Program-made: the position numbers and the translations under genes
Part shown: positions 1 to 64,000 of the stretch, piece by piece
How the letters are laid out: every line of letters begins with the position of its first letter
Numbering within the stretch: the stretch's first letter is position 1
Notes under the pieces: model-generated
Database searches by the model: none
What the model was told of the DNA's origin: nothing
The model's input: only the letters and a program-made list of their open reading frames with translations
NCBI RefSeq assembly: GCF_001244545.1
Contig: NZ_LN852696.1
Location: forward strand, 124,001-188,000
Direction of reading: 5' to 3'
DNA from: Candidatus Stoquefichus sp. SB1
GTDB taxonomy: Bacteria; Bacillota_I; Bacilli_A; Erysipelotrichales; Coprobacillaceae
Length of the DNA: 64,000 bases

Positions 1-451
1 CCTCGATAATACTATCCTGTTGAATTTCTAATTGAGAGTAACTTTCAATATGACCTTTAATATTTGAAGAAATAATGGTAATTTTCTGAGCAGTAATATC
101 ACCAACAATAATAGCGTTATCAATAATTAAATGACCATTGATATGAATATTTCCAACGACCTTTCCTTTAATCTGAAGATCATTTTCAGCATTAATATGT
201 CCTTGTATCTCTGTTCCTTTAGATATGATAGTTGGTTCATGAGCAGCTTTCTCATTTCCATGATATTTGATAGCCGTTTGGGTCTGTTTAACAATGGATT
301 CTTTTGCTTTTTCTTCAGGTGTATGTTTCATTTCTGCTGATTGAGAAATTCTTGTTTGTATAGGATCATTTTCAATGTCATCATCTGTTTCGACAACTTC
401 AAAATATCTATCAATAAAACCATTCTTTATTTTTTTAATTTTATCATTCAT
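1..451 (-). CDS. Bactofilin, copy 1 (partial, C-terminus outside window)
   Basis: Cytoskeletal bactofilin (DUF583 family); such proteins polymerise into membrane-linked filaments that scaffold cell-wall or shape functions. The reading frame begins with an ATG at 451 behind a strong AAGGGGGAG ribosome site and runs off the left edge, so about 150 residues are visible. After an acidic, low-complexity linker (about residues 1-70) come short beta-helix-like repeats such as GTEIQGHINAEND and GKVVGNIHINGH, the bactofilin core. The core is almost identical to the complete gene at 767-1393, while the linker differs at many positions. The C-terminal end cannot be judged here. Family assignment is firm; its role in this cell is inferred. 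Confidence 0.9.
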   Translation of the reverse strand, partial: MNDKIKKIKNGFIDRYFEVVETDDDIENDPIQTRISQSAEMKHTPEEKAKESIVKQTQTAIKYHGNEKAAHEPTIISKGTEIQGHINAENDLQIKGKVVGNIHINGHLIIDNAIIVGDITAQKITIISSNIKGHIESYSQLEIQQDSIIE

Positions 452-485
452 ATTTTAAATTCTCCCCCTTTTTTCAGGTAATTTC

Positions 486-513
486 ATTATATAACATTTA
501 GATTGCGTGTCAA
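486..513 (-). promoter_or_regulatory. Promoter of bactofilin copy 1
   Basis: On the minus strand a TTGACA (508-513) is followed, after a 16-base spacer, by TATAAT (486-491), about 35 bases before the start codon at 451. The matching place in front of copy 2 has the TATAAT (1423-1428) but no TTGACA. The rest of the 452-766 gap holds only this promoter and the terminator of copy 2; nothing else was recognised. Confidence 0.7.
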
Positions 514-683
514 GGTGGGGGGATAGGGCATAATAATTGTTGTTTTTTTGGTTTAAATTGATATTTCAAATATCAAAATATTCTATTTGTAGCTGATAAG
601 TTTATCGGACGTATTATTAGTCTCAAATGCATGATTGAAAAAAATATTAAATTATCTGATAAAGTCATATTTATATACTATAG

Positions 684-714
684 ATATAAAACGGAAGATT
701 TGAAAATCTTCCGT
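684..714 (-). terminator. Rho-independent terminator after bactofilin copy 2
   Basis: Inverted repeat ACGGAAGATT (691-700) / AATCTTCCGT (705-714) with a 4-base loop. On the minus strand the stem is followed by TTTTATAT, about 50 bases beyond the stop codon at 767. No T-run follows on the plus strand, so it serves the minus strand. Confidence 0.75.
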
Positions 715-766
715 ATGGATTATAAAGCATGAACTCATTATAAAATTTTTTGCATTTGAAGAATAA

Positions 767-1393
767 CTATTCTTTTTTTGCCATTTTGATTTGACCATTC
801 AAGATGGCATTTTCATCAATTTTTAAATGTTTAGTAAGAATATCACCAGTTGTATGAGCAGTAGATGAAAGATGTAACAGTTCTCCGCAGTCAATATTTC
901 CATTACATTGACAAGCAATAAAAATATTTTGTCCTTTCATATCACCCTCGATAATACTATCCTGTTGAATTTCTAATTGAGAGTAACTTTCAATATGACC
1001 TTTAATATTTGAAGAAATAATGGTAATTTTCTGAGCAGTAATATCACCAACAATAATAGCATTATCAATAATTAAATGACCATTGATATGAATATTTCCA
1101 ACGACCTTTCCTTTAATCTGAAGATCATTTTCAGCATTAATATGTCCTTGTATTTCTGTTCCTTTAGATATGATAGTTGGTTCATGAGCAGCTTTCTCAT
1201 TTTCATGATATTTGATAGCCGTTTGTGCCTGTTTAACAATGGATTCTTTTGGCTTTTCTTCAGGTTTATGTTTTGCAACTGATGCCTGAGAAGCTTTTGT
1301 TTGTTTAGGGTCATCCTCATCCTCATCTGTTTCAACAACTTCAAAATATCTATCAATAAAACCATTTTTTATTTTTTGAATTTTATCATTCAT
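767..1393 (-). CDS. Bactofilin, copy 2 (complete)
   Basis: Complete 208-residue bactofilin. Residues 1-75 form a charged linker (acidic cluster EVVETDEDEDD, then a Lys/Gln/Ser-rich stretch); from about 80 onward short repeating beta-strand units (GTEIQGHI, GKVVGNIHI, GDITAQKITII, GHIESYSQLEI, GDMKGQNIFI, GDILTKHLKI) build the beta-helical polymerising domain. There is no transmembrane helix, so membrane contact would be through a partner or terminal residues. The start has a GGGGGAA ribosome site and a TATAAT at 1423-1428 but no evident -35 box. It lies upstream of its near-identical sister (1-451) with an intervening terminator, so the two are probably transcribed separately. Confidence 0.92.
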   Translation of the reverse strand: MNDKIQKIKNGFIDRYFEVVETDEDEDDPKQTKASQASVAKHKPEEKPKESIVKQAQTAIKYHENEKAAHEPTIISKGTEIQGHINAENDLQIKGKVVGNIHINGHLIIDNAIIVGDITAQKITIISSNIKGHIESYSQLEIQQDSIIEGDMKGQNIFIACQCNGNIDCGELLHLSSTAHTTGDILTKHLKIDENAILNGQIKMAKKE

Positions 1394-1529
1394 ATTTTTA
1401 TTCCCCCTTTTCGTGTAATTTTATTATATAACATTTTTAAATTATTTTGGGATTATGGGGATAAAAAGGAATTTCAACGGAGAAAGTATCAAAAAATAGG
1501 GAGGAAATATATTTATATTGCAAAAAAGT

Positions 1530-1610
1530 GAAATCGGTTCCATAAATTTCATAAAATATATTGACATAATGATTGATAGTGACTATAATATCAAGTGTGG
1601 AACCGGTTCT
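1530..1610 (+). promoter_or_regulatory. Sucrose operon promoter with two LacI-type operators
   Basis: A near-perfect sigma-A promoter, TTGACA (1561-1566), 17-base spacer, TATAAT (1584-1589), lies between two palindromes with the central CG typical of LacI-family sites: GAAATCGGTTCC (1530-1541) upstream of -35 and GGAACCGGTTCT (1599-1610) at the expected transcript start. Their centres are 69 bases apart. The likely ligand is the LacI-family protein encoded at 6415-7407. A GAGGAGG ribosome site follows just before the ATG at 1636. Confidence 0.8.
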
Positions 1611-1635
1611 ATATCGGTAAGAGGAGGAAGAAAAT

Positions 1636-3561
1636 ATGAATGAGAGTAAACAAGAAAAATATTTACGCATTTCTCAAGACCTTGTTAAATATGTTGGAGG
1701 TTTAGAGAATATTCAAGGTGTTGCTCATTGTGCAACAAGACTTCGTATTGTTTTAAAAGACAATGATCTTGCAAATATTGAAAAATTGGAAGATGTTGAT
1801 TTGGTAAAAGGGGTATTTATTGCTGGGGATCAGCTTCAATTGATTTTTGGGGCAGGTCTGGTTAATGATGTTTATGAAGTTTTTAGTCAATATACACATA
1901 CAGAAAATATGTCACTTGGCGATATTAAACAACAGAGTGCTAAAAAACAAAATCCTTTTCAGGCAGTGATTAAATCATTATCTGATGTCTTTATTGATAT
2001 TATGCCAGGAATTCTTGCAGCTGCATTACTTATGGGAATTACAGGTGTTTTAAGTAAATGGGATGTTGTCACAAATAATGAAACATTATATGCAATTAAT
2101 AAGCTTGCGAGTTTAGCATCTAATGGAATTTTTGCTATTTTACCTATGGCAGTATGTTATAGTGCATGTAAAAGATATGGTGGGAAACCAATCCTTGGCT
2201 TAATTGTTGGGGCAATTATGCTTGATTCATCACTGGCAAATGCATATTCAGTTGGAAGTGGAACGGCAGTGCCAGAAATTATTCATATTTTAGGCTTACC
2301 AATAGAACTTGTTGGTTTTCAAGGCGGAATTATTATTGCGTTGATGATGGGATTTATTGTTGCAAAGTTAGATATTTTCTTTGATAAGAAGATTCCTGAT
2401 GTTGTGAAGTTGTTATTTTCACCATTGTTTACTGTTTTTATTTCAACTGTTTTATTGTTTACGATTATTGGACCAGCAGGTCGTGAATTATCTAATATTA
2501 TTACAGGTGGTTTGATTTGGACAACACAAAATTTAGGTGTATTAGGTTATATGATTTTTGCTGGAGTGCAACAGATTATTGTTATTACAGGATTACATCA
2601 TATTTTAGGAGCTATTGAAGCACAATTAATTGCTGATACAGGAAGAAACTTCTTAAATCCATTAATGTCAGTTGCTTTAATGGGACAAGGTGGTGCTGTT
2701 TTAGGATATTTAGCTTTGAATTGGAAAAATTTAAAAGCCAGAGAATTATGTATTCCTTCATTTGCTTCAACTTTATTTGGAATTAGTGAACCAGCTATTT
2801 TTGGTATTAACTTAAGATATAAATTTCCACTTGTTGCGGGATGTTTAGGTGGAGCGTTAGCAGGTGCATATGTTTACTTTACGAATTTAGCAGCATTTGG
2901 TTTTGGAACAACAGCTGTACCAGGTATTGCAATTTGTGATCCGTCAAATAATGGGTATATAAATTATATTATTGCTCATCTGATTGCTTTAATTGGTGGT
3001 TGTGTATTAGCAATTGTGTTTGGAAAAATGACAGGTCATCAAAATAAATCAGAAGATATTCAAACAGTTGTTGAAGAAATGGAATCTGAAAATGAGTATA
3101 CTGGTGAAATTAAAGTGGTATCACCAGTTAAAGGAATAGTTAAAAATATTGGAGAATCATCTGATCCTACTTTTGCTTCTAAAGCTATGGGAGATGGTAT
3201 TGCAGTTATCGTTGATGATGGTGAAGTTATGGCACCTTGTGATGGAAAAGTAACATTTGTTTTCCCAAGCAAACATGCTATTGGAATTACAATGAAAGAT
3301 GGTTCAAGTGTTCTTATTCATTGTGGAATTGATACAGTGAATATGAATGGTGAAGGTTTTGAGACATTTGTAAGTGTAGATCAAGAAGTAAAAAAAGGTG
3401 AATTGCTGTTAAGATTTGATACAGATTTAGTGAAAAAGAAGGGTTATTCAACTGAAACAATGATGGCATTTGAATTAAAAGAAGGTCGTCAACTACAAAT
3501 GAAATATACTGGGCAGACTGATGGTAGTGATGTTATAGCTGTTTTGGGGTCAAATTTATGA
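1636..3561 (+). CDS. scrA: PTS sucrose-type transporter, EIIBCA fusion
   Basis: Single-chain phosphotransferase permease (641 residues) that takes up and phosphorylates a sugar, most likely sucrose. Domain order: EIIB (about 1-90) with the phospho-cysteine in GVAHCATRLRI (Cys32); EIIC with about ten membrane segments (about 105-455) including FGISEPAIFGINLRYKFP, typical of the glucose-sucrose superfamily; EIIA (about 485-625) with the phospho-histidine in LIHCGIDTVNM (His562). Phosphate would arrive from HPr (11353-11622). The EIIA domain is fused, so no separate Crr-like protein is needed. It is the first gene of an operon with two GH32 hydrolases, overlapping the next start by ATGA. Sucrose specificity is inferred from the GH32 neighbours; another fructoside is possible. 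Confidence 0.9.
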   Translation: MNESKQEKYLRISQDLVKYVGGLENIQGVAHCATRLRIVLKDNDLANIEKLEDVDLVKGVFIAGDQLQLIFGAGLVNDVYEVFSQYTHTENMSLGDIKQQSAKKQNPFQAVIKSLSDVFIDIMPGILAAALLMGITGVLSKWDVVTNNETLYAINKLASLASNGIFAILPMAVCYSACKRYGGKPILGLIVGAIMLDSSLANAYSVGSGTAVPEIIHILGLPIELVGFQGGIIIALMMGFIVAKLDIFFDKKIPDVVKLLFSPLFTVFISTVLLFTIIGPAGRELSNIITGGLIWTTQNLGVLGYMIFAGVQQIIVITGLHHILGAIEAQLIADTGRNFLNPLMSVALMGQGGAVLGYLALNWKNLKARELCIPSFASTLFGISEPAIFGINLRYKFPLVAGCLGGALAGAYVYFTNLAAFGFGTTAVPGIAICDPSNNGYINYIIAHLIALIGGCVLAIVFGKMTGHQNKSEDIQTVVEEMESENEYTGEIKVVSPVKGIVKNIGESSDPTFASKAMGDGIAVIVDDGEVMAPCDGKVTFVFPSKHAIGITMKDGSSVLIHCGIDTVNMNGEGFETFVSVDQEVKKGELLLRFDTDLVKKKGYSTETMMAFELKEGRQLQMKYTGQTDGSDVIAVLGSNL

Positions 3562-4991
3562 TGACGAAAGAAGATTATTTAAAAGAATATGATCAGCATC
3601 AAAAGATGCGAGAGAATGTTCGCGAAGACAAATATCGTTTAAAATATCATTTAATGCCACCTACTGGTTTTCTTAATGATCCTAATGGTCTATGTCAAAA
3701 AGATGGTGTTTATCATATTTATTTTCAATATACTCCCTTTGATTGTGGCTGGGGTACAAAGCTTTGGGGACATTATACAACTCGTGATATGATTCATTTT
3801 TGTGAAGAAGAGCCTTTTCTTTATCCTGATACAATTATGGATCGAGATGGCGTTTATAGTGGTTCGGCTTTTATAAAAGATAATATCATTCATTACTTTT
3901 ATACAGGGAATGTTAAATTATGTGATCGTGATGATTATGACTATATTCAAGAAGGACGAGAACAAAATACGATTCATTTTACGAGTAAAGATGGTTATGA
4001 AATCTCCAAAAAAGAATTAATTTTATCAAATAATGACTATCCAGCAGATATGTCTAAACATGTGCGTGACCCTAAAATTTTTGAAAAAGATGGTTACTAT
4101 TATATGGCTTTAGGTGCACGTAGTCGAGATGATCAAGGATGTGTGTTATTATATCGTAGTGTAGATTTACAGCATTTTGAATATTATAATCGTTTGATGT
4201 TGCCTGACTATGGTTATATGTGGGAATGCCCTGATTTATTTGAATTAGATGGACAATTGTTTTTAATGACATGTCCGCAAGGATTAAAGCAACAGGGGCA
4301 TAACTTTGCCAATGTTTATCAAACGGGGTACTTTCCTGTAGACTATGACTTTATAAATAATACTTATACACTAGGTGATTTCAAAGAGTTGGATAGAGGC
4401 TTTGATATTTATGCACCACAAAGCTTCTTAGATGAAAAAGGGCGTCGTATTCAATATGGCTGGATGGGACTTCCTGATACAGATTATGATAATCAGCCAA
4501 CGATTGAACATGACTGGCAGCATGCTTTAACAATGCCTAAAGTTTTAACTTATCGTCATCATCAAATCTATCAACAGCCATTAGAAGAAATGAAACAGTT
4601 AAGAGAATCAAAAATCCAATCTAATTGTCATCATATTCAACAGACAGATACTATCTGTTATGAAATGAAAATTGAATTCACAAAAAATCAAGATTTTAAC
4701 CTTGAAATTCGTCAAGATGTTCATTTGACTTATCAGGATGCATTATTAACTTTGTCATTAGGTGAAAGTGGCAGAGGTCGTACAAGTCGAAGTGTAGATA
4801 TTCAAGAAATATCTGATATTACAATCTTTAGTGATACTTCTAGCTTAGAAATCTTTATTAATGATGGTCAGGAAGTTTTCACAACACGTTTATATAGTTC
4901 ATCATTCCATCAGCGTGTTCAATTCTTAACAGATAATGAAGGCCAAGTTACTTTTTATCCTTTAAAATCTTATGATATAACAAAAAAGTGA
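3558..4991 (+). CDS. scrB: GH32 sucrose-6-phosphate hydrolase
   Basis: Cytoplasmic beta-fructofuranosidase of family GH32 (477 residues, usual length for ScrB/SacA). It would split the sucrose-6-phosphate made by the upstream PTS into glucose-6-phosphate and fructose. All three signature blocks are visible: FLNDPNG with the nucleophile Asp41, HVRDPKIF (transition-state stabiliser) and MWECPDLF (acid/base Glu). A five-blade N-terminal propeller is followed by a C-terminal beta-sandwich (from about 370). There is no signal peptide, in keeping with a phosphorylated intracellular substrate. Its start overlaps the PTS stop (ATGA), indicating translational coupling; a second ATG at 3561 is equally possible. 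Confidence 0.9.
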   Translation: MMTKEDYLKEYDQHQKMRENVREDKYRLKYHLMPPTGFLNDPNGLCQKDGVYHIYFQYTPFDCGWGTKLWGHYTTRDMIHFCEEEPFLYPDTIMDRDGVYSGSAFIKDNIIHYFYTGNVKLCDRDDYDYIQEGREQNTIHFTSKDGYEISKKELILSNNDYPADMSKHVRDPKIFEKDGYYYMALGARSRDDQGCVLLYRSVDLQHFEYYNRLMLPDYGYMWECPDLFELDGQLFLMTCPQGLKQQGHNFANVYQTGYFPVDYDFINNTYTLGDFKELDRGFDIYAPQSFLDEKGRRIQYGWMGLPDTDYDNQPTIEHDWQHALTMPKVLTYRHHQIYQQPLEEMKQLRESKIQSNCHHIQQTDTICYEMKIEFTKNQDFNLEIRQDVHLTYQDALLTLSLGESGRGRTSRSVDIQEISDITIFSDTSSLEIFINDGQEVFTTRLYSSSFHQRVQFLTDNEGQVTFYPLKSYDITKK

Positions 4992-6355
4992 AACATATGA
5001 ATCAGCAAGATCCTTATCGTTTACATTATCATTTAATGCCATTACAAGGATCATTGGCCGATCCTAATGGAATGTGTCAAATTAATGATACTTATCATAT
5101 TTACTATATATACAATCCCCTTGCATGTACAACAAAAGAAAGAACGGCTTGTGTTTGGGGACATTACAGTACAAAAGATTTTATTCATTTTAAAGTAGAA
5201 CCGATTGCAATTAAACCCGATCAGCCTTGGGATAAAGATGGTGTTTATAGTGGGAGCAGTCTTTATGAAGATCATCAATTGTCAGTCTATTATACAGGCA
5301 ATGTCCGTTATCAAGGTGATTATGATTATATTCATGATGGTCGACAACAAAATGTTATGATGACAACATCAAAAGATGGTATTCATTTTTCATCAAAACA
5401 ATTATTGCTGACAAATGATGATTTTCCTGCGTCTATGACAAAACATGTCAGAGACCCACAAGTCTTTAAAGAAGATTGTTATTATATGGTCCTTGGGGCA
5501 CGTCATTTAGAAAATAAAGGATTAGTGCTTATCTATAAAAGTCAGGATAAAATTCACTGGAACTATTGGAAACAATTAACTACCTCATATCCATGTGGTT
5601 ACATGTGGGAATGTCCTGATCTCATAACGCTTAACCAGCAGCGTATTCTTTTGACTTGTCCCCAAGGTATTCCTCAAACGGAAGTTTATCAGAATCAGCA
5701 TCAATGTGGATATTTTGAAGTTATTGGTGATTGGAATGGAGAATGTGATCTGGGTGATTTTAAACTATTGGATTATGGATTTGATTTTTATGCAGCAAGA
5801 ACATTTTTAACACAAAAAGGTGAACGTATCTTGTTTGCATGGATGGGCATGTCAGAAGCCTCTTATAGTCAAAATATCACTTATCGTGATGGCTGGATGC
5901 AAGCGATGGCTATGCCACGTCTATTGACTTATCGTCATCACCATATTTATCAATCACCAATTGAACAAATGAAAGATTTGCGTCTATCACATCAAGTCTT
6001 TTTACCTTTTGAAAGAATCTATAAAGAATCCCTTTGTTTTGAATTACTTATATCAAACATTAACTGTGATGAAATGACTATCCAATTTCGAAAAGACTGT
6101 TATTTAAGATATAAGGATCAGATGCTTATTTTAGATATGGGAACTTGTGGTGATGGAAGAGATAAAAGACAACTTAAAGTCAAACACTTGGATAAACTTC
6201 ATATTTATAGTGATACAAGTTCATTAGAAATCTTTATTAATGATGGTTATTATACGATGACTTCTAGAATTTTTAGTTTGAATAATCAATTGATTATTGA
6301 ATCTATTGATGCTCATATTGATTATTATGAATTAGGACAATATCAAATCTATTAA
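4988..6355 (+). CDS. Second GH32 family glycosidase (paralogue)
   Basis: A 455-residue GH32 enzyme closely resembling its upstream neighbour in order and motifs: nucleophile block SLADPNG (Asp25), HVRDPQVF and MWECPDLI (Glu). The triad is intact, but the Asn normally preceding the nucleophile is Ala, and an insertion with TTKERTACVWG follows the first block, so substrate preference may differ (for example kestose-phosphate or another fructoside). There is no signal peptide. The GTG at 4988 overlaps the preceding stop as GTGA; an in-frame ATG lies at 4997 and neither has a clear ribosome site, so translation is probably coupled. It is the last gene before a terminator. Confidence 0.85.
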   Translation: MKHMNQQDPYRLHYHLMPLQGSLADPNGMCQINDTYHIYYIYNPLACTTKERTACVWGHYSTKDFIHFKVEPIAIKPDQPWDKDGVYSGSSLYEDHQLSVYYTGNVRYQGDYDYIHDGRQQNVMMTTSKDGIHFSSKQLLLTNDDFPASMTKHVRDPQVFKEDCYYMVLGARHLENKGLVLIYKSQDKIHWNYWKQLTTSYPCGYMWECPDLITLNQQRILLTCPQGIPQTEVYQNQHQCGYFEVIGDWNGECDLGDFKLLDYGFDFYAARTFLTQKGERILFAWMGMSEASYSQNITYRDGWMQAMAMPRLLTYRHHHIYQSPIEQMKDLRLSHQVFLPFERIYKESLCFELLISNINCDEMTIQFRKDCYLRYKDQMLILDMGTCGDGRDKRQLKVKHLDKLHIYSDTSSLEIFINDGYYTMTSRIFSLNNQLIIESIDAHIDYYELGQYQIY

Positions 6356-6386
6356 AATCCTTGCTTGCAAGGATTTTCTTTTCTTG
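6354..6386 (+). terminator. Terminator of the sucrose operon
   Basis: Ten-base-pair stem AAAATCCTTG (6354-6363) / CAAGGATTTT (6368-6377), loop CTTG, followed by CTTTTCTTG. It overlaps the stop codon of the second GH32 gene. A TATAAT at 6387-6392 directly after it is the probable -10 of the regulator gene. Confidence 0.8.
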
Positions 6387-6414
6387 TATAATTAAAGCAT
6401 AAGGATGAGATTTT

Positions 6415-7407
6415 ATGGAAAATAAGAAATTAACAATGAATGATATAGCCAAAATGGCAGGTGTTGCCAAAAGTACTGTTTCAAGGTATTTTAATGGTGG
6501 TTATGTTAAGGAAGAGACAAGGGAAAAATTAAAAAAGATTATTGATGAGTATCATTATGAACCGAATGCTGTAGCTCAAAGCTTAAAAGCAAAAAGAACG
6601 CATACAATAGGAATAGTAGCTCCTTGTTTAGATTCAATTACTTCATCAAGAATGCTGATGGCAATTGATGAATATTTAAAAAATAAAGGGTATACGACCA
6701 TTATCATGAATACCAATCATAATGAGATAAGAGAATTAGCTTCAATAGAACATTTATGGCGAATGAATGTTGATGGTATTATCTTATTAGCAACAGCTGT
6801 AACGATGACGCACCAGCAACTTGCCAGTCAATTAGATATACCTATATTAGTTGTTGCTCAATTGATGAAAGGTGGTATTTCAATTATTTATGATGATTAT
6901 CATGCTGGTTATGATGTGGGAAGTTATGCTGCCCAAATGAATCATCAGCATATTCTTTATATGGGCGTTGGGCATAAAGATGAAGCAGTAGGGGTACAAA
7001 GAAAAAAAGGTGTCCTTGATGCTTTAAAAGATCATCAGCGTGAACATGTTGTTGTTAAAGAAACGAGTTTCTCATTTCGTGACTCACGAAAAATCATTAA
7101 AGAATACCTGCAAAAACATACACCATCATTGATTATTTGTGCTACTGATAATATTGCTTTGGCTTGTTATAAAGAAATTATGGAAAAAGGTTTAAAGGTA
7201 CCAGAAGATATTTCCTTGATAGGTTTTGGTGGTTATGAAGTCTCATCATTAATAACGCCAAGTCTATGTACTATTCGATATGATAATGAATTAGCAGGGC
7301 AAATGGCAGGAAAAACAATGATGCAGCTTATTGAGAAAGAACCAGTTGCACAAACACAGTTGATTGGTTATGAATTAATTAAAGGTGGAAGTGTGAAAAG
7401 GCTATAA
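6415..7407 (+). CDS. scrR: LacI-family regulator of the sucrose operon
   Basis: A 330-residue LacI/GalR repressor. Residues 6-30 form the helix-turn-helix and hinge start (MNDIAKMAGVAKSTVSRYFNGG), followed by the hinge and NAVAQSLKAKRTHTIGIV, which leads into the periplasmic-binding-like sensor domain (about 60-330). It lies directly after the sucrose operon, separated by a terminator and its own TATAAT (6387-6392), with AAGGATGAG as ribosome site. By position it should bind the two CG-centred palindromes around the promoter at 1561-1589. The effector (a fructoside, or sugar phosphate) cannot be read from the sequence. Confidence 0.88.
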   Translation: MENKKLTMNDIAKMAGVAKSTVSRYFNGGYVKEETREKLKKIIDEYHYEPNAVAQSLKAKRTHTIGIVAPCLDSITSSRMLMAIDEYLKNKGYTTIIMNTNHNEIRELASIEHLWRMNVDGIILLATAVTMTHQQLASQLDIPILVVAQLMKGGISIIYDDYHAGYDVGSYAAQMNHQHILYMGVGHKDEAVGVQRKKGVLDALKDHQREHVVVKETSFSFRDSRKIIKEYLQKHTPSLIICATDNIALACYKEIMEKGLKVPEDISLIGFGGYEVSSLITPSLCTIRYDNELAGQMAGKTMMQLIEKEPVAQTQLIGYELIKGGSVKRL

Positions 7408-7520
7408 TAAGTTGATTTTATGAGTTGTTTTATAATTATTGGTTATTCAACAATGTTATAAATAAGATAACTGCAAGATAAAAGTAGATAATTGTTTTGT
7501 ATAGTGTATAAAACACAAGG

Positions 7521-7538
7521 AAATCAAATATTTGATTT
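7521..7538. promoter_or_regulatory. Perfect 18-bp palindrome before small membrane protein gene
   Basis: AAATCAAATATTTGATTT is exactly self-complementary and lies 36 bases before the ATG at 7574, just after a possible TATAAA (7507-7512). It could be an operator or a small 5' hairpin. No regulator of a recognisable matching type is adjacent. Confidence 0.4.
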
Positions 7539-7573
7539 TACATAATCTTAGAAGTGGGTACAGGGAAGAAAGT

Positions 7574-7957
7574 ATGAAGAAAAAAATTTTAATGATTATT
7601 GTGTTTGTTATTGTATTGTTTTTTGGATATAAGTTGATTACAGATTCATCTGATCCTAACCAAAATCCAGCCACAATTCCGTTATGTCATATACTTGGAC
7701 ATAGCTATCTTACAAATGATCCTAGAGCTGAATTGGAAGATATTGAAAATGGATATGAATTTTATGGAACAATTGATAAATATAGAGAGGTTTATCATGT
7801 AGATGATAAACATGAGGATTTGTCTACAAATTATGAAGGCTATCTTAATAAGGATATTTATTATAATCAAATGGATGATCAAAATATTTATATAAAATTA
7901 GAAGAGAATAAATTTTTGAAGATGCATTATAGTGAGTCAATAAATTATAAAGATTAA
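7574..7957 (+). CDS. Small membrane-anchored protein of unknown function
   Basis: A 127-residue protein not recognised. An N-terminal Lys-rich start and one hydrophobic helix (about 4-20, ILMIIVFVIVLFFGY) act as signal anchor; the remaining ~105 residues are hydrophilic, rich in Asp, Glu, Asn and Tyr, and would face outside. An upstream TTG in frame (7532) would add 14 residues, but the ATG at 7574 has the AGGGAAGAA ribosome site and places the Lys residues before the helix as expected. It stands alone between the sucrose regulator and a convergent nitroreductase. No homologue or function can be named from sight. Confidence 0.65.
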   Translation: MKKKILMIIVFVIVLFFGYKLITDSSDPNQNPATIPLCHILGHSYLTNDPRAELEDIENGYEFYGTIDKYREVYHVDDKHEDLSTNYEGYLNKDIYYNQMDDQNIYIKLEENKFLKMHYSESINYKD

Positions 7958-7966
7958 ACTTAAAAT

Positions 7967-8010
7967 AAAAAGTATTATCTCAAACCCTAAGGTTAAAGAT
8001 AATACTTTTT
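7967..8010. terminator. Bidirectional terminator
   Basis: Long stem formed by AAAAAGTATTATCT (7967-7980) and AGATAATACTTTT (7997-8009), A-rich on the left and T-rich on the right, so it ends transcripts from both sides: the small membrane protein gene (plus) and the nitroreductase gene (minus), whose stop codon touches it at 8010. Confidence 0.8.
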
Positions 8011-8546
8011 TAAATGATATGGATTCTACTTGCGTTTTTTTCTTTAGAAGGTTCATCTAAAGCAGCATAACCTAAGGCTGCACATCCAATGACTTGATGG
8101 TTTGCTGGAATCCCAATTTCACTGAGAACAGCACGGACTTCTTCAACGTTTTGAGTATCACGTAATTGATTAATCCAGCATGATCCGATTTGTAAACTCG
8201 TTGCTGCTAAGAAGATATTTTCCAACATACAGCTTCCATCTTCAATTCGCTTGCTGTCATATTCAGGACCACTAACAATAACAAGCACAGGCGCATGATA
8301 AGCACAATGATAATCTTCTGGTTTGGTTTCTCCTCTTTCATTAAAAACATATGTAATTGCATTCGCAAGTTTATCGATGAGCATTTTGTCAGTAATCGCA
8401 AATGCTTCACACAATTGTCGATTCATAGCACTAGGTGCTTGTATGGCAGCATTAAGAATTATTGTTAAGGTGTCAAAGTCCAATGGTTTATCCTGATAAC
8501 TGCGGCAACTTTTTCTTTTTGCTATGGTTTGTAAAGTTTCATTCAT
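8010..8546 (-). CDS. Nitroreductase-family flavoprotein
   Basis: A 178-residue protein of the nitroreductase / FMN-dependent oxidoreductase fold, which reduces nitro-compounds, quinones or other acceptors with NAD(P)H. The FMN-phosphate region KRKSCRSYQDKPLD near the N-terminus, the middle APSAMNRQLCEAFAI block and the C-terminal GIPANHQVIGCAALGYA block are all characteristic. Length matches small nitroreductases. It is monocistronic, with its start at 8546 preceded by AGGTG. The physiological acceptor is unknown. Confidence 0.85.
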   Translation of the reverse strand: MNETLQTIAKRKSCRSYQDKPLDFDTLTIILNAAIQAPSAMNRQLCEAFAITDKMLIDKLANAITYVFNERGETKPEDYHCAYHAPVLVIVSGPEYDSKRIEDGSCMLENIFLAATSLQIGSCWINQLRDTQNVEEVRAVLSEIGIPANHQVIGCAALGYAALDEPSKEKNASRIHII

Positions 8547-8614
8547 GATTTTATCACCTCTCCTTATATTATAAACTGAAACGTCTAAAAAACAATGATA
8601 ATCACATAAATATG

Positions 8615-8641
8615 TGTTATACTAATGTCGATATAAGGAGG
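8615..8641 (+). promoter_or_regulatory. Extended -10 promoter and ribosome site for lipoprotein gene
   Basis: TGTTATACT (8615-8623) is an extended -10 element, and AAGGAGG (8635-8641) is a strong ribosome site six bases before the ATG at 8648. This decides the start codon; an in-frame ATG at 8612 lies inside the promoter. Confidence 0.65.
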
Positions 8642-8647
8642 CCAGCT

Positions 8648-10129
8648 ATGAAAAAAATAGTCATTGGGTTGTTAGCACTTATGTTATTAAGTGGCTGTTC
8701 ACAAGGAAAAAAAGAATCAACATTTATGTTAACCAGAGATGATAAAGTCTATGCACTTTATAATCAGGATGGAGATCAATTAACTGAATATATGTATAAA
8801 ACATTTCAAGAAGTCAATGGGGTTGGATATTTTGTTACTGATGAAAAAGATCAAAAAGGTGTGATTTCTTATAAAGGTGATGAAATTATTAAACCTGGAA
8901 CATATGAAACATTGGAAGTTGTGGATCAAATGTTTTATGCTACAGCAAAGACAACAGAAAAACAAGAAAACAAAATTGAAAATGGATTTTATAAAAATAA
9001 CTTACTCATTTTAAATGATGAGGGTGAAGTGATTTATACTGCTGATAATCAGACAGGAATTATGAAAAGTGGATTACCAATTATTCTTCAAAATAATGAA
9101 TATACAGTTCTTAGTCAAAATGGAGAAGAATTATATAAAGGAAAAGATGCTGTTTTATATGCAAATCAATTAAATAATAGTTCTTGTACTATTGTTGGGT
9201 TTCAAAATTATGATAAGTTTTATCATTTTGATGATTCTAAAAAAGACAATAATATTGAATTAGAGATTAAAGAAAAAGGAAATTATACAATCTTAGATGA
9301 GAGTAGTGAAGGTGCTATTTTAAATGATGAGAAATTAAAAAGCATGGTATATGTAGATTATGGACAAAAGAAATATTATCAAAATACAATTCATATTAAA
9401 GATGGTTACTTTAATGCCAATCAAAATGTGATTTTAACAGATGATAATAAAGTTTTTGTTTATCCAATTAGTGGTATTCCAGTATTAATGACAAGTTATT
9501 ATTTTTCACCTATTACATATATTTCACGTTCAACAGATATTTATGGACCACATCAGGTTTATAAAAATGGGAAATTAATAGGAGATTTAGAAAATTGTCA
9601 GTTATATCCAGTTGCTAAACAAGTCTATTCAGAATTCTTCCCTGTATATGTTAGAAATGAAGGATATCAATATTATAGTTTTGATAATAAAAAGGTTATT
9701 GATAAAACGTTTATTGAAGCAGAACCTTTTGATGAAAATATGAAGGCTATTGTTAAGATTAATGATAAAGGTTATTCATTAATTGATGAAAAAGGTCAGG
9801 TTTTAACAAAAGAATATTATTATCGCATAAAGTACATAGGCAGTTCATATTATGCAGTCTATAATGAGACTGGAGCATTTGGTGTTATTGATGGTACAGG
9901 AAGTGTTATCTTTGAACAAGGATATACAAGTTTACCAGATGAAGCAATTGTGAATTATGATGAAAAGAACTATATGATATTAGGTAAAAATGGTAGAAGT
10001 TTTGTCTATGATATAGAAGATGATATGAAGGAAATCTTTTCTCAAGAAGGTGATGTTGTATTTAATCCAAAAGGATATTTTGCGATTGGACATCAATATT
10101 ATACATTTGAAGGAGATTTGATTAAGTAA
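8648..10129 (+). CDS. Lipoprotein with WG-like repeats
   Basis: A 493-residue exported lipoprotein. Residues 1-20 are a signal peptide ending in the lipobox LLSGC, so it should be lipid-anchored on the outer face of the membrane. The rest has repeated short strands of the kind found in WG-repeat proteins, e.g. GVISYKGDEIIKPG, YSLIDEKGQVLTKEYYY and FGVIDGTGSVIFEQGY, suggesting a beta-propeller or beta-solenoid. No catalytic motif was seen. It is followed after 9 bases by a membrane-anchored methyltransferase-like gene, clearly in the same operon. The function is unknown; the pairing suggests a shared envelope role. Confidence 0.75.
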   Translation: MKKIVIGLLALMLLSGCSQGKKESTFMLTRDDKVYALYNQDGDQLTEYMYKTFQEVNGVGYFVTDEKDQKGVISYKGDEIIKPGTYETLEVVDQMFYATAKTTEKQENKIENGFYKNNLLILNDEGEVIYTADNQTGIMKSGLPIILQNNEYTVLSQNGEELYKGKDAVLYANQLNNSSCTIVGFQNYDKFYHFDDSKKDNNIELEIKEKGNYTILDESSEGAILNDEKLKSMVYVDYGQKKYYQNTIHIKDGYFNANQNVILTDDNKVFVYPISGIPVLMTSYYFSPITYISRSTDIYGPHQVYKNGKLIGDLENCQLYPVAKQVYSEFFPVYVRNEGYQYYSFDNKKVIDKTFIEAEPFDENMKAIVKINDKGYSLIDEKGQVLTKEYYYRIKYIGSSYYAVYNETGAFGVIDGTGSVIFEQGYTSLPDEAIVNYDEKNYMILGKNGRSFVYDIEDDMKEIFSQEGDVVFNPKGYFAIGHQYYTFEGDLIK

Positions 10130-10138
10130 GGAGAATTT

Positions 10139-11188
10139 ATGGAATATTTATTAATTTTATTAGGAACGTTTATTGGACTTTTGTTTTTAATGCAGTTGGT
10201 TTTCTTTGAAATAACAAGAAATAAGATGGCTAAGGCTGAAAATGTGAACTGGTATTTGGCTTTAGATAAACCATATAGTTATAATCGAGTAGGTTATATG
10301 TTATTTATTTGCTTTATCTGTTATTTAATATCTACACCAGAAGAGATTTTCTCAGTTTCATGGTTTATATATTTTGTTTTGTTTTTAGCTATGGGAATTG
10401 TTGCTGATGCAGTTGTTCAATATCTTATTCTTGTTTATAGTAAGAAAAGATGTCGTAAAGAAATTCAGGAAGCACAATTATTAAAAAATGAATTATTAGA
10501 AATAGCTCAAACTTCATTTAAAGAGACAGGTACATATGATGAGTCTGCACCACAATATGATGAAGAAACTGTTCTTAGAAAGTATTTACAACCAGAAGAT
10601 CATTTGGCATTTCTTAGTGTTGATAATGGTGAATTTGCAAGACATTTCCAGCCATTACCAGCAGCAACATTTGCGGTTGAACCTTATGCAGATACAAAAG
10701 ATATTGAACCGTTATTTGCAGGAACACCGATTAAATTGACAACATTGACACCAACAGGGAAAATGCCATTTAAAGATGGTAAAATTGATATTGTTATGTG
10801 TCAAAACTCAAATTATGATAAATTAGAAATTGACAGAGTTCTTAAATCTGGAGGATATTTCTTAGTCAATCAAAATGGAACAGCAAATTTAAAAGAATTT
10901 GTTCAATTATATATGCCGTTTCGTATGAAAGGGTCTTGGGATGCTTATTCATGTGCTGGAACATTGGAAGGTATTGGATTAAGAATTGTTGAAAAGTTTG
11001 AAGATTATGGAACAATTCGTTTTCATAGTATTCCTGCTATTCTTAATTATTTTAAAAAAGTTTCACCTGATGTGGCTAATATTAATAAATATCAAGTCTT
11101 TTATCTGAAAGCTTTAAAAGCGATTAAAGAACATCATTATTTTGAAATGACAACCCATAAATTTTTAGTTGTAGCTCAAAAGGTATAA
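10139..11188 (+). CDS. Membrane-anchored methyltransferase-like protein
   Basis: A 349-residue protein with three N-terminal hydrophobic segments (about 2-22, 53-70 and 78-102) and a cytoplasmic C-terminal domain (about 130-349) resembling class I SAM-dependent methyltransferases. Points of similarity are LAFLSVDNGEFARHF at the motif I position, KIDIVMCQNS at motif IV, LKSGGYFLVNQNG after it, and the late IRFHSIPAILNYFKK block found in small Firmicute methyltransferases. The usual glycine-rich DxGxGxG loop is weak (VDNGEF), so activity is uncertain. It shares an operon with the upstream lipoprotein and ends in a terminator. Confidence 0.65.
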   Translation: MEYLLILLGTFIGLLFLMQLVFFEITRNKMAKAENVNWYLALDKPYSYNRVGYMLFICFICYLISTPEEIFSVSWFIYFVLFLAMGIVADAVVQYLILVYSKKRCRKEIQEAQLLKNELLEIAQTSFKETGTYDESAPQYDEETVLRKYLQPEDHLAFLSVDNGEFARHFQPLPAATFAVEPYADTKDIEPLFAGTPIKLTTLTPTGKMPFKDGKIDIVMCQNSNYDKLEIDRVLKSGGYFLVNQNGTANLKEFVQLYMPFRMKGSWDAYSCAGTLEGIGLRIVEKFEDYGTIRFHSIPAILNYFKKVSPDVANINKYQVFYLKALKAIKEHHYFEMTTHKFLVVAQKV

Positions 11189-11209
11189 TTATACTTTTTG
11201 AGTTTTTTT
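11175..11209 (+). terminator. Terminator of lipoprotein/methyltransferase operon
   Basis: Twelve-base-pair stem CTCAAAAGGTAT (11175-11186) / ATACTTTTTGAG (11191-11202) with one G-T pair and a 4-base loop, followed by TTTTTTT. The stop codon of the upstream gene lies in the stem. Confidence 0.85.
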
Positions 11210-11244
11210 GTCCGATATTTTAATAAAAAGTATTATCAAAACAC

Positions 11245-11319
11245 TTGACAAAAAAATATATTGAAAGCGCATAAATTCTTTTCAAAAAATATGGAAATGT
11301 AAATTTATTGTGTTATAAT
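11245..11319 (+). promoter_or_regulatory. ptsH promoter region with possible cre site
   Basis: TGTTATAAT (11311-11319) is an extended -10 box 33 bases before the HPr start. A TTGACA (11245-11250) lies further upstream, too far to pair with it. In between, TTGAAAGCGCATAA (11261-11274) resembles the CcpA cre consensus with two mismatches. A cre-like site in front of ptsH would fit carbon control but is only suggestive. Confidence 0.45.
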
Positions 11320-11352
11320 AAGACTATAAATTATTAAGGAGGAGTCAATCAA

Positions 11353-11622
11353 ATGGCAGAAAAATTATCTTTTGTAGTTTCAGATCCAGTAGGATTACAT
11401 GCTAGACCTGCAACTATCTTAGTAAACCAAGCTAGTAAATTCACTAGTAATATTAAATTAGTTTACAACGAAAAAGAAGTTAACTTAAAATCTATTATGG
11501 GTGTTATGTCTTTAGGTGTTCCAACTAAAGCTACAGTAGAAATCGTAGCTGAAGGTGAAGATGAAAAAGACGTCATCGAATCAATTGCTAAAGTTATCAA
11601 AGAACAAAAAGTTGCTGAATAA
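11353..11622 (+). CDS. ptsH: HPr phosphocarrier protein
   Basis: General PTS phosphocarrier, 89 residues (usual 85-90). GLHARPATILV holds the phospho-histidine (His16 counting Met), which passes phosphate from enzyme I to the EIIA domains. The SIMGVMSLGV block holds the regulatory serine (Ser47, Ser46 in standard numbering), the target of HPr kinase and hallmark of CcpA-linked carbon control in low-GC Gram-positives. It is monocistronic here: ptsI does not follow, unlike the common ptsHI arrangement. Codon choice is visibly more selective than in its neighbours, fitting high expression. It serves the PTS permeases at 1636 and 63541. Confidence 0.97.
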   Translation: MAEKLSFVVSDPVGLHARPATILVNQASKFTSNIKLVYNEKEVNLKSIMGVMSLGVPTKATVEIVAEGEDEKDVIESIAKVIKEQKVAE

Positions 11623-11646
11623 TATATAGCAACACAAGATATATTT

Positions 11647-11705
11647 AGGAGCACAGATATGTGCTCCTATTATATTATGCCAGATGTTTTATCTGGTTTT
11701 TTTCT
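11647..11705 (+). terminator. Double hairpin terminator after ptsH
   Basis: A first hairpin AGGAGCAC (11647-11654) / GTGCTCCT (11661-11668), then a second CCAGAT (11680-11685) / ATCTGG (11691-11696) followed by a run of eight T. The second is the classical terminator; the first may stabilise the 3' end of the abundant HPr message. Confidence 0.8.
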
Positions 11706-11748
11706 TTATAAAAATGTGTTAGAATAGCAATGATTTAAGGAGGCTTTA

Positions 11749-12657
11749 ATGATGTTAGAAGAATATGTTAATGAGAGATTAGTTGATCAGGCAAAATTTT
11801 ATAAAAGCAATGAATTACCCGAATATATTGGACAAGCTATTTATTTTTTTGGTAGTAATAGTGACTGTGAGATATTGGGTTTTATTGATGCAAGTGATAC
11901 ATTAGATGGAACTCGAGGAATGATTATAACAGCAAGCCATATTTACTTTCAATTTGCTAAAATAGGTTCATTTGCATATCAGGATATTGTTGGATTGTCA
12001 CTTGAAAAACACCGTCATCAAGATATGAAAGCAGTCATTCAAACCAATACAAAAACATATGCATTTACCAATCATTATATTCATCAGGAAGCATTCATAA
12101 CATTATTATCAGATGTAACAGGAATAGATGCGACAATTGTTATGACTTTACATGAAAAAATAGAAAATAATATGAATATTATTTTACAAGATATTAATAA
12201 TGAGGAATATGAAGATGTGGTGCTATCTCCTGTCCAGGAAAAGAAACTGAAAGATTTCTTTGAAAATCTTTCACTCATTCAACAAATGAATGAACCAGAC
12301 TATCAATATGAAATAGAAGTTCTTTGTCGTCAGGCATTACAATTTTTTGATGAATTGGAATTAGATAGTGATGAAATTGATGAACTTATTCAACTTGAAG
12401 AACAACTTCATGAAAATGAAAATAATCAATTTGATCAGGCACAATCTTATTATGATGATTTAATGAATAAATATCGTCAAGGTGATTCACAAGCTATGGA
12501 ACAAATAAAAGGTATGATGAATATGTTGGGAATTAATGAAGAAGAATTACGTGGTAAGAGTCCGGAAGAACTTCAACAGTATTTGTATGATTTATGTGAT
12601 CGTTTTGGTGTTTCAAGGAGTTTATTAGAAAAAATGATGAATAATCAAAAGGCATAA
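11749..12657 (+). CDS. Hypothetical protein with PH-like N-terminal domain
   Basis: A 302-residue cytoplasmic protein not assigned to a named family. Residues about 30-125 read like a bacterial PH/YokE-type domain: strands ending in RGMIITASHIYFQF, then SFAYQDIVGLSLEKH and KTYAFTNHYIHQEAFITLLSDV, typical of that fold. Residues 150-302 are highly acidic and helical with EEYEDVV, ELELDSDEIDELIQLEEQ and a Met/Gln-rich tail. There is no signal or membrane helix. ATG at 11749 or 11752 follows AAGGAGG, and TGTTAGAAT (11717-11725) is a likely extended -10. It is monocistronic between ptsH and sdpR; no function is proposed. Confidence 0.6.
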   Translation: MMLEEYVNERLVDQAKFYKSNELPEYIGQAIYFFGSNSDCEILGFIDASDTLDGTRGMIITASHIYFQFAKIGSFAYQDIVGLSLEKHRHQDMKAVIQTNTKTYAFTNHYIHQEAFITLLSDVTGIDATIVMTLHEKIENNMNIILQDINNEEYEDVVLSPVQEKKLKDFFENLSLIQQMNEPDYQYEIEVLCRQALQFFDELELDSDEIDELIQLEEQLHENENNQFDQAQSYYDDLMNKYRQGDSQAMEQIKGMMNMLGINEEELRGKSPEELQQYLYDLCDRFGVSRSLLEKMMNNQKA

Positions 12658-12686
12658 AAGGTTTAACCTTCTATGCTTTTTCTTTA
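12652..12686 (+). terminator. Terminator
   Basis: Stem GCATAAAAGG (12652-12661) / CCTTCTATGC (12667-12676) with one mismatch and loop TTTAA, followed by TTTTTCTTT. It overlaps the stop codon of the PH-like protein gene. Confidence 0.75.
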
Positions 12687-12721
12687 CTTTCATATCTATT
12701 GATGATAATATTTATTTAGAT

Positions 12722-12741
12722 ATTTAGACAAATGTCTAAAT
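12722..12741. promoter_or_regulatory. ArsR/SdpR operator
   Basis: Perfect inverted repeat ATTTAGACA-AA-TGTCTAAAT (9-base arms, 2-base spacer), 22 bases before the ATG of the ArsR-type gene and just ahead of its AAGGAGG ribosome site. The size, symmetry and position match operators of autoregulated ArsR-family repressors. Confidence 0.75.
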
Positions 12742-12762
12742 AAAAAGTAAGGAGGTTAAAAT

Positions 12763-13035
12763 ATGGGTGACGCATTTAAAGCGTTGAGTGATCCAACAAG
12801 ACGAAAAATCTTAGAACTATTACAAGTTCAGCCTTTAAATGCTGGCGAAATTGCAGAGTATTTTCACATTAGTAAACCATCTATTTCTCATCATTTAGCA
12901 ATTCTTAAAAATAGTGGCTTGATTGTTGATGAAAGAAAAGGACAGAATATTATTTATAGTATTGATACGACAGTTTTTCAAGATATGATGAAGTGGTTTA
13001 TGAACTTTAAAAATATGGGGGACAATGAAAAATGA
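12763..13035 (+). CDS. sdpR: ArsR/SdpR-family autorepressor
   Basis: A 90-residue winged-helix regulator. MGDAFKALSDPTRRKILELL is the usual opening of SdpR-type ArsR proteins, and the recognition helix lies in AEYFHISKPSISHHLAILKNSGLI. No metal-binding cysteine pair is present, so it is not a metal sensor. In B. subtilis, SdpR represses the sdpRI operon and is tethered to the membrane by SdpI bound to the SdpC toxin; the same gene order here supports that model. Its stop overlaps the sdpI start (ATGA at 13032). The palindrome at 12722-12741 is its probable operator. Confidence 0.88.
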   Translation: MGDAFKALSDPTRRKILELLQVQPLNAGEIAEYFHISKPSISHHLAILKNSGLIVDERKGQNIIYSIDTTVFQDMMKWFMNFKNMGDNEK

Positions 13036-13667
13036 AAAAAGCATATGATATTTTTATGTGGTGTGTGACGGGTGTTTTTGTAGGAATAATCTTTTTTATG
13101 CCAGATACAGTTCCTATTCATTGGAATGCAAATTGGGAAGTGGATAGCTATGGAAGTCGTTATGTGATGCTTATTTTAGCATTTCTTCCGATTCTTATCT
13201 ATTATGGAATGTTGTTGACTAAAAAGGTTGATCCAAAAAGACAGAATTTTCAATCACGTGAAAAAACATATGATTTATACCGTTATGGTTTATCATTCTT
13301 TTTTGTTTTATTATGTACATTCTTTTATTATATGACAATTGTACCAGAAGCAAATGGAGAAAAGATTATACTTATATTGTTTGGGGTATTGATGATTGGA
13401 ATGGGAAATTATATGCCACGGTTACCACAAAATTATTTTTTAGGTATTAAAACACCATGGACATTATCTAATGAATATGTATGGCAAAAAACACATAAAA
13501 TAGGTGGATATACTTTTGTTTTGGGAGGTATGATTATTGCGATTTATGGATTGTTAGAGTTACCTTATAGTTTTATTGTTTTGATGGTTGTATTGATTGC
13601 TGATGTTATCTTTAGTTTTCTTTATTCTTACTATGTTTTTAAAGGAATTAAAGACGAAAAATATTGA
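13032..13667 (+). CDS. sdpI: SdpI-family membrane protein
   Basis: A 211-residue membrane protein with about six helices. The N-terminal PDTVPIHWNANWEVDSYGSR block and the central NYMPRLPQNYFLGIKTPWTLSNE block are the SdpI/YhfL family hallmarks. In B. subtilis SdpI confers immunity to the SDP killing peptide and transmits the signal to SdpR. No sdpABC-like toxin genes are near, so here it may sense or resist a foreign peptide or act with the ABC exporter that follows. It is translationally coupled to the regulator. Confidence 0.85.
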   Translation: MKKAYDIFMWCVTGVFVGIIFFMPDTVPIHWNANWEVDSYGSRYVMLILAFLPILIYYGMLLTKKVDPKRQNFQSREKTYDLYRYGLSFFFVLLCTFFYYMTIVPEANGEKIILILFGVLMIGMGNYMPRLPQNYFLGIKTPWTLSNEYVWQKTHKIGGYTFVLGGMIIAIYGLLELPYSFIVLMVVLIADVIFSFLYSYYVFKGIKDEKY

Positions 13668-13740
13668 TTTATTAATAATTCAAATATATAATGATAATAT
13701 AAATAATTTAAATAATTATTTAGAAGAAAAGAGGGGTATT

Positions 13741-14454
13741 ATGTTAAAAATTGAACATTTAACAAAAAAGTATGATCAATATAAGGCTGTTGATGATTTG
13801 TCTTTGGAGATTGAAGATGGTCATATTTATGGATTTATTGGTCACAATGGTGCAGGAAAGACAACAACATTAAAATCTGTTGTTGGGATTTTACCATTTG
13901 ATGAAGGTGATATTTATATCAATGGAAAATCTATTAAGAGTGATCCTTTGGGGTGTAAACAAATAATGGCTTATATTCCAGATAATCCAGATCTTTATGA
14001 GTATTTATCAGGAGTTCAGTATCTTAATTTTGTAGCTGATGTTTATGGTGTTTCTAAAGAAGAGCGTCAGCAACGTATTAAAAAATATGGTGATATGCTT
14101 GAATTAACATCTGATTTAGCTCAACCTATTAGTGCTTATTCACATGGGATGAAACAAAAATTAGCAGTTATTTCTGCTTTTATTCATCAACCTAAGTTGA
14201 TTATTATGGATGAACCTTTTGTGGGATTGGATCCAAAAGCATCGCATTTACTTAAAGGATTGATGCGTGAATTCTGTGATCAGGGAGGAGCCATTTTCTT
14301 TTCAACACATGTTTTAGAAGTTGCAGAAAAATTATGTGATAGAATTGCTATTATAAAACAAGGAAAATTAGTTATTAGTGGTCGTACTGAAGATGTGACT
14401 CATAATGAGTCTCTTGAGGATGTATTCTTAGAATTGGAGAGCGACAATGCTTAA
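13741..14454 (+). CDS. ABC transporter ATP-binding protein
   Basis: A 237-residue ATPase of the exporter (ABC-2) type. Walker A GHNGAGKTTT near residue 38, signature AYSHGMKQKLAV, Walker B LIIMDEPFVGLD and the switch His in FFSTHVLE are present. I chose the ATG at 13741 because it follows a GAGGGG ribosome site and aligns with the family N-terminus; an upstream ATG in frame would overlap sdpI. The last bases overlap the permease start (ATGCTTAA), so the two are coupled. The 73-base AT-rich gap after sdpI has no terminator, so all four genes probably form one unit. Confidence 0.88.
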   Translation: MLKIEHLTKKYDQYKAVDDLSLEIEDGHIYGFIGHNGAGKTTTLKSVVGILPFDEGDIYINGKSIKSDPLGCKQIMAYIPDNPDLYEYLSGVQYLNFVADVYGVSKEERQQRIKKYGDMLELTSDLAQPISAYSHGMKQKLAVISAFIHQPKLIIMDEPFVGLDPKASHLLKGLMREFCDQGGAIFFSTHVLEVAEKLCDRIAIIKQGKLVISGRTEDVTHNESLEDVFLELESDNA

Positions 14455-16045
14455 GACATTAATTAAAATAAGATTGCAGGGAATCTTATTAAGACAAACA
14501 AAACATAGTAAAAAGTCAACTGGAACATCAGTTGGAAAGATTGTTTTGATGGTTCTTTTATTTGGATATGTTGCTGTTGTTTTCTCAATGATGTTTGGAA
14601 TGTTATTTTCTGCATTAGTTGAACCACTACAATTGATGCAGATTGAATGGTTATATTTTGCAATTATGGGAATTATGATTATTATGTTGTGCTTTATTGG
14701 TAGTGTTTTTATTGTCCAACATGAAATTTATGAAGCGAAAGATAATAATATCTTATTATCAATGCCAATTAAAAATAGAGATATTTTATTGAGTCGTGTT
14801 TTCGTTGTTTTAATTCTTAATTATGTTTATGAAATTTTAGTGGCTGGTCCAGCTGGTTTTGTATATATAACACAAGTTGGTATGGAACCAATGCAATTGA
14901 TTGCTTTTGTATTTGTTATACTGACTTTACCATTATTTGTGTTAGCTATTTCTTGTTTATTTAGTTGGCTGTTGACACATATTATGCGTCATATTAGAAT
15001 GAAAAACTTAGTAACATTGGTTATGTTCATTGCATTTTTTGCAGTTTATATGTATGCTGTAAGTTCTGTTGAGCAATACATTGGATTGCTTATTCAAAAT
15101 GGAAAAAGTATTGCTCAAGCAATAGAGGGAAGTGTTTATCCTTTATATCATATGGCTATTGCCATTTATGATGCGAATGTTTTAAGTTTGTTGATTTATT
15201 TGGCTTGTGCTTTAATTCCTTTTGGAATTGTTATGGTGATACTTTCTAAAAGCTTCATAACATTAGCAACTGCAAAACCAAAAACAAGAAAGATTGAATA
15301 TGTTGAAAAACCAATGAAAGCCAATTCAATGATGGTTGCTTTATTGCAAAGAGAAATTAAGCATTTTACATCAAGTGCAATGGTCATGTTAAATGCAGCC
15401 ATGGGAATTATTATGTGTTTGATTGCGACAGGAGCTTTATTAATATATAAAAATGATATTATCATGCTTTTAGGAATGATGCCTTCTGCAATCAATGAAA
15501 TGCTTATGCCAGTACTTTGTATTGCAGGAATTGGTGTTGGGTCTTTAAATATTATTAGTGCGTCTTCTATTTCATTAGAAGGAGATCGTTTGTGGATTAT
15601 TAAATCTTTGCCTGTTCCTGTTAAGGATATTTTAAATTCAAAAATGTTAATGCATTTTCTATTATGTGTACCTTTTGGAATGATTTTCTCAATTGTTGAA
15701 ATTATTATCTTTCAGGTCAATATATTAGATGCAATTATTGTGATTGTTGCGCCTATTCTTTTTACACTTGCGATTGATTTATTAGGGTTGGTTCTTAATC
15801 TATGGAAACCTAAATTTGACTGGGTCAATGAAACAGCTTGTGTGAAACAAAGTATGCCTGTTATGTTGACAATGTTTATTTCAATGGGATTAGTTTTTGT
15901 CTTAGGTGGAGGGTATTTCTTGATGGATAGTTTCTTATCATTAAATGCTTATGTCTATTTTGTTTTAGTTGTTATTGTGATTATCAATGTATTCCTTTAT
16001 TATTTATTAATGACATGGGGTATAAAAAGATTTCAGGAGTTATAA
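14447..16045 (+). CDS. ABC exporter permease (large ABC-2 type)
   Basis: A 532-residue membrane protein with roughly 10-12 hydrophobic helices spread in two halves (about 30-290 and 300-530). The cytoplasmic stretch KDNNILLSMPIKNRDILLSRV resembles the coupling region of bacterial ABC-2 exporters of the YkrM / 'putative ABC exporter' class, in which one long chain supplies both halves. It pairs with the ATPase just upstream (8-base overlap). The substrate is unknown; the SdpRI context suggests a peptide or lipid-related stress. Confidence 0.8.
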   Translation: MLKTLIKIRLQGILLRQTKHSKKSTGTSVGKIVLMVLLFGYVAVVFSMMFGMLFSALVEPLQLMQIEWLYFAIMGIMIIMLCFIGSVFIVQHEIYEAKDNNILLSMPIKNRDILLSRVFVVLILNYVYEILVAGPAGFVYITQVGMEPMQLIAFVFVILTLPLFVLAISCLFSWLLTHIMRHIRMKNLVTLVMFIAFFAVYMYAVSSVEQYIGLLIQNGKSIAQAIEGSVYPLYHMAIAIYDANVLSLLIYLACALIPFGIVMVILSKSFITLATAKPKTRKIEYVEKPMKANSMMVALLQREIKHFTSSAMVMLNAAMGIIMCLIATGALLIYKNDIIMLLGMMPSAINEMLMPVLCIAGIGVGSLNIISASSISLEGDRLWIIKSLPVPVKDILNSKMLMHFLLCVPFGMIFSIVEIIIFQVNILDAIIVIVAPILFTLAIDLLGLVLNLWKPKFDWVNETACVKQSMPVMLTMFISMGLVFVLGGGYFLMDSFLSLNAYVYFVLVVIVIINVFLYYLLMTWGIKRFQEL

Positions 16046-16048
16046 AGA

Positions 16049-16071
16049 GTGTGGTTTTCCACACCCTTTTA
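16049..16071 (+). terminator. Terminator of the SdpRI/ABC operon
   Basis: Hairpin GTGTGG (16049-16054) / CCACAC (16059-16064), TTTT loop, then CCTTTTAAAATT. The T-run is short, so termination may be incomplete. A TGTTATAAT extended -10 (16078-16086) immediately follows and should drive the next gene. Confidence 0.6.
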
Positions 16072-16119
16072 AAATTATGTTATAATGAAATCATAAAATG
16101 CTATGAAGGAGTGAAAGGA

Positions 16120-16782
16120 ATGGAAATCAAATATTATGAAGATATCTATATTTTGGATGATGGAAAAGTAAGAGAATTTTTGATTATTGGTGAAGATAAG
16201 GCACTTTTGATTGATACTGGGTTTGAGTACGATCATATATATGATGAAGTAAAAAAAATCACCCAAAAACCAATCCAGGTAGTATTGACTCATGGTGATA
16301 GGGATCACTGTGGCGGAGTAGAGTCTTTTGAGTGTTGTTATATTCATCCAGATGATAGTGATCTTATTTCTAATCAAACAATCATTAAAAAGATAACAGC
16401 TGGTGACTGTATACAGATTGGTCAATATACTTTTGAAATTATAGAAATACCTGGACATACCCCTGGAAGTATTGGTTTGTTGGATAGAAAACGTCAATTA
16501 TTAATAGGTGGTGATTCTATTCAAGTAGGTCCTATCTATATGTTTGGTAAACATCGCAGTTTAGATACATATATAGAGAGTCTTCAAAAACTGATAAAAG
16601 AAAAAGATGATATCGAGGTTATTTTACCAAGTCATCATCGTTATCCACTTACAAAAGATTATATAGATTATTGTCTAGAGGACGCTTTGGCATTAAAAAA
16701 TGGACAATTACCTAAAAAGCCTCATCAGACTTTACCATGCTATGAATATCAAGGGAAATATGTGCAATTTTACTATGATTAA
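16120..16782 (+). CDS. MBL-fold metallo-hydrolase
   Basis: A 220-residue metallo-beta-lactamase fold hydrolase. The metal site is THGDRDHCGG (an HxDxDH variant of the common HxHxDH), then PGHTPGSIG, GGDSIQVG and LPSHHRYP. This set fits the small glyoxalase-II-like or thioester-hydrolase MBL proteins; the substrate cannot be deduced. The ATG at 16120 is chosen because AAGGAG (16106-16111) precedes it and an extended -10 TGTTATAAT is at 16078-16086; longer upstream reading would start before the promoter. It is monocistronic and convergent with the LysR gene. Confidence 0.82.
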   Translation: MEIKYYEDIYILDDGKVREFLIIGEDKALLIDTGFEYDHIYDEVKKITQKPIQVVLTHGDRDHCGGVESFECCYIHPDDSDLISNQTIIKKITAGDCIQIGQYTFEIIEIPGHTPGSIGLLDRKRQLLIGGDSIQVGPIYMFGKHRSLDTYIESLQKLIKEKDDIEVILPSHHRYPLTKDYIDYCLEDALALKNGQLPKKPHQTLPCYEYQGKYVQFYYD

Positions 16783-16804
16783 TGCCACATATAAGAAATG
16801 AATA

Positions 16805-17689
16805 TTATCTATTTTTATATGTGATAGACATTAATTTTTCAAAGAACTCAAGATAGTACTGCTTGTTGAGATTATGACGTAAATAAATAAAATGCATCGG
16901 ACGTGTAAGTTCAAAATTTTCTAAATCCAATTGAATCAGTTCACCAGATTTGAGTTCATCACTGACAACACCTTCATATAGAAAACTTATACCAAAAGTT
17001 TGCATAATCATTTTTTTAATCATTGTCATACTTTGAATTTCAATGATTTTCTCAAATGAAGAAAGATCATAAATGCTTTGAATCAAATAATTTTCTAAAA
17101 TAGCTCTTGTTCCTGAACCTTTTTCTCTAATAAATAAAGGAAAAGAGAGAAGTTGCTGAAAAGTTATGTGCTGATGAGCTAAGGGATGATCTTTTTTAGC
17201 GACCAAAATAAATTTTTCATTTTTAAATAAATGATATTCAAATAACTGTAAATCAAATTGTCCTTCTACAAATGCACAATCTATCTCTCCATCAATAATT
17301 TTTTGAACTAAAGTATGAGTATTATGGACATAAATTTGACAACGTCTAGAAGATGTTGTGACATAGTGACTGAGAATTTGTGGTAAATAATAATCAGCAA
17401 TAGATAAAGTTGCACCAAGAGTTAATGGAATAGTCATTTTATATAACTGAGACTCAAAGATTTCTTCGTTATGTATTTGTATTTTGGCATATTCGTACAG
17501 TTGATGACCAGCTTCAGTCAGTCGAAATTCTTTGTGAGGGTTTTCAATAAGTTTATGTTGGTAATGATTTTCTAACTGTTTGATGTGTTGTGTAATAGCT
17601 GGTTGTGTTAAATGGAGATGTAATGCGGCTTGTGTATAGCTTTTACATTCGACCACTTCTACAAATGTTTTTAATTTCATATCTATCAT
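16805..17689 (-). CDS. LysR-family regulator (CysL/YeiE-like)
   Basis: A 294-residue LysR-type regulator. The N-terminal winged helix is MKLKTFVEVVECKSYTQAAL then HLTQPAITQHIKQLENHYQHKL; the remainder is the effector-binding domain (about 90-290), with VEGQFDLQLFEYHLF and FIREKGSGTRAILENYL. ATG 17689 follows AGAGGTG by six bases; a GTG nine bases upstream is part of that ribosome site. It is divergent from a YeiH-type membrane protein gene, the same pairing as E. coli yeiE/yeiH and B. subtilis cysL/yeiH-like loci, so it probably activates that gene. Confidence 0.85.
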   Translation of the reverse strand: MIDMKLKTFVEVVECKSYTQAALHLHLTQPAITQHIKQLENHYQHKLIENPHKEFRLTEAGHQLYEYAKIQIHNEEIFESQLYKMTIPLTLGATLSIADYYLPQILSHYVTTSSRRCQIYVHNTHTLVQKIIDGEIDCAFVEGQFDLQLFEYHLFKNEKFILVAKKDHPLAHQHITFQQLLSFPLFIREKGSGTRAILENYLIQSIYDLSSFEKIIEIQSMTMIKKMIMQTFGISFLYEGVVSDELKSGELIQLDLENFELTRPMHFIYLRHNLNKQYYLEFFEKLMSITYKNR

Positions 17690-17800
17690 GTAATTCACCT
17701 CTTACTTAGATTATAATATATATTTATGATAAATAAAATATTATAATTTTTATTTATAGTTAAATTATGGTAGAATAGCAAACGAAGTAAGGGGGATTAT
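17690..17800. promoter_or_regulatory. Divergent control region, LysR regulator / YeiH-type gene
   Basis: 111-base AT-rich intergenic region. For the plus-strand gene, TGGTAGAAT (17769-17777) is an extended -10-like box and AAGGGGG precedes the ATG. Two ATTATAAT palindromes (17711-17718 and about 17739-17746) lie between the genes and could be LysR contacts, though they may just reflect AT-richness. Confidence 0.45.
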
Positions 17801-18808
17801 ATGAATAAGATTAAGGAATTATTACCAGGGTTTATTGTTTGTCTCGTTATTGGATTATTAGCTCAACAAATTGCCAAGATATTTCCAAGTATAGGTGCAG
17901 CTTTATTTGCTATTGGAATAGGAATGCTGGCAGGCAATACGTTTTTAAATAAAGAAATATTTAATATTGGGACAAAGTTTTCAGAAAGTAAATTGTTAGA
18001 GTATTCAATTGTTTTGACTGGTTTAACATTACATTTAGCAGATATTATGGGGATTGGTTTCAATGGTGTTGGATTTATTGCAATTCAGATGACATTAACA
18101 ATCACTGTATGTTACTTGATTGGAAGAAAGTTAGGTTTTGCAAAGAAATTCTCTTTACTAATGTGTGCTGGAAATGCTGTATGTGGTTCTTCAGCCATTG
18201 GAACGGTTGCGCCTATTGTTGATGCTGATAGTAAAGATAAAGGGATTTCTATTACAATTGTTAATGTTACAGGAACAATTTTGATGGTTGTATTACCTAT
18301 CATTACAGGATTATTATATAATCACGAAACATTACGTACTTCAGCAATGATTGGTGGTACGTTACAGTCGATAGGACAAGTTATTGCTTCAGCAGTTATG
18401 GTAAATGGTGAAGTGGTAGAATTTGCGACCATTTTTAAAATTGTGAGAATTATATTTGTTGTGGCTGTGGCACTTATGTATGCAAGGATGAATCTTGATG
18501 ATGATCAGCCATTATTTGCTAAAAAAACAGGTATGGCTGCTAAAGTCAAAGCAAAAGTTCCTTGGTTTGTTATTGGATTTTTCATTTTTAGTATTGTAAA
18601 TAGTACAGGAATTGTTCCAGCAGGCTTATCAGCTGGGGCTAAGATGATTAGTAGTCAATTTGAAATTATTGCTTTAGCAGCAATTGGAATGCGAGTTAAA
18701 TTTAAAGATTTAATAAAAGAAGGACCTAAAGCCATGTTATATGGTTGTTTAACAGGAACTTCACAAATCATATTTGCACTTATTCTCATTGCTATATTAT
18801 TTCATTAG
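17801..18808 (+). CDS. YeiH/UPF0324-family membrane protein
   Basis: A 335-residue protein with about ten membrane helices. Family hallmarks are the early FPSIGAALFAIGIGMLAGN, the middle MCAGNAVCGSSAIGTVAPIVDADSKD (broken here: MCAGNAVCGSSAIG then TVAPIVDAD) and the late EIIALAAIGMRVKFKDLIKEG. These proteins are putative transporters often tied to sulfur metabolism through a LysR regulator, as in this locus. Whether it exports sulfonates, sulfite or something else is not established from sequence. It is monocistronic with its own promoter and terminator. Confidence 0.88.
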   Translation: MNKIKELLPGFIVCLVIGLLAQQIAKIFPSIGAALFAIGIGMLAGNTFLNKEIFNIGTKFSESKLLEYSIVLTGLTLHLADIMGIGFNGVGFIAIQMTLTITVCYLIGRKLGFAKKFSLLMCAGNAVCGSSAIGTVAPIVDADSKDKGISITIVNVTGTILMVVLPIITGLLYNHETLRTSAMIGGTLQSIGQVIASAVMVNGEVVEFATIFKIVRIIFVVAVALMYARMNLDDDQPLFAKKTGMAAKVKAKVPWFVIGFFIFSIVNSTGIVPAGLSAGAKMISSQFEIIALAAIGMRVKFKDLIKEGPKAMLYGCLTGTSQIIFALILIAILFH

Positions 18809-18842
18809 AGTATTCATTTTATATGAATACTTTCTTTATTTT
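18809..18842 (+). terminator. Terminator after YeiH-type gene
   Basis: Stem AGTATTCAT (18809-18817) / ATGAATACT (18823-18831), short loop, then TTCTTTATTTT. It overlaps the end of the coding region. TATACT at 18858-18863 is the likely -10 for the next gene. Confidence 0.75.
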
Positions 18843-18892
18843 CGTCTCAATTCGTTATATACTATAGAAAAGGGTGGGGGGGATGATAGATA

Positions 18893-20299
18893 ATGGAAAA
18901 TGATAAGAAACTCTATATGTATGTCTATCGTATGATTCTCAATGATATTTATAATGGTAGATACACTTTTGAAAGTAAATTACCGCCACTAGTGACTTTG
19001 TGTGAACAGTATGGAGTAGGCAGAAATACCATGCGCAGTGCATTATTGGAATTAAGTAAAGACGGATATATTTCACTTAAAAAAGGTGTTCAGGCAACAA
19101 TGATTTTTAATATTAAAAATCCAGAGGATCTTGCTAAATATAAACAGGAGCTTGTCAATAGAAAAAGTATGTTACGAGATGCATATGAGACAATGGAACT
19201 TATTTTGCCTAATATTGTTGTTCATTGTTTAGCTGAGGCATCTTCTGAAGAAATAGATAAATTAAATTTAAAAGTTGATCAATTACCAATAAAAAATATT
19301 CAAAATGGAAGTGAACTGATTGAAGAATTATATGGAATTTATTTAGAAGCATTTTCTATTTTGAAAAATCCATTGTTAAATGATGTATTCATGACAATGA
19401 TGCATTCAGTGAATCCAGCTATTACTGATGATTATCAAGAACATCATAAATTACAACAATCATTAAAAATGTTGAAAACAATAATGAAAGCTGTTTTAAA
19501 ATTCTCTAAAAAGAATGATTTCATTATCAGAAAAGGAATTTCAAAAATGTGTAGTAGCAGTTCAGAAAGAGGTCTCGCATATATTGATGATATGTGTCAG
19601 GGTATGGAAGTCACTCAAGAAAAAGAATTTATATGGATTGGTAATAGAAGTATGGATTATCTTTATATAAAGGTCATTGCTAATATTTTACGTAAAATTT
19701 ATTTTAAAGAGTACCATAGAGGAACAAAATTACCTTCTATTCAAAAACTTTCTCAAGAATATGATGTAAGTGAAAAGACAACAAGAAAAGCTCTAGATAT
19801 TTTAAGGGAGTTTAAAGTTGTTGAGACAGTTAATGGTGTAGGTTCAACTATTGTGATTGATAATATTCAAAAGAATAAACATGTAATGGAACATAAAGAA
19901 ATGAAAGCTTATATTGAACAATATTTTTATTCAGTACAACTGCTTTCTTTGATTTTAGAAAGTATATCATCTAAAATATTAAAAGATGCAACTCAAGAAG
20001 ATTTCTTAAAAATAAAAATTGCTATAGAAGAAAGTGATGTCTTTTCTTTAGAACCTTTAAATGATTACATATTTTCAAAAACAAATAAATGTTTAAGAGT
20101 TATCTATGAAGAATTAATGAAAATTATGATTTGGAGTCTTTTTATAAATCAGTTTATTGATTTATCAGTCTATCAATTTGCTGCAATGAAAACAGATATC
20201 ACTGATGCATTAGAATCACAAGATGTAACAAAAATATGCCAAATCAGTCAGAAAATTTTTCAAGCATCATTAGAAGTTAAAGAAAAAATATATGCATAA
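18893..20299 (+). CDS. Regulator with two GntR-type winged-helix domains
   Basis: A 468-residue predicted DNA-binding protein with an unusual plan. Residues about 5-70 hold a GntR HTH (SKLPPLVTLCEQYGVGRNTM then SALLELSKDGYISLKKGV); residues about 255-325 hold a second one (GTKLPSIQKLSQEYDVSEKT then KALDILREFKVV). Each HTH is followed by an all-helical stretch without membrane segments, so the chain looks like two GntR/FadR-like halves joined head to tail. It lies alone between two terminators behind a very G-rich ribosome site (GGGTGGGGGG). Targets and ligand are unknown. Confidence 0.8.
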   Translation: MENDKKLYMYVYRMILNDIYNGRYTFESKLPPLVTLCEQYGVGRNTMRSALLELSKDGYISLKKGVQATMIFNIKNPEDLAKYKQELVNRKSMLRDAYETMELILPNIVVHCLAEASSEEIDKLNLKVDQLPIKNIQNGSELIEELYGIYLEAFSILKNPLLNDVFMTMMHSVNPAITDDYQEHHKLQQSLKMLKTIMKAVLKFSKKNDFIIRKGISKMCSSSSERGLAYIDDMCQGMEVTQEKEFIWIGNRSMDYLYIKVIANILRKIYFKEYHRGTKLPSIQKLSQEYDVSEKTTRKALDILREFKVVETVNGVGSTIVIDNIQKNKHVMEHKEMKAYIEQYFYSVQLLSLILESISSKILKDATQEDFLKIKIAIEESDVFSLEPLNDYIFSKTNKCLRVIYEELMKIMIWSLFINQFIDLSVYQFAAMKTDITDALESQDVTKICQISQKIFQASLEVKEKIYA

Positions 20300-20301
20300 A
20301 A

Positions 20302-20326
20302 ATGGGATGTCAAATTGACATCCCAT
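20302..20326 (-). terminator. Terminator between convergent genes
   Basis: Eleven-base-pair stem ATGGGATGTCA (20302-20312) / TGACATCCCAT (20316-20326) with a 3-base loop. TTTTTA follows on the minus strand, so it mainly ends the kinase operon; the plus-strand gene may share it without a strong T-run. Confidence 0.75.
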
Positions 20327-20328
20327 CG

Positions 20329-22452
20329 CTATTTATGAAAAGTAATAATTGATTTAAAGAGATCTCCATCAGTTTCTACTTGGAATTGACCTTTTTGTAA
20401 TTCTGTAAAACTTTTTACAATTGCTAAGCCTAAACCTGAACCTGTTGTATTTCTTGATTTATCTCCTTGAACAAATCTTTCAACAATTTCTTTGTTATTA
20501 AAAGTAATTTCCTGTTCAGAAATATTTTTGAATATAATGGTAATATTGTCTTCATCTTCAATCACATCAATATAAACACGAGTATGATCTAAAGCGTATT
20601 TAGAAATATTAATAAAGAGATTTTCAAAAATACGATATGTTTTAGAACTGTCTAATGAGTGAATGATTTTTTCATGAGAAGTATTCATTTTGATATCTAA
20701 ACTTTTTTCATCTAGCTTATCCTGACATTCTAATTCAGCCTGTTTAATTAAAGAAACAATATCAACATCAACAAAGTGTAATTTAATATCACCACTATTT
20801 GCTTTACTGACTTCAAATAAATCATCAATTAAATTCTTTAATCTCAATGAATTACGTTCAAGAACTTGAATATATTGATGACGTTCTTCATCAGTTAAAG
20901 CATCTTTTTTTAATAAATCAACATAAGTAATAATGGAAGTTAATGGTGTCTTGAGATCATGAGAAACATTTGAAATTAACTCAGTTTTCATTTTCTGAGA
21001 TTTTACTTCCTCTTTTACAGCCTTTTCAAAACCATCTTTAATATGTGTAAATTCATTTTTAAGAGGATTAAAAATACCAACATCTTCATTAATATCTACA
21101 TCAAATTGACCATTTGATAATTTCTTTGTTGCATTTAATAAAACTTGGTAATCATTTTTAATTTCTACAAATTTGTTTTTTAATAAGAAGAAAATAATGA
21201 TTGAGTAGATAAGCGCAAAGAAGAATCCAAAGACAAAGAAGATACTAATAACAGTGATAATGATAAAATTAAAAATAACAATTTTTAAGACTGAACGATT
21301 GATATTATCATCTAAATCAAAATTAACAATCTTATTCATGATTTTTTGACTATTTAAGATTATCCAGCCTAAACAAGTATTCTCTTTAAAATATCTCTTA
21401 AATCCTTTTTGAAATAAGTATTTAATCATATACATCAAAATAACAATCAATGTAAAGAATACAAACCATAAGACAATTTGAATAACAGGTGTTAAAATTG
21501 GAGCAAAAGATTCAATTCCAAACAATGTAAAGAACTCAACAAATTCACCAGTATATACACCATGAATAAAGAATGGAACAAGTGAAAGTAAGGTACCAAT
21601 TAAAAAGCACCAGAGAAAAGCAAGAATTCCAAATTTGATTTTTGATACTATATTTAAAAATGGAATTGTTTCAAGATATTGCATTGGAATCAAAAGTATA
21701 ATAATTGAAATAACAACACAAAAAGCAAGTATATATGGGACAGCGAATCGCATGTAGAGAGAAACTGAATAGTTAGATAAATAAGATGCGAGTTCACTTG
21801 ATGAATCTATATTTTTTTCAATAGCATAAGTAATTGTTATATCTTTAGGATAAGTCGTTTCACTATGAATAAGAATATCTTCATCACGATCATAATCATA
21901 TTCTTCATAATCAGTATTGTATGATGAGTGAGTGCTACTAATAGCACTTTCAAGACTATTGTGATTTTTTTGCTGGTTTTGATATGATACATTACCTTCG
22001 CTATCATATTGAACAGTGATATACCACTGATACTTATCAGCTAATTCTTTATTATTATTGATGTCTAAAAGGTTATCATCAGTATTTGAAATTGTTTGAT
22101 TTGTTTTGGTGTTTTTAGCTATAAAAGAATAACTCGTTTGTGTTGTTAACTCTTTTTGGACTGTGTGAATAGCTTCTATAAAACTACTTTTTATTTGCTG
22201 AGAAGAAGTTTCTTCTGGTGCTTGAATATAGCTTTCAAGCGACGTATTAATGTTTGCTTGTTTATCAAGTTCCTGACTAATTGCATAACTTGAATAAAAA
22301 ATTTGAGAACCCATATAGTCAATGATATTTTGTTCCTTACTTGCAGCAATTTCATTGTTATGGATATATGGATAACACATATACATACCAATACTTGAAA
22401 CAAGTAAAATAATGATCATTGTGAGGGTCATTATATATTTATTTTTTTTCAT
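20329..22452 (-). CDS. Sensor histidine kinase
   Basis: A 707-residue membrane kinase, longer than usual. An N-terminal helix (about 5-26), a long extracytoplasmic domain (about 30-235), several further membrane helices (about 235-430), a HAMP-like segment, then the HisKA core SNVSHDLKTPLTSIITYVDLL with the phospho-histidine and an ATPase domain ending in GSGLGLAIVKSF. The N-box is unusual (NLFINISKYALDHT). ATG 22452 lies 4 bases after the response-regulator stop with an AGGTAGG site; a longer upstream reading would overlap that gene. The signal is unknown; the big outer domain suggests an envelope cue. Confidence 0.88.
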   Translation of the reverse strand: MKKNKYIMTLTMIIILLVSSIGMYMCYPYIHNNEIAASKEQNIIDYMGSQIFYSSYAISQELDKQANINTSLESYIQAPEETSSQQIKSSFIEAIHTVQKELTTQTSYSFIAKNTKTNQTISNTDDNLLDINNNKELADKYQWYITVQYDSEGNVSYQNQQKNHNSLESAISSTHSSYNTDYEEYDYDRDEDILIHSETTYPKDITITYAIEKNIDSSSELASYLSNYSVSLYMRFAVPYILAFCVVISIIILLIPMQYLETIPFLNIVSKIKFGILAFLWCFLIGTLLSLVPFFIHGVYTGEFVEFFTLFGIESFAPILTPVIQIVLWFVFFTLIVILMYMIKYLFQKGFKRYFKENTCLGWIILNSQKIMNKIVNFDLDDNINRSVLKIVIFNFIIITVISIFFVFGFFFALIYSIIIFFLLKNKFVEIKNDYQVLLNATKKLSNGQFDVDINEDVGIFNPLKNEFTHIKDGFEKAVKEEVKSQKMKTELISNVSHDLKTPLTSIITYVDLLKKDALTDEERHQYIQVLERNSLRLKNLIDDLFEVSKANSGDIKLHFVDVDIVSLIKQAELECQDKLDEKSLDIKMNTSHEKIIHSLDSSKTYRIFENLFINISKYALDHTRVYIDVIEDEDNITIIFKNISEQEITFNNKEIVERFVQGDKSRNTTGSGLGLAIVKSFTELQKGQFQVETDGDLFKSIITFHK

Positions 22453-22456
22453 GTTT

Positions 22457-23164
22457 TTACCTACCTTGTTTTTCAATTTTATATCCAATTCCCCAAACAA
22501 CTTTGAGATATCTTGGATTTTTAGGATCAATTTCAATTTTTTCTCGTAAATTACGAACATGGACCATAACTGTATCTGTACTGATGGCATCTTCTTGCCA
22601 AACACTTTCATAAATATTATCAGCTGAGAAAACTTTACCAGGATATTCCATCAGTAATTGTAAGATTTTAAACTCAATTGGAGTAACTTTGACAACTTTT
22701 CCCTCAACTGTGACTTGTTTTGTATCTAAATTCAATTCTAGTCCACCAACAACATAACAGTTTTCTGTTTGCTGCTGATCTTGTACTATATCTAAGTATT
22801 TAGAGTAGCGACGTAATTGTGATGATACACGTGCTAATAATTCCATAGGAACAAATGGTTTTGTTACATAGTCATCAGCCCCAATATTCAAACCTGTAAT
22901 TTTATCTATATCTTCAGATTTTGCTGATAACATAATAATTGGAAAATCATATTTTTCTCTAATTTTCATAGTCATTTCAATACCATCCATTATAGGCATC
23001 ATAATATCAACAATTGCTAAATGAATTGTCTCATGTGAGACAATATCTAATCCTTCCTTACCATTGTGTGCTTTTAAAACACGATATCCTTGCGTTTTTA
23101 AATAAATTTCAATCGCATCACAAATTTCAATTTCATCTTCTACTATTAAAACAATATAATTCAT
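22457..23164 (-). CDS. OmpR-family response regulator
   Basis: A 235-residue two-domain regulator. The receiver domain (1-115) shows the acidic pocket VEDE, the phospho-acceptor Asp53 in LAIVDIMMP and the Lys in DDYVTKPFVP; the C-terminal winged helix (about 140-235) has VEGKVVKVTPIEFKILQLLM and ISTDTVMVHVRNLREKIE. It precedes its kinase by four bases in one operon. Target genes are not adjacent in any evident way; the VTT membrane protein upstream is transcribed in the same direction but separated by about 77 bases. Confidence 0.92.
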   Translation of the reverse strand: MNYIVLIVEDEIEICDAIEIYLKTQGYRVLKAHNGKEGLDIVSHETIHLAIVDIMMPIMDGIEMTMKIREKYDFPIIMLSAKSEDIDKITGLNIGADDYVTKPFVPMELLARVSSQLRRYSKYLDIVQDQQQTENCYVVGGLELNLDTKQVTVEGKVVKVTPIEFKILQLLMEYPGKVFSADNIYESVWQEDAISTDTVMVHVRNLREKIEIDPKNPRYLKVVWGIGYKIEKQGR

Positions 23165-23230
23165 ATATAATCTCCCTCACTTTACTCCATTATTATACTG
23201 AAAATTGATGAAGAAAAGTAGAGGATAATT

Positions 23231-24011
23231 CGAAAGAATTTCTAAAGATGATATTCAATAGCTTTATTTTGGTTAATTTTTTTATAAAACAAAATGCCAC
23301 CAAGTGAGATAATTCCTGTAATCACAAAGACAATTATTGAAAATACATAATTTTCAACACCAATAGCATGTCCACCTATGGTGCTGGTGATAATGGAAGG
23401 GATTCTTGCGATTGTTGTAATGAAAAGAAATGCTGATAATTTCATATCTGTTAATGGGATAAAATATGTCAGAATGTCTTTGGGTGTACCAGGAATGAAA
23501 AAGACAATAAATAATAATATATTTCTTTTCTGAGGATCGTTTAGGAAATGAATTTGCTTGATTTTCTCTAAACCAATTAAACGATCAATAAAAGGTGTTC
23601 CTAGTTTTTTTACAAATAGATATATCAAGATAGAACCTATAGCACTTCCTAACATACAGACAATTAGACCACCAATAGGTCCATAAATAAAACCGGCCAT
23701 AATTTCAATAATTTCCCCTGGTAGAAAAACAAATATAACTTGAAAGGCCATAATCATCGCAAGAACAACATAACCGAGGATATCAAAACTTTGTAATTGT
23801 AAACGTAGAGCCTGAGGATTTTTGAAGATTGCCATCATTGGCTTATAAAAAATCAGACAAATTATTGCCATTATTCCAACTATCATCAAAGATATGATGA
23901 TTTCTTTTTTTCGTTTCTTTAAATATTTCATTCTATCACTCCTTGTACAAACATAGTATAGACACATATTTGAAAGGATAACTTTTTAAATAGCGAAAGA
24001 ATTTCTAAAGA
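23231..24011. repeat. 18-bp direct repeats flanking the VTT gene
   Basis: CGAAAGAATTTCTAAAGA occurs exactly at 23231-23248, overlapping the VTT stop codon, and at 23994-24011, between the VTT and HD genes. The copies are 763 bases apart and bracket the whole VTT gene with its promoter. The flanking bases differ, so the match is limited to these 18. Confidence 0.7.
23242..23931 (-). CDS. VTT/DedA-like membrane protein
   Basis: A 229-residue membrane protein of the VTT (SNARE-associated Golgi, TVP38/DedA-like) family, some members of which act as lipid scramblases or undecaprenyl/phospholipid flippases. Signature blocks are FLPGEIIEIMAGFIYGPIGG, GSAIGSILIYLFVKKLG and the C-terminal FFIPGTPKDILTYFIPLT with the conserved Pro-Gly-Thr-Pro. 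About six hydrophobic segments, some of them likely re-entrant. ATG 23931 is chosen because AAGGAG precedes it; an in-frame ATG 36 bases earlier lacks one. It is flanked by 18-base direct repeats. Confidence 0.87.
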   Translation of the reverse strand: MKYLKKRKKEIIISLMIVGIMAIICLIFYKPMMAIFKNPQALRLQLQSFDILGYVVLAMIMAFQVIFVFLPGEIIEIMAGFIYGPIGGLIVCMLGSAIGSILIYLFVKKLGTPFIDRLIGLEKIKQIHFLNDPQKRNILLFIVFFIPGTPKDILTYFIPLTDMKLSAFLFITTIARIPSIITSTIGGHAIGVENYVFSIIVFVITGIISLGGILFYKKINQNKAIEYHL

Positions 24012-24041
24012 AAAAAAGAAGGAAAATTATTTTTTTCCTTC
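24009..24041 (-). terminator. Terminator of HD-hydrolase gene
   Basis: Stem GAAGGAAAA (24018-24026) / TTTTCCTTC (24033-24041). On the minus strand it is followed by TTTTTTTC, and the stop codon of the HD gene lies in the loop. Confidence 0.75.
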
Positions 24042-24608
24042 AATAAAGTATGTTGCTTCCATATCAGCGGTAGATAATGCAAAAGCCAGCGGGAACATTT
24101 CAAATGCCGCCCCAACATTTCGCATATCTTCACTACCAGAAAATCCCATATGATATCTAATCGCAAAAGCTTCTTCTCTTGTTAATCGCATATAACCACT
24201 AATCATATAAACACTTTTTTCACCATGCCCATAAGGAAGTGTATCATTATATTCATATGTAGGAACTTGAATCCATTGACCATTCTCTTTGACATTTCTC
24301 GTTCCTTTTTTATAGCAGTTAATCTTACATAAATCATGCAGTAATGCCACAATAGCAATACTTTCTTCCTGATATTTTAATCCATATGTTTCTTGTACTC
24401 TTTCTCTTGCTAAATAATCCTTAAGACAATCATATACATTTAGACTATGTTCTAATAATCCACCTTCATAACTACCATGATATCTTGCACTTGCAGGCGC
24501 CTCAAAGAAATCACATTTTTTAGATAAAAGGAATTCTAAGAGTTTATCACTACCTTCTCTATGTATATATTGTTTATAAATGTCTAAAAATCTTTCTTTA
24601 TTATTCAT
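24027..24608 (-). CDS. HD-domain hydrolase
   Basis: A 193-residue HD-superfamily protein, probably a metal-dependent phosphohydrolase acting on a nucleotide or similar phosphate. GGLLEHSLNVYDCL supplies the first His, VALLHDLCKI the His-Asp pair and IRYHMGF the later His. The sequence between (YKKGTRNVKENGQWIQVPTY) is typical of small HD proteins found in phage and Firmicute genomes. There is no membrane segment. Start 24608 lies behind an AGGATGTG sequence. The substrate cannot be stated. Confidence 0.83.
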   Translation of the reverse strand: MNNKERFLDIYKQYIHREGSDKLLEFLLSKKCDFFEAPASARYHGSYEGGLLEHSLNVYDCLKDYLARERVQETYGLKYQEESIAIVALLHDLCKINCYKKGTRNVKENGQWIQVPTYEYNDTLPYGHGEKSVYMISGYMRLTREEAFAIRYHMGFSGSEDMRNVGAAFEMFPLAFALSTADMEATYFIEGKK

Positions 24609-24662
24609 TATGTCACATCCTTTGTTTCAGTATAACAAAATTTCTTCTTTTTTTCACTAAAA

Positions 24663-24683
24663 AAACCTTATGTTATAAGGTTT
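24663..24683 (-). terminator. Terminator of YczE-type gene
   Basis: Stem AAACCTTAT (24663-24671) / ATAAGGTTT (24675-24683), loop of three, with T-run on the minus strand (complement of AAAA at 24659-24662). The stop codon is inside the hairpin. Confidence 0.7.
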
Positions 24684-25347
24684 CGTGTGCGACTTTTTGT
24701 TTTGTTAGATTATAAAGATGAGAAGATGTTTGCATAATATTTTCCTGAGGAACATTTCTTAAATCAAAATGGAATAATTTCAGTGTGAATTCTAAAATAA
24801 AACCTATTCCAAAAACACTAATAATTGTTCCAATTCCTACAGGTGCTCCTAATAAGAATCCAATCACAAAGACCGTTCCTTCAATAATACCTTTAATCAT
24901 ACCAATAGAAAGATGATTTAATTTTTTAGCTAAGGCAATCATCATAGCATCTCTTGGACCAACACTTAAACCAGCACTTGAATAAAGATATACCCCAAAT
25001 GATTGAATGAATAAACTTGTAACTAAACAAACAATTGCAATCGGTAATGATTCAATTTGAGGGATAATATCTAAGGCTAAAATGAGGTCAGTTGTTTTTC
25101 CAATAATAAAGATATCAGCTAAAGTTCCTATACCAATAGACTGTTTCATTACTAAATCAATCACTAAGACAAATACACCAGTTAGTAAGACAACAGTTCC
25201 ATATTTTAATGGTAAAACATTAGCGACTCCTAATGCAAATGTGTCCCATGCATTGACACCAATCCCTGATTGAATACTTAAAGCAGCTCCAAATGCAAAA
25301 ACTGGCATGGCTAAAAAGAGTTTTACAAAGCGTCTTGAATATTTCAT
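24673..25347 (-). CDS. YczE/YyaS/YitT-type membrane protein
   Basis: A 224-residue integral membrane protein with about five helices. Family features are SIQSGIGVNAWDTFALGVAN near the N-terminus and SAGLSVGPRDAMMIALAKK in the middle, seen in YczE-like proteins of unknown transport function. The ATG at 25347 is preceded by GGGGAA; an in-frame ATG at 25386 abuts the -10 box and has no ribosome site, so it is rejected. It is divergent from the YbaK gene, sharing a promoter region with overlapping -10 boxes. Confidence 0.82.
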   Translation of the reverse strand: MKYSRRFVKLFLAMPVFAFGAALSIQSGIGVNAWDTFALGVANVLPLKYGTVVLLTGVFVLVIDLVMKQSIGIGTLADIFIIGKTTDLILALDIIPQIESLPIAIVCLVTSLFIQSFGVYLYSSAGLSVGPRDAMMIALAKKLNHLSIGMIKGIIEGTVFVIGFLLGAPVGIGTIISVFGIGFILEFTLKLFHFDLRNVPQENIMQTSSHLYNLTKQKVAHETL

Positions 25348-25386
25348 ATCGTTTTCCCCAAATTCTTTCTTTTTATATTCAATCAT

Positions 25387-25394
25387 ATTATAAT
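25387..25394. promoter_or_regulatory. Overlapping divergent -10 boxes
   Basis: The sequence ATTATAAT contains a plus-strand TATAAT (25389-25394) and a minus-strand TATAAT (25387-25392). It lies 39 bases before the YbaK ATG and about 40 before the YczE-type ATG. RNA polymerase could occupy only one direction at a time. Confidence 0.55.
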
Positions 25395-25432
25395 ATGGTT
25401 ATGGGAAAAAGCAAGATATGTAGGTGAACAAA

Positions 25433-25909
25433 ATGAAAAAAATCAAAACAAATGTTTTAAGATTCTTAGATAAACAAAAAATACCTTATGAGATAAGAGA
25501 ATACCAATATGATGAACAGCATTTAAGTGGGAAGGATGTTATTGATCAAGTTGATCTTGAGGCTTGGCAAATTTATAAAACGCTGGTATTAAAAGGAAAT
25601 GATGATTATCTGGTTTGTTGTATCCCAGTGCTTGCTGAAATTGATTTAAAGCGTTTAGCAAAAGCTACGCATCATAAGAGTGTAGAGATGATTTTACAAA
25701 AAGACTTGTTGATGATAACGGGATATATGCGTGGAGGATGTTCACCAATAGGGATGAAAAAACTGTTTCCAACTTATTTTGAAGAGGATATATTACAACT
25801 TGATAAAGTGGCAGTGAGTGCAGGAAAAAGAGGATTACAAGTAATTTTAAAACCACAGGATTTAGTTAATTGTGTCAATGGGAAAATTATTCATGTTATT
25901 AAGGAATAG
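25433..25909 (+). CDS. ybaK: YbaK-type Cys-tRNA(Pro)/Cys-tRNA(Cys) deacylase
   Basis: A 158-residue editing enzyme of the YbaK/EbsC family that hydrolyses mischarged Cys-tRNA. VYKTLVL-like block IYKTLVLKGNDDYLVCCIPV, KRLAKATHHKSVEM and the diagnostic MRGGCSPIGMKK loop are present, with VSAGKRGLQVILKPQDLV near the end. Length is normal. ATG 25433 follows AGGTG by six bases; the in-frame GTG at 25424 is part of that ribosome site. It lies 12 bases before a lipoprotein gene and may be cotranscribed with it. Confidence 0.92.
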   Translation: MKKIKTNVLRFLDKQKIPYEIREYQYDEQHLSGKDVIDQVDLEAWQIYKTLVLKGNDDYLVCCIPVLAEIDLKRLAKATHHKSVEMILQKDLLMITGYMRGGCSPIGMKKLFPTYFEEDILQLDKVAVSAGKRGLQVILKPQDLVNCVNGKIIHVIKE

Positions 25910-25921
25910 AAAGAGGGATAT

Positions 25922-27208
25922 ATGATGAAGAAGGGAATACTTATTTTATTGGTTAGTTTATTAGTGGGATGTGCACCTGCTAAAGAAGAACAAGTAGTAT
26001 TAACGTTTAAAGATATTGATTTTGTTGAGTATGGGAGTACTTTTGAAACTAAGGACTGTATTGAAAAAACAAATGGTGAGATTGAAGAGTATCCACGGTT
26101 GGATACTACTCTTGTAGGAAAACAGAAATTATCTTTTGTTGTTGTGAAAGGTGATCAAAAAGAAACTTTTGAAAAGGAAATAGAAGTGAAAGATACACAA
26201 TTACCAATCATTGAACTAAAAAAACAAAAAGATGAAATAGAATATAATGGTCAATATGATGCTTTGAGTTATCTTCAATCAGTGAAAGATCCTGTTGATG
26301 GTGATTTAAAGTACAAGAAAGAATCTGAAGTTCAATCTAGTGATAAGATGTATTATACATATCATAGTGATGTGAATGTAAAAAAAGCTGGAACATATAC
26401 CATTCAATATCGTGCTGTTGATAAAAATGGTAATGAAACTCAAGTTAATTTAAAATTAAGTGTTAAAGCAGAAGAAAAGAAGAATGAAGTCAAAGCATCA
26501 ACTTCACAAAAAGAAAAGACACCACCAGTTCAAAAGACAGAACCCATTCAAGAGAATGTTGAATCTAAACCACCCAAAGAACCTCAACAAGCAGATTATT
26601 CATATGTTTTAACAAGCACCATAGCTCAAACAAAAAGTGCTCAAAAGACAAATAAAATTGTTACTGTTACATCTTCATCTTTAAGTTCAAGAAAAGCAGT
26701 TGTGCAATATTTTGTGAAAAGTGGGAATCAATGGGTTGAAAAAATGAAGGTTAATGGACAATTAGGTAAAGCAGGTATGGGGCAGGGAAGTGAAAATTCT
26801 ACGAGAACACCTATTGGAACATATCATTTTACACATGCATATGGTCTAAAAAATAATCCAGGTAGTTTAATGTCATATACAAAAATTAATGAGCATCATT
26901 ATTGGTGTGGGCAACAGTATTATAATCAGTTTGTTGATGATACGATTATGGATCATAGCCAATGTTCTTTATCAAATGATGAACATTTAATGGATTATCC
27001 AGGCAGTTATAATTATTTTGCATCATTTAACTACAATTCTTCCAATGTCCCAGGTGTTGGATCAGCTTATTTCCTTCATTGTTCTAAAGGAAGTTATACA
27101 ATGGGATGCGTAGCTATTCCAGAAGCAAAGATGGTTTATCTTTTACAAAATATTGATACATCAACAATAATGATTATTGATCAAGTTCAAAAAGTGACTA
27201 ATCATTAA
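25922..27208 (+). CDS. Lipoprotein with Ig-like domains and YkuD-like transpeptidase domain
   Basis: A 428-residue surface lipoprotein: lipobox LLVGC (about residues 13-17), two beta-sandwich modules (about 25-95 and 100-180; the second ends in AGTYTIQYRAVDKNGNETQ, typical of bacterial Ig-like DUF5011), a Lys/Pro/Gln-rich linker, then a C-terminal domain (about 235-425) resembling L,D-transpeptidases. RTPIGTYHF opens it, FLHCSKGSYTMGCVAIP carries the expected His386 and Cys396. L,D-transpeptidases crosslink peptidoglycan or attach proteins to it. The HGC context is looser than in YkuD, so it belongs to a divergent branch. Confidence 0.78.
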   Translation: MMKKGILILLVSLLVGCAPAKEEQVVLTFKDIDFVEYGSTFETKDCIEKTNGEIEEYPRLDTTLVGKQKLSFVVVKGDQKETFEKEIEVKDTQLPIIELKKQKDEIEYNGQYDALSYLQSVKDPVDGDLKYKKESEVQSSDKMYYTYHSDVNVKKAGTYTIQYRAVDKNGNETQVNLKLSVKAEEKKNEVKASTSQKEKTPPVQKTEPIQENVESKPPKEPQQADYSYVLTSTIAQTKSAQKTNKIVTVTSSSLSSRKAVVQYFVKSGNQWVEKMKVNGQLGKAGMGQGSENSTRTPIGTYHFTHAYGLKNNPGSLMSYTKINEHHYWCGQQYYNQFVDDTIMDHSQCSLSNDEHLMDYPGSYNYFASFNYNSSNVPGVGSAYFLHCSKGSYTMGCVAIPEAKMVYLLQNIDTSTIMIIDQVQKVTNH

Positions 27209-27211
27209 AAT

Positions 27212-27250
27212 ATATCTCTATAGAATGATTTTCTGTAGAGATATTTTATT
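27212..27250 (+). terminator. Terminator
   Basis: Stem ATATCTCTATAGAA (27212-27225) / TTCTGTAGAGATAT (27231-27244) with one mismatched pair, followed by TTTATT. A TATAAT at 27286-27291 downstream may serve the ECF sigma operon. Confidence 0.75.
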
Positions 27251-27358
27251 ATTGTGTTAGAAAATGATTTGTTGTTTTAAATAAATATAATAAATAAAAT
27301 TTTAGTTTTTTAAAACTTTTTATTTCTAAAAATGGTTAATAGGGTGAGGAGGGGAAAC

Positions 27359-27898
27359 ATGAAGGAAAAATATTATATTAAGCGCATCCAAAAAGGTGAT
27401 CACCGTGCTCTTGATGAATTCATAGAAATTCTTTATCCTCAGGTTTATGCTTTTATTGATCGTAAAGTTAAAGGTGAAGATATTGCAAAGGATTTAACGC
27501 AGGATGTTTTTATACGTTTTATTCGTGCTTTACCTACATATCAAAGTGAAGGAAGGGTTTTAAATTATTTGTATAAAATATCAAGTCATGTTTGTTATAG
27601 CTATTATAAGCGTTTTAGAGGTCATCTATTATTAGAGGATGAATTGGTTGAAGATAAGCATATTGATGTTCATGAAACAATTATGAAACAGTTTGAAGAA
27701 GATGCTTTAAAAAAAGCAATTTATCAATTAAAGCCCGTTCAACAAGATGTTATTATTTTGAAATATATTGAACAATATACTTTTAAAGAAATTGCCTCTA
27801 TCTATAATTTGAGTGTTTCAACAATTAAATCAAGACATTATCAGGCACTTATAAAACTAAAAAAAATACTAGAAGGAGATGATGAAAATGAATATTGA
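27359..27898 (+). CDS. ECF-type RNA polymerase sigma factor
   Basis: A 179-residue sigma-70 family protein. Region 2 is DIAKDLTQDVFIRFIRALPTYQ with YLYKISSHVCYSYYKR, and region 4 is LKPVQQDVIILKYIEQYTFKEIASIYNLSVSTIKSRHYQALIKL (shortened: VIILKYIEQYTFKEIASIY, then SVSTIKSRHYQALIKL). No region 1 or 3, as in ECF factors. ATG 27359 is preceded by GAGGAGGGG. It heads a five-gene operon with a membrane protein, an ABC ATPase and two permeases, the same plan as B. subtilis sigY-yxlCDEFG, so the next protein is a candidate anti-sigma factor. Confidence 0.9.
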   Translation: MKEKYYIKRIQKGDHRALDEFIEILYPQVYAFIDRKVKGEDIAKDLTQDVFIRFIRALPTYQSEGRVLNYLYKISSHVCYSYYKRFRGHLLLEDELVEDKHIDVHETIMKQFEEDALKKAIYQLKPVQQDVIILKYIEQYTFKEIASIYNLSVSTIKSRHYQALIKLKKILEGDDENEY

Positions 27899-28574
27899 TT
27901 TAGAAGCATTACATGAAACTCAAGAAGCATGTCATCAAGAATTAGATAAAGTTATAGAAAAATATAATATCAATCATTTTCAATTGTTATATCAGTATAT
28001 AATCAAAGAGTTTAAAATCCAATTTATTTTTGCCTTTATAGGAATGATTATAGTTTGTACTTTATCATATTTAATGAAAGAATTATCTTTAATGTGTGTA
28101 ATAGTCTATTTTTTGTTTTTGGGATGTATGGCTACGATAGAACATATTAAAAACGACCTCTACCATATGAAAGAATTAATTGCAGTTTCTTATATACAAG
28201 AGGGAAGAAGTTTTTTATATCGAAGTATTATCATGGGAGGATTTCAACTATTAATGTTTATATGTATGTGCAGTATCTTGCCTCTTGATAAAGTATTGTT
28301 TATGAAAACGATTCTATATGCATTGCTGCCAGTTTATATTTCGCAAATCATTTGTATGTATTTTATAAAATATATTACTAATGTTTTTGTAGTTTTGGTT
28401 GGGTATATGAGTTTTTATCTTATGATTCTTATTGGTTTTGAATATTATCAAATTACAAATTTTATGAGTATATCATCTTGTTTAATATGGATTGCACTGA
28501 TATTGATTGTCTATGTTGTGAATACAACATTTATTTATAAGAAAAAAATAGAAGGAGATATTGTATGGAATTAG
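27888..28574 (+). CDS. Membrane protein, candidate anti-sigma factor
   Basis: A 228-residue protein with a short N-terminal cytoplasmic helix-rich region (about 1-40, with acidic LEALHETQEACHQELDKV) and six hydrophobic segments. The cytoplasmic head plus membrane body, and its place directly after an ECF sigma gene (11-base overlap), suggest that it holds the sigma factor at the membrane. No zinc-binding anti-sigma motif (HxxxCxxC) is visible, so this is inference. The ATG at 27888 is the best spaced of three in-frame ATGs (27879, 27882, 27888) behind AAGGAG. Confidence 0.65.
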   Translation: MNIDLEALHETQEACHQELDKVIEKYNINHFQLLYQYIIKEFKIQFIFAFIGMIIVCTLSYLMKELSLMCVIVYFLFLGCMATIEHIKNDLYHMKELIAVSYIQEGRSFLYRSIIMGGFQLLMFICMCSILPLDKVLFMKTILYALLPVYISQIICMYFIKYITNVFVVLVGYMSFYLMILIGFEYYQITNFMSISSCLIWIALILIVYVVNTTFIYKKKIEGDIVWN

Positions 28575-29452
28575 TCTTAGAAAATATGAATAAAAAATAT
28601 AAAGAATGTTATGCTGTTAAAAATGTTAATGTTACTTTAAGACCAGGGATACATGCTCTTTTGGGAGCAAATGGAAGTGGAAAAACGACTTTAATGAGAT
28701 TGATCTGTGGACTGTTGAAAGGACAGGGTTCAGTCCATTTTGATGATATTGATATGAATAGCGAATATGAGACTTTTGCATCACATCTTGGCTATATGCC
28801 TCAACATTTTGGATATTATCCTCATTATACAGTAAAAGAGTTTTTAGAATATATGGCAATTGTTAAGAATCTTAATAGTGATTATAGTCAAAAACGAATC
28901 CAATTATTGAGTGAGAAACTTGGATTAAGTGATAAGTTAAATCAAAAAATGAAAACTTTATCAGGAGGAATGTTGAGAAGAGTAGGAATTATTCAATCTT
29001 TACTCAATGAACCGGATATTTTGATTTTAGATGAACCAACAGCAGGATTGGATCCTAAGGAGCGAATTATTTTTAGAAATTTAATTGCCTCATTATCTAC
29101 ATCAACAATTGTTTTATTATCAACACATATTGTGAGTGATATTGAATCAATTGCAGATGATATTTTAATTATGAAAGAAGGGGAGATTATTATGCATGGT
29201 GCTTATGATGAATTATTAAAGATTATTGATGGTAAAGTTTGGGAAGTGAATGTTCCCCATCAAGATGCAGCATTGTTTATGTCAAAATATCGTGTTGTGA
29301 GAAGTCATCATGTGGCAAATCAGGTCAATATGCGCATTGTGAGTGACCATCAACCTCATCCTGATGCTTTAAGTGTTTCTCCTGATTTAGATGATTTATA
29401 TCTTTATTATTTTGCGGAGGAAATGCCTTATGAAACGTCTCATAAAAAGTGA
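28565..29452 (+). CDS. ABC transporter ATP-binding protein (ECF operon)
   Basis: A 295-residue ATPase of the antimicrobial-peptide / lantibiotic exporter class. Walker A GANGSGKTTLMR, signature KTLSGGMLRRVGI, Walker B ILILDEPTAGLD and switch His in LLSTHIVSD are all present; a C-terminal extension of about 80 residues follows. It overlaps the preceding gene by 10 bases and the following permease by 23, so the operon is tightly packed. It would power the two membrane proteins downstream, probably as a heteromeric exporter or bacitracin-like resistance pump. Confidence 0.88.
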   Translation: MELVLENMNKKYKECYAVKNVNVTLRPGIHALLGANGSGKTTLMRLICGLLKGQGSVHFDDIDMNSEYETFASHLGYMPQHFGYYPHYTVKEFLEYMAIVKNLNSDYSQKRIQLLSEKLGLSDKLNQKMKTLSGGMLRRVGIIQSLLNEPDILILDEPTAGLDPKERIIFRNLIASLSTSTIVLLSTHIVSDIESIADDILIMKEGEIIMHGAYDELLKIIDGKVWEVNVPHQDAALFMSKYRVVRSHHVANQVNMRIVSDHQPHPDALSVSPDLDDLYLYYFAEEMPYETSHKK

Positions 29453-30860
29453 ACTAGTAAAGTTGTTGAAAAGTAGGACACATCTCATCTTGATTATCTT
29501 ATTAACATTATCAACAGTTATTCTTACGTATTTATCATTTAAAGACTATGGTCGACTATATGATGATTTAAAATACTATGAAAATTTTTCTGGTGATAAA
29601 ATCGACTCAATAAGTGCTGCGAAGATTGTTGATGAAACATTGCATCAATATGCTGGAAAATGGTCAGAGAATACATATCAACAGATAAAAAAAGATTATT
29701 TACAGCTTGTTTCAAAGTATCCTCGTCAAATCATTAATGATGAGGCTATGAAAAAAGTATATGGTGATAATTATAAACCAATTATGGATAAATCATTAGC
29801 AGGCGAATTAACAGAAGATGAGTTTGAGCATTACATGTCAACAGTAGATGCGTCTAGAGGATATAGTTTGTATGGTGATGAAGAGGGACATTGTCATATT
29901 CAACTTTATTATAATGAAGATGGGATTTATCATTTATTATCTTTGATTTATACATCACCTTATTTTGTAGAAGAAAATGATGCAAGCCAAACGTTTGATA
30001 CTGTTTGGGAAGAAAATGATTATATTTTCAAACATGGAGAACAGTTAGTAAAAGATAATTATTCTTATGAAAACTCCAATTCACAGCAACTTATTCTACA
30101 AGATTATTTGATATCACAAGTTCATAAATTACCTCAAACATTTGATAGTGTTGTTCCTAATAACTTATTTTTAAAAGCGTTAAGAAATATTTTATGGGCA
30201 CCATTATTTGTTGTCATTATTCTATTGGCTAATGTCTTTGGCATTGAAAAACAGTATAAGATGGATGAGATTATTTATCCTACAAGTTCTTCTAAACATC
30301 AAATAACAATTGCGAAACTCATTACAGGAACTTGTTTAGGTATAGGAATTGTATGGCTACAACTCCTTGTATGTTTTCTTGTTTCATCTTTCATTCTACC
30401 TATTCATACATGGAATATCGTCATCATAAATATGGCTTCTTCTTTTTTTATAGATTGGGGTCAGATGTATATTCCTTATACTTACTTAACTGTCGTAGTA
30501 TTCTGTTTTCTATTGACAACAGTAGGAAGTTTTGCTATTTCATTAATAACTTTGGGAATTTCATATTTAACGAAGAGCCGTTTTATTGTTGTGATTGTGA
30601 TGACTGTTTTTATAGTATTAAGTTGGTTTATCAAGAGAATGACATTTATACCTACATTATTGAAAACGTTTATGCCATTTAATATGTTATCTTTCTTAGA
30701 TTATTTTTATGGTTATACTGCTGAGCAAGGATATCCATATTTCATTTTTCATAATAGTGTTATTCCCTATCGTACAATTGTGATTGTTGGGTGGAGTCTG
30801 ATAGGTATACTCATTGTTTGGATGCTGATTAGACAAGCACGTAAACCAGCTATTGATTAG
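29430..30860 (+). CDS. ABC-2 type permease, paralogue 1
   Basis: A 476-residue membrane subunit. One N-terminal helix (about 15-35), a large extracytoplasmic domain (about 36-245) and then five or six helices. The segment APLFVVIILLANVFGIEKQY then EIIYPTSSSKHQITIAKLI is shared with the next gene. ATG 29430 has GGAGG nine bases upstream; the reading could extend to 29391, inside the ATPase gene, but lacks a ribosome site there. It probably forms the membrane channel with paralogue 2. Confidence 0.82.
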   Translation: MKRLIKSELVKLLKSRTHLILIILLTLSTVILTYLSFKDYGRLYDDLKYYENFSGDKIDSISAAKIVDETLHQYAGKWSENTYQQIKKDYLQLVSKYPRQIINDEAMKKVYGDNYKPIMDKSLAGELTEDEFEHYMSTVDASRGYSLYGDEEGHCHIQLYYNEDGIYHLLSLIYTSPYFVEENDASQTFDTVWEENDYIFKHGEQLVKDNYSYENSNSQQLILQDYLISQVHKLPQTFDSVVPNNLFLKALRNILWAPLFVVIILLANVFGIEKQYKMDEIIYPTSSSKHQITIAKLITGTCLGIGIVWLQLLVCFLVSSFILPIHTWNIVIINMASSFFIDWGQMYIPYTYLTVVVFCFLLTTVGSFAISLITLGISYLTKSRFIVVIVMTVFIVLSWFIKRMTFIPTLLKTFMPFNMLSFLDYFYGYTAEQGYPYFIFHNSVIPYRTIVIVGWSLIGILIVWMLIRQARKPAID

Positions 30861-30874
30861 TAAGGAGTGATTGT

Positions 30875-32341
30875 ATGAAAAGATTAATAATAAGTGAATC
30901 AAAAAAATTATGGAAAGGACGAAAAATTTGGATAAGTGTTGTTGGTATTGTATTGTTAAGCGTTTATATGTGCTTTCAGGTCTACTATTCTCATGATGAA
31001 CTCCAACCAATTTTATATAGTCTCAAAAATGAGCAGGGAAAGATTATAGACGTTATGGATTTGATTAGAGATAGAGATCAGATAATACATCAATATGCAG
31101 GTATATGGAACCAAGAAAAAGAAAATCTCATCATTAAAGATTTAAAGGAAAGATTAGCTCAGTACCCAAGAAATCAATTAGATAATCAAGCAATGGAAAA
31201 TGAATATGGGCCAAATTATATGATGTATTTAAAAAAAGAAGAAACAGTTGGTTTAAATGAAGCAGATATTGAACAAATAACGAATGAAATAGGAAAGGTT
31301 CCCAATTATCTAGGGGAAGGTGAAAATATCCTATTAAGGAGAATTTATACTAATGATTCCTATCGACAATATTTATCTTATATTTATACAGGTAATTTTA
31401 TGTTTCATGAAAATTTTGATGAAAATATTTTTGATGAATGGAATACCTATCTTATTTCTCCGACAGTAGAAAAAGTAAAAGAAGAAAATTGGGAGTATGA
31501 AAGTGTAAGTCAAAATCTAAACTTATCAATAACTCAACGAAATATTTATCAGGATTATTTGATGGATCAAATTAAGCAGTTACCTAAACAATATGATAGT
31601 GGACTTCCTAATCAATATATGCTTGCTGCATTATCAGAGGTTTTGTTGTTACCTTTATTTGTTGTAATTATTTTATTAGCGAATATATTTTCTATTGAAA
31701 AAGAGCAAAAAACTGATCAAATCATCTATCCAACAAGTGCTTCTCAACGTAAAATAACAATTGCAAAACTTTTATCAGGATATTTCTTTGCGATTGGTCT
31801 TATGTTATTGCCTATACTTATTGTTTACATGTTTTCAACCATTGTTTTTCCAATTCATTGTTGGGATTTATTGGTGACATTGTTAGATTTTAAAAGTATT
31901 GATTTACTGATTCCAACAACTTATCTAACATTATTAATAAATGCTATTCTACTGAGTCTTATTTCAACTATTGCAATTGCAACATTAACTATGTTCTTAT
32001 CTTACTTTATGAAGAATCGATTTGTTGTGATTGTTATGATGTTTGTATTTATGTTAGTAGGAATGGTGACATCTGTCATATATATACAAGCGGACTGGTT
32101 TCATATTTTTAGTTTTTCACATCCTTTTTGTATGGTTCTCTATCAGTCTTATTTTTCACAAACAAGTATGTTATGGGGAATGCCCATTGATTTTGGTGTT
32201 CCATATCTTTTTAATGAAACAATGGTTATACCAGTCCGTTGGATTGTTATGGGAGGATGGGTTATTTTATCATTGTTTCTTTCTTCATGGATATATATAA
32301 ATTCAAGAAAAATATTATTATTAAAATTTTCACAAACTTGA
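30875..32341 (+). CDS. ABC-2 type permease, paralogue 2
   Basis: A 488-residue membrane subunit with the same plan as its neighbour: N-terminal helix, large outer domain (about 35-255) and C-terminal helices starting with LPLFVVIILLANIFSIEKEQ then QIIYPTSASQRKITIAKLL. The two probably came from a duplication and act as a heterodimer with the ATPase at 28565. It has its own AAGGAG ribosome site 14 bases after the previous stop. The operon has no clear terminator before the phosphoglucomutase promoter at 32429. Confidence 0.82.
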   Translation: MKRLIISESKKLWKGRKIWISVVGIVLLSVYMCFQVYYSHDELQPILYSLKNEQGKIIDVMDLIRDRDQIIHQYAGIWNQEKENLIIKDLKERLAQYPRNQLDNQAMENEYGPNYMMYLKKEETVGLNEADIEQITNEIGKVPNYLGEGENILLRRIYTNDSYRQYLSYIYTGNFMFHENFDENIFDEWNTYLISPTVEKVKEENWEYESVSQNLNLSITQRNIYQDYLMDQIKQLPKQYDSGLPNQYMLAALSEVLLLPLFVVIILLANIFSIEKEQKTDQIIYPTSASQRKITIAKLLSGYFFAIGLMLLPILIVYMFSTIVFPIHCWDLLVTLLDFKSIDLLIPTTYLTLLINAILLSLISTIAIATLTMFLSYFMKNRFVVIVMMFVFMLVGMVTSVIYIQADWFHIFSFSHPFCMVLYQSYFSQTSMLWGMPIDFGVPYLFNETMVIPVRWIVMGGWVILSLFLSSWIYINSRKILLLKFSQT

Positions 32342-32428
32342 TAAGAAAACTCCCAATGGATTAAGTTTGTTTTTGCTAAAAATGTTTTTATTTATCATGT
32401 TGTTTTTGTGGCGTTGCCAAGTAGGATT

Positions 32429-32437
32429 TGATATAAT
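32429..32437 (+). promoter_or_regulatory. Extended -10 promoter of phosphoglucomutase gene
   Basis: TGATATAAT (32429-32437), 20 bases before the start codon at 32458, with AGAGGTG as ribosome site. No matching -35 was found. Confidence 0.55.
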
Positions 32438-32457
32438 TAAAACAAGAGGTGAACAAT

Positions 32458-34152
32458 ATGGATTATAATACAAATTATGAAAGATGGCTTAATCATCCTG
32501 CTGTAGATGATGCCATGAAAGTTGAACTTGCAAGTATGGGAGAAAAGGAAAAAGAAGATGCCTTCTATACGAATGTAGAATTTGGAACTGCTGGAATGAG
32601 AGGAATTTTAGGTCCAGGAACAAATCGTATGAATATCTATACAATTCGAAAAGCAAATGTTGGATTTGCCAAATATGTTTTGGGACTAGAAAATGGTAAA
32701 GAAAGAGGAATTGCCATTGGCTATGACAACCGTCATATGTCTTATCGTTTCGCAATAGAAAGTGCTAAAGTTTTAGCAACTTATGGAATCAAATCTTATA
32801 TTTTTGAAAGTTTAAGACCAACTCCAGAATTATCTTTTGCTGTAAGATATTTAAAATGTGCTGGTGGAATTATGATTACGGCTTCACATAACCCTAAAGA
32901 ATATAATGGCTATAAGGTTTATGATGATACAGGATGTCAATTGATTCCTGAATGGGGAGATATTGTTGTTAAGTATGTTAATGAAGTTGAGGATGAATTA
33001 GATGTAAAAGTTTGCAGCAATGAAGAAGCTTATCCATATATGACATGGATTGGTGAAGAAGTTGATGAAGCTTACTATAAAGAAGTTATGGGAATTGAAA
33101 TTAATCCTGGTATGGATAAGAGCGGTTTTAAAATTGTCTTTTCACCACAACATGGAACAAGTAATATTCCTGTAAGAGAATGTCTAGGACGTTTGGGATA
33201 TGATGTAGTACCAGTATTAGCTCAATGTGCACCAGATCCTGATTATACAAATACAAAATCACCTAATCCTGAAGTTGATATGGCATATGAACTTGCGATT
33301 ATTAAAGCAAAAGAAGTCAATGCTGATGTTGTTGTCATTTGTGATCCTGATGGAGATAGATTAGGAGTTGTTGCTAAACATGATGGTAAATATGTTTTAA
33401 TGAGTGGTAATCAGTCTGCTGCTGTTTATTTGGAATATATTTTAAGTCAGATGAAGGAAAAAGGAACTTTGCCTGATAATGCTGTTATGTATAATACAAT
33501 CGTTACTTCTGATTTGGGTGAATTAGTTGCAAGAAGTTATGGTGTTGATGTAGAAAAAACATTAACAGGATTTAAGTTTATTGGTGATAAGATTAGAAAA
33601 TATGAAAAGACAGGTGAAAAACAATTTGTCTTTGGTTATGAAGAATCTTATGGTTGTGTGATTAAGGATTTTGTTAGAGATAAAGATGCTGTTCAAGCTG
33701 TTTTAACAGCTGCAGAAGCAGGTAATTACTATAAGAAACAAGGTAAGGATTTAGTAGATGTTTTAAATGAACTTTATGCAAAACATGGAACATTTAAAGA
33801 AACACAAATTGCTTTATCTAAAGCTGGAGCTGCTGGAGCTGCAAGAATCAAAGAAATTATGGATAATTTAAGAAAAGATGCACCTACTGAAATTGGTGGT
33901 GTGAAAGTTGTAGCTTCTGAAGATTATCAAACAAGTTTAAGAAATGAAAATGGTGTAGAAATAACTATTGATTTACCTAAATCAAATGTCTTGAAATATT
34001 ATTTAGAAGATGGTTCATGGATTGCTGCAAGACCTAGTGGAACTGAACCAAAGTGTAAATTCTATTTCTCAATTAAGGGAACAAATGCTGAAGATGCAGC
34101 AAATAAAACAGAAGTATTCCATAAAGCAATGATGGACATTATTGGTGAGTAA
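32458..34152 (+). CDS. pgcA: Phosphoglucomutase/phosphomannomutase (PgcA type)
   Basis: A 564-residue alpha-D-phosphohexomutase that interconverts glucose-1- and glucose-6-phosphate, feeding glycolipid, teichoic acid and polysaccharide synthesis. FGTAGMRG near the N-terminus, the phospho-serine loop ITASHNPKEYNGYK (Ser143), the metal loop CDPDGDRLGVV, the sugar loop GYEESYGC and the C-terminal phosphate loop RPSGTEPKCKFYF are all present. Length fits the PgcA/PGM2 group. ATG 32458 lies six bases after AGAGGTG; the GTG at 32449 belongs to that ribosome site. It is monocistronic and ends in a terminator. Confidence 0.95.
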   Translation: MDYNTNYERWLNHPAVDDAMKVELASMGEKEKEDAFYTNVEFGTAGMRGILGPGTNRMNIYTIRKANVGFAKYVLGLENGKERGIAIGYDNRHMSYRFAIESAKVLATYGIKSYIFESLRPTPELSFAVRYLKCAGGIMITASHNPKEYNGYKVYDDTGCQLIPEWGDIVVKYVNEVEDELDVKVCSNEEAYPYMTWIGEEVDEAYYKEVMGIEINPGMDKSGFKIVFSPQHGTSNIPVRECLGRLGYDVVPVLAQCAPDPDYTNTKSPNPEVDMAYELAIIKAKEVNADVVVICDPDGDRLGVVAKHDGKYVLMSGNQSAAVYLEYILSQMKEKGTLPDNAVMYNTIVTSDLGELVARSYGVDVEKTLTGFKFIGDKIRKYEKTGEKQFVFGYEESYGCVIKDFVRDKDAVQAVLTAAEAGNYYKKQGKDLVDVLNELYAKHGTFKETQIALSKAGAAGAARIKEIMDNLRKDAPTEIGGVKVVASEDYQTSLRNENGVEITIDLPKSNVLKYYLEDGSWIAARPSGTEPKCKFYFSIKGTNAEDAANKTEVFHKAMMDIIGE

Positions 34153-34159
34153 AGCAGAG

Positions 34160-34187
34160 GCGTTGAGTTTATTCAACGCTTTTCTTA
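34160..34187 (+). terminator. Terminator of phosphoglucomutase gene
   Basis: Stem GCGTTGA (34160-34166) / TCAACGC (34173-34179), then TTTTCTT. Confidence 0.8.
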
Positions 34188-34212
34188 TATATGTAAATAG
34201 GAGGAATAAATA

Positions 34213-34800
34213 ATGATACATTTTGAAAGAGAAGTTACTGATCCACAATTAATTAATGAAATGTTGAAGATATTTCATCATGTCAATATTGGAATAAATG
34301 GAGAAGATGGATTTCCATATGTTGTGCCATTAAATTATGGTTATGAAATCAAAGATAATAAACTTTTTGTTTATACTCATTTTATGAAACGGGGTTATAA
34401 ATTGGATTTGCTTCGTAAAGATCCTAGAGTTTGTTTAGAATTTAGTGCATTTCATGACTTCCCTAATTGTCAGTATAAAAGACATTATCATGATTATCGC
34501 AGTGTGATTGCTAAAGGGATTATGAAAATTATTGATGGGAATGAAGATTATGAAACATTTTTAAAAGGGTATAATCTATTGTATACTTGCAATAATAGAA
34601 CTATCAAACCATTAGAGGAAAGACAAAGTATTCCACCAATGTACATTGGGGTCATTGAATGTCATATGCATGATGTGACCGCCAAGTCTGAGTTTCCTTT
34701 GAGAACTGTGGAGGATGTTCCTTTTTTAGATGTTTATTCAATGGAAAAAGATGATGAACCATTTGATATTTCTGATATACTTGAAAACAAGAAAAAATGA
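34213..34800 (+). CDS. Flavin split-barrel protein (PNPOx-like / NimA-like)
   Basis: A 195-residue protein of the pyridoxamine 5'-phosphate oxidase-like FMN split-barrel family, related to NimA nitroimidazole reductases and heme-oxygenase-like members. FPYVVPLNYGYEIKDNKLFVY then HFMKRGYKLDLLRKDPRVCLEF form the flavin-binding beta-barrel; the tail with VTAKSEFPLRT is typical of this group. The actual substrate is unknown and the name NimA should not be taken as resistance. AGGAGG precedes the ATG, and it is monocistronic between two terminators. Confidence 0.83.
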   Translation: MIHFEREVTDPQLINEMLKIFHHVNIGINGEDGFPYVVPLNYGYEIKDNKLFVYTHFMKRGYKLDLLRKDPRVCLEFSAFHDFPNCQYKRHYHDYRSVIAKGIMKIIDGNEDYETFLKGYNLLYTCNNRTIKPLEERQSIPPMYIGVIECHMHDVTAKSEFPLRTVEDVPFLDVYSMEKDDEPFDISDILENKKK

Positions 34801-34803
34801 TTG

Positions 34804-34834
34804 AAAAGTTGGTTAATCCAACTTTTTTCTTTTT
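34804..34834 (+). terminator. Terminator
   Basis: Stem AAAAGTTGG (34804-34812) / CCAACTTTT (34818-34826), loop TTAAT, then TTCTTTTT. Confidence 0.8.
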
Positions 34835-34887
34835 ACACTTCGATTACACATTGCATTGTTAAGATATGTTTGAAGGAAGTGAGAGAT

Positions 34888-35583
34888 ATGTATAAAATAT
34901 TGATTATAGAAGATGAATATCATATTAGAAATATTATTAAAGAATATTTTTCTTTGAATCATTTAGAAGTTATTGAGGCATGTAATGGTTATGAAGCATT
35001 AAATCTTATGAATGAGTCAATAGATCTCATTTTATTAGATATTATGATGCCAGGTATTGATGGATATGAGGTTTGTAAGTTGTTACGTGAAAAAACAAAG
35101 AAGCCATTGCTTTTTATCAGTGCCTTATCAGAAGATGAAAATCAACTCAAAGCTTATCAGTTAGGGGCTGATGATTATATCACCAAACCTTTTAAGCCTT
35201 CTATTCTTTATGCAAAGTGTATGGCAATGATAAAAAGGGACCAAAAGATAGAACAGGAAATCATTACATTGGGACATATTCAATTAGATAAAACAAATCA
35301 CTTGCTTATTGTTGATAATCAATCGATAGAATTATCTCATAAAGAATATGAATTACTTGTTTATCTTTGTGAACATCCTCAGCAATTATTGAATCGTGAT
35401 CAAATATTGAATAAAATATGGGGTTATGATTATTATGGAGATGGTAGAGCAGTTGATACTTATATTAAAAAACTGAGAAAGAAATTAGGAATATATGCAT
35501 GTTATATTCAAACAGTTATTAAAACAGGATATATGTTAAAGGTGGTGAGTGATGATGAAATTATTCAAACCAACACTAGGTAA
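34888..35583 (+). CDS. OmpR-family response regulator
   Basis: A 231-residue regulator. The receiver domain has IIEDE, phospho-acceptor Asp51 in LILLDIMMPG and the Lys in DDYITKPFKP; the winged helix (about 140-225) includes IELSHKEYELLVYLCEH and RAVDTYIKKLRKKLG. ATG 34888 follows GAAGGAAGTGAGAG; earlier in-frame codons fall in the preceding terminator. Its last 32 bases overlap the downstream kinase, a common two-gene arrangement. Targets are unknown; a small four-helix membrane protein gene follows the kinase. Confidence 0.92.
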   Translation: MYKILIIEDEYHIRNIIKEYFSLNHLEVIEACNGYEALNLMNESIDLILLDIMMPGIDGYEVCKLLREKTKKPLLFISALSEDENQLKAYQLGADDYITKPFKPSILYAKCMAMIKRDQKIEQEIITLGHIQLDKTNHLLIVDNQSIELSHKEYELLVYLCEHPQQLLNRDQILNKIWGYDYYGDGRAVDTYIKKLRKKLGIYACYIQTVIKTGYMLKVVSDDEIIQTNTR

Positions 35584-37408
35584 GAAAATATTTTTATTAC
35601 TTTTGGTTAGTTTTTGTTTTGTGAATATCCTTAATGTTTTTTTGGATTTTGATAGAGAGAAAAGTCATGCTTATGAAAATTTAGAAAATTCTTATATGCA
35701 GGTTTTGGCTAATCAGTTACAAGTGGATTATTCTGATCATTATAATCAATTGGATACATCTTTTTTTAAGACAGTTAATCGTACTTTAAATCAAAAAAAT
35801 CAAATGGATTATCCAAATGTACTTGTTCTTGATCAAGATTTTCAAATGGTTTATAACCAACATGAACAAATCGTTCCTTATCTCTGCTTATCTAAATCAT
35901 CCAAACAAGATGAAAAAACATATTATCAGTTTACATGTACTTTTCAATTATCTGCATTAGATCAAGTGGCGAGAAAAGAGTTAGAAGAAACATTACAAAA
36001 AAAATTTACTGGTGATACATTTGAAGTTCAAATTGCTTCACAAAAGTATGACCAAATAAAAAATGAATCTACATCTATGGTTAATAATGATCTTTCGTAT
36101 TTAGCTATTGATGACTATGTCTTTTTTGATCAAAGAAAAGATGATGAGAGTATTGAGAAATTGAACTTTGCTAGTTATGAAAGTTCTCAAATTTATATGG
36201 GCACAGATAAAATTCATCCAAGGAATAATGAGATTGGCTATCATGAATTGAATTATCAGGAAATAAGAGATAATGTTCTCAAAAGTTTAAAAGAATCTCT
36301 ACCGACAATGACGACTGAATCCTTTTCTTTACAAAATTTATTTGAAGAAGATGGAACATTATATAATGTAGTATGTTTACCTTTAATAAAAAAAGATGCT
36401 CAAATAAATGAGGATAATGAATATGATGTTCATAATATAGGCGGTTATCTTGTTTACTATAATTATGATTATCATGCTATGGATAGAATAATGGATAATG
36501 TTATTTTGTTTAAAATTCCAACTTATGGTGTTTCATTTGTATTTATTATCGTTTTATGTTTATTATTATCTTACATGTTCACAAAACGTATAAAAAAAAT
36601 TAGTAAAAGCACTTTAGCTATTGCAAATAATCAATTTGATATCCATCTTGATGAAAAGTCAAAAGATGAGTTGGGTTTATTATCACACAATATTAATAAC
36701 ATGAGCCAACAATTATCACAAACAATGAAACAACTTCATAATGAAATAGAGCATGTTAAAAAACTTGAATCTGTAAGGAAGGAGTTTATAGCTAATTTTA
36801 CACATGAAATAAAAACACCATTAGGGATTATTAATGGATATATTGAATTGATTGAAGTTGTTGAGGATGAAAAGAAAAAGAAGGAATATTTAAACGCGAT
36901 TGAAGAGGAAGTCAAACGTATTGATGAACTTGTGAAAGCAATGCTTAATTTATCAAGATTAGAGTCGGGGCATGTTGAATTAAATATTCAAAGTATTGAT
37001 TTAGAGGACTTGTTATCTTCTGTTATTGATTCATTTGCACCTTTATTAGAAAAGAAAAATATTCATATAAGAATAGGAGGAGAATTTGAAAATATTCAAG
37101 CAGATATTTTTGAATTACAGATGGTTTTAATGAATTTTATTAGTAATGCCATTAAACATACAAATCAAAATGGTTATATTTATATAACTTATCAGCATCC
37201 TGTTCTTAATATTGAAAATGAAGGAGAGCATTTAACAAAGGAACAAAAAGAGACTATTTGGGATACGTATGTTTCAAGTGATCGTGAAGGGACTGGACTA
37301 GGGCTTGCTATATGTAAGACAATTTTAGACCTGCATGAATTTGGGTATAATGTTATGAATACAGATAAGGGTGTACAATTTCAAATCAATTTCAACACTT
37401 CTCGTTGA
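35552..37408 (+). CDS. Sensor histidine kinase
   Basis: A 618-residue kinase. Helix 1 (about 10-28), a large extracytoplasmic sensor domain (about 30-305), helix 2 (about 310-335), HAMP (about 335-390), a coiled link, HisKA with the phospho-His in FIANFTHEIKTPLGIINGY and an ATPase domain with NFISNAIKHT and GTGLGLAICKTI. Of the starts GTG 35549, ATG 35552 and ATG 35555, 35552 is six bases after AAGGTGG. It is coupled to the regulator. The large outer domain, rich in Asp, Gln and Tyr, shows no known sensor fold by eye. Confidence 0.88.
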   Translation: MMKLFKPTLGKKIFLLLLVSFCFVNILNVFLDFDREKSHAYENLENSYMQVLANQLQVDYSDHYNQLDTSFFKTVNRTLNQKNQMDYPNVLVLDQDFQMVYNQHEQIVPYLCLSKSSKQDEKTYYQFTCTFQLSALDQVARKELEETLQKKFTGDTFEVQIASQKYDQIKNESTSMVNNDLSYLAIDDYVFFDQRKDDESIEKLNFASYESSQIYMGTDKIHPRNNEIGYHELNYQEIRDNVLKSLKESLPTMTTESFSLQNLFEEDGTLYNVVCLPLIKKDAQINEDNEYDVHNIGGYLVYYNYDYHAMDRIMDNVILFKIPTYGVSFVFIIVLCLLLSYMFTKRIKKISKSTLAIANNQFDIHLDEKSKDELGLLSHNINNMSQQLSQTMKQLHNEIEHVKKLESVRKEFIANFTHEIKTPLGIINGYIELIEVVEDEKKKKEYLNAIEEEVKRIDELVKAMLNLSRLESGHVELNIQSIDLEDLLSSVIDSFAPLLEKKNIHIRIGGEFENIQADIFELQMVLMNFISNAIKHTNQNGYIYITYQHPVLNIENEGEHLTKEQKETIWDTYVSSDREGTGLGLAICKTILDLHEFGYNVMNTDKGVQFQINFNTSR

Positions 37409-37421
37409 GAAGTGTTTTAAA
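37394..37421 (+). terminator. Terminator of the second two-component operon
   Basis: Stem AACACTTCTC (37394-37403) / GAGAAGTGTT (37407-37416), 3-base loop and a short T-run. The stop codon of the kinase lies in the hairpin, so the strength is modest. Confidence 0.6.
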
Positions 37422-37462
37422 ATAAGTTATTTTATGATTCTTGACAAAAACCGATATTTATC

Positions 37463-37491
37463 TTGCAACAATAGCTATCCTCCACTATAAT
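37463..37491 (+). promoter_or_regulatory. Promoter for small membrane protein gene
   Basis: TTGCAA (37463-37468), 17-base spacer, TATAAT (37486-37491), then GGAGGTG (37502-37508) seven bases before the ATG at 37516. Confidence 0.7.
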
Positions 37492-37515
37492 TAAATATCA
37501 TGGAGGTGTTTTGTG

Positions 37516-37899
37516 ATGAATAAAATTTTAGGAATTATTTTGCCATATTTGATGGTTGCATTTATAGGTGTTATGCAATTTGTAACACTGCCTCAAAAAC
37601 TTGTGTTAGAAGCACTTGTCATAGGTATTATTATTAGTTTATGGTTTTTATGTTTACAAAAATCAGAAGGAACAGTTATGATGAAGTTAGGAATGATATT
37701 AAATCTTGTTATTTTTGTGGTAGCGTTAATTCTTGGCATTTCAAATCTTCATTTAGATATTCTCACAGATTTTACACCAATCCTTGCCCTTTTATCAGGT
37801 TGTGAATGTGTTGGATTATATATTGTTTCTCATAATAAAACAGCATTAACTATGACATATAAATATTCATATAGAAATAGAAGAAGGAGATACTTTTAA
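37516..37899 (+). CDS. Small four-helix membrane protein, function unknown
   Basis: A 127-residue protein with about four hydrophobic helices (roughly 5-25, 30-48, 56-76 and 85-108) and a strongly basic tail (YKYSYRNRRRRYF). No family recognised. It has its own promoter (37463-37491) and terminator, so it is a separate unit even though it follows the sensor-kinase operon. ATG 37516 is preferred to GTG 37513 on ribosome-site spacing. A regulated target of the neighbouring two-component system would be a reasonable guess but the sequence does not show it. Confidence 0.7.
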   Translation: MNKILGIILPYLMVAFIGVMQFVTLPQKLVLEALVIGIIISLWFLCLQKSEGTVMMKLGMILNLVIFVVALILGISNLHLDILTDFTPILALLSGCECVGLYIVSHNKTALTMTYKYSYRNRRRRYF

Positions 37900-37921
37900 A
37901 ATATTTAAAGGTATTTTTTTA
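37890..37921 (+). terminator. Terminator
   Basis: Stem ATACTTTTAAA (37890-37900) / TTTAAAGGTAT (37904-37914) with one G-T pair, followed by TTTTTTT. It overlaps the stop codon. Confidence 0.75.
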
Positions 37922-38033
37922 TTTGGGTTTTCAATAGAAAGATGAACTTGAGACAAATTTGAGACAAACGACAACTGTTTCTATGATACAATAATCATGT
38001 TGCTGGAACTCCGCAATAAAGGAGGTGATAGCC

Positions 38034-38135
38034 ATGTTAATTGAAGTGATTATATCCTTACTCACAACTATTATAACATCTGTAATTGCAGGCGTGCTGG
38101 TCTATTACATATGTAAGTGGCTTGATAGAAAATGA
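38034..38135 (+). CDS. Small hydrophobic toxin, copy 1 (Fst-like type I system)
   Basis: A 33-residue peptide: one membrane helix (residues about 5-25) and the charged tail YYICKWLDRK. Hydrophobic core plus C-terminal Lys/Trp/Asp/Arg, a strong GGAGGTGA ribosome site, an extended -10 TGATACAAT (37984-37992), and a downstream hairpin with T-runs on both strands are the features of Fst-like type I toxins, which insert in the membrane unless blocked by an antisense RNA. Named by architecture only; I cannot show toxicity from sequence. The sister copy at 38389 differs in the helix but keeps the tail exactly. Confidence 0.72.
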   Translation: MLIEVIISLLTTIITSVIAGVLVYYICKWLDRK

Positions 38136-38161
38136 GGATAAATCCAGTAATAAGCACAAAA

Positions 38162-38252
38162 AAACCAGAAGCGGCAACTTCTGGTTTTTCCTTTGCCATG
38201 TTATCCATGACTATATCCTTGTCACTAGTATCATACTACAATACTAGCGATA
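38162..38252 (-). ncRNA. Candidate antisense RNA for toxin copy 1
   Basis: A minus-strand extended -10, TGTTATACT (complement of 38259-38267), would start a transcript near 38252 that ends at the hairpin AAACCAGAAG (38162-38171) / CTTCTGGTTT (38178-38187), followed on the minus strand by a run of seven T. The hairpin also has TTTTTCC on the plus strand, so toxin mRNA and antisense RNA would share and overlap at one bidirectional terminator, as in Fst/par systems. No -35 was seen. Confidence 0.5.
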
Positions 38253-38388
38253 TTTCAAGTATAACATTTATTGTTTGTTTTATTCATTACATGAGAAGAA
38301 AATTGAGACAAAGTTGAGATAAATCACAACTGTTTCTATGATACAATAATCATGTTGCTGGAACTCCACAACAAAGGAGGTGACAGTC

Positions 38389-38490
38389 ATGTTAATTGAA
38401 ATGATGGTGTCTATACTCATAACTATCACAACATCTGTAATTGCAGGCGTATTGATCTATTACATATGTAAGTGGCTTGATAGAAAATGA
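38389..38490 (+). CDS. Small hydrophobic toxin, copy 2 (Fst-like type I system)
   Basis: A 33-residue peptide, second unit of the tandem repeat. Residues 1-4 (MLIE) and the last 18 or so are nearly identical to copy 1 (SVIAGVL then YYICKWLDRK), while the middle of the helix has about six changes. Promoter, ribosome site and terminator repeat those of copy 1. Differences concentrated in the helix and control regions could make each toxin pair with its own antisense RNA. Confidence 0.72.
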   Translation: MLIEMMVSILITITTSVIAGVLIYYICKWLDRK

Positions 38491-38516
38491 GGATAAATCC
38501 AGTAATAAGCACAGAA

Positions 38517-38605
38517 AAACCAGAAGTAGCCGCTTCTGGTTTTTCCTTTGTCATGTTATCCATGATAGTGTCAATACACTAGTATAATACTACAATACCA
38601 GTGAT
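38517..38605 (-). ncRNA. Candidate antisense RNA for toxin copy 2
   Basis: Counterpart of the copy 1 antisense RNA: minus-strand TGTTATACT (complement of 38612-38620) and a hairpin AAACCAGAAG (38517-38526) / CTTCTGGTTT (38533-38542). The minus-strand T-run is shorter than in copy 1. The loop differs (TAGCCG against CGGCAA), as does sequence between terminator and -10. Confidence 0.45.
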
Positions 38606-38633
38606 ATTTCAAGTATAACATTTATTGCTTGTT

Positions 38634-41600
38634 TTATTCATTGTTATATAATGAGAATTCTACACCCTTTGAAATATGTAAATAGTAAACGATGGCTTTG
38701 ACATCTTGTTTATACATGTCTTTAAGAACTTTTTGATAATAATTTAACTGAACTTTATGTTTTTCAATTAATGCCTGTTCACTATTTTTTTGAGAAATAC
38801 GATCTGTTTTATAATCAAGAACATAAAGTTGATTTTGATAGACAAAGACTAAGTCAAAAATACCATGTATGACTTGATCAAGCTCTTTATCATAATAAGA
38901 AAATGACTTTTCTTTATAGATGTATGATGCATTTTGAATCATTTGGTAATAATCACTTTCAATAAAACCTTGTAGTTGTTTTTGATAGCTAAGGAGAACT
39001 TCTTTGCCTTCTTCACTACATAATTTTTCATCATATAATTGTTCAATTAATTCCTTAACATGATCTTCTTGAAATGATAAATGACTTAACAAAAGATGGA
39101 CAAGCGTTCCTTTGTCTGTAGCAGTCATTAACGATGTATCTTCATCATGTGATAATGAAAGATAATGATCATCAGCAATGGCTTGAAGTTGAGTCACCGA
39201 CATTGTTTTGTTTTTTTCTAAATCATATGGATATTGGAAATCACGATAGTGTTCTTGTAAACCTCCATTGATTGTTAGACTTTCTTTTTGACGTTTAGGA
39301 ATCAACTGTTCAATACTATGATCGTCAGTCAAAGATAAACAAAACATTGCGTGTTCAGTTGAATCAAAAGTCATTTGTTTTTCAAAATGATATCTTTGTA
39401 ATAATTGTGCTCTTGGTTTCAGTTGTTCAATTTGTAGACATTGTTCAATAATATGAGGATGACGCAAGATTGCTGAAAGAGTCCAAGACAAATAATTATT
39501 TGTTTTACGTAAACGATCATACAATAAGATAGTCCCGGCATTTTCACGATGATAAATATCAGGGCTTTCATTAACCAAGAGTTTTTCTTGTAATGCAGCA
39601 ATCTCATCAATACTTTTGAGAACCCCTGTGAGAATTAACTTATGAGAAGCACGTGTTAAAGCAACATAGAAAATACGCATTTCTTCATTAATAGATTCAT
39701 CTAACTGACGTCGAGCAATCATATTTCGATAACAGTTTTCATACTCAACAATCATCTGATTGATTGTCTCAGTATCTTTTTTGACGCGTGGTTTTAATGC
39801 AATACCGAGACGTTTATCAATCATCATACGTTCTTTACTATCTTGGGTATTGAATTGTTTATGCATGTTACAAACAAAAACAATTGGGAATTCTAAACCT
39901 TTTGATTTATGAATGGTCATGAATTCAACAACATTATCACTACCAGAAGAAGATTGAGCAGGCGCAAAATCTGATGAATTCTTTAAAGTTTCAATTAAAT
40001 CAGGAAGATAAGGACTTTGTTCTTGGGTTTGAAGAACAATTTCTAAAAATAAATCAAGATTTGCTTTTCGCTGTGCACCATTAATCAGTTTTGTGACAAA
40101 AAGAGGGTAATCAGTTAAACGATAAATCTCTTTTAAAACATCATAAGGTGTATGCGTATAACTATATAATCTGAGTTGCTCGAATATTTCTAAGAAAGCT
40201 ATAATCTGTTGATGAGAAGAAGTCTTCAAACATTCATAAAGGGATATATCTTTTTGATCAATTCTGATTTGAGCAATTGTTTCCATGTCAATATGACTGA
40301 TTGTATAGGGCTGTCTTAAAATACTCAACAAGGCAATATCATCATAAGGATGTGCCAACCCTTGTAAAAACGTCATCATATTTTCTATTTCATTAGAATT
40401 CATAAGACCTTGTGATAAAACAATATGATTAGGAATTTGATACAAATCAAAAACTTTCTTAAATGTTAAAAAAGAAACTGTTGAACGCATCAAAACAACC
40501 ATATCCTTAAAATCAACAGGTTTATCCTTAATCTTCATATCTTGCTTTAATTTTAATATCTTTTGAGCAACCATGTGTGCTTCATATTGTTCTTTATCCA
40601 AAGCAGAAGCAGGATTATAAATGTCAATCAATACTTCAGTCGCAAGATGTTTTTCAGTAAAAAAACGAGCTCTCGCACTTTCTTTTTGGTTGTTTTCTTT
40701 ACCGACATAATCATAATTCAGTCGCGCACTATCATCTAAATAATACTCTAAACCACCAATATCTTTATCCATAATTTGATTAAAGATATAATTAATAGAA
40801 TCTAAAACAATCTTAGAAGAACGATAATTAAAAACCAAATCAATTCTTCTTGTCTGTGTTTGATTGCATTCTTCATCAGATAATGAGAAAGTATCATATT
40901 TATCAGAAAAGATTTGTGGATCAGCTTGTCTAAAACGATAAATGGATTGCTTCATATCTCCTACCATAAACAAAGGAATATGTGGTTTTTGATACTGGGA
41001 TATCTTTAATAACAAAGATTCTTGAATTTGATTTGTATCCTGATATTCATCAACCATAATTTCCTTTAAACGGTGATACAAGACGTCAACAATTCCATAT
41101 TGAGGTTCTAATAACTGATGTGCATATCTTTCTAAATCAGAGAAATCTAACTGATTTAATTGTCTCTTCCTTGCCTGATAAGCCTCTTGAAATTGATTTA
41201 ATAAATTCCCTTGACTTATCAATATATCAATCGCCTGATAACTTATTTGTAATTTTTTGACAAAATCATTTGGATCCTCTTCTAAATATGTTTTTACAGA
41301 TTTATTATAGGAAGAAAGAATATCGGCTTTCATTTTGGTAAATGTTTTTTTGACATCAGGATCAATTTCTTTCCAGTTCATATTGTAAGCTTTTGAAACA
41401 GGAGAAGATGCCATAGAAACAAGCGTATCATATGTGATAGGTTGTGAAAAAACTTTGATTCTTTCATCTAAATAATCATAATATGTTTCAAAAGGAATTG
41501 GTAATGCCTGATTTTTTTCAGTTTGTTCATCAGGTCTTTCATAGAAATCTATGAGATCATGATTTTCAGCATAATATTTGAGTTCAATTAATTTATTTAA

Positions 41601-42263
41601 TGCCAACACACTTTCGTTATAAAAGATTTGTTTGAGATAGGAAAAGAGTGGCCAATCTTCTAAAGAGGAAGAAAGCGTATCATAGTTTTCTTGCTTCATA
41701 TGTTCTACAAAGCCATAAAAGTCATCGATGGAATGCGAAAGTTCATCAATCGATAACAACAATGAAGAAAATCCATCAAGTGAATAACCAGGGAAATATA
41801 ATGATAAAAACTCTTTGATTTGATCATCACGAATCCAATTTTCTAAACATTCCTGAAGGACTTCTTTTTTTATCATAGATGGATCGCTGTTGATTTCAAA
41901 GCCTGGCATAACACCAACAAGATAACCATATTTCATTAATAACAGATTACAAAATCCATGAAAGTTTGTCATATATGCATGAGGAAGATAAAGAATTTGC
42001 TTTTCTAGATGTTCTTTTAATGTCGCATCAATATCCGTTTTCACAATTTCATGAAGTTCCTCAGATAATCTTTGTTTCATTTCATTACCAGCAGCCTGAG
42101 TAAAAGTTAAAACAAGAAAATCAAAAATTTCATAACCTTCTTTTAAAAGTTCTACAATACGACTGACTAAAATCTTTGTTTTTCCACTACCAGCAGGAGC
42201 ACTGACAAGAATAGAAGCATTTCTTTGCTGGATAGCTTTTAATTGTCCTTCATTAAACGGCAT
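38634..42263 (-). CDS. addA: ATP-dependent helicase/nuclease subunit A
   Basis: A 1209-residue UvrD-type helicase-nuclease that with AddB processes double-strand breaks for recombination. Walker A is SAPAGSGKTKIL (Lys28); the Walker B block is MVDEYQDTNQIQ; later helicase motifs include FMVGDMKQSIYRFRQADP, EFMTIHKSKGLEFPIV and FYVALTRASHKL. The C-terminal RecB-family nuclease has GIFDLVFVYQNQLYVLDYKTDRI (as GIFDLVF then LYVLDYKTDRI). Normal length. It is coupled to addB with an 11-base overlap. Its final codons and stop lie at the edge of the toxin repeat. Confidence 0.96.
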   Translation of the reverse strand: MPFNEGQLKAIQQRNASILVSAPAGSGKTKILVSRIVELLKEGYEIFDFLVLTFTQAAGNEMKQRLSEELHEIVKTDIDATLKEHLEKQILYLPHAYMTNFHGFCNLLLMKYGYLVGVMPGFEINSDPSMIKKEVLQECLENWIRDDQIKEFLSLYFPGYSLDGFSSLLLSIDELSHSIDDFYGFVEHMKQENYDTLSSSLEDWPLFSYLKQIFYNESVLALNKLIELKYYAENHDLIDFYERPDEQTEKNQALPIPFETYYDYLDERIKVFSQPITYDTLVSMASSPVSKAYNMNWKEIDPDVKKTFTKMKADILSSYNKSVKTYLEEDPNDFVKKLQISYQAIDILISQGNLLNQFQEAYQARKRQLNQLDFSDLERYAHQLLEPQYGIVDVLYHRLKEIMVDEYQDTNQIQESLLLKISQYQKPHIPLFMVGDMKQSIYRFRQADPQIFSDKYDTFSLSDEECNQTQTRRIDLVFNYRSSKIVLDSINYIFNQIMDKDIGGLEYYLDDSARLNYDYVGKENNQKESARARFFTEKHLATEVLIDIYNPASALDKEQYEAHMVAQKILKLKQDMKIKDKPVDFKDMVVLMRSTVSFLTFKKVFDLYQIPNHIVLSQGLMNSNEIENMMTFLQGLAHPYDDIALLSILRQPYTISHIDMETIAQIRIDQKDISLYECLKTSSHQQIIAFLEIFEQLRLYSYTHTPYDVLKEIYRLTDYPLFVTKLINGAQRKANLDLFLEIVLQTQEQSPYLPDLIETLKNSSDFAPAQSSSGSDNVVEFMTIHKSKGLEFPIVFVCNMHKQFNTQDSKERMMIDKRLGIALKPRVKKDTETINQMIVEYENCYRNMIARRQLDESINEEMRIFYVALTRASHKLILTGVLKSIDEIAALQEKLLVNESPDIYHRENAGTILLYDRLRKTNNYLSWTLSAILRHPHIIEQCLQIEQLKPRAQLLQRYHFEKQMTFDSTEHAMFCLSLTDDHSIEQLIPKRQKESLTINGGLQEHYRDFQYPYDLEKNKTMSVTQLQAIADDHYLSLSHDEDTSLMTATDKGTLVHLLLSHLSFQEDHVKELIEQLYDEKLCSEEGKEVLLSYQKQLQGFIESDYYQMIQNASYIYKEKSFSYYDKELDQVIHGIFDLVFVYQNQLYVLDYKTDRISQKNSEQALIEKHKVQLNYYQKVLKDMYKQDVKAIVYYLHISKGVEFSLYNNE

Positions 42264-44940
42264 CTTCTTCTCCTCCTAATATTGCATCAATATCTAAAAA
42301 TTCAACCATTTCATAATCATTATAAAACACATCAAATCCACAAATACTGTGGTATTGACAATAACGGCATGGATTGACACTCGCATGCGTCGCACTTTGG
42401 TCACTGCCTTTAGGTGTAATAGAAATGCACCCTTCTAACATTTTGAGATAAAGCGTATAAATATGTTTTTCAATTTCTGCTAATAAGCACTCTAATTGTT
42501 GTGGGGTCAAAATTTGCCCTTTGTATTCATTTCTAGACTTAACATAAGTCACATTAATGATATCTGATTTCTTGTCAAATGTTGGGTCCATAGCAGAAAT
42601 AACAGTATGACTTTCATCATCAACAACATAGCCACCAAAACGATATTGTTTATAAAATTCATTTTCATCAATCGGTTCACTCATATTTTGATTGAGCGAA
42701 AGAATACGCTTTTTGGTATTAAAATACAAAACAGCACCAGGATCTTTTTGATATAATTCAGTGACCATTTTTAAATATAATAACATTTGAATATTAAATC
42801 CTTGCATTGCAAGATTAATATCTATATCTTTAGCACTTGATTTATAATCGATAATAGAAACATAATTCTGATATTCATCAATACGATCAACAAAACCTTT
42901 AAAATGCATTCCTTGAATATCATGCTGGACTTTCTTTTCTTTATCATGAACTTGAAATTGTGAAACCTTTAATTGTCTTTTTAAGACAGTTAAAGTGATT
43001 TCTAAATCTTTCTTTAATTGTTCAATAAAATATTGATTGATATAAGAATTAGAAATTTTGGTTTGTAAGTTTTTATCTTGCAAGATATATTGATTCACAA
43101 CTGTCTCTATATCCATTTGTTGATCAATATTGATAGAAAGGACATAGTGAACAAGACTTCCTAATTCATTGGGTAATAATTGCTGGTCTTTCATAGGATA
43201 TATACCTAAACCATACTGAATGAAATATTGAAAAGGACATTTATTGTAGGTTTCAATTTGACTGACAGAAAGAGTTGGACTATAAAGTTTCTTAACACTA
43301 TCATGTGATAACTGGATAGGTTGATTATGTGAATGTATATAGTCTTGAATATTTTTGTTAAGTAATTCTTTATCAGTGACAAGTCCGCCCATGAGATAAT
43401 AATCATCTAGCGGTAAATAGTGCAGTTCATCAAGTGGCTGTAATGTGAGTAGTGTTGATAATTCTTTATAAAGTGATGATTCTAGTAATGTTTCTCCTGA
43501 AAGTGTTTGTTTAGAATATGAAAAAGTCATACTTATAGCGGGTTGCAGTAAGGCTTTTAAAATATCATTATGATGAGCACCAAGTTGTTCAGTTGTATTC
43601 AAAAGTGTTGTGATTTGAAGCTTTCGTAATGATTCAATATCTTCATCTAATAATAAACCTGTATCTTTGATAAGGGCAGGGAAAATTGTTTCATTGAGAC
43701 CTAAGAAAAAAATATGTTGAGGTTTTGCAGTTTTCGCTTTATCAATTGGACATATACTGATTTGATCTCGTGTATGAGAACTTTCCTGATGATTGTTGAT
43801 ATAAGTTGCGATAAAAAAGTCTTTAAATTCCTGTGACGTTATATTATCTTGGTATGCATAAAGGCCTTCTAAATAATCATAGTAATCTTTGTCTAGTTCT
43901 TCTTGATGGAGCTGATGGGCAATCTGACTGATTGAAGAATCCTGCAAATGATCAAGAGCTGATAAAATTGTTTGATAACTTTTATCATATAAGCATGGTG
44001 TTGTTATTGGTAAAAGATGGGGAATTTGTAGTGTTGTCAAAGTATCAATCAGCAAATGAACATAAGAGGAATTGGGATAAACAATCATAAAATCACAATA
44101 ATGTAATCCTTCATCAACAATTTTTTGTTGGATTGTATAGATAACTCTTTTGACTTCCTGGTGGGGAGTTGGGGCAACGAATGTGAAATAATGATTATCT
44201 ATTGAAGGAACTGAATGTGATTGTGTAAAAAGATGTTTTGATAGATGAGTTGCCTGATCAATTGTCAAAGCATCCTTACATAATTCATGGAAAGGGAGAT
44301 TCATGAGACGAGAATCAGGAAGATGAGTATAAAGCAGTGTGACATCACAATTTACAGCAAGATGGTGGATAATCATCTGTTTTGTAGCTTCTATGTGGTG
44401 ATCAGCTTCTATATAGATATGTTGATAGGGTGAATAAAAATCTTGTTGATTAAGAAGACTCTCAGATGTGATATGAGTGAAATCACCACAATGGTTTTTG
44501 AGTGCCTGATATAAGTGCATAAAATCTTTAAGTTTAGGATTTTGAATGTTTTCTTTAGAATAAATTGTATGATTAAGATCGTAAGCTTTCATTAAAGGGA
44601 TAAACTTATCAATTAATGGATAAGGCTGATTATCAGAAAAGCAATGAAATTGATGAGTCTTTAAAATATCACGAAGATAATAGACCCACTCAGTATGAGT
44701 GAGGACATGATGTTTTGTAAGATGATTTTCAATGATTAATTGCTGAATGAATTTTGACCATGACATAATCTCAATATTGACAAGACAATGAGTATGTTCA
44801 AAAAATAATTGTTCAACAACATAAGGATCTTCAGCTACAAATTGATATGTTTCAAAAGGATGCTTCATGGCTTCCATGTAACATTCCTTAACCATTTCTT
44901 TTAATTTATAAGAATAATTTAAACCATTAATAATACGCAT
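42253..44940 (-). CDS. addB: ATP-dependent helicase/nuclease subunit B
   Basis: A 895-residue AddB/RexB partner of AddA, shorter than the B. subtilis protein. The C-terminal nuclease carries VSIIDYKSSAKDID, and the iron-sulfur cysteines are in YNKCPFQYF and CRYCQYHSICGF. The helicase half is degenerate, as in AddB generally; no functional Walker A was seen. ATG 44940 has AGAGGTG six bases upstream; an in-frame ATG at 44967 precedes the minus-strand TATAAT (44959-44964) and so would not be transcribed from it. Operon order addB-addA is standard. Confidence 0.93.
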   Translation of the reverse strand: MRIINGLNYSYKLKEMVKECYMEAMKHPFETYQFVAEDPYVVEQLFFEHTHCLVNIEIMSWSKFIQQLIIENHLTKHHVLTHTEWVYYLRDILKTHQFHCFSDNQPYPLIDKFIPLMKAYDLNHTIYSKENIQNPKLKDFMHLYQALKNHCGDFTHITSESLLNQQDFYSPYQHIYIEADHHIEATKQMIIHHLAVNCDVTLLYTHLPDSRLMNLPFHELCKDALTIDQATHLSKHLFTQSHSVPSIDNHYFTFVAPTPHQEVKRVIYTIQQKIVDEGLHYCDFMIVYPNSSYVHLLIDTLTTLQIPHLLPITTPCLYDKSYQTILSALDHLQDSSISQIAHQLHQEELDKDYYDYLEGLYAYQDNITSQEFKDFFIATYINNHQESSHTRDQISICPIDKAKTAKPQHIFFLGLNETIFPALIKDTGLLLDEDIESLRKLQITTLLNTTEQLGAHHNDILKALLQPAISMTFSYSKQTLSGETLLESSLYKELSTLLTLQPLDELHYLPLDDYYLMGGLVTDKELLNKNIQDYIHSHNQPIQLSHDSVKKLYSPTLSVSQIETYNKCPFQYFIQYGLGIYPMKDQQLLPNELGSLVHYVLSINIDQQMDIETVVNQYILQDKNLQTKISNSYINQYFIEQLKKDLEITLTVLKRQLKVSQFQVHDKEKKVQHDIQGMHFKGFVDRIDEYQNYVSIIDYKSSAKDIDINLAMQGFNIQMLLYLKMVTELYQKDPGAVLYFNTKKRILSLNQNMSEPIDENEFYKQYRFGGYVVDDESHTVISAMDPTFDKKSDIINVTYVKSRNEYKGQILTPQQLECLLAEIEKHIYTLYLKMLEGCISITPKGSDQSATHASVNPCRYCQYHSICGFDVFYNDYEMVEFLDIDAILGGEEDAV

Positions 44941-45251
44941 ACAATTCACCTCTTGTCTATTATACATGAAAATAGAGAGAAAGAAAAAGGAAGTTTATAA
45001 GATTGGGTACAAAGAAAAAACAAAAGCTTTCCAATTTATTTATTAATAAAAAGGATAAACAAAATAAATGTAAAACATTGCAAGAATGAGAAAATAAAAA
45101 ATTTTTATGTAATCCCCACTTTATATGATGTAAAAAGGTGTTTTTAAGTTCGATTTCTGAATGCATCGTTAAAAATATTGATATATTTATCTATAATTTT
45201 ATTGATATATTTTAAGACATAGAGTATACTAATATTGAAAGAGGTGATAAT
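44941..45251. other. Intergenic region between addB and antitoxin gene
   Basis: 311-base gap between divergent operons. The left end holds the addB -10 (minus TATAAT, 44959-44964). The right end holds the promoter of the toxin-antitoxin pair. The middle (about 44990-45170) is AT-rich with a possible open frame on the minus strand that has no ribosome site and no recognisable protein; I see nothing else in it. Confidence 0.5.
45177..45230 (+). promoter_or_regulatory. Promoter and paired repeats of YefM/RelE-type operon
   Basis: TTGATA (45202-45207), 17-base spacer, TATACT (45225-45230). The 12-mer ATTGATATATTT occurs twice, at 45177-45188 and 45201-45212; the second covers the -35. Twin sites like this are typical of antitoxin-mediated autoregulation. 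AGAGGTGATAAT precedes the ATG at 45252. Confidence 0.6.
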
Positions 45252-45572
45252 ATGGATATCTTAGGTGCTTTAAAAAATACTGTTTCTATTTCTTTATTTA
45301 ATAAAGGACAAGCGAGTAAGATTTTTGATAGTGTAAGAAAAACAGGAATAAAAATAGTTATGAAAAACAATAAACCTGAATGTGTGCTTATGTCTCCTGA
45401 AGATTATGTCAAGATGATTGATCAGTTAAATGATGCTAAACTCTTAATGCTTGCTAATGAGAGAATGGCAAAAGTTAATCCAGAAAAAATGATGACTCAA
45501 AAGGAATTTGATGAGAAATATGGAATAATGGAATCTGATCTTCAAGGATTTGATGAGGTAGAATTTGAATGA
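45252..45572 (+). CDS. Type II antitoxin, Phd/YefM family
   Basis: A 106-residue antitoxin. The N-terminal half (SISLFNKGQASKIFDSVRKT then KIVMKNNKPECVLMSPEDYV) is the Phd/YefM DNA-binding fold, and the acidic C-terminus (LQGFDEVEFE) would wrap the toxin. It is coupled to the RelE-type gene by an ATGA overlap at 45569. It likely represses its own promoter using the repeats at 45177-45212. Confidence 0.87.
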   Translation: MDILGALKNTVSISLFNKGQASKIFDSVRKTGIKIVMKNNKPECVLMSPEDYVKMIDQLNDAKLLMLANERMAKVNPEKMMTQKEFDEKYGIMESDLQGFDEVEFE

Positions 45573-45901
45573 TAAAGTGGGATGTTGTATATCTAGAGGA
45601 GGCTGAGGAGGATTTTAAAAAACTAGATGGTAGTCAAAAAAAATTAGTTCGTAAGGCATTAGAGAAAATTGCCTCAAACCCTTTAAGTATTAATGAAGGT
45701 GGATATGGCAAACCATTAGGAAATAAAAATAATAATGATTTATCTGGTTTTTTAAAAGTAAAATTAAAATCAGCAGGAATAAGAATAGTATATAAGGTTG
45801 TAAAAACTGAAAACTCTATGACAGTAATAGTAATAGGTGCAAGAGAAGATAATGAAGTATATGATATTGCTAAAAAAAGAGCTGATAAATTAAAGTTATA
45901 A
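45569..45901 (+). CDS. Type II toxin, RelE/ParE superfamily
   Basis: A 110-residue protein of the RelE/ParE toxin fold: KWDVVYLEEAEEDFKKLDGSQ at the N-terminus, YGKPLGNKNNNDLSGFLKVKL then AGIRIVYKVV in the middle, and an IGAREDNEVYDIAKKR tail, typical of ribosome-dependent mRNA interferases of the RelE group. Basic surface residues and the final Arg/Lys are present, but whether it cleaves mRNA or targets gyrase (ParE) cannot be told. The pairing with a Phd/YefM antitoxin favours RelE/YoeB-type activity. Confidence 0.85.
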   Translation: MIKWDVVYLEEAEEDFKKLDGSQKKLVRKALEKIASNPLSINEGGYGKPLGNKNNNDLSGFLKVKLKSAGIRIVYKVVKTENSMTVIVIGAREDNEVYDIAKKRADKLKL

Positions 45902-46056
45902 CTTGAAGGTGGAAATATTTTTACTTAAGGGTATGAACTTAAGAAATATTCTTATTATTCTGTTATGAATCTGTATCCAATAAAAAAGAGCATAAAAGCC
46001 CCCGTTCAATTATTCTGTTTTTTGAAAACTATTGAATTATTGTTGATAATATTGTA

Positions 46057-46145
46057 CTGTTGTTTTGAACAGCAGGGAATCATCTGATTCTCTTTACAAC
46101 AGCTAGATTAGTGATTGGTTGTCACAAATCTGGCTTTTCTTTTTG
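46057..46145 (+). ncRNA. Candidate structured small RNA with terminator
   Basis: Nested complementarity on the plus strand: CTGTTGT (46057-46063) pairs with ACAACAG (46096-46102); inside it GGGAATCA pairs with TGATTCTC around 46075-46092. A second hairpin follows: AGCTAGATT (46101-46109) / AATCTGGCT (46127-46135) with an inner GTGA/TCAC pair, then TTTTCTTTTT, a strong terminator. The two stems overlap by two bases. There is no coding gene to which this belongs. No known RNA family was recognised and the promoter is unclear. Confidence 0.4.
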
Positions 46146-46252
46146 CGACTGGAGAGATTCGTGAAATACTGTGCATCAACTGTTATTTCTTTTTTTTGAA
46201 TATATGTATATTGATTTTTTACAACTCTCACATCCATTAGAGAAAAGGATAG

Positions 46253-46290
46253 AAAAAAACATGAACTTAAGAAATATTTTTAAGTTCATG
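46253..46290 (-). terminator. Terminator of nadE
   Basis: Eleven-base-pair stem CATGAACTTAA (46260-46270) / TTAAGTTCATG (46280-46290). On the minus strand it is followed by TTTTTTTC. About 30 bases beyond the nadE stop codon. Confidence 0.8.
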
Positions 46291-46320
46291 CCATTGTAAT
46301 AAATAAAAGTCTTGGGTTCA

Positions 46321-48228
46321 TTATAATTTTTCACATTCTTCTAGCCATGCTTGAACATTGGCATCACTAGGCATTCTTAAATCTCCTCTTGGACTTAATG
46401 CGACACTTCCTACCTTTGGTCCATCAGGGATACAAGAGCGTTTGAATTGTTGTGTAAAGAAACGGCGGTAGAATAATGTCAACCATTTCTTGATTGTTGC
46501 CTGATCATATTTGTCTTGATATGCTAAATGAGCTATACGATAAAGTTTACGTGGTTCATAGTGGAATCTCACATGATGATATAAGAAGAAATCATGAAGT
46601 TCGTATGGACCAACAATATCTTCTGTCTTTTGGACAATTTCATTATCTTTTGCAGGCAATAATTCAGGTGAAACAGGAGTATCTAATATATCTTGTAAAA
46701 CAGCTTCAAGTGGCTGACCTTTATAAAGTGAGGAAACATAGTCTACTAAATATCTGACTAATGTTTTAGGAACGGAAACATTGACAGCATACATGCTCAT
46801 ATGATCACCGTTATAAGTTGACCATCCTAAAGCAACTTCTGATAAATCTCCAGTCCCAATGACAATCCCACCTTCTTGATTCGCAATATCCATAAGCACT
46901 TGTGTTCTTTCTCTAGCTTGAGAATTTTCATAAGTGACATCATGAATATTTTCATCATGGTGAATATCATGGAAGTGCTGTTTAACAGCATCACTAATAT
47001 CAACAGTTAATGACGTCACTTTTAATTCTTCCATCATTTTTAAGGCGTTATTTTTCGTTCTTGATGTTGTTCCAAAACAAGGCATTGTTACAGCTATAAT
47101 ATCTTTAGAAGGATATCCTAATTTTTGATAAGCCATGCTGGCAACAAGTAAAGCAAGCGTTGAATCTAAGCCTCCTGATATACCAATCACAACTTTTTGA
47201 ATATGAGCAGCTTTTAATCTTTGAATCAATCCATGCATCTGAATATCAAAGACTTCTTTACAACGCATAGCACGTTGATTGCTGTCGCTAGGAACAAATG
47301 GATAAGGATCATAATAACGTTCTAATTCTAAATCTTCTGTATCTATTTCAAAAGGAATGTAAAGATAATCATCATTTTTTGTAGCATATGTGGTCATTTC
47401 TATTCTTTCACTAACAAGTTTATCTAAATCTAAATCAGAATAAATCAATCCTTCTTCATATTGAATGGCTTCTTCTAGAAGACTACCATTTTCAGCAATA
47501 ATATGATGATTACTAAATACAACATCAGTTGTAGATTCACCTAAACCAGCATTACAATATGCATAGCCGCAAATGAGTTTCGCACTATGAGAAGAAACAA
47601 GGAGACGACGATAATCTGATTTTGATGTTAAATCATTACTTGCAGAAGGATTTAAAATTAAAGTGGCTCCATTTAAACAATGTTTGCTGCTAGGGGGAAT
47701 AGGTGCCCATAAATCTTCACAAATTTCAACTGCTATTTTTAAATGCTGTTGATGAAAAGCTTCAAAAATAATATCAGTTCCAAATGGATAATATTCACCA
47801 TTGATCATAATTTCAGTGGTTTTTTGTGGAGCACTCGCAAAGTGACGCCCTTCATAAAATTCATGATATGTAGGAATATAAGTTTTAGGAACAACTCCTA
47901 AAATTTGCCCTTCACATATAACAATAGCACAATTATAAAGTTTATTCATATGAACTAAAGGTGCCCCTATGACTAATAATAAATCTAATTCATATGTTGC
48001 ATCTAAAATATAATCAATTTGTTTATTGATTTCATTTAAAACTCTTTTTTGAAAAAATAAATCTTCAATTGTATATCCTGTTAAACACAATTCAGGAAAC
48101 AACAAAACCTTGACATGTTCTTGAACTGCTTTTTGAGCATATTCTACAATATGCTTTGCATTTTCTTTAACTTGTCCTAGCTGTATATCAAAACTAGCAC
48201 AACCAACTCTTACAAATCCATCTTTCAT
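46321..48228 (-). CDS. nadE: Glutamine-dependent NAD+ synthetase
   Basis: A 635-residue two-domain enzyme that turns nicotinic acid adenine dinucleotide into NAD+, using ammonia released from glutamine. The N-terminal nitrilase-like glutaminase (about 1-280) has the triad blocks LLFPELCLTGY (Glu), VVPKTYIPTYHEFYE (Lys) and VEICEDLWAP (Cys). The synthetase domain (about 315-635) has the ATP loop VIGISGGLDSTLAL and GTGDLSEVALGWSTYNGDHM. Length matches the long bacterial NadE type. GGAGGTAATCAT precedes the ATG. It is monocistronic. Confidence 0.96.
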   Translation of the reverse strand: MKDGFVRVGCASFDIQLGQVKENAKHIVEYAQKAVQEHVKVLLFPELCLTGYTIEDLFFQKRVLNEINKQIDYILDATYELDLLLVIGAPLVHMNKLYNCAIVICEGQILGVVPKTYIPTYHEFYEGRHFASAPQKTTEIMINGEYYPFGTDIIFEAFHQQHLKIAVEICEDLWAPIPPSSKHCLNGATLILNPSASNDLTSKSDYRRLLVSSHSAKLICGYAYCNAGLGESTTDVVFSNHHIIAENGSLLEEAIQYEEGLIYSDLDLDKLVSERIEMTTYATKNDDYLYIPFEIDTEDLELERYYDPYPFVPSDSNQRAMRCKEVFDIQMHGLIQRLKAAHIQKVVIGISGGLDSTLALLVASMAYQKLGYPSKDIIAVTMPCFGTTSRTKNNALKMMEELKVTSLTVDISDAVKQHFHDIHHDENIHDVTYENSQARERTQVLMDIANQEGGIVIGTGDLSEVALGWSTYNGDHMSMYAVNVSVPKTLVRYLVDYVSSLYKGQPLEAVLQDILDTPVSPELLPAKDNEIVQKTEDIVGPYELHDFFLYHHVRFHYEPRKLYRIAHLAYQDKYDQATIKKWLTLFYRRFFTQQFKRSCIPDGPKVGSVALSPRGDLRMPSDANVQAWLEECEKL

Positions 48229-48302
48229 ATGATTACCTCCAATTGTTAATTATTATAACATATTCTCATTATAAACAAAAATGAAGATTATTATAAATCA
48301 TG

Positions 48303-48352
48303 TTGACAAATAGATATAGCTGTGTTACTGTATTAGTGTATTAATACAGTAA
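48303..48352 (+). promoter_or_regulatory. Promoter and GntR operator of YtrA-like operon
   Basis: TTGACA (48303-48308), 17-base spacer, TACTGT (48326-48331) as -10. The inverted repeat TTACTGTATTA (48325-48335) / TAATACAGTAA (48342-48352), 11-base arms with a 6-base spacer, covers the -10 and runs into the ribosome site. It is the probable binding site of the GntR protein encoded directly after it. Confidence 0.8.
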
Positions 48353-48363
48353 GGAGTGGTTGT

Positions 48364-48753
48364 ATGAATAATTTCAATGCTAATGCTCCCATATATCTTC
48401 AGGTTGTTGAAGATATAAAAATTAAAATTATGAATGGAACATTACGACCAGGAGATAAAATCTCTTCAGTTAGAGAATTAGCTTTAGAATTAGAGGTCAA
48501 TCCTAATACAATTCAAAGAGCATTCTCAGAACTAGAACGTGAAGGTTTTATTCGTACTGAAAGAGCAGTTGGTAGATTTGTTGCTGATAATCTGCAACTT
48601 ATCAATGAATGTAAGCAAAAACAAATTAGGGATAATGTACATGTGTTTATTGAACAAATGCAGATACTCGGTGTGAGTAAAGAAGACATTGTCAAGTATC
48701 TTAATGAGGAGGAAGAATATGGAAATGTTACTTCAGATACAGAATGTAAGTAA
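48364..48753 (+). CDS. GntR-family regulator, YtrA subfamily
   Basis: A 129-residue short GntR regulator with only the winged helix and a small dimerisation tail, as in YtrA. The helix is GDKISSVRELALELEVNPNT then RAFSELEREGFIRTERAVG. These usually repress an adjacent ABC transporter operon and are induced by cell-wall antibiotics. Its own promoter holds an 11-base inverted repeat. The end overlaps the ABC ATPase start by 35 bases, so translation is coupled. Confidence 0.92.
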   Translation: MNNFNANAPIYLQVVEDIKIKIMNGTLRPGDKISSVRELALELEVNPNTIQRAFSELEREGFIRTERAVGRFVADNLQLINECKQKQIRDNVHVFIEQMQILGVSKEDIVKYLNEEEEYGNVTSDTECK

Positions 48754-49417
48754 ATTTTATGGTAGTAAAAAGGTTTTAAGTGATGTCAATCTTAATTTAA
48801 AAAGTGGGAAGATTATTGGATTATTAGGACCTAATGGAAGTGGTAAAACGACATTGATTAAAATATTGAATGGTCTATTAAAAGAATATGAGGGGAATAT
48901 TACTATTGATGGAAAAGAAATAGGTGTTCATTCAAAAGAAATTATTTCTTATCTTCCTGATGAACCATATTTTGAAAATTGGATGACAACAACAGATGCA
49001 CTCAATCTTTTTAAAGATATGTATAAAGACTTCGATTATGAAAAAGCAACTTCATTAATGAGTCGTATGAATTTAGAAAAAGGGGTTAAGATTAAGGAAT
49101 TATCTAAAGGAATGAAAGAAAAATTCCAGTTAGCTCTTGTTATGTCAAGAAAAGCAAAGTTATATATTTTAGATGAACCTATTGGTGGTGTTGATCCGGC
49201 AGCAAGAGATTTTATTTTAGATGTTATTTTAAATAATTATGAACAAGATGCAACAATTTTGCTTTCAACACATCTTATTTCAGATATTGAAAAAATATTT
49301 GATGAAGTGATTTTCTTAAAAAATGGTTCTATTGTTTTACACGAGGATAGTGAAGAGTTAAGAATGCAGAGACAACTATCAATTGATGAGATATTTAGGG
49401 AGGAATTTAAATGTTAA
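48719..49417 (+). CDS. ABC transporter ATP-binding protein (YtrB-like)
   Basis: A 232-residue exporter-type ATPase: Walker A GPNGSGKTTLIK, signature ELSKGMKEKFQLA, Walker B LYILDEPIGGVD and switch His in LLSTHLIS. ATG 48719 is preceded by GAGGAGG; another ATG at 48725 is possible. Located inside the regulator's end and overlapping the permease start by 7 bases. Together with the next gene it should form an exporter controlled by the GntR protein, perhaps for an antimicrobial or cell-wall stress. Confidence 0.9.
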   Translation: MEMLLQIQNVSKFYGSKKVLSDVNLNLKSGKIIGLLGPNGSGKTTLIKILNGLLKEYEGNITIDGKEIGVHSKEIISYLPDEPYFENWMTTTDALNLFKDMYKDFDYEKATSLMSRMNLEKGVKIKELSKGMKEKFQLALVMSRKAKLYILDEPIGGVDPAARDFILDVILNNYEQDATILLSTHLISDIEKIFDEVIFLKNGSIVLHEDSEELRMQRQLSIDEIFREEFKC

Positions 49418-50172
49418 AATTAATGAAATATGAGTTTATACACTCAATGAGAACTTTTTTCATAGCATTTGCAATCTTTTTATTAGGATGTCTTGTCTTT
49501 CCATTCTTTGCAAAGTTTCAAATATTTGTAAATATTCCAGTTATATCACTAGTTTTTGGACTTGGATTTTCAGTTTTAATATTAGGGATTACAATTGCTT
49601 TATTTGTTAGTGTTTTTATGAATTATACTCGTTCAATGTTTGGAAGACCAGCATATTTAACAATGACTTTACCGGTCACAACAATGCAACTTATTTTATC
49701 TAAGGTGATTATGAGTATTGTCTGGCTGATTATTGGAACAATTATTTTAACAGGTGGAATTTTTCTTATGGGGATAACGATTGCTATCTTAGATAATTCA
49801 TTAAACTTAATGGAATTATGGGGAGAATCTGGAGAATTAATTGTTAGGTTCATGAAATATATATTGACTGATCCTATTGCCTTAATTCGTTCATTGATAA
49901 TGATTCTTTCGATGTTAGTGTTTGTTGTTTCAACAATTTATTTCTCTTTAACAATTACGCATACAAAATGGTTAAGAAAACATCGTATTATATTTGGAAT
50001 TGGATTTTATTTTCTATTAAATATGCTGATTGAATATGTTATGGGATTTATCTTTGGAAATAATGCTATAGATGTAGCATCTATTGGTGTATCAGTTTTC
50101 TATTTGGTTATTGATGTATTATTAGTGTTTGGAACTGTTTATGTTATAGATCATCATATTGAAATTGAATAA
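49411..50172 (+). CDS. ABC transporter permease (YtrC/ABC-2-like)
   Basis: A 253-residue membrane protein with about six helices (roughly 15-38, 50-75, 100-130, 155-175, 190-212 and 218-245). The cytoplasmic loop FMNYTRSMFGRPAYLTMTLP resembles the first loop of ABC-2 permeases. It overlaps its ATPase gene by seven bases. Substrate unknown. The operon ends with a bidirectional terminator. Confidence 0.85.
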   Translation: MLKLMKYEFIHSMRTFFIAFAIFLLGCLVFPFFAKFQIFVNIPVISLVFGLGFSVLILGITIALFVSVFMNYTRSMFGRPAYLTMTLPVTTMQLILSKVIMSIVWLIIGTIILTGGIFLMGITIAILDNSLNLMELWGESGELIVRFMKYILTDPIALIRSLIMILSMLVFVVSTIYFSLTITHTKWLRKHRIIFGIGFYFLLNMLIEYVMGFIFGNNAIDVASIGVSVFYLVIDVLLVFGTVYVIDHHIEIE

Positions 50173-50205
50173 AAAAAGAGGTCATTACTCAGATGACCTC
50201 TTTTT
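50173..50205. terminator. Bidirectional terminator
   Basis: Thirteen-base-pair stem AAAAAGAGGTCAT (50173-50185) / ATGACCTCTTTTT (50193-50205), 7-base loop. It ends the permease operon (plus) and the small membrane protein gene (minus), whose stop codon falls in the loop. Confidence 0.85.
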
Positions 50206-50524
50206 GCATAATGTAGTAATAAAGTGCATAGAAGAAAATAACAATGATTCCTACTGTATAAGATGTTGATGGAGAAAAGGCATTAGGTAAAGAAGCCTCT
50301 ATGAAAAACAAAGCAGCAATAATAATAACAGCAAGCATACCTATCCATGTTTGTTTCTCTCGTTTTAAAAAGATGGGAGCAATATAAAGTCCTATTGTTG
50401 CTAGAAAAGTAGGGATTAAAGACATGATAGGAGTTGAGTTGAAAAGAAATATGAGAACGATAGCGGTATAAAAGATCGCAGGTAAAAAACCTAAAACATA
50501 CATCAATGATTTCATGACTTTCAT
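50189..50524 (-). CDS. Small membrane protein, function unknown
   Basis: A 111-residue protein with four predicted helices (about 5-28, 33-52, 60-78 and 88-105), convergent with the YtrA-like operon. No family was recognised. The ATG at 50524 is preceded by AAAGGAGGAATCATT. Its only neighbour on this strand is asnA upstream, separated by a terminator. Confidence 0.7.
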   Translation of the reverse strand: MKVMKSLMYVLGFLPAIFYTAIVLIFLFNSTPIMSLIPTFLATIGLYIAPIFLKREKQTWIGMLAVIIIAALFFIEASLPNAFSPSTSYTVGIIVIFFYALYYYIMQKEVI

Positions 50525-50574
50525 AATGATTCCTCCTTTATTTTATTATAGAAAAAGAATGTGTAATTTAAGTG

Positions 50575-50604
50575 AAAAAAACGATATTTTGAAAAATATC
50601 GTTT
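50575..50604 (-). terminator. Terminator of asnA
   Basis: Stem AAACGATATTT / AAATATCGTTT (about 50579-50604). On the minus strand it is followed by TTTTTTTC; the asnA stop codon lies at its edge. Confidence 0.75.
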
Positions 50605-51619
50605 AAAGTAAATGAATTTGATTTTCAGCACATAACTTCATTGTTTCTTCATCCCATAATGAAGCCTGAACTTCGCCAATATGTGCTTTTCTTAAAAAGA
50701 ACATACAAAGACGACTTTGACCAATACCGCCACCAATACTGAGTGGTAAGATATGATTCATAATGTTCTGATGATAAGGTAACTCCAAACGCTCATTTGC
50801 ATTGGCTTTGGCTAATTGTTCTTTAAGTGCAATGTCATCTACACGGATTCCCATACTAGAAATTTCTAAAGCATCATCTAATTGGGTATTATAAACAAGA
50901 ATATCTGCATTTAAAGTCCAATCATCATAATCAGGAGCACGATCATCATGTTTATGTCCAGATTTTAAAAGATCCCCAATTTGTAAAATACATACAGCTT
51001 TTTGTTGCTGAGTAATAGCTTTTTCTCTTTCTTTTGGTGAAAGATCAGGGAACTTGTCTTCTAGTTCCTGAGAAGTAATGAAATAAATTTCATCTGGTAA
51101 GATAGATTCCCCTAATTGCGGATAATGTCTAATCATTAAAAATTCTACATCTAATAAAGCATTATAAATTTTAGCAACAATGGCTTTTAAATAATCCATT
51201 GTTCGATCTTCTTTTGATATGACCATTTCCCAATCCCATTGATCAACATACATAGAATGAATATTGTCTAATTCTTCATCTTTTCTAATGGCATTCATGT
51301 CAGTATAGAGACCAGTATGACGCTCAAAGCCATAACGATGTAAAGCATCTCTTTTCCATTTGGCTAAAGAATGAATAATTTCTATTTCATCATCATGATT
51401 TAATTCAAATGAAGTAAATGAAACAGGTTTTTCAATACCACTAAGGTTATCATTCAAACCTGTATTTTTTAAGAGAAACAAAGGTGCAGATACACGTGTA
51501 AGACGTAATTGTTCAGCGAGTCTTCTTTCAAATGTATCTTTAATCATTTTAATAGCAACTTCAGTTTCAATTAAATTTAAATGGGGTTTATAATTTTTTG
51601 GTATAATAATTTTACTCAT
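50603..51619 (-). CDS. asnA: Aspartate-ammonia ligase
   Basis: A 338-residue ammonia-dependent asparagine synthetase, related to class II aminoacyl-tRNA synthetases. It forms asparagine from aspartate, ammonia and ATP. LTRVSAPLFLLKNTGLNDNLSG, EIIHSLAKWKRDALHRYGF, MNAIRKDEELDNIHSMYVDQWDW (split here as MNAIRKDEELDNIHS and MYVDQWDWE), and PLSIGGGIGQSRLCMFFL are the family blocks. Length fits. ATG 51619 is preferred to a GTG at 51625 that lacks spacing to AAGGG. It is divergent from the threonine operon. Confidence 0.95.
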   Translation of the reverse strand: MSKIIIPKNYKPHLNLIETEVAIKMIKDTFERRLAEQLRLTRVSAPLFLLKNTGLNDNLSGIEKPVSFTSFELNHDDEIEIIHSLAKWKRDALHRYGFERHTGLYTDMNAIRKDEELDNIHSMYVDQWDWEMVISKEDRTMDYLKAIVAKIYNALLDVEFLMIRHYPQLGESILPDEIYFITSQELEDKFPDLSPKEREKAITQQQKAVCILQIGDLLKSGHKHDDRAPDYDDWTLNADILVYNTQLDDALEISSMGIRVDDIALKEQLAKANANERLELPYHQNIMNHILPLSIGGGIGQSRLCMFFLRKAHIGEVQASLWDEETMKLCAENQIHLL

Positions 51620-51828
51620 TTTCACACATCCCTTTTGTTTAGAATGGAATTATTATAGTATATTGTAGATAATTAGTCAAAAAAATATGCACAATTAGGG
51701 ATATTTTCTGTGGTTTTATAGAAATATGATTTTCTTTTATGATCATTTCTCATATAATAAAGGTATATCATGTATATTTAGATAAAATGTAAAAAAAGAT
51801 GATGATATGAAGAAATTTTCTAATAATA

Positions 51829-51857
51829 TTGACTTATAAAATGAAATTGTATACAAT
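51829..51857 (+). promoter_or_regulatory. Promoter of thrC-thrB operon
   Basis: TTGACT (51829-51834), 17-base spacer, TACAAT (51852-51857), about 30 bases before the GTG start at 51887. There is no long leader, so no T-box or attenuator is expected for this operon. The rest of the asnA-thrC gap (51620-51828) is AT-rich without other clear elements. Confidence 0.65.
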
Positions 51858-51886
51858 GAGACAAATAATTGATTGGGGGAGTAATT

Positions 51887-53371
51887 GTGAAAGAAAAAAT
51901 GTATTTAAGTACAAGAGGAAATCAAGAACCATTAGATTTTTATCAGGCTATTTTACAGGGTATTGGTAGTGATGGAGGATTATTGGTTCCGGCTTTTGAA
52001 ATTGATAAAAAAGATCTTCAAGCATTAAAAGATTTAAATTATGTTGATATGGCGACTGAAATTATTTCTACTTTTACACCAGATGATGTAAAAGAAGATA
52101 TTCGTGAATTGTGTCGCAATGCATATGGTAGTGGTTTGTTTCCTGAAACAGTTGTTCCTGTAAAAAAAGCAGGAGATTTATACGTGGCTGAATTATTTCA
52201 AGGTCCAACAGCAGCATTTAAAGATATGGCTTTGTCATTATTACCATATTTTATGACTTTCTCTTTAAAACAAAAAGGTGAAGAAAGAGAAGTCATGATT
52301 TTAGCAGCAACTTCTGGTGATACTGGAAAAGCAGCTTTAGAAGGTTTTAAGGATGTTAAAGGAACTTGTATTAAAGTTTTTTATCCAATTGATGGCGTTT
52401 CACCTATTCAAAAACAACAAATGATTACACAAACTGGACAGAATGTTGATATTATTGGAATTAGAGGGAATTTTGATGATGCTCAAACAGCTGTTAAAAA
52501 AGCCTTTAATTCTCAAGAATTAAAAGACTTATGTGATCAGCATCATGTTTTTCTTTCATCTGCAAACTCAATTAATATTGGGAGATTGATTCCACAAATT
52601 GTTTATTATTTTTATTCATATTTAACTTTAGTAAATGAAAAAGAAATTGAATTAGGGGATGAAATTAATTTCACAATTCCTAGTGGTAACTTTGGAAACT
52701 GCTTAGCAGGTTATATTGCTAAAAATATGGGACTACCAATTAAAAAGTTTATTATTGCATCTAATAAAAATAATATTTTAACTGATTTCTTTAAAACTGG
52801 ACAATATGATGCCAATAGAGAATTTTATAAAACAAATGCGCCAGCTATGGATATTTTGGTTTCAAGTAACTTAGAAAGATTGGTTTACTTTTTATGTCAA
52901 GATGCATCAAAGGTGAAAACTTATATGGACCAATTAAATGAAACAGGTATTTATAAAGTTGATGATGATATTTTTGCTAAAGTTCAAGAAAACTTTGCAG
53001 CTGGATGGTTAAATGAAGATGATGTATTAAAAACGATTGGAAATTGTTATAAAGAAACAGGATATTTATTAGATACACACACAGCAGTTGGTTATGGTGT
53101 TTATAAACAATATCTTAAAGATACAGATGATCAAACAAAAAATATTATATTAGCAACGGCTTCACCATATAAGTTCCCAGGTTCTGTATATCAGGCTGTT
53201 ACAGGTGAAACTTTAGATGAGTATGAAGCTATTGATGCCTTAAATCAAACAACAGAAGTTCCTGTTCCTACACCTTTACAAGGTATGAAAGATAAGGAAA
53301 TTTTACACAAAAAAGTTATCGATAAAGAAACAATTATTGACTTTATTGGTGATCAAATTAAGGAGTTATAA
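51887..53371 (+). CDS. thrC: Threonine synthase
   Basis: A 494-residue PLP enzyme converting O-phospho-homoserine to threonine, of the longer bacterial/yeast-type. The cofactor lysine is in GPTAAFKDMALSLL (Lys112). MYLSTRGNQEPLDFYQAILQG at the start and TSGDTGKAALEGF, the phosphate-binding stretch, are also typical. I place the start at GTG 51887, five bases after GGGGGAG; a TTG at 51869 precedes that site and the ATG at 51899 is too far. The homoserine kinase gene follows after two bases. Confidence 0.95.
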   Translation: MKEKMYLSTRGNQEPLDFYQAILQGIGSDGGLLVPAFEIDKKDLQALKDLNYVDMATEIISTFTPDDVKEDIRELCRNAYGSGLFPETVVPVKKAGDLYVAELFQGPTAAFKDMALSLLPYFMTFSLKQKGEEREVMILAATSGDTGKAALEGFKDVKGTCIKVFYPIDGVSPIQKQQMITQTGQNVDIIGIRGNFDDAQTAVKKAFNSQELKDLCDQHHVFLSSANSINIGRLIPQIVYYFYSYLTLVNEKEIELGDEINFTIPSGNFGNCLAGYIAKNMGLPIKKFIIASNKNNILTDFFKTGQYDANREFYKTNAPAMDILVSSNLERLVYFLCQDASKVKTYMDQLNETGIYKVDDDIFAKVQENFAAGWLNEDDVLKTIGNCYKETGYLLDTHTAVGYGVYKQYLKDTDDQTKNIILATASPYKFPGSVYQAVTGETLDEYEAIDALNQTTEVPVPTPLQGMKDKEILHKKVIDKETIIDFIGDQIKEL

Positions 53372-53373
53372 TT

Positions 53374-54264
53374 ATGAAGGTCAAAGTCAAAGTTCCGGCC
53401 ACAAGTGCGAACTTAGGTCCTGGATTTGATGTCGCTGGGTTAGCAGTCACATTATATAATACATTTACTTTTGAACTTTTAGATGATGGCTTAGAAATTA
53501 CTGGCTGTCCAGAACAATTCTGTAATGCTGATAATATGACTTATCAAGCCTTTGTCGAAGGGGCGAAAAGTTGTGGTTTATCATTTCAAGGTCTACGCAT
53601 TGAATGTAGTGGCGACGTTCCTTACACAAGAGGTTTAGGAAGCTCTTCAACATGTATTGTTGCAGGGATTGTAGGTGCTTATGCATTTATGGATCGCTAT
53701 GATGAACGTCAGGAAATTCTTGAATTAGCAACTAAAATTGAAGGGCATCCTGATAACGTTGCACCTGCAATATTTGGTGGTTTGACAGTTTCAGTCATGA
53801 GTGATGGTGTAACAACATTAAATATTCCTGTGAAACATGATTATCGCTTTGTTGCAATGATTCCACCATTTACACTATCAACAGAAAAATCTCGTTCTGT
53901 TTTACCTCAAGAATTATCAAGAGCTGATGCGATTGCCAATGTTTCTCATTTGGCATTAATGGTTGCCTCACTTATTAATGGATATGATGATGGATTAAAA
54001 CTAGGTTTTAAAGATCGTCTTCATCAACCATATCGTGGCCCTTTGATTCAGGGATTTGATGATATTATGAATATTCTTGAAAAAGATGAAAGAGTCTTAG
54101 GAGCTTATTTATCAGGTGCAGGCCCAACAATTATGGCTGTTATTGATGCAACAGATACAAAAGGTGTTGTCAGAATTAAAGAAGAACTTGGAGATTTATT
54201 AAAAGATTGGCAAGTTGAAAAACTTGAATTAGATATGCGTGGATACACATGTGATTATGAATAG
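53374..54264 (+). CDS. thrB: Homoserine kinase
   Basis: A 296-residue GHMP-family kinase that makes O-phospho-homoserine for threonine synthase. The ATP loop is PYTRGLGSSSTCIVAG; the N-terminal VPATSANLGPGFDVAGLAV and the C-terminal GAYLSGAGPTIMAV blocks are standard. Length is normal. AAGGAG is seven bases from the ATG. The order thrC-thrB and the two-base gap indicate one operon; homoserine dehydrogenase is not in this window. Confidence 0.96.
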   Translation: MKVKVKVPATSANLGPGFDVAGLAVTLYNTFTFELLDDGLEITGCPEQFCNADNMTYQAFVEGAKSCGLSFQGLRIECSGDVPYTRGLGSSSTCIVAGIVGAYAFMDRYDERQEILELATKIEGHPDNVAPAIFGGLTVSVMSDGVTTLNIPVKHDYRFVAMIPPFTLSTEKSRSVLPQELSRADAIANVSHLALMVASLINGYDDGLKLGFKDRLHQPYRGPLIQGFDDIMNILEKDERVLGAYLSGAGPTIMAVIDATDTKGVVRIKEELGDLLKDWQVEKLELDMRGYTCDYE

Positions 54265-54288
54265 GGAGTCATCCCTATTTTCTTTTTG
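54260..54288 (+). terminator. Terminator of thrC-thrB
   Basis: Stem AATAGGGA (54260-54267) / TCCCTATT (54272-54279), loop GTCA, followed by TTCTTTTT. It overlaps the thrB stop codon. Confidence 0.8.
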
Positions 54289-54318
54289 CAAATTTCTATA
54301 GCACTATAGTTTGCTCTA

Positions 54319-54445
54319 TGCTATAATGCAGATATGGAATAATTATACGGTTGGTAGTTATGCTCTGGTCGATGGATCAAGAGTTGTTCACCTTGTTAAC
54401 ATAGATATCTTCTTTTGAAGAAATATGAAAATGGAGGTGATGCAC
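54319..54445 (+). promoter_or_regulatory. Promoter and long leader of TxpA/BsrG-like toxin
   Basis: TGCTATAAT (54319-54327) is an extended -10, giving a leader of about 110 bases before the ATG at 54446. The leader holds CTTC/GAAG complementarity around 54408-54424 just before the GGAGGTGATG ribosome site, so translation may be restrained by structure, as known for type I toxins. Confidence 0.55.
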
Positions 54446-54562
54446 ATGAATGAATATCAAATTTTAATGGTGATAATAGGAATATTAGGACTATTAACAC
54501 CAATGATAGGAATGATTGTGAAATTGCTTCTTATCATTATTGAAAAGAATGCAAAAAAATAA
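54446..54562 (+). CDS. TxpA/BsrG-like small membrane toxin (type I)
   Basis: A 38-residue peptide with one long hydrophobic helix (about 5-32) and a Lys-rich end (EKNAKK). The start MNEYQILMVII resembles the BsrG/TxpA pattern (Met, then Tyr/Phe, then LM, Ile/Met rich). A GGAGGTGA ribosome site and a long leader are present; a convergent antisense transcript is predicted downstream. Such toxins perturb the membrane or cell wall when the antisense RNA is lost. Assignment rests on pattern and context. Confidence 0.7.
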   Translation: MNEYQILMVIIGILGLLTPMIGMIVKLLLIIIEKNAKK

Positions 54563-54642
54563 CTACCCCAGCTCCTAGGAAAAGTTTGGGTAGTTAAAAA
54601 CTCAAAAATCCAGGGTATAACCGTTAATCGATTATTCCTTTC
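54555..54642 (-). ncRNA. Candidate antisense RNA (RatA-like) to the TxpA-like toxin
   Basis: A minus-strand promoter with TATAAT (complement of 54649-54654) and TTTACT or GTTTAC (complement of about 54671-54677, spacer 16-17) would start RNA near 54642. It would run left through the hairpin AACTACCC / GGGTAGTT (54561-54568 and 54588-54595) and end in TTTTTTT on the minus strand, overlapping the last codons and 3' region of the toxin message. Length is about 85 bases. Confidence 0.55.
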
Positions 54643-54761
54643 ATCTTTATTATAACTATTTTTTAAGAAAAGTAAACAACGATCGTAACTAAAAGCAAAT
54701 ATTTATTGAAAATACTGATATAAATTCGTTACAAGAAAGATTAATTTTCAATTTTAATATC

Positions 54762-54796
54762 CAAGATATAAGAGAAATCTTGCTTTTTCTTTTTTC
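54762..54796 (+). terminator. Possible 3' end of toxin message
   Basis: Short stem CAAGAT (54762-54767) / ATCTTG (54777-54782) followed by CTTTTTCTTTTTTC. It could end the toxin transcript downstream of the antisense promoter, so that the antisense RNA lies wholly inside the 3' part of the toxin message. The stem is weak. The remainder of 54563-54863 holds only AT-rich sequence and the next promoter (TATAAA near 54833). Confidence 0.4.
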
Positions 54797-54863
54797 AAAA
54801 TATAAAAATATTGTGTAAACTCTATAAATAGGTATAAAATAAATAGAGATATGGAGGGATATT

Positions 54864-55622
54864 ATGAAGAATTATCATACACATACAAAACGTTGTTATC
54901 ATGCTATAGATAATGAAGAGGAATACATTAAAGCGGCAATCCAATCAGGATATACTGAATTAGGGTTTAGTGATCATACACCTTGGCATTATGATTCATC
55001 TTTTCATTCGACAATGCGAATGGAAGAAGATAAGTTAGATGGATACATTCAGACGTTATTAACATTAAAAGAAAAATATAAGAATCAAATTTCTATTAAA
55101 ATTGGTTTAGAGTGTGAGTATTTTGAAAAATATATACCTTGGTTAAAGCAAATTTTAAATGATTATCCAATTGATTATATTATTTTAGGAAATCACTATG
55201 ATGAAACTGATGAAACAGGAATTTATTTTGGTCGTCCACTTACAAAACAACAATTAACAAAGTATGTTAATAGTTGTATAAAAGGAATAGAAACAGGAAT
55301 ATATAGTTATTTGGCTCATCCTGATTTGGCATATTTTGATACAGATGATGAATTTTATAAGCAGGAGATGCGACGTTTATGTTGTTGTGCAAAAGAACAT
55401 GATTTACCTCTAGAATTTAATTTATTAGGTTATAAGACCCATCGTCAATATCCAAACGAAACTTTCTTGAGAATTGCAAAAGAAGTAGGAAATAAAATCA
55501 TTATTGGAACTGATGCTCATGAAAGTTCAGCTCTTTTAGATATGCAAACTTATCAGTATGCAAAACAATATATTGAAAACTTAGGTTTAGAATTAACTGA
55601 AGAAATTCGTTTTTTAAGATAG
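54864..55622 (+). CDS. PHP-family histidinol-phosphatase-like enzyme
   Basis: A 252-residue PHP (polymerase and histidinol phosphatase) metal hydrolase. MKNYHTHTKRCYHA gives the first His pair, ELGFSDHTPW the next, IGLECEYFEKY the Glu, YIILGNHYDE the later His, LAHPDLAYF and ITGTDAH-like IIIGTDAHESS complete the trinuclear metal site. It resembles HisK-type histidinol phosphatases; with no other his gene nearby, another phosphate ester is possible. AGGGA precedes the ATG. It is monocistronic. Confidence 0.87.
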   Translation: MKNYHTHTKRCYHAIDNEEEYIKAAIQSGYTELGFSDHTPWHYDSSFHSTMRMEEDKLDGYIQTLLTLKEKYKNQISIKIGLECEYFEKYIPWLKQILNDYPIDYIILGNHYDETDETGIYFGRPLTKQQLTKYVNSCIKGIETGIYSYLAHPDLAYFDTDDEFYKQEMRRLCCCAKEHDLPLEFNLLGYKTHRQYPNETFLRIAKEVGNKIIIGTDAHESSALLDMQTYQYAKQYIENLGLELTEEIRFLR

Positions 55623-55627
55623 GAAAG

Positions 55628-55656
55628 GTGATGTCGAATATCATCACTTTTTCTTT
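55628..55656 (+). terminator. Terminator
   Basis: Hairpin GTGATG (55628-55633) / CATCAC (55642-55647) followed by TTTTTCTTT. A TGCTATAAT extended -10 (55697-55705) for the next operon lies just after it. Confidence 0.65.
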
Positions 55657-55727
55657 ACAAAAAAAGATAGAAATTTATAAAAAAGACACATAACCATGCT
55701 ATAATAGAAACCAAGGAGTGATAATGA

Positions 55728-55973
55728 ATGGAACATGTAACAGAGATAGATAAAAAGAAATATATAGATGATTCAAAAGAAATCGTGAGAACAACAATTG
55801 CTTTAGAAAATATTGTTTTAACGGATCATGAATTAACCATTTTAACAGAAGAAATTATGGATACATCATTAATGATGGGAGGAGATTATTCAACAGAAAA
55901 TATTAGAAATATTGCTGTTCAATATGTCAGAAGTAATTTCTTGCCTCGTTTTAAAGCAGTGCATAAAGAATAG
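55728..55973 (+). CDS. Short conserved-looking protein, first of three-gene cluster
   Basis: An 81-residue soluble helical protein, not recognised, rich in Glu, Asp and Ile (ALENIVLTDHELTILTEEIM). No signal or membrane helix. It starts behind AAGGAG (spacing 9) with an extended -10 TGCTATAAT at 55697-55705, and is followed after 11 bases by a 405-residue unknown protein, so it belongs to an operon with 55985 and 57199. Its length and helical nature suggest a small adaptor, but no function is claimed. Confidence 0.65.
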   Translation: MEHVTEIDKKKYIDDSKEIVRTTIALENIVLTDHELTILTEEIMDTSLMMGGDYSTENIRNIAVQYVRSNFLPRFKAVHKE

Positions 55974-55984
55974 GAGGATGATAT

Positions 55985-57202
55985 ATGGTATATGATATCA
56001 GTGTTATGAAAGAATTTATTGCGACACATCATTCACAATATATAGGAAAATATCGTTATCATAGTGGTTATCGTACTGAAGAATCTGGATATAAAGCACA
56101 TTATTATATGTTAGATCAAAATTTTAGACAAATTGATATTTATGTAGATATTTTTTGTAAAGATCAAATCACATATACTTTTTCAGAAGATTTACATGAA
56201 CAAGAAAAAATATATATTATTAAAGATATTTTACAGCGTATTATTGATAAATCTCAATATAAGAGTACATTACATTATTCTTTATATGATAATTTTATTA
56301 AGACAATATCTAATGAACAATATGTTTTAGAACCGATAGATTTTTATAGTATATTAAATTATATGAAATATCATCAGGGTATTAATCAAAAAACAATGGA
56401 TACTTATTATAAAATATTTATTCCTTGTTTAAAAACGCATTTAAAGAATAAGAATTATGAAAGTTTTATGGATTCAGTGAATATATTATTGGATAATATT
56501 CTTTATCAATATGAATGGGATGGTACAAATTCAAAATATTTAGATACTGAATATCAATTTCATTTATATTATATTCGAGAAATTGTTCGTATTGTTTATG
56601 AGAATCTTGATAAATTTTATAAAAATGTCCCTGATCAATTGTTTGAAGCTATTCATATTCTTTGTCTAAATACAAGATTATCATTTGCAATTATGACAGA
56701 TTTTGGTTCAATGCTACTATCACAATATCGTGTAACAAATGCAATGATTAATCATCTGAAAAATGAATTGGTACTTAATGATAAAGATGAGGAAAGAGAA
56801 AATGTTAATCTTGTTTTTTCTTATATTTATTATATTTTTCATAATGATTTTGATCAATATTATGCAGTTATTTTAAAGGTCTTACGTGGGGTAATTAATA
56901 ATATGCTGACGTTTGCTAATCATGATTTAGATTTGGCTTTAGGAAATTCTTTAGTTAAATCTGAAGGTTATCAAGTTTTATTAGATTTGTTCCATGAAGA
57001 TTATAATACTTTTGTTTTTACTTGTTTTCCAATAGATACTTTCCCGCTTGAAATGAAACCAAAGGTACGAGATGAATTAGTAACAGCAATTCAATTCTTT
57101 GCAGCGAGAATGGAAAGTGATAATTATCGTTTGAGTTCTTTTGAACAAGTCATGAATATTAATAGATTATTAATGGATAATTTTAAGGAGTGGTATAAAT
57201 GA
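55985..57202 (+). CDS. Unknown protein, second of three-gene cluster
   Basis: A 405-residue soluble protein, unusually rich in Tyr, Ile, His and Asn, not matching any family I recognise. No signal peptide or clear membrane helix. The N-terminal part (about 1-95) has a beta-rich look (YIGKYRYHSGYRTEESGYKA then HYYMLDQNFRQIDIYVDI); the rest is mostly helical with repeated ILDNI/YYIREIVRIVYENL-like stretches, possibly alpha-helical repeats. It overlaps the following hydrolase-like gene by four bases (ATGA), showing translational coupling. AGGAGG precedes the ATG. Confidence 0.65.
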   Translation: MVYDISVMKEFIATHHSQYIGKYRYHSGYRTEESGYKAHYYMLDQNFRQIDIYVDIFCKDQITYTFSEDLHEQEKIYIIKDILQRIIDKSQYKSTLHYSLYDNFIKTISNEQYVLEPIDFYSILNYMKYHQGINQKTMDTYYKIFIPCLKTHLKNKNYESFMDSVNILLDNILYQYEWDGTNSKYLDTEYQFHLYYIREIVRIVYENLDKFYKNVPDQLFEAIHILCLNTRLSFAIMTDFGSMLLSQYRVTNAMINHLKNELVLNDKDEERENVNLVFSYIYYIFHNDFDQYYAVILKVLRGVINNMLTFANHDLDLALGNSLVKSEGYQVLLDLFHEDYNTFVFTCFPIDTFPLEMKPKVRDELVTAIQFFAARMESDNYRLSSFEQVMNINRLLMDNFKEWYK

Positions 57203-58098
57203 AAAAGAAAATAGCCATTGGTGGAGCAGTTGCTTCAACATTAACAGCTTCAACATTAACTGCAGGAGTTGCAGTTGCTAATCAATTTGCAAAAAAAATG
57301 TTATATCGTGAACATTTAAGTAAAGAAGATCAGGGTGACTGGTATGAAAAACTAGGAGCTCAAAAAGTGAAAATCAAGAATCATAAGGGTTTGTTTTTAC
57401 AGGCTTATTTAATTGAAAAACCTCAAGCAACACATACGATTATTTGCTTACATGCTTTACTTGAATCAGCATATTCTTTGCAAAGTACAGTTCAATATTT
57501 AGAAAGTATTTTTGAAAATGAAAATATTTTAATGATTGATGCAAATGCTCATGGATTAAGTGATGGATATATTAGAGGTTTTGGATATCGTGATGTTTTT
57601 GATTTGATGTATTTTAATACTTATGTATTGCAAAAGTATGGTGAAAATCATCATATCATTATGTATGGAAAAGGAATGGGAGCCAATACAATTTTAAATA
57701 CATCTGGACTAGGTAAACTAAAAAATGTTGATTTGATTATCAGTGAAGGAGCCTATGATAATGTTTATAATTATTTGGCTGCACGTTGTCAAAAAGATAT
57801 GAAAATAGCAAAATTACTTTGTGGTCCGATGATTAGAAAGGTTATTAAAAATGAATTAAAAACTGATATTAAAAAAATGGATACTGTTCAATTGGTGAAG
57901 AAGAATATAATTCCAACTGTTTATATTCATTCTAAAAATGATCCAGATGTTCCTTTCTCAATGGTTTTCCCATTATATAATCATGATTCATCAAATAAAC
58001 TGTTATTTCCAATTAAAGAAGAACATTTATATGATTTAAAAGATAAAGATGATTCTTATTCATTATCTCTGATTGAGTTTATGAATGAAAATATATAA
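57199..58098 (+). CDS. Alpha/beta-hydrolase fold protein lacking the catalytic serine
   Basis: A 299-residue protein with an N-terminal hydrophobic Ala/Thr-rich segment (about 5-28, signal anchor). The rest has the alpha/beta-hydrolase plan of the YqkD/YkrP branch: THTIICLHALLE, NILMIDANAHGLSDGYIRGFGYRDVFDL, then the nucleophile elbow MYGKGMGANT. In relatives that elbow is G-x-S-M-G; here residues 157-161 are GKGMG, with Gly159 in place of Ser. Asp248 (HSKNDPDVPF) and His276 (KEEHLYDL) are still near their usual places. So it is probably a non-catalytic pseudo-enzyme or has a different chemistry. It is the third gene of the cluster. Confidence 0.82.
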   Translation: MKKKIAIGGAVASTLTASTLTAGVAVANQFAKKMLYREHLSKEDQGDWYEKLGAQKVKIKNHKGLFLQAYLIEKPQATHTIICLHALLESAYSLQSTVQYLESIFENENILMIDANAHGLSDGYIRGFGYRDVFDLMYFNTYVLQKYGENHHIIMYGKGMGANTILNTSGLGKLKNVDLIISEGAYDNVYNYLAARCQKDMKIAKLLCGPMIRKVIKNELKTDIKKMDTVQLVKKNIIPTVYIHSKNDPDVPFSMVFPLYNHDSSNKLLFPIKEEHLYDLKDKDDSYSLSLIEFMNENI

Positions 58099-58115
58099 AG
58101 AAAAGGAGGAAATCT

Positions 58116-59564
58116 ATGTATTTTAAAGAAACAAAAGGATTCCCTAAAGATTTTTTATGGGGAAGAGCATCTGCTGCTTATCAAGTTGAAGGTGGCTGGG
58201 ATGCTGATGGTAAAGGTGTAACTAACTGGGATAAGTTTGTTAGAATTCCTGGGAAAACATTTAAAGAAACAACAGGGGATAAAGCAGTTGATCATTATCA
58301 TCGTTATAAAGAAGATGTGAAATTAATGGCAGACATGGGTCTGAAAACTTATCGTTTTTCAATTGCTTGGGCAAGAATTTATCCAAATGGTAATGGAGAA
58401 ATTAATGAAGCGGGGTTACAGTTCTACGATAATTTAATTAATGAATTATTAAAGTATGGAATTGAACCAATGGTGACAGTATATCACTGGGATATGCCAC
58501 AAGCATTAGAAGAACAATATCACGGTTGGGAAGACCGTCGTATTGTTGATGATTATGTGAACTATGCGACAACATTATTTAAAAGATATGGTGATCGTGT
58601 CAAATACTGGATTACAATGAACGAACAAAATATTTTTACATCATTTGGCTGGTTAAAAGGAATGCATCCGCCAGGAAAAGAAAATGATATGAAAACATTC
58701 TATCAAGTTAATCATCATGCCAATATGGCACATGCTGGCGCTGTTCTGGCTTTAAAAGAACTTTATCCTGATGCAAAAGTGGGAGCAAGTTTTGCTTATA
58801 GTCCATGTTATGCATTTGATAGAAAACCAGAAAATGCTATGGCAAAAGCAGATTATGATGATTTACAAAATTATTGGTGGATGGATATTTATGCTTATGG
58901 ACGTTATCCAAAGAGTGCCTGGGCATATTTAGAATCTATGGGTGTAACTCCTGATATTCAAGAAGGAGATATGGAGATATTACGTAAAGCAGCATCATTG
59001 GTTAATTTCATGGGTGTCAATTATTATCAGACTTGTGTAGCTGAATATAATCCAATTGATGGTGTAGGTATGAGTAATGCAATGAATACAACTGGAAAGA
59101 AAGGAACTGCTCAAGTTCAAGGTATACCTGGATTATATAAAAATCCAGCAAATGATTTCTTGCCAACAACAGATTGGGATTGGACTATTGATCCAATGGG
59201 ACTTAGAATGTGCTGTCGTGATATTACATCACGTTATGCTTTACCTATTGTTATTTCTGAAAATGGATTAGGTGCATTTGATAAAGTGGAAGATGGACAA
59301 GTTCATGATCCTTATCGTATTGCTTATTTAAAAGCCCACATTGAAGAATTAAAGAAAGCTTGTGATGATGGATGTGAAGTTTTAGCATATTGTACTTGGT
59401 CATATACTGATTTATTAAGTTGGTTAAATGGTTATCAAAAGAGATATGGATTTGTTTATGTTGATAGAGAAGAAGATGAAAACTCAGGAACATTAAACAG
59501 AATTCCTAAAGATTCATATTATTGGTATCAAAAAGTCATTGCCAGCAATGGTGAGGATTTATAA
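58116..59564 (+). CDS. GH1 (6-phospho-)beta-glucosidase 1
   Basis: A 482-residue family GH1 glycosidase. FLWGRASAAYQVEGGWDADGKG near the start, acid/base Glu170 in WITMNEQN, nucleophile Glu382 in VISENGLG. Near the end SWLNGYQKRYGFVYVD holds the Ser, Lys and Tyr usual in phospho-beta-glucosidases, so the substrate may be phosphorylated by a PTS. No signal peptide. It has its own GGAGG site and starts 17 bases after the pseudo-hydrolase gene, which might be cotranscribed with it. A terminator follows. Confidence 0.92.
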   Translation: MYFKETKGFPKDFLWGRASAAYQVEGGWDADGKGVTNWDKFVRIPGKTFKETTGDKAVDHYHRYKEDVKLMADMGLKTYRFSIAWARIYPNGNGEINEAGLQFYDNLINELLKYGIEPMVTVYHWDMPQALEEQYHGWEDRRIVDDYVNYATTLFKRYGDRVKYWITMNEQNIFTSFGWLKGMHPPGKENDMKTFYQVNHHANMAHAGAVLALKELYPDAKVGASFAYSPCYAFDRKPENAMAKADYDDLQNYWWMDIYAYGRYPKSAWAYLESMGVTPDIQEGDMEILRKAASLVNFMGVNYYQTCVAEYNPIDGVGMSNAMNTTGKKGTAQVQGIPGLYKNPANDFLPTTDWDWTIDPMGLRMCCRDITSRYALPIVISENGLGAFDKVEDGQVHDPYRIAYLKAHIEELKKACDDGCEVLAYCTWSYTDLLSWLNGYQKRYGFVYVDREEDENSGTLNRIPKDSYYWYQKVIASNGEDL

Positions 59565-59583
59565 AAATTATGAGTATTAAAGG

Positions 59584-59623
59584 GCAATGTTATTATTTTA
59601 GATAATAATATTGCTTTTTTCTT
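59584..59623 (+). terminator. Terminator
   Basis: Thirteen-base-pair stem GCAATGTTATTAT (59584-59596) / ATAATAATATTGC (59602-59614) with one G-T pair, then TTTTTTCTT. Confidence 0.85.
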
Positions 59624-59655
59624 AATGAAAGTCAATATTTTTAATTGTTAGTCTA

Positions 59656-59664
59656 TGATATAAT
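59656..59664 (+). promoter_or_regulatory. Extended -10 promoter
   Basis: TGATATAAT (59656-59664), about 35 bases before the ATG at 59699, with AAGAGGAGAG as ribosome site. Confidence 0.55.
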
Positions 59665-59698
59665 AGAAATATAAAATCATTAAGAGGAGAGAATTGAA

Positions 59699-60547
59699 AT
59701 GAATCAACAATTAGAGGAAATAAAGAAATTTAAAGCGAGATTTGATAATGAAGAAAAAGAGATACTTGTTTTAACAGAAAGTGGAATGTCAGCGAGTAAG
59801 AGTGGCAATGAGCAGTATTGGACAGTCTCTATAACAGCATTAGCATATATTGATATGAAAAGTGGAGAATTAGTTGAAGGAAAGAGACGTGTAGAATGGT
59901 TGGCAGATGATAAAGAACGTCGAAGTGAAAAAAAGATTTATGGACTTGAAGGTCAAAAAATATACCAACTAATCGTTAAAGAATCTTTACCTTTTGAAAA
60001 TGAATATACACATGATGTTTTTGCAAAAGGATATTGGCTTATGTTAGTTGATGTAGCAAAAAGAAATTGCCAAAATATACAACTTGAAAATATTTTAAAA
60101 GAATACCAAAAAGAAGTTTTTATTCAACCTGAAGGATGTCAAAAACTTATTCTTGATAAATCATTAAATTTATTTAGTGGTGAGGGAATATGGAATCAAA
60201 AAGAATGTTCTATCCATTTAGATAGTGATGGTGAGGATCTTGAGACTGCCAATGAAGCATTGATAACATTCAATGAATTGATGACTCATTGTGATATATG
60301 GGATCAAAAAGCAAGAGAATATGCTGCTGATGAATTAACCGAATTAGCGAATGATTGGGCGGAAGAAGATGATTCAGAGATAACTCATGAAGATTTTGCA
60401 AGACGTATTTTGATTAGTGAAGTATGTGCATCACCTGAAGGTGACTTTGAATTGTTTTATGAAGATGATGATATGTTTTATGGACATGTCATTATTGTAA
60501 GTGGAAATATTCATGAAGGATTTGATGGAGCTGATATTGCAGGATAA
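59699..60547 (+). CDS. DUF2262-like protein
   Basis: A 282-residue cytoplasmic protein. The C-terminal third (about 195-282) resembles the DUF2262 pattern: AADELTELANDWAEED, ITHEDFARRILISEV, EGDFELFYEDDDMFYGHVI and the final GNIHEGFDGADIAG. The N-terminal part has mixed beta/alpha character, including KIYGLEGQKIYQLIVKESLP. It is acidic. No enzymatic motif or membrane segment was seen. It lies alone with its own promoter just before the RpiR-type regulator and between two GH1 genes; any link to beta-glucosides is unsupported beyond position. Confidence 0.7.
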   Translation: MNQQLEEIKKFKARFDNEEKEILVLTESGMSASKSGNEQYWTVSITALAYIDMKSGELVEGKRRVEWLADDKERRSEKKIYGLEGQKIYQLIVKESLPFENEYTHDVFAKGYWLMLVDVAKRNCQNIQLENILKEYQKEVFIQPEGCQKLILDKSLNLFSGEGIWNQKECSIHLDSDGEDLETANEALITFNELMTHCDIWDQKAREYAADELTELANDWAEEDDSEITHEDFARRILISEVCASPEGDFELFYEDDDMFYGHVIIVSGNIHEGFDGADIAG

Positions 60548-60570
60548 TAATGTGATATGAAGGTGAGAAT

Positions 60571-61458
60571 ATGTTAATTATAGAAAAATTAAATCTGAAA
60601 GAAAAAATGAGTGAGGGTGAAGAAAGTATTGCTGATTTTGTGCTGACTTTAGGTAAGGAGTTGCATAAATACTCAACGCGAAATATAGCAGAAGCAACAT
60701 ATACTTCTGCACCAACAGTGATACGTTTGTGTAAAAAATTAGGTTTTAAAGGTTTTGAAGATTTTAAAGAACAATTTTTAAAAGAAATAGAATATTTAGA
60801 TCAGCAATATGGAAAAGTTGATGTTAATTTTCCTTTTGATGCTAAGGATACAATGATGAGAGCAGCCCATAAAATTTCTCATCTTTATGAAGAAACAATT
60901 CATGATAGTATGTCATTATTGCATCATGATGATTTACAAAAAGCTTTAAATTTAATGAAATATTCTCATTCTATCCATGTATTTTCTTATGGAACGGCTT
61001 TGAATTTAGCTGAATCATTTAAGGAGAAGATGTTAAAAATAGGGAAAAATGTGATTATATCTAATAATTTAAATTATCAGCTCTATGAAGTGACATGTAT
61101 TCCTAAAGGGGATCTTGCGATTATTATTTCTTATTCTGGAGAAACGGTGAATATAATTAAATTAGCAGAGATTTGTCAAAAAAGAGGTATTCCGATTATT
61201 GCAGTTACATCATTTGGTGAAAATACATTGTCACAATTGTCATCTGTGCAATTAACAATGTCAACTAAAGAAAGCCTTTATCATAATATTGGTGATTTTA
61301 GTACTCATCTTTCCACACATTTTATTTTAGATATTTTATATGCTGTTTATTTTTTATCAAATTATGATGAAAATTATCATAATCGTATTCAAAAGTCAGG
61401 TGATTTAGAATCATTACGTAGTTCAACAAATCCAATTATTAGTAGTGGTGAAGAGTGA
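60571..61458 (+). CDS. MurR/RpiR-family regulator of beta-glucoside genes
   Basis: A 295-residue regulator with the RpiR helix-turn-helix at about 20-75 (LGKELHKYSTRNIAEATYTS then PTVIRLCKKLGFKGFEDFKE) and a sugar-isomerase (SIS) domain at about 125-255 with HVFSYGTALNLAESF, IIISYSGETVNIIKLAEI and IPIIAVTSFGENTL. SIS regulators typically sense a phosphosugar, fitting the adjoining GH1 and PTS genes. It is probably cotranscribed with or adjacent to the preceding gene (23-base gap). The region 61459-61580 to its right holds paired palindromic sites and probably its target promoter. Confidence 0.88.
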   Translation: MLIIEKLNLKEKMSEGEESIADFVLTLGKELHKYSTRNIAEATYTSAPTVIRLCKKLGFKGFEDFKEQFLKEIEYLDQQYGKVDVNFPFDAKDTMMRAAHKISHLYEETIHDSMSLLHHDDLQKALNLMKYSHSIHVFSYGTALNLAESFKEKMLKIGKNVIISNNLNYQLYEVTCIPKGDLAIIISYSGETVNIIKLAEICQKRGIPIIAVTSFGENTLSQLSSVQLTMSTKESLYHNIGDFSTHLSTHFILDILYAVYFLSNYDENYHNRIQKSGDLESLRSSTNPIISSGEE

Positions 61459-62987
<1,529 letters not shown>

Positions 62988-62997
62988 GGGCGATAAA

Positions 62998-63540
62998 ATG
63001 GAAAAAAAGGTTTCATTGTTAAAAAGAAGTATAGCATTTTTTATTGATTTGTATTTAGGAGCATTATTAGCAAGCATTCCGATTTCTCTCATTTCATTAA
63101 TCCAAATCAATCAAATAACACAAAATATTTTTTTACTAGATAAATCAATAGCAATCATCGCTATCATCTTAAGTTTTGTTTGTTTAGGTTTCTATTATCT
63201 TTATATACCACTCTTTATTTATCCAGGACAGACACTAGGAAAAAGATTAATGGACATTCAAATTATAGCTTCTTCAAAAATATCATTAGTTAAAAGACAA
63301 ATTCTTTTTATGTTATTGTTTACATCAGCAAGTCATCTTTTTGCTCAATTGGTAAGTTTATTGACAGGATATAACTTGATTTCTTTAATGACAGATATCA
63401 CATTATCATTTTCATTGATGGCAATAATTAATTTATTTATTACCAAACAGATGCTATATGATCGACTTGCAAAAACATATATAACAGATTTTTCAAAACA
63501 AAAAACATTTATTAAAAATCAATTAAGGGAGGAAAAATAA
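62998..63540 (+). CDS. RDD-family membrane protein
   Basis: A 180-residue membrane protein with the RDD signature: SLLKRSIAFFIDLYLGALLA with the Arg-Asp pair, IYPGQTLGKRLMDIQII and a final QMLYDRLAKTYITDF. About four hydrophobic segments. RDD proteins are poorly understood; some have been linked to ion exchange. It is placed between GH1 and PTS EIIC genes with only 10 bases on one side and none on the other, so it is part of that sugar operon, unusual for the family. ATG 62998 lies behind AAGGG. Confidence 0.83.
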   Translation: MEKKVSLLKRSIAFFIDLYLGALLASIPISLISLIQINQITQNIFLLDKSIAIIAIILSFVCLGFYYLYIPLFIYPGQTLGKRLMDIQIIASSKISLVKRQILFMLLFTSASHLFAQLVSLLTGYNLISLMTDITLSFSLMAIINLFITKQMLYDRLAKTYITDFSKQKTFIKNQLREEK

Positions 63541-64000
63541 TGGATTATTTTATGGATAAAATTGGTGAAGCCATTACACCAATAGCAACAAAAATGACAA
63601 GCAATAGATATTTAAGTGCGATTAAGGAAGGGTTCTTTGGATCGACTCCAATTTTAATTGCAGGTTCAATATTCCTATTGTTTACAAGTTTACCTTTTAA
63701 TGGGTATGCAGATTTTATGGCAGGTCTTTTTGGGGAAGGGTGGATGGATTTCTTCTATTTACCATATCAAGTGAGTTTTAAACTCATGGCATTCTTTGTT
63801 GTTGTAGGAATGGCACGTTCTCTAGCAAAATACTATAAAGTTGATAGTAAATTAGCAATCGCTTTATCCTTTGTAGGAATCTTTCTATTAACACCAATCA
63901 TCGCAACAGAAGAAGGATTAAAAGGATTACCATTAGATAATTTTAGTGCTCAAGGGTTATTTGTATGTATGATTTCAACTGCTATCTCAGTTGAAATTTA
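63541..64000 (+). CDS. PTS cellobiose/lactose-type EIIC (partial)
   Basis: The first 153 residues of a PTS permease cut by the window end. The start MDYFMDKIGEAITPIATKM and AIKEGFFGSTPILIAGSIFLL, FYLPYQVSFKLMAFFVVVGMARSL then KLAIALSFVGIFLLTP are typical of EIIC subunits of the cellobiose/diacetylchitobiose (CelB) family, which use separate EIIA and EIIB proteins. Those should lie downstream or elsewhere. AAGGGAGGAAAATA precedes the ATG. With the GH1 gene in the operon, the substrate is likely a beta-glucoside imported as phosphate ester. Confidence 0.88.

Follow-up and report, generated by a model that had tools for sequence, protein, structure and literature searches.

Most of the well-known proteins that have the alpha/beta-hydrolase fold without being catalytic come from animals and plants. 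Among the animal members, NDRG2/3, the neuroligins and thyroglobulin have non-reactive residues in place of the catalytic triad and are reported to act by protein-protein contacts (PMC7022630). P3, the protein at the centre of this analysis, resembles them in that its triad has been replaced while the fold is preserved and the gene is under purifying selection; it differs from them in being bacterial and in being paired by gene order with a second protein, P2. The enzymes with which P3 can be compared are the N-terminally anchored, esterase-like alpha/beta-hydrolases (Hydrolase_4 / Abhydrolase_1), such as Pf2001 of Pyrococcus furiosus (5g59). P3 has the same fold, a similar length and the same architecture with an N-terminal hydrophobic segment; unlike these enzymes, it has no serine nucleophile, mostly no oxyanion-hole HG and no fixed histidine, and the invariant residues D122, Y124, R126 and N163 are found in P3 only. 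For P2, the nearest described proteins are the HEAT/ARM-like helical repeat proteins, which its model may resemble in the helical stack predicted after residue 98; P2 carries an additional N-terminal alpha/beta domain and has no sequence match. No description of the P1, P2 or P3 genes was found in the open-access literature. The P2-P3 pair looks undescribed, and what is seen suggests two conserved partners without enzymatic function, not a gene that was broken in a single strain.

The window is a stretch of 64,000 nucleotides from Candidatus Stoquefichus sp. SB1, in which three ORFs, labelled P1, P2 and P3 in gene order, form the locus (Table 1). A sequence-only reading had described these genes as a cluster transcribed together with overlapping ends. 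All three ORFs were found with the sizes and positions that it had assigned to them, on the plus strand; the overlap is true at one junction only, since P2 and P3 share 4 nt whereas P1 and P2 are separated by a gap of 11 nt. The 5' neighbours of P1 are a HisJ-like PHP phosphatase gene and two genes that we take, from their sequences, to be thrB and thrC.

Table 1. Coordinates of the locus features in the window.
Feature	Position	Strand	Basis or placement
P1, 81-aa small protein	55728-55973	+	ORF call
P2, 405-aa protein, no known family	55985-57202	+	ORF call
P3, 299-aa alpha/beta-hydrolase-fold protein without nucleophile	57199-58098	+	ORF, predicted fold
Degenerate nucleophile elbow G157-K-G159-M-G161 of P3	57667-57681	+	Sequence, orthologue and paralogue alignment
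GH1 glycosidase, 482 aa, frequent fourth gene	58116-59564	+	17 nt downstream of P3
Extended -10 promoter element TGCTATAAT	55697-55705	+	31 nt upstream of P1 start

The distribution of the three genes was determined in 43 genomes of the family, and that of P2 also in 153 other genomes of the same order and a phylum set of 392. The window genome (3.6 Mb) belongs to the same genus as a genome matching Candidatus Stoquefichus massiliensis AP9, and other relatives in the sample match Longibaculum muris and Massilimicrobiota. Stoquefichus is placed in Erysipelotrichaceae in the NCBI taxonomy; the genome families used here follow GTDB, where the family is presumably Coprobacillaceae. By profile search, P2 was present in 42 of the 43 family genomes (completeness is 69% for the one assembly that lacks it) and absent from all 153 other genomes searched in the order, which bears out the earlier suggestion that the system is lineage-specific. 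Two further genomes of the class gave weak matches to P2, which fell within a DNA polymerase gene region and were dismissed as chance; across the 392 phylum genomes, matches outside the family were of this chance kind only. Orthologues of P3 were found in 41 of the 43 family genomes, with whole orthologues scoring 1e-75 or better and other relatives 1e-47 or weaker, and in every one of the 41 P3 lies directly 3' of P2. The two genes overlap or nearly overlap almost everywhere across the relatives, and they stay paired in genera g4, g5, g11 and g13, where they occupy a different locus behind ribosomal and ECF transporter genes. P1 was likewise present in 41 of the 43 genomes, directly upstream of P2 in 22, close by in 2 (g3 and g9) and elsewhere in 17. 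These 17 belong to g4, g5, g11 and g13, and there P1 lies near thrB, tcdA-like and ribosomal protein genes. The expectation of three genes in fixed order thus held for the P2-P3 part, and with P1 included for 22 of the 41 P1-bearing genomes. Because of these distributions, we regard P2-P3 as the unit and P1 as an optional member of the transcript.

Considering this conservation, P2 and P3 look like a lineage-specific core gene pair inherited vertically. The pair is kept near-universally over about 20 genera of gut Erysipelotrichales, and P2 with P3 can serve as a signature marker of the family. It could be argued that both are core genes of the lineage that act apart, their adjacency having been inherited with the thrC, thrB and HisJ-like PHP neighbourhood: the order thrC-thrB-PHP-P1-P2-P3-GH1 is conserved as a whole, P1 is separable, and P2 occurs alone in genus g9. 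We consider this unlikely, given that the pair is intact at its different locus in four genera and that its members are adjacent in 41/41 genomes, nearly always at an overlapping or almost overlapping junction. The case of g9 (G009, L122:529-1710, minus strand) does count against a joint function of P2 and P3; its P2 is 29% identical, a serine-less P3 is missing, and its best P3-like protein is encoded at another locus and has GLSMG.

In two assemblies the frames are interrupted. In G022 (L099:8819-9731, minus strand), a frame break divides P3 into two ORFs, and in G034 the frames of both P2 and P3 are broken, which may be due to sequencing errors.

P1 is characterised by the motif T-x-EIMDT-x5-GGD. 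A role as a Fic antitoxin was considered for the resemblance of TIALEN to [ST]xxxE[GN], and was rejected as the motif is not kept in orthologues. Distant relatives of P1 without P2 were seen in one genus, g46, of the sister family, in G079 (L175:5951-6208, plus strand), G191 and G175. The origin of P1 may predate P2, and we infer from its distribution that it is an accessory protein which, in part of the family, is on the same transcript as P2-P3. An extended -10 element, TGNTATAAT or TGNTATACT, was found 27-33 nt upstream of P1 in 13 of 16 examined relatives with P1 before P2, being absent in g3, g15 and g20. Among relatives whose P1 is at another locus, 6 of 7 have TGGTAAAAT or TGATAGAAT 29-44 nt upstream of P2. 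A general promoter scan gave no clear excess over shuffles. The placement of these elements supports a single predicted transcript that starts at P1 or P2.

Neither P1 nor P2 matched Pfam, PADLOC, PHROGs or Rfam, with no defence or phage link, and NCBIfam returned insignificant models only, so the earlier statement that P2 has no recognisable domains holds, and it extends to P1. P2 also had no match among PDB sequences. Its AlphaFold model was of moderate confidence (pLDDT 71). Residues 1-90 form a small alpha/beta domain made of a helix, four antiparallel strands and a second helix, and residues 98-405 form the helical stack. Confidence was good to about residue 300 and poor beyond, the C-terminal third being mostly below pLDDT 50; this poorly modelled third ranks among the most conserved parts of P2. 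A Foldseek search of the PDB gave no match at E 0.001 or below. The best structural neighbours of P2 were HEAT/ARM-like proteins with VIA-align Z scores of at most 7.7, which is within the chance range for helical stacks. A likeness of the small beta domain to KA1 or polo-box folds was discarded, as these stood low in the match lists and within chance.

The AlphaFold model of P3 was confidently an alpha/beta-hydrolase fold (pLDDT 80, pTM 0.83), and its best Foldseek match was the esterase 5g59 (E 1.3e-15, TM 0.74-0.80). Hydrolase_4 was matched by 18 of 27 P3 members; the P3 of the window scores weakly as an alpha/beta hydrolase in family models. The replacement of GxSMG by GKGMG that had been read from the sequence was confirmed at residues 157-161, onto which the paralogues align GxSxG, so that Gly159 occupies the position of the nucleophilic serine. 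In the model, Gly159 directly follows the strand of residues 152-158, as in a nucleophile elbow. The conservation of this position was assessed in 30 family orthologues, and that of the other residues, together with the tree, in 27 P3 rows. Position 159 is Gly in 20 orthologues, Glu in 9 and Asn in 1, and Ser in none, which argues against a strain-level mutation. The Glu residues make up all nine rows of one clade. By comparison, GxSxG and the catalytic Asp and His are kept in 19 of 19 paralogues and in 8 of 8 best outside matches; a serine-bearing paralogue of the window genome is encoded on contig C5 at 182995-183903. The same reading had held that Asp and His remain. This is right for Asp248, the catalytic acid after the penultimate strand, which is present in 23 of 27 rows and is otherwise Asn or Glu, but not for the histidine: column 276 has H in 14 of 27 and Y or N in the rest, and is uncertain in one clade with a one-residue insertion. 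The oxyanion-hole HG has also eroded, with G at position 86 in 6 of 27 rows and P, A, R or E in the others. Ser182 is kept in 26 of 27, and the residues that have newly become invariant or nearly so in P3 are D122, Y124, R126, N140, N163, G184, A185 and Y278.

These patterns bear on whether P3 could still be an enzyme, catalysing a different reaction in which the lost nucleophile is replaced by Ser182, by an activated water or, in one clade, by Glu159. The uniformity of Glu159 in that clade, the conservation of Asp248 and Ser182, and the constraint on the pocket face would all suit such a protein. However, position 159 varies among Gly, Glu and Asn, the oxyanion-hole HG has been lost and the histidine is not fixed, so that one known chemistry cannot account for the family as a whole, and we judge continued catalysis to be improbable.

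Conservation in P3 is highest in the loops along the C-terminal edge of the sheet, which make up the old active-site face. Mean entropy of this pocket face was 1.02, and that of random sets was 1.38 (permutation p 0.0005); P3-specific invariant residues are located on it. The active paralogues show the same trend, so the fold itself may account for some of the pocket-face conservation. As no other part of the fold is conserved so well, even though the catalytic residues are gone, the reading best supported is that of a binding module. We find the chances about evenly balanced that P3 has a hydrolase fold that serves for binding and not for catalysis, is probably anchored in the membrane, and works with P2 in a housekeeping complex common to the family. 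P3 would then bind and no longer hydrolyse, with the old pocket face and its new invariants Asp122, Tyr124, Arg126 and Asn163 as the putative binding surface, and P2, an alpha/beta domain set on a helical stack, would be its putative partner or scaffold, a role against which the moderate confidence of the P2 model counts. The N-terminal helix would tether P3 to the membrane, and P2 would pass on the binding of a ligand or peptide by the former active-site pocket.

P3 had also been called membrane-anchored. An N-terminal segment is present, and an anchor is plausible, but not secure, as the segment is weakly hydrophobic here and in most orthologues: its maximum 19-residue Kyte-Doolittle mean is 1.36, and the values across orthologues range from 0.85 to 2.08. 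P3 also contains cysteines, so that its domain may face either side of the membrane. With so weak an anchor, and with no export signal seen in P1 or P2, the envelope complex stays a proposal. Of the earlier interpretation as a whole, lineage specificity stands, the binding module is the favoured reading, and the linkage of P1 proved loose. A bolder version of the binding-module reading can be offered tentatively, and we think it rather doubtful: P2-P3 would be a near-universal membrane-associated complex of this one gut bacterial family, in which the P3 pseudoenzyme is a ligand receptor that signals through P2, a helical-repeat protein of a new family. If this is true, the logic of the pair would be comparable to that of eukaryotic receptors derived from hydrolases. 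As a defined gene pair, P2-P3 lends itself to deletion and purification.

Given that a GH1 glycosidase gene often follows P3, P2-P3 might serve it, either by sensing sugar or by tethering GH1 to the membrane or a PTS transporter. In most genera, whichever of the two chromosomal contexts they have, a GH1 orthologue of 70-95% identity lies no more than about 100 nt 3' of P3. This conserved link looked promising at first, yet 15 of the 43 genomes, nearly all of them with P2-P3, have no GH1 orthologue; in others, GH1 is at another locus. In genus g16, the slot after P3 holds two short GH1 remnants, of 343 aa (L111:7941-8972, minus strand) and 304 aa (L100:3281-4195, plus strand), one of which has lost both catalytic Glu residues and the other the acid/base Glu, and P2-P3 are intact there. 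A service to GH1 is accordingly a distinctly improbable purpose of the pair; since P2-P3 remain intact without it, GH1 is better regarded as a fellow traveller or client. The g16 remnants are open frames that overlap or abut P3, and each may represent either another pseudoenzyme or a gene in decay. Further downstream in the window, a DUF7021 + DUF2262 protein is encoded at 59699-60547, between GH1 and an RpiR-type regulator gene, beyond which lies a second GH1 (6-phospho-beta-glucosidase) at 61563-62987.

The descent of P3 was assessed from a tree of the 27 P3 rows and 19 paralogues. P3 formed one clade with a support of 100/100, on a long stem that measures 1.14 changes per column, and its nearest paralogues in the same genomes were 25-33% identical. 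P3 probably descends from a duplicated esterase-like alpha/beta-hydrolase with an N-terminal anchor, whose catalytic paralogues are still encoded by these genomes; the nucleophile and the oxyanion hole were lost in the family ancestor, leaving no fixed histidine. P3 is a bacterial pseudo-hydrolase of clear polarity: it arose once, has active paralogues within the genomes that encode it and is strictly paired with P2. Between relatives, dN/dS was 0.02-0.16 for P1, P2 and P3 (Nei-Gojobori, dS 0.26-1.2). The orthologue survey, the single clade and the low dN/dS lead to the conclusion that the serine loss is old, shared and under selection. The idea of P3 as a hydrolase in decay or mutated in one strain, to which the lost catalytic residues and the frame breaks in G022 and G034 might point, is refuted and practically negligible, as the loss is common to 30 of 30 orthologues at these dN/dS values.
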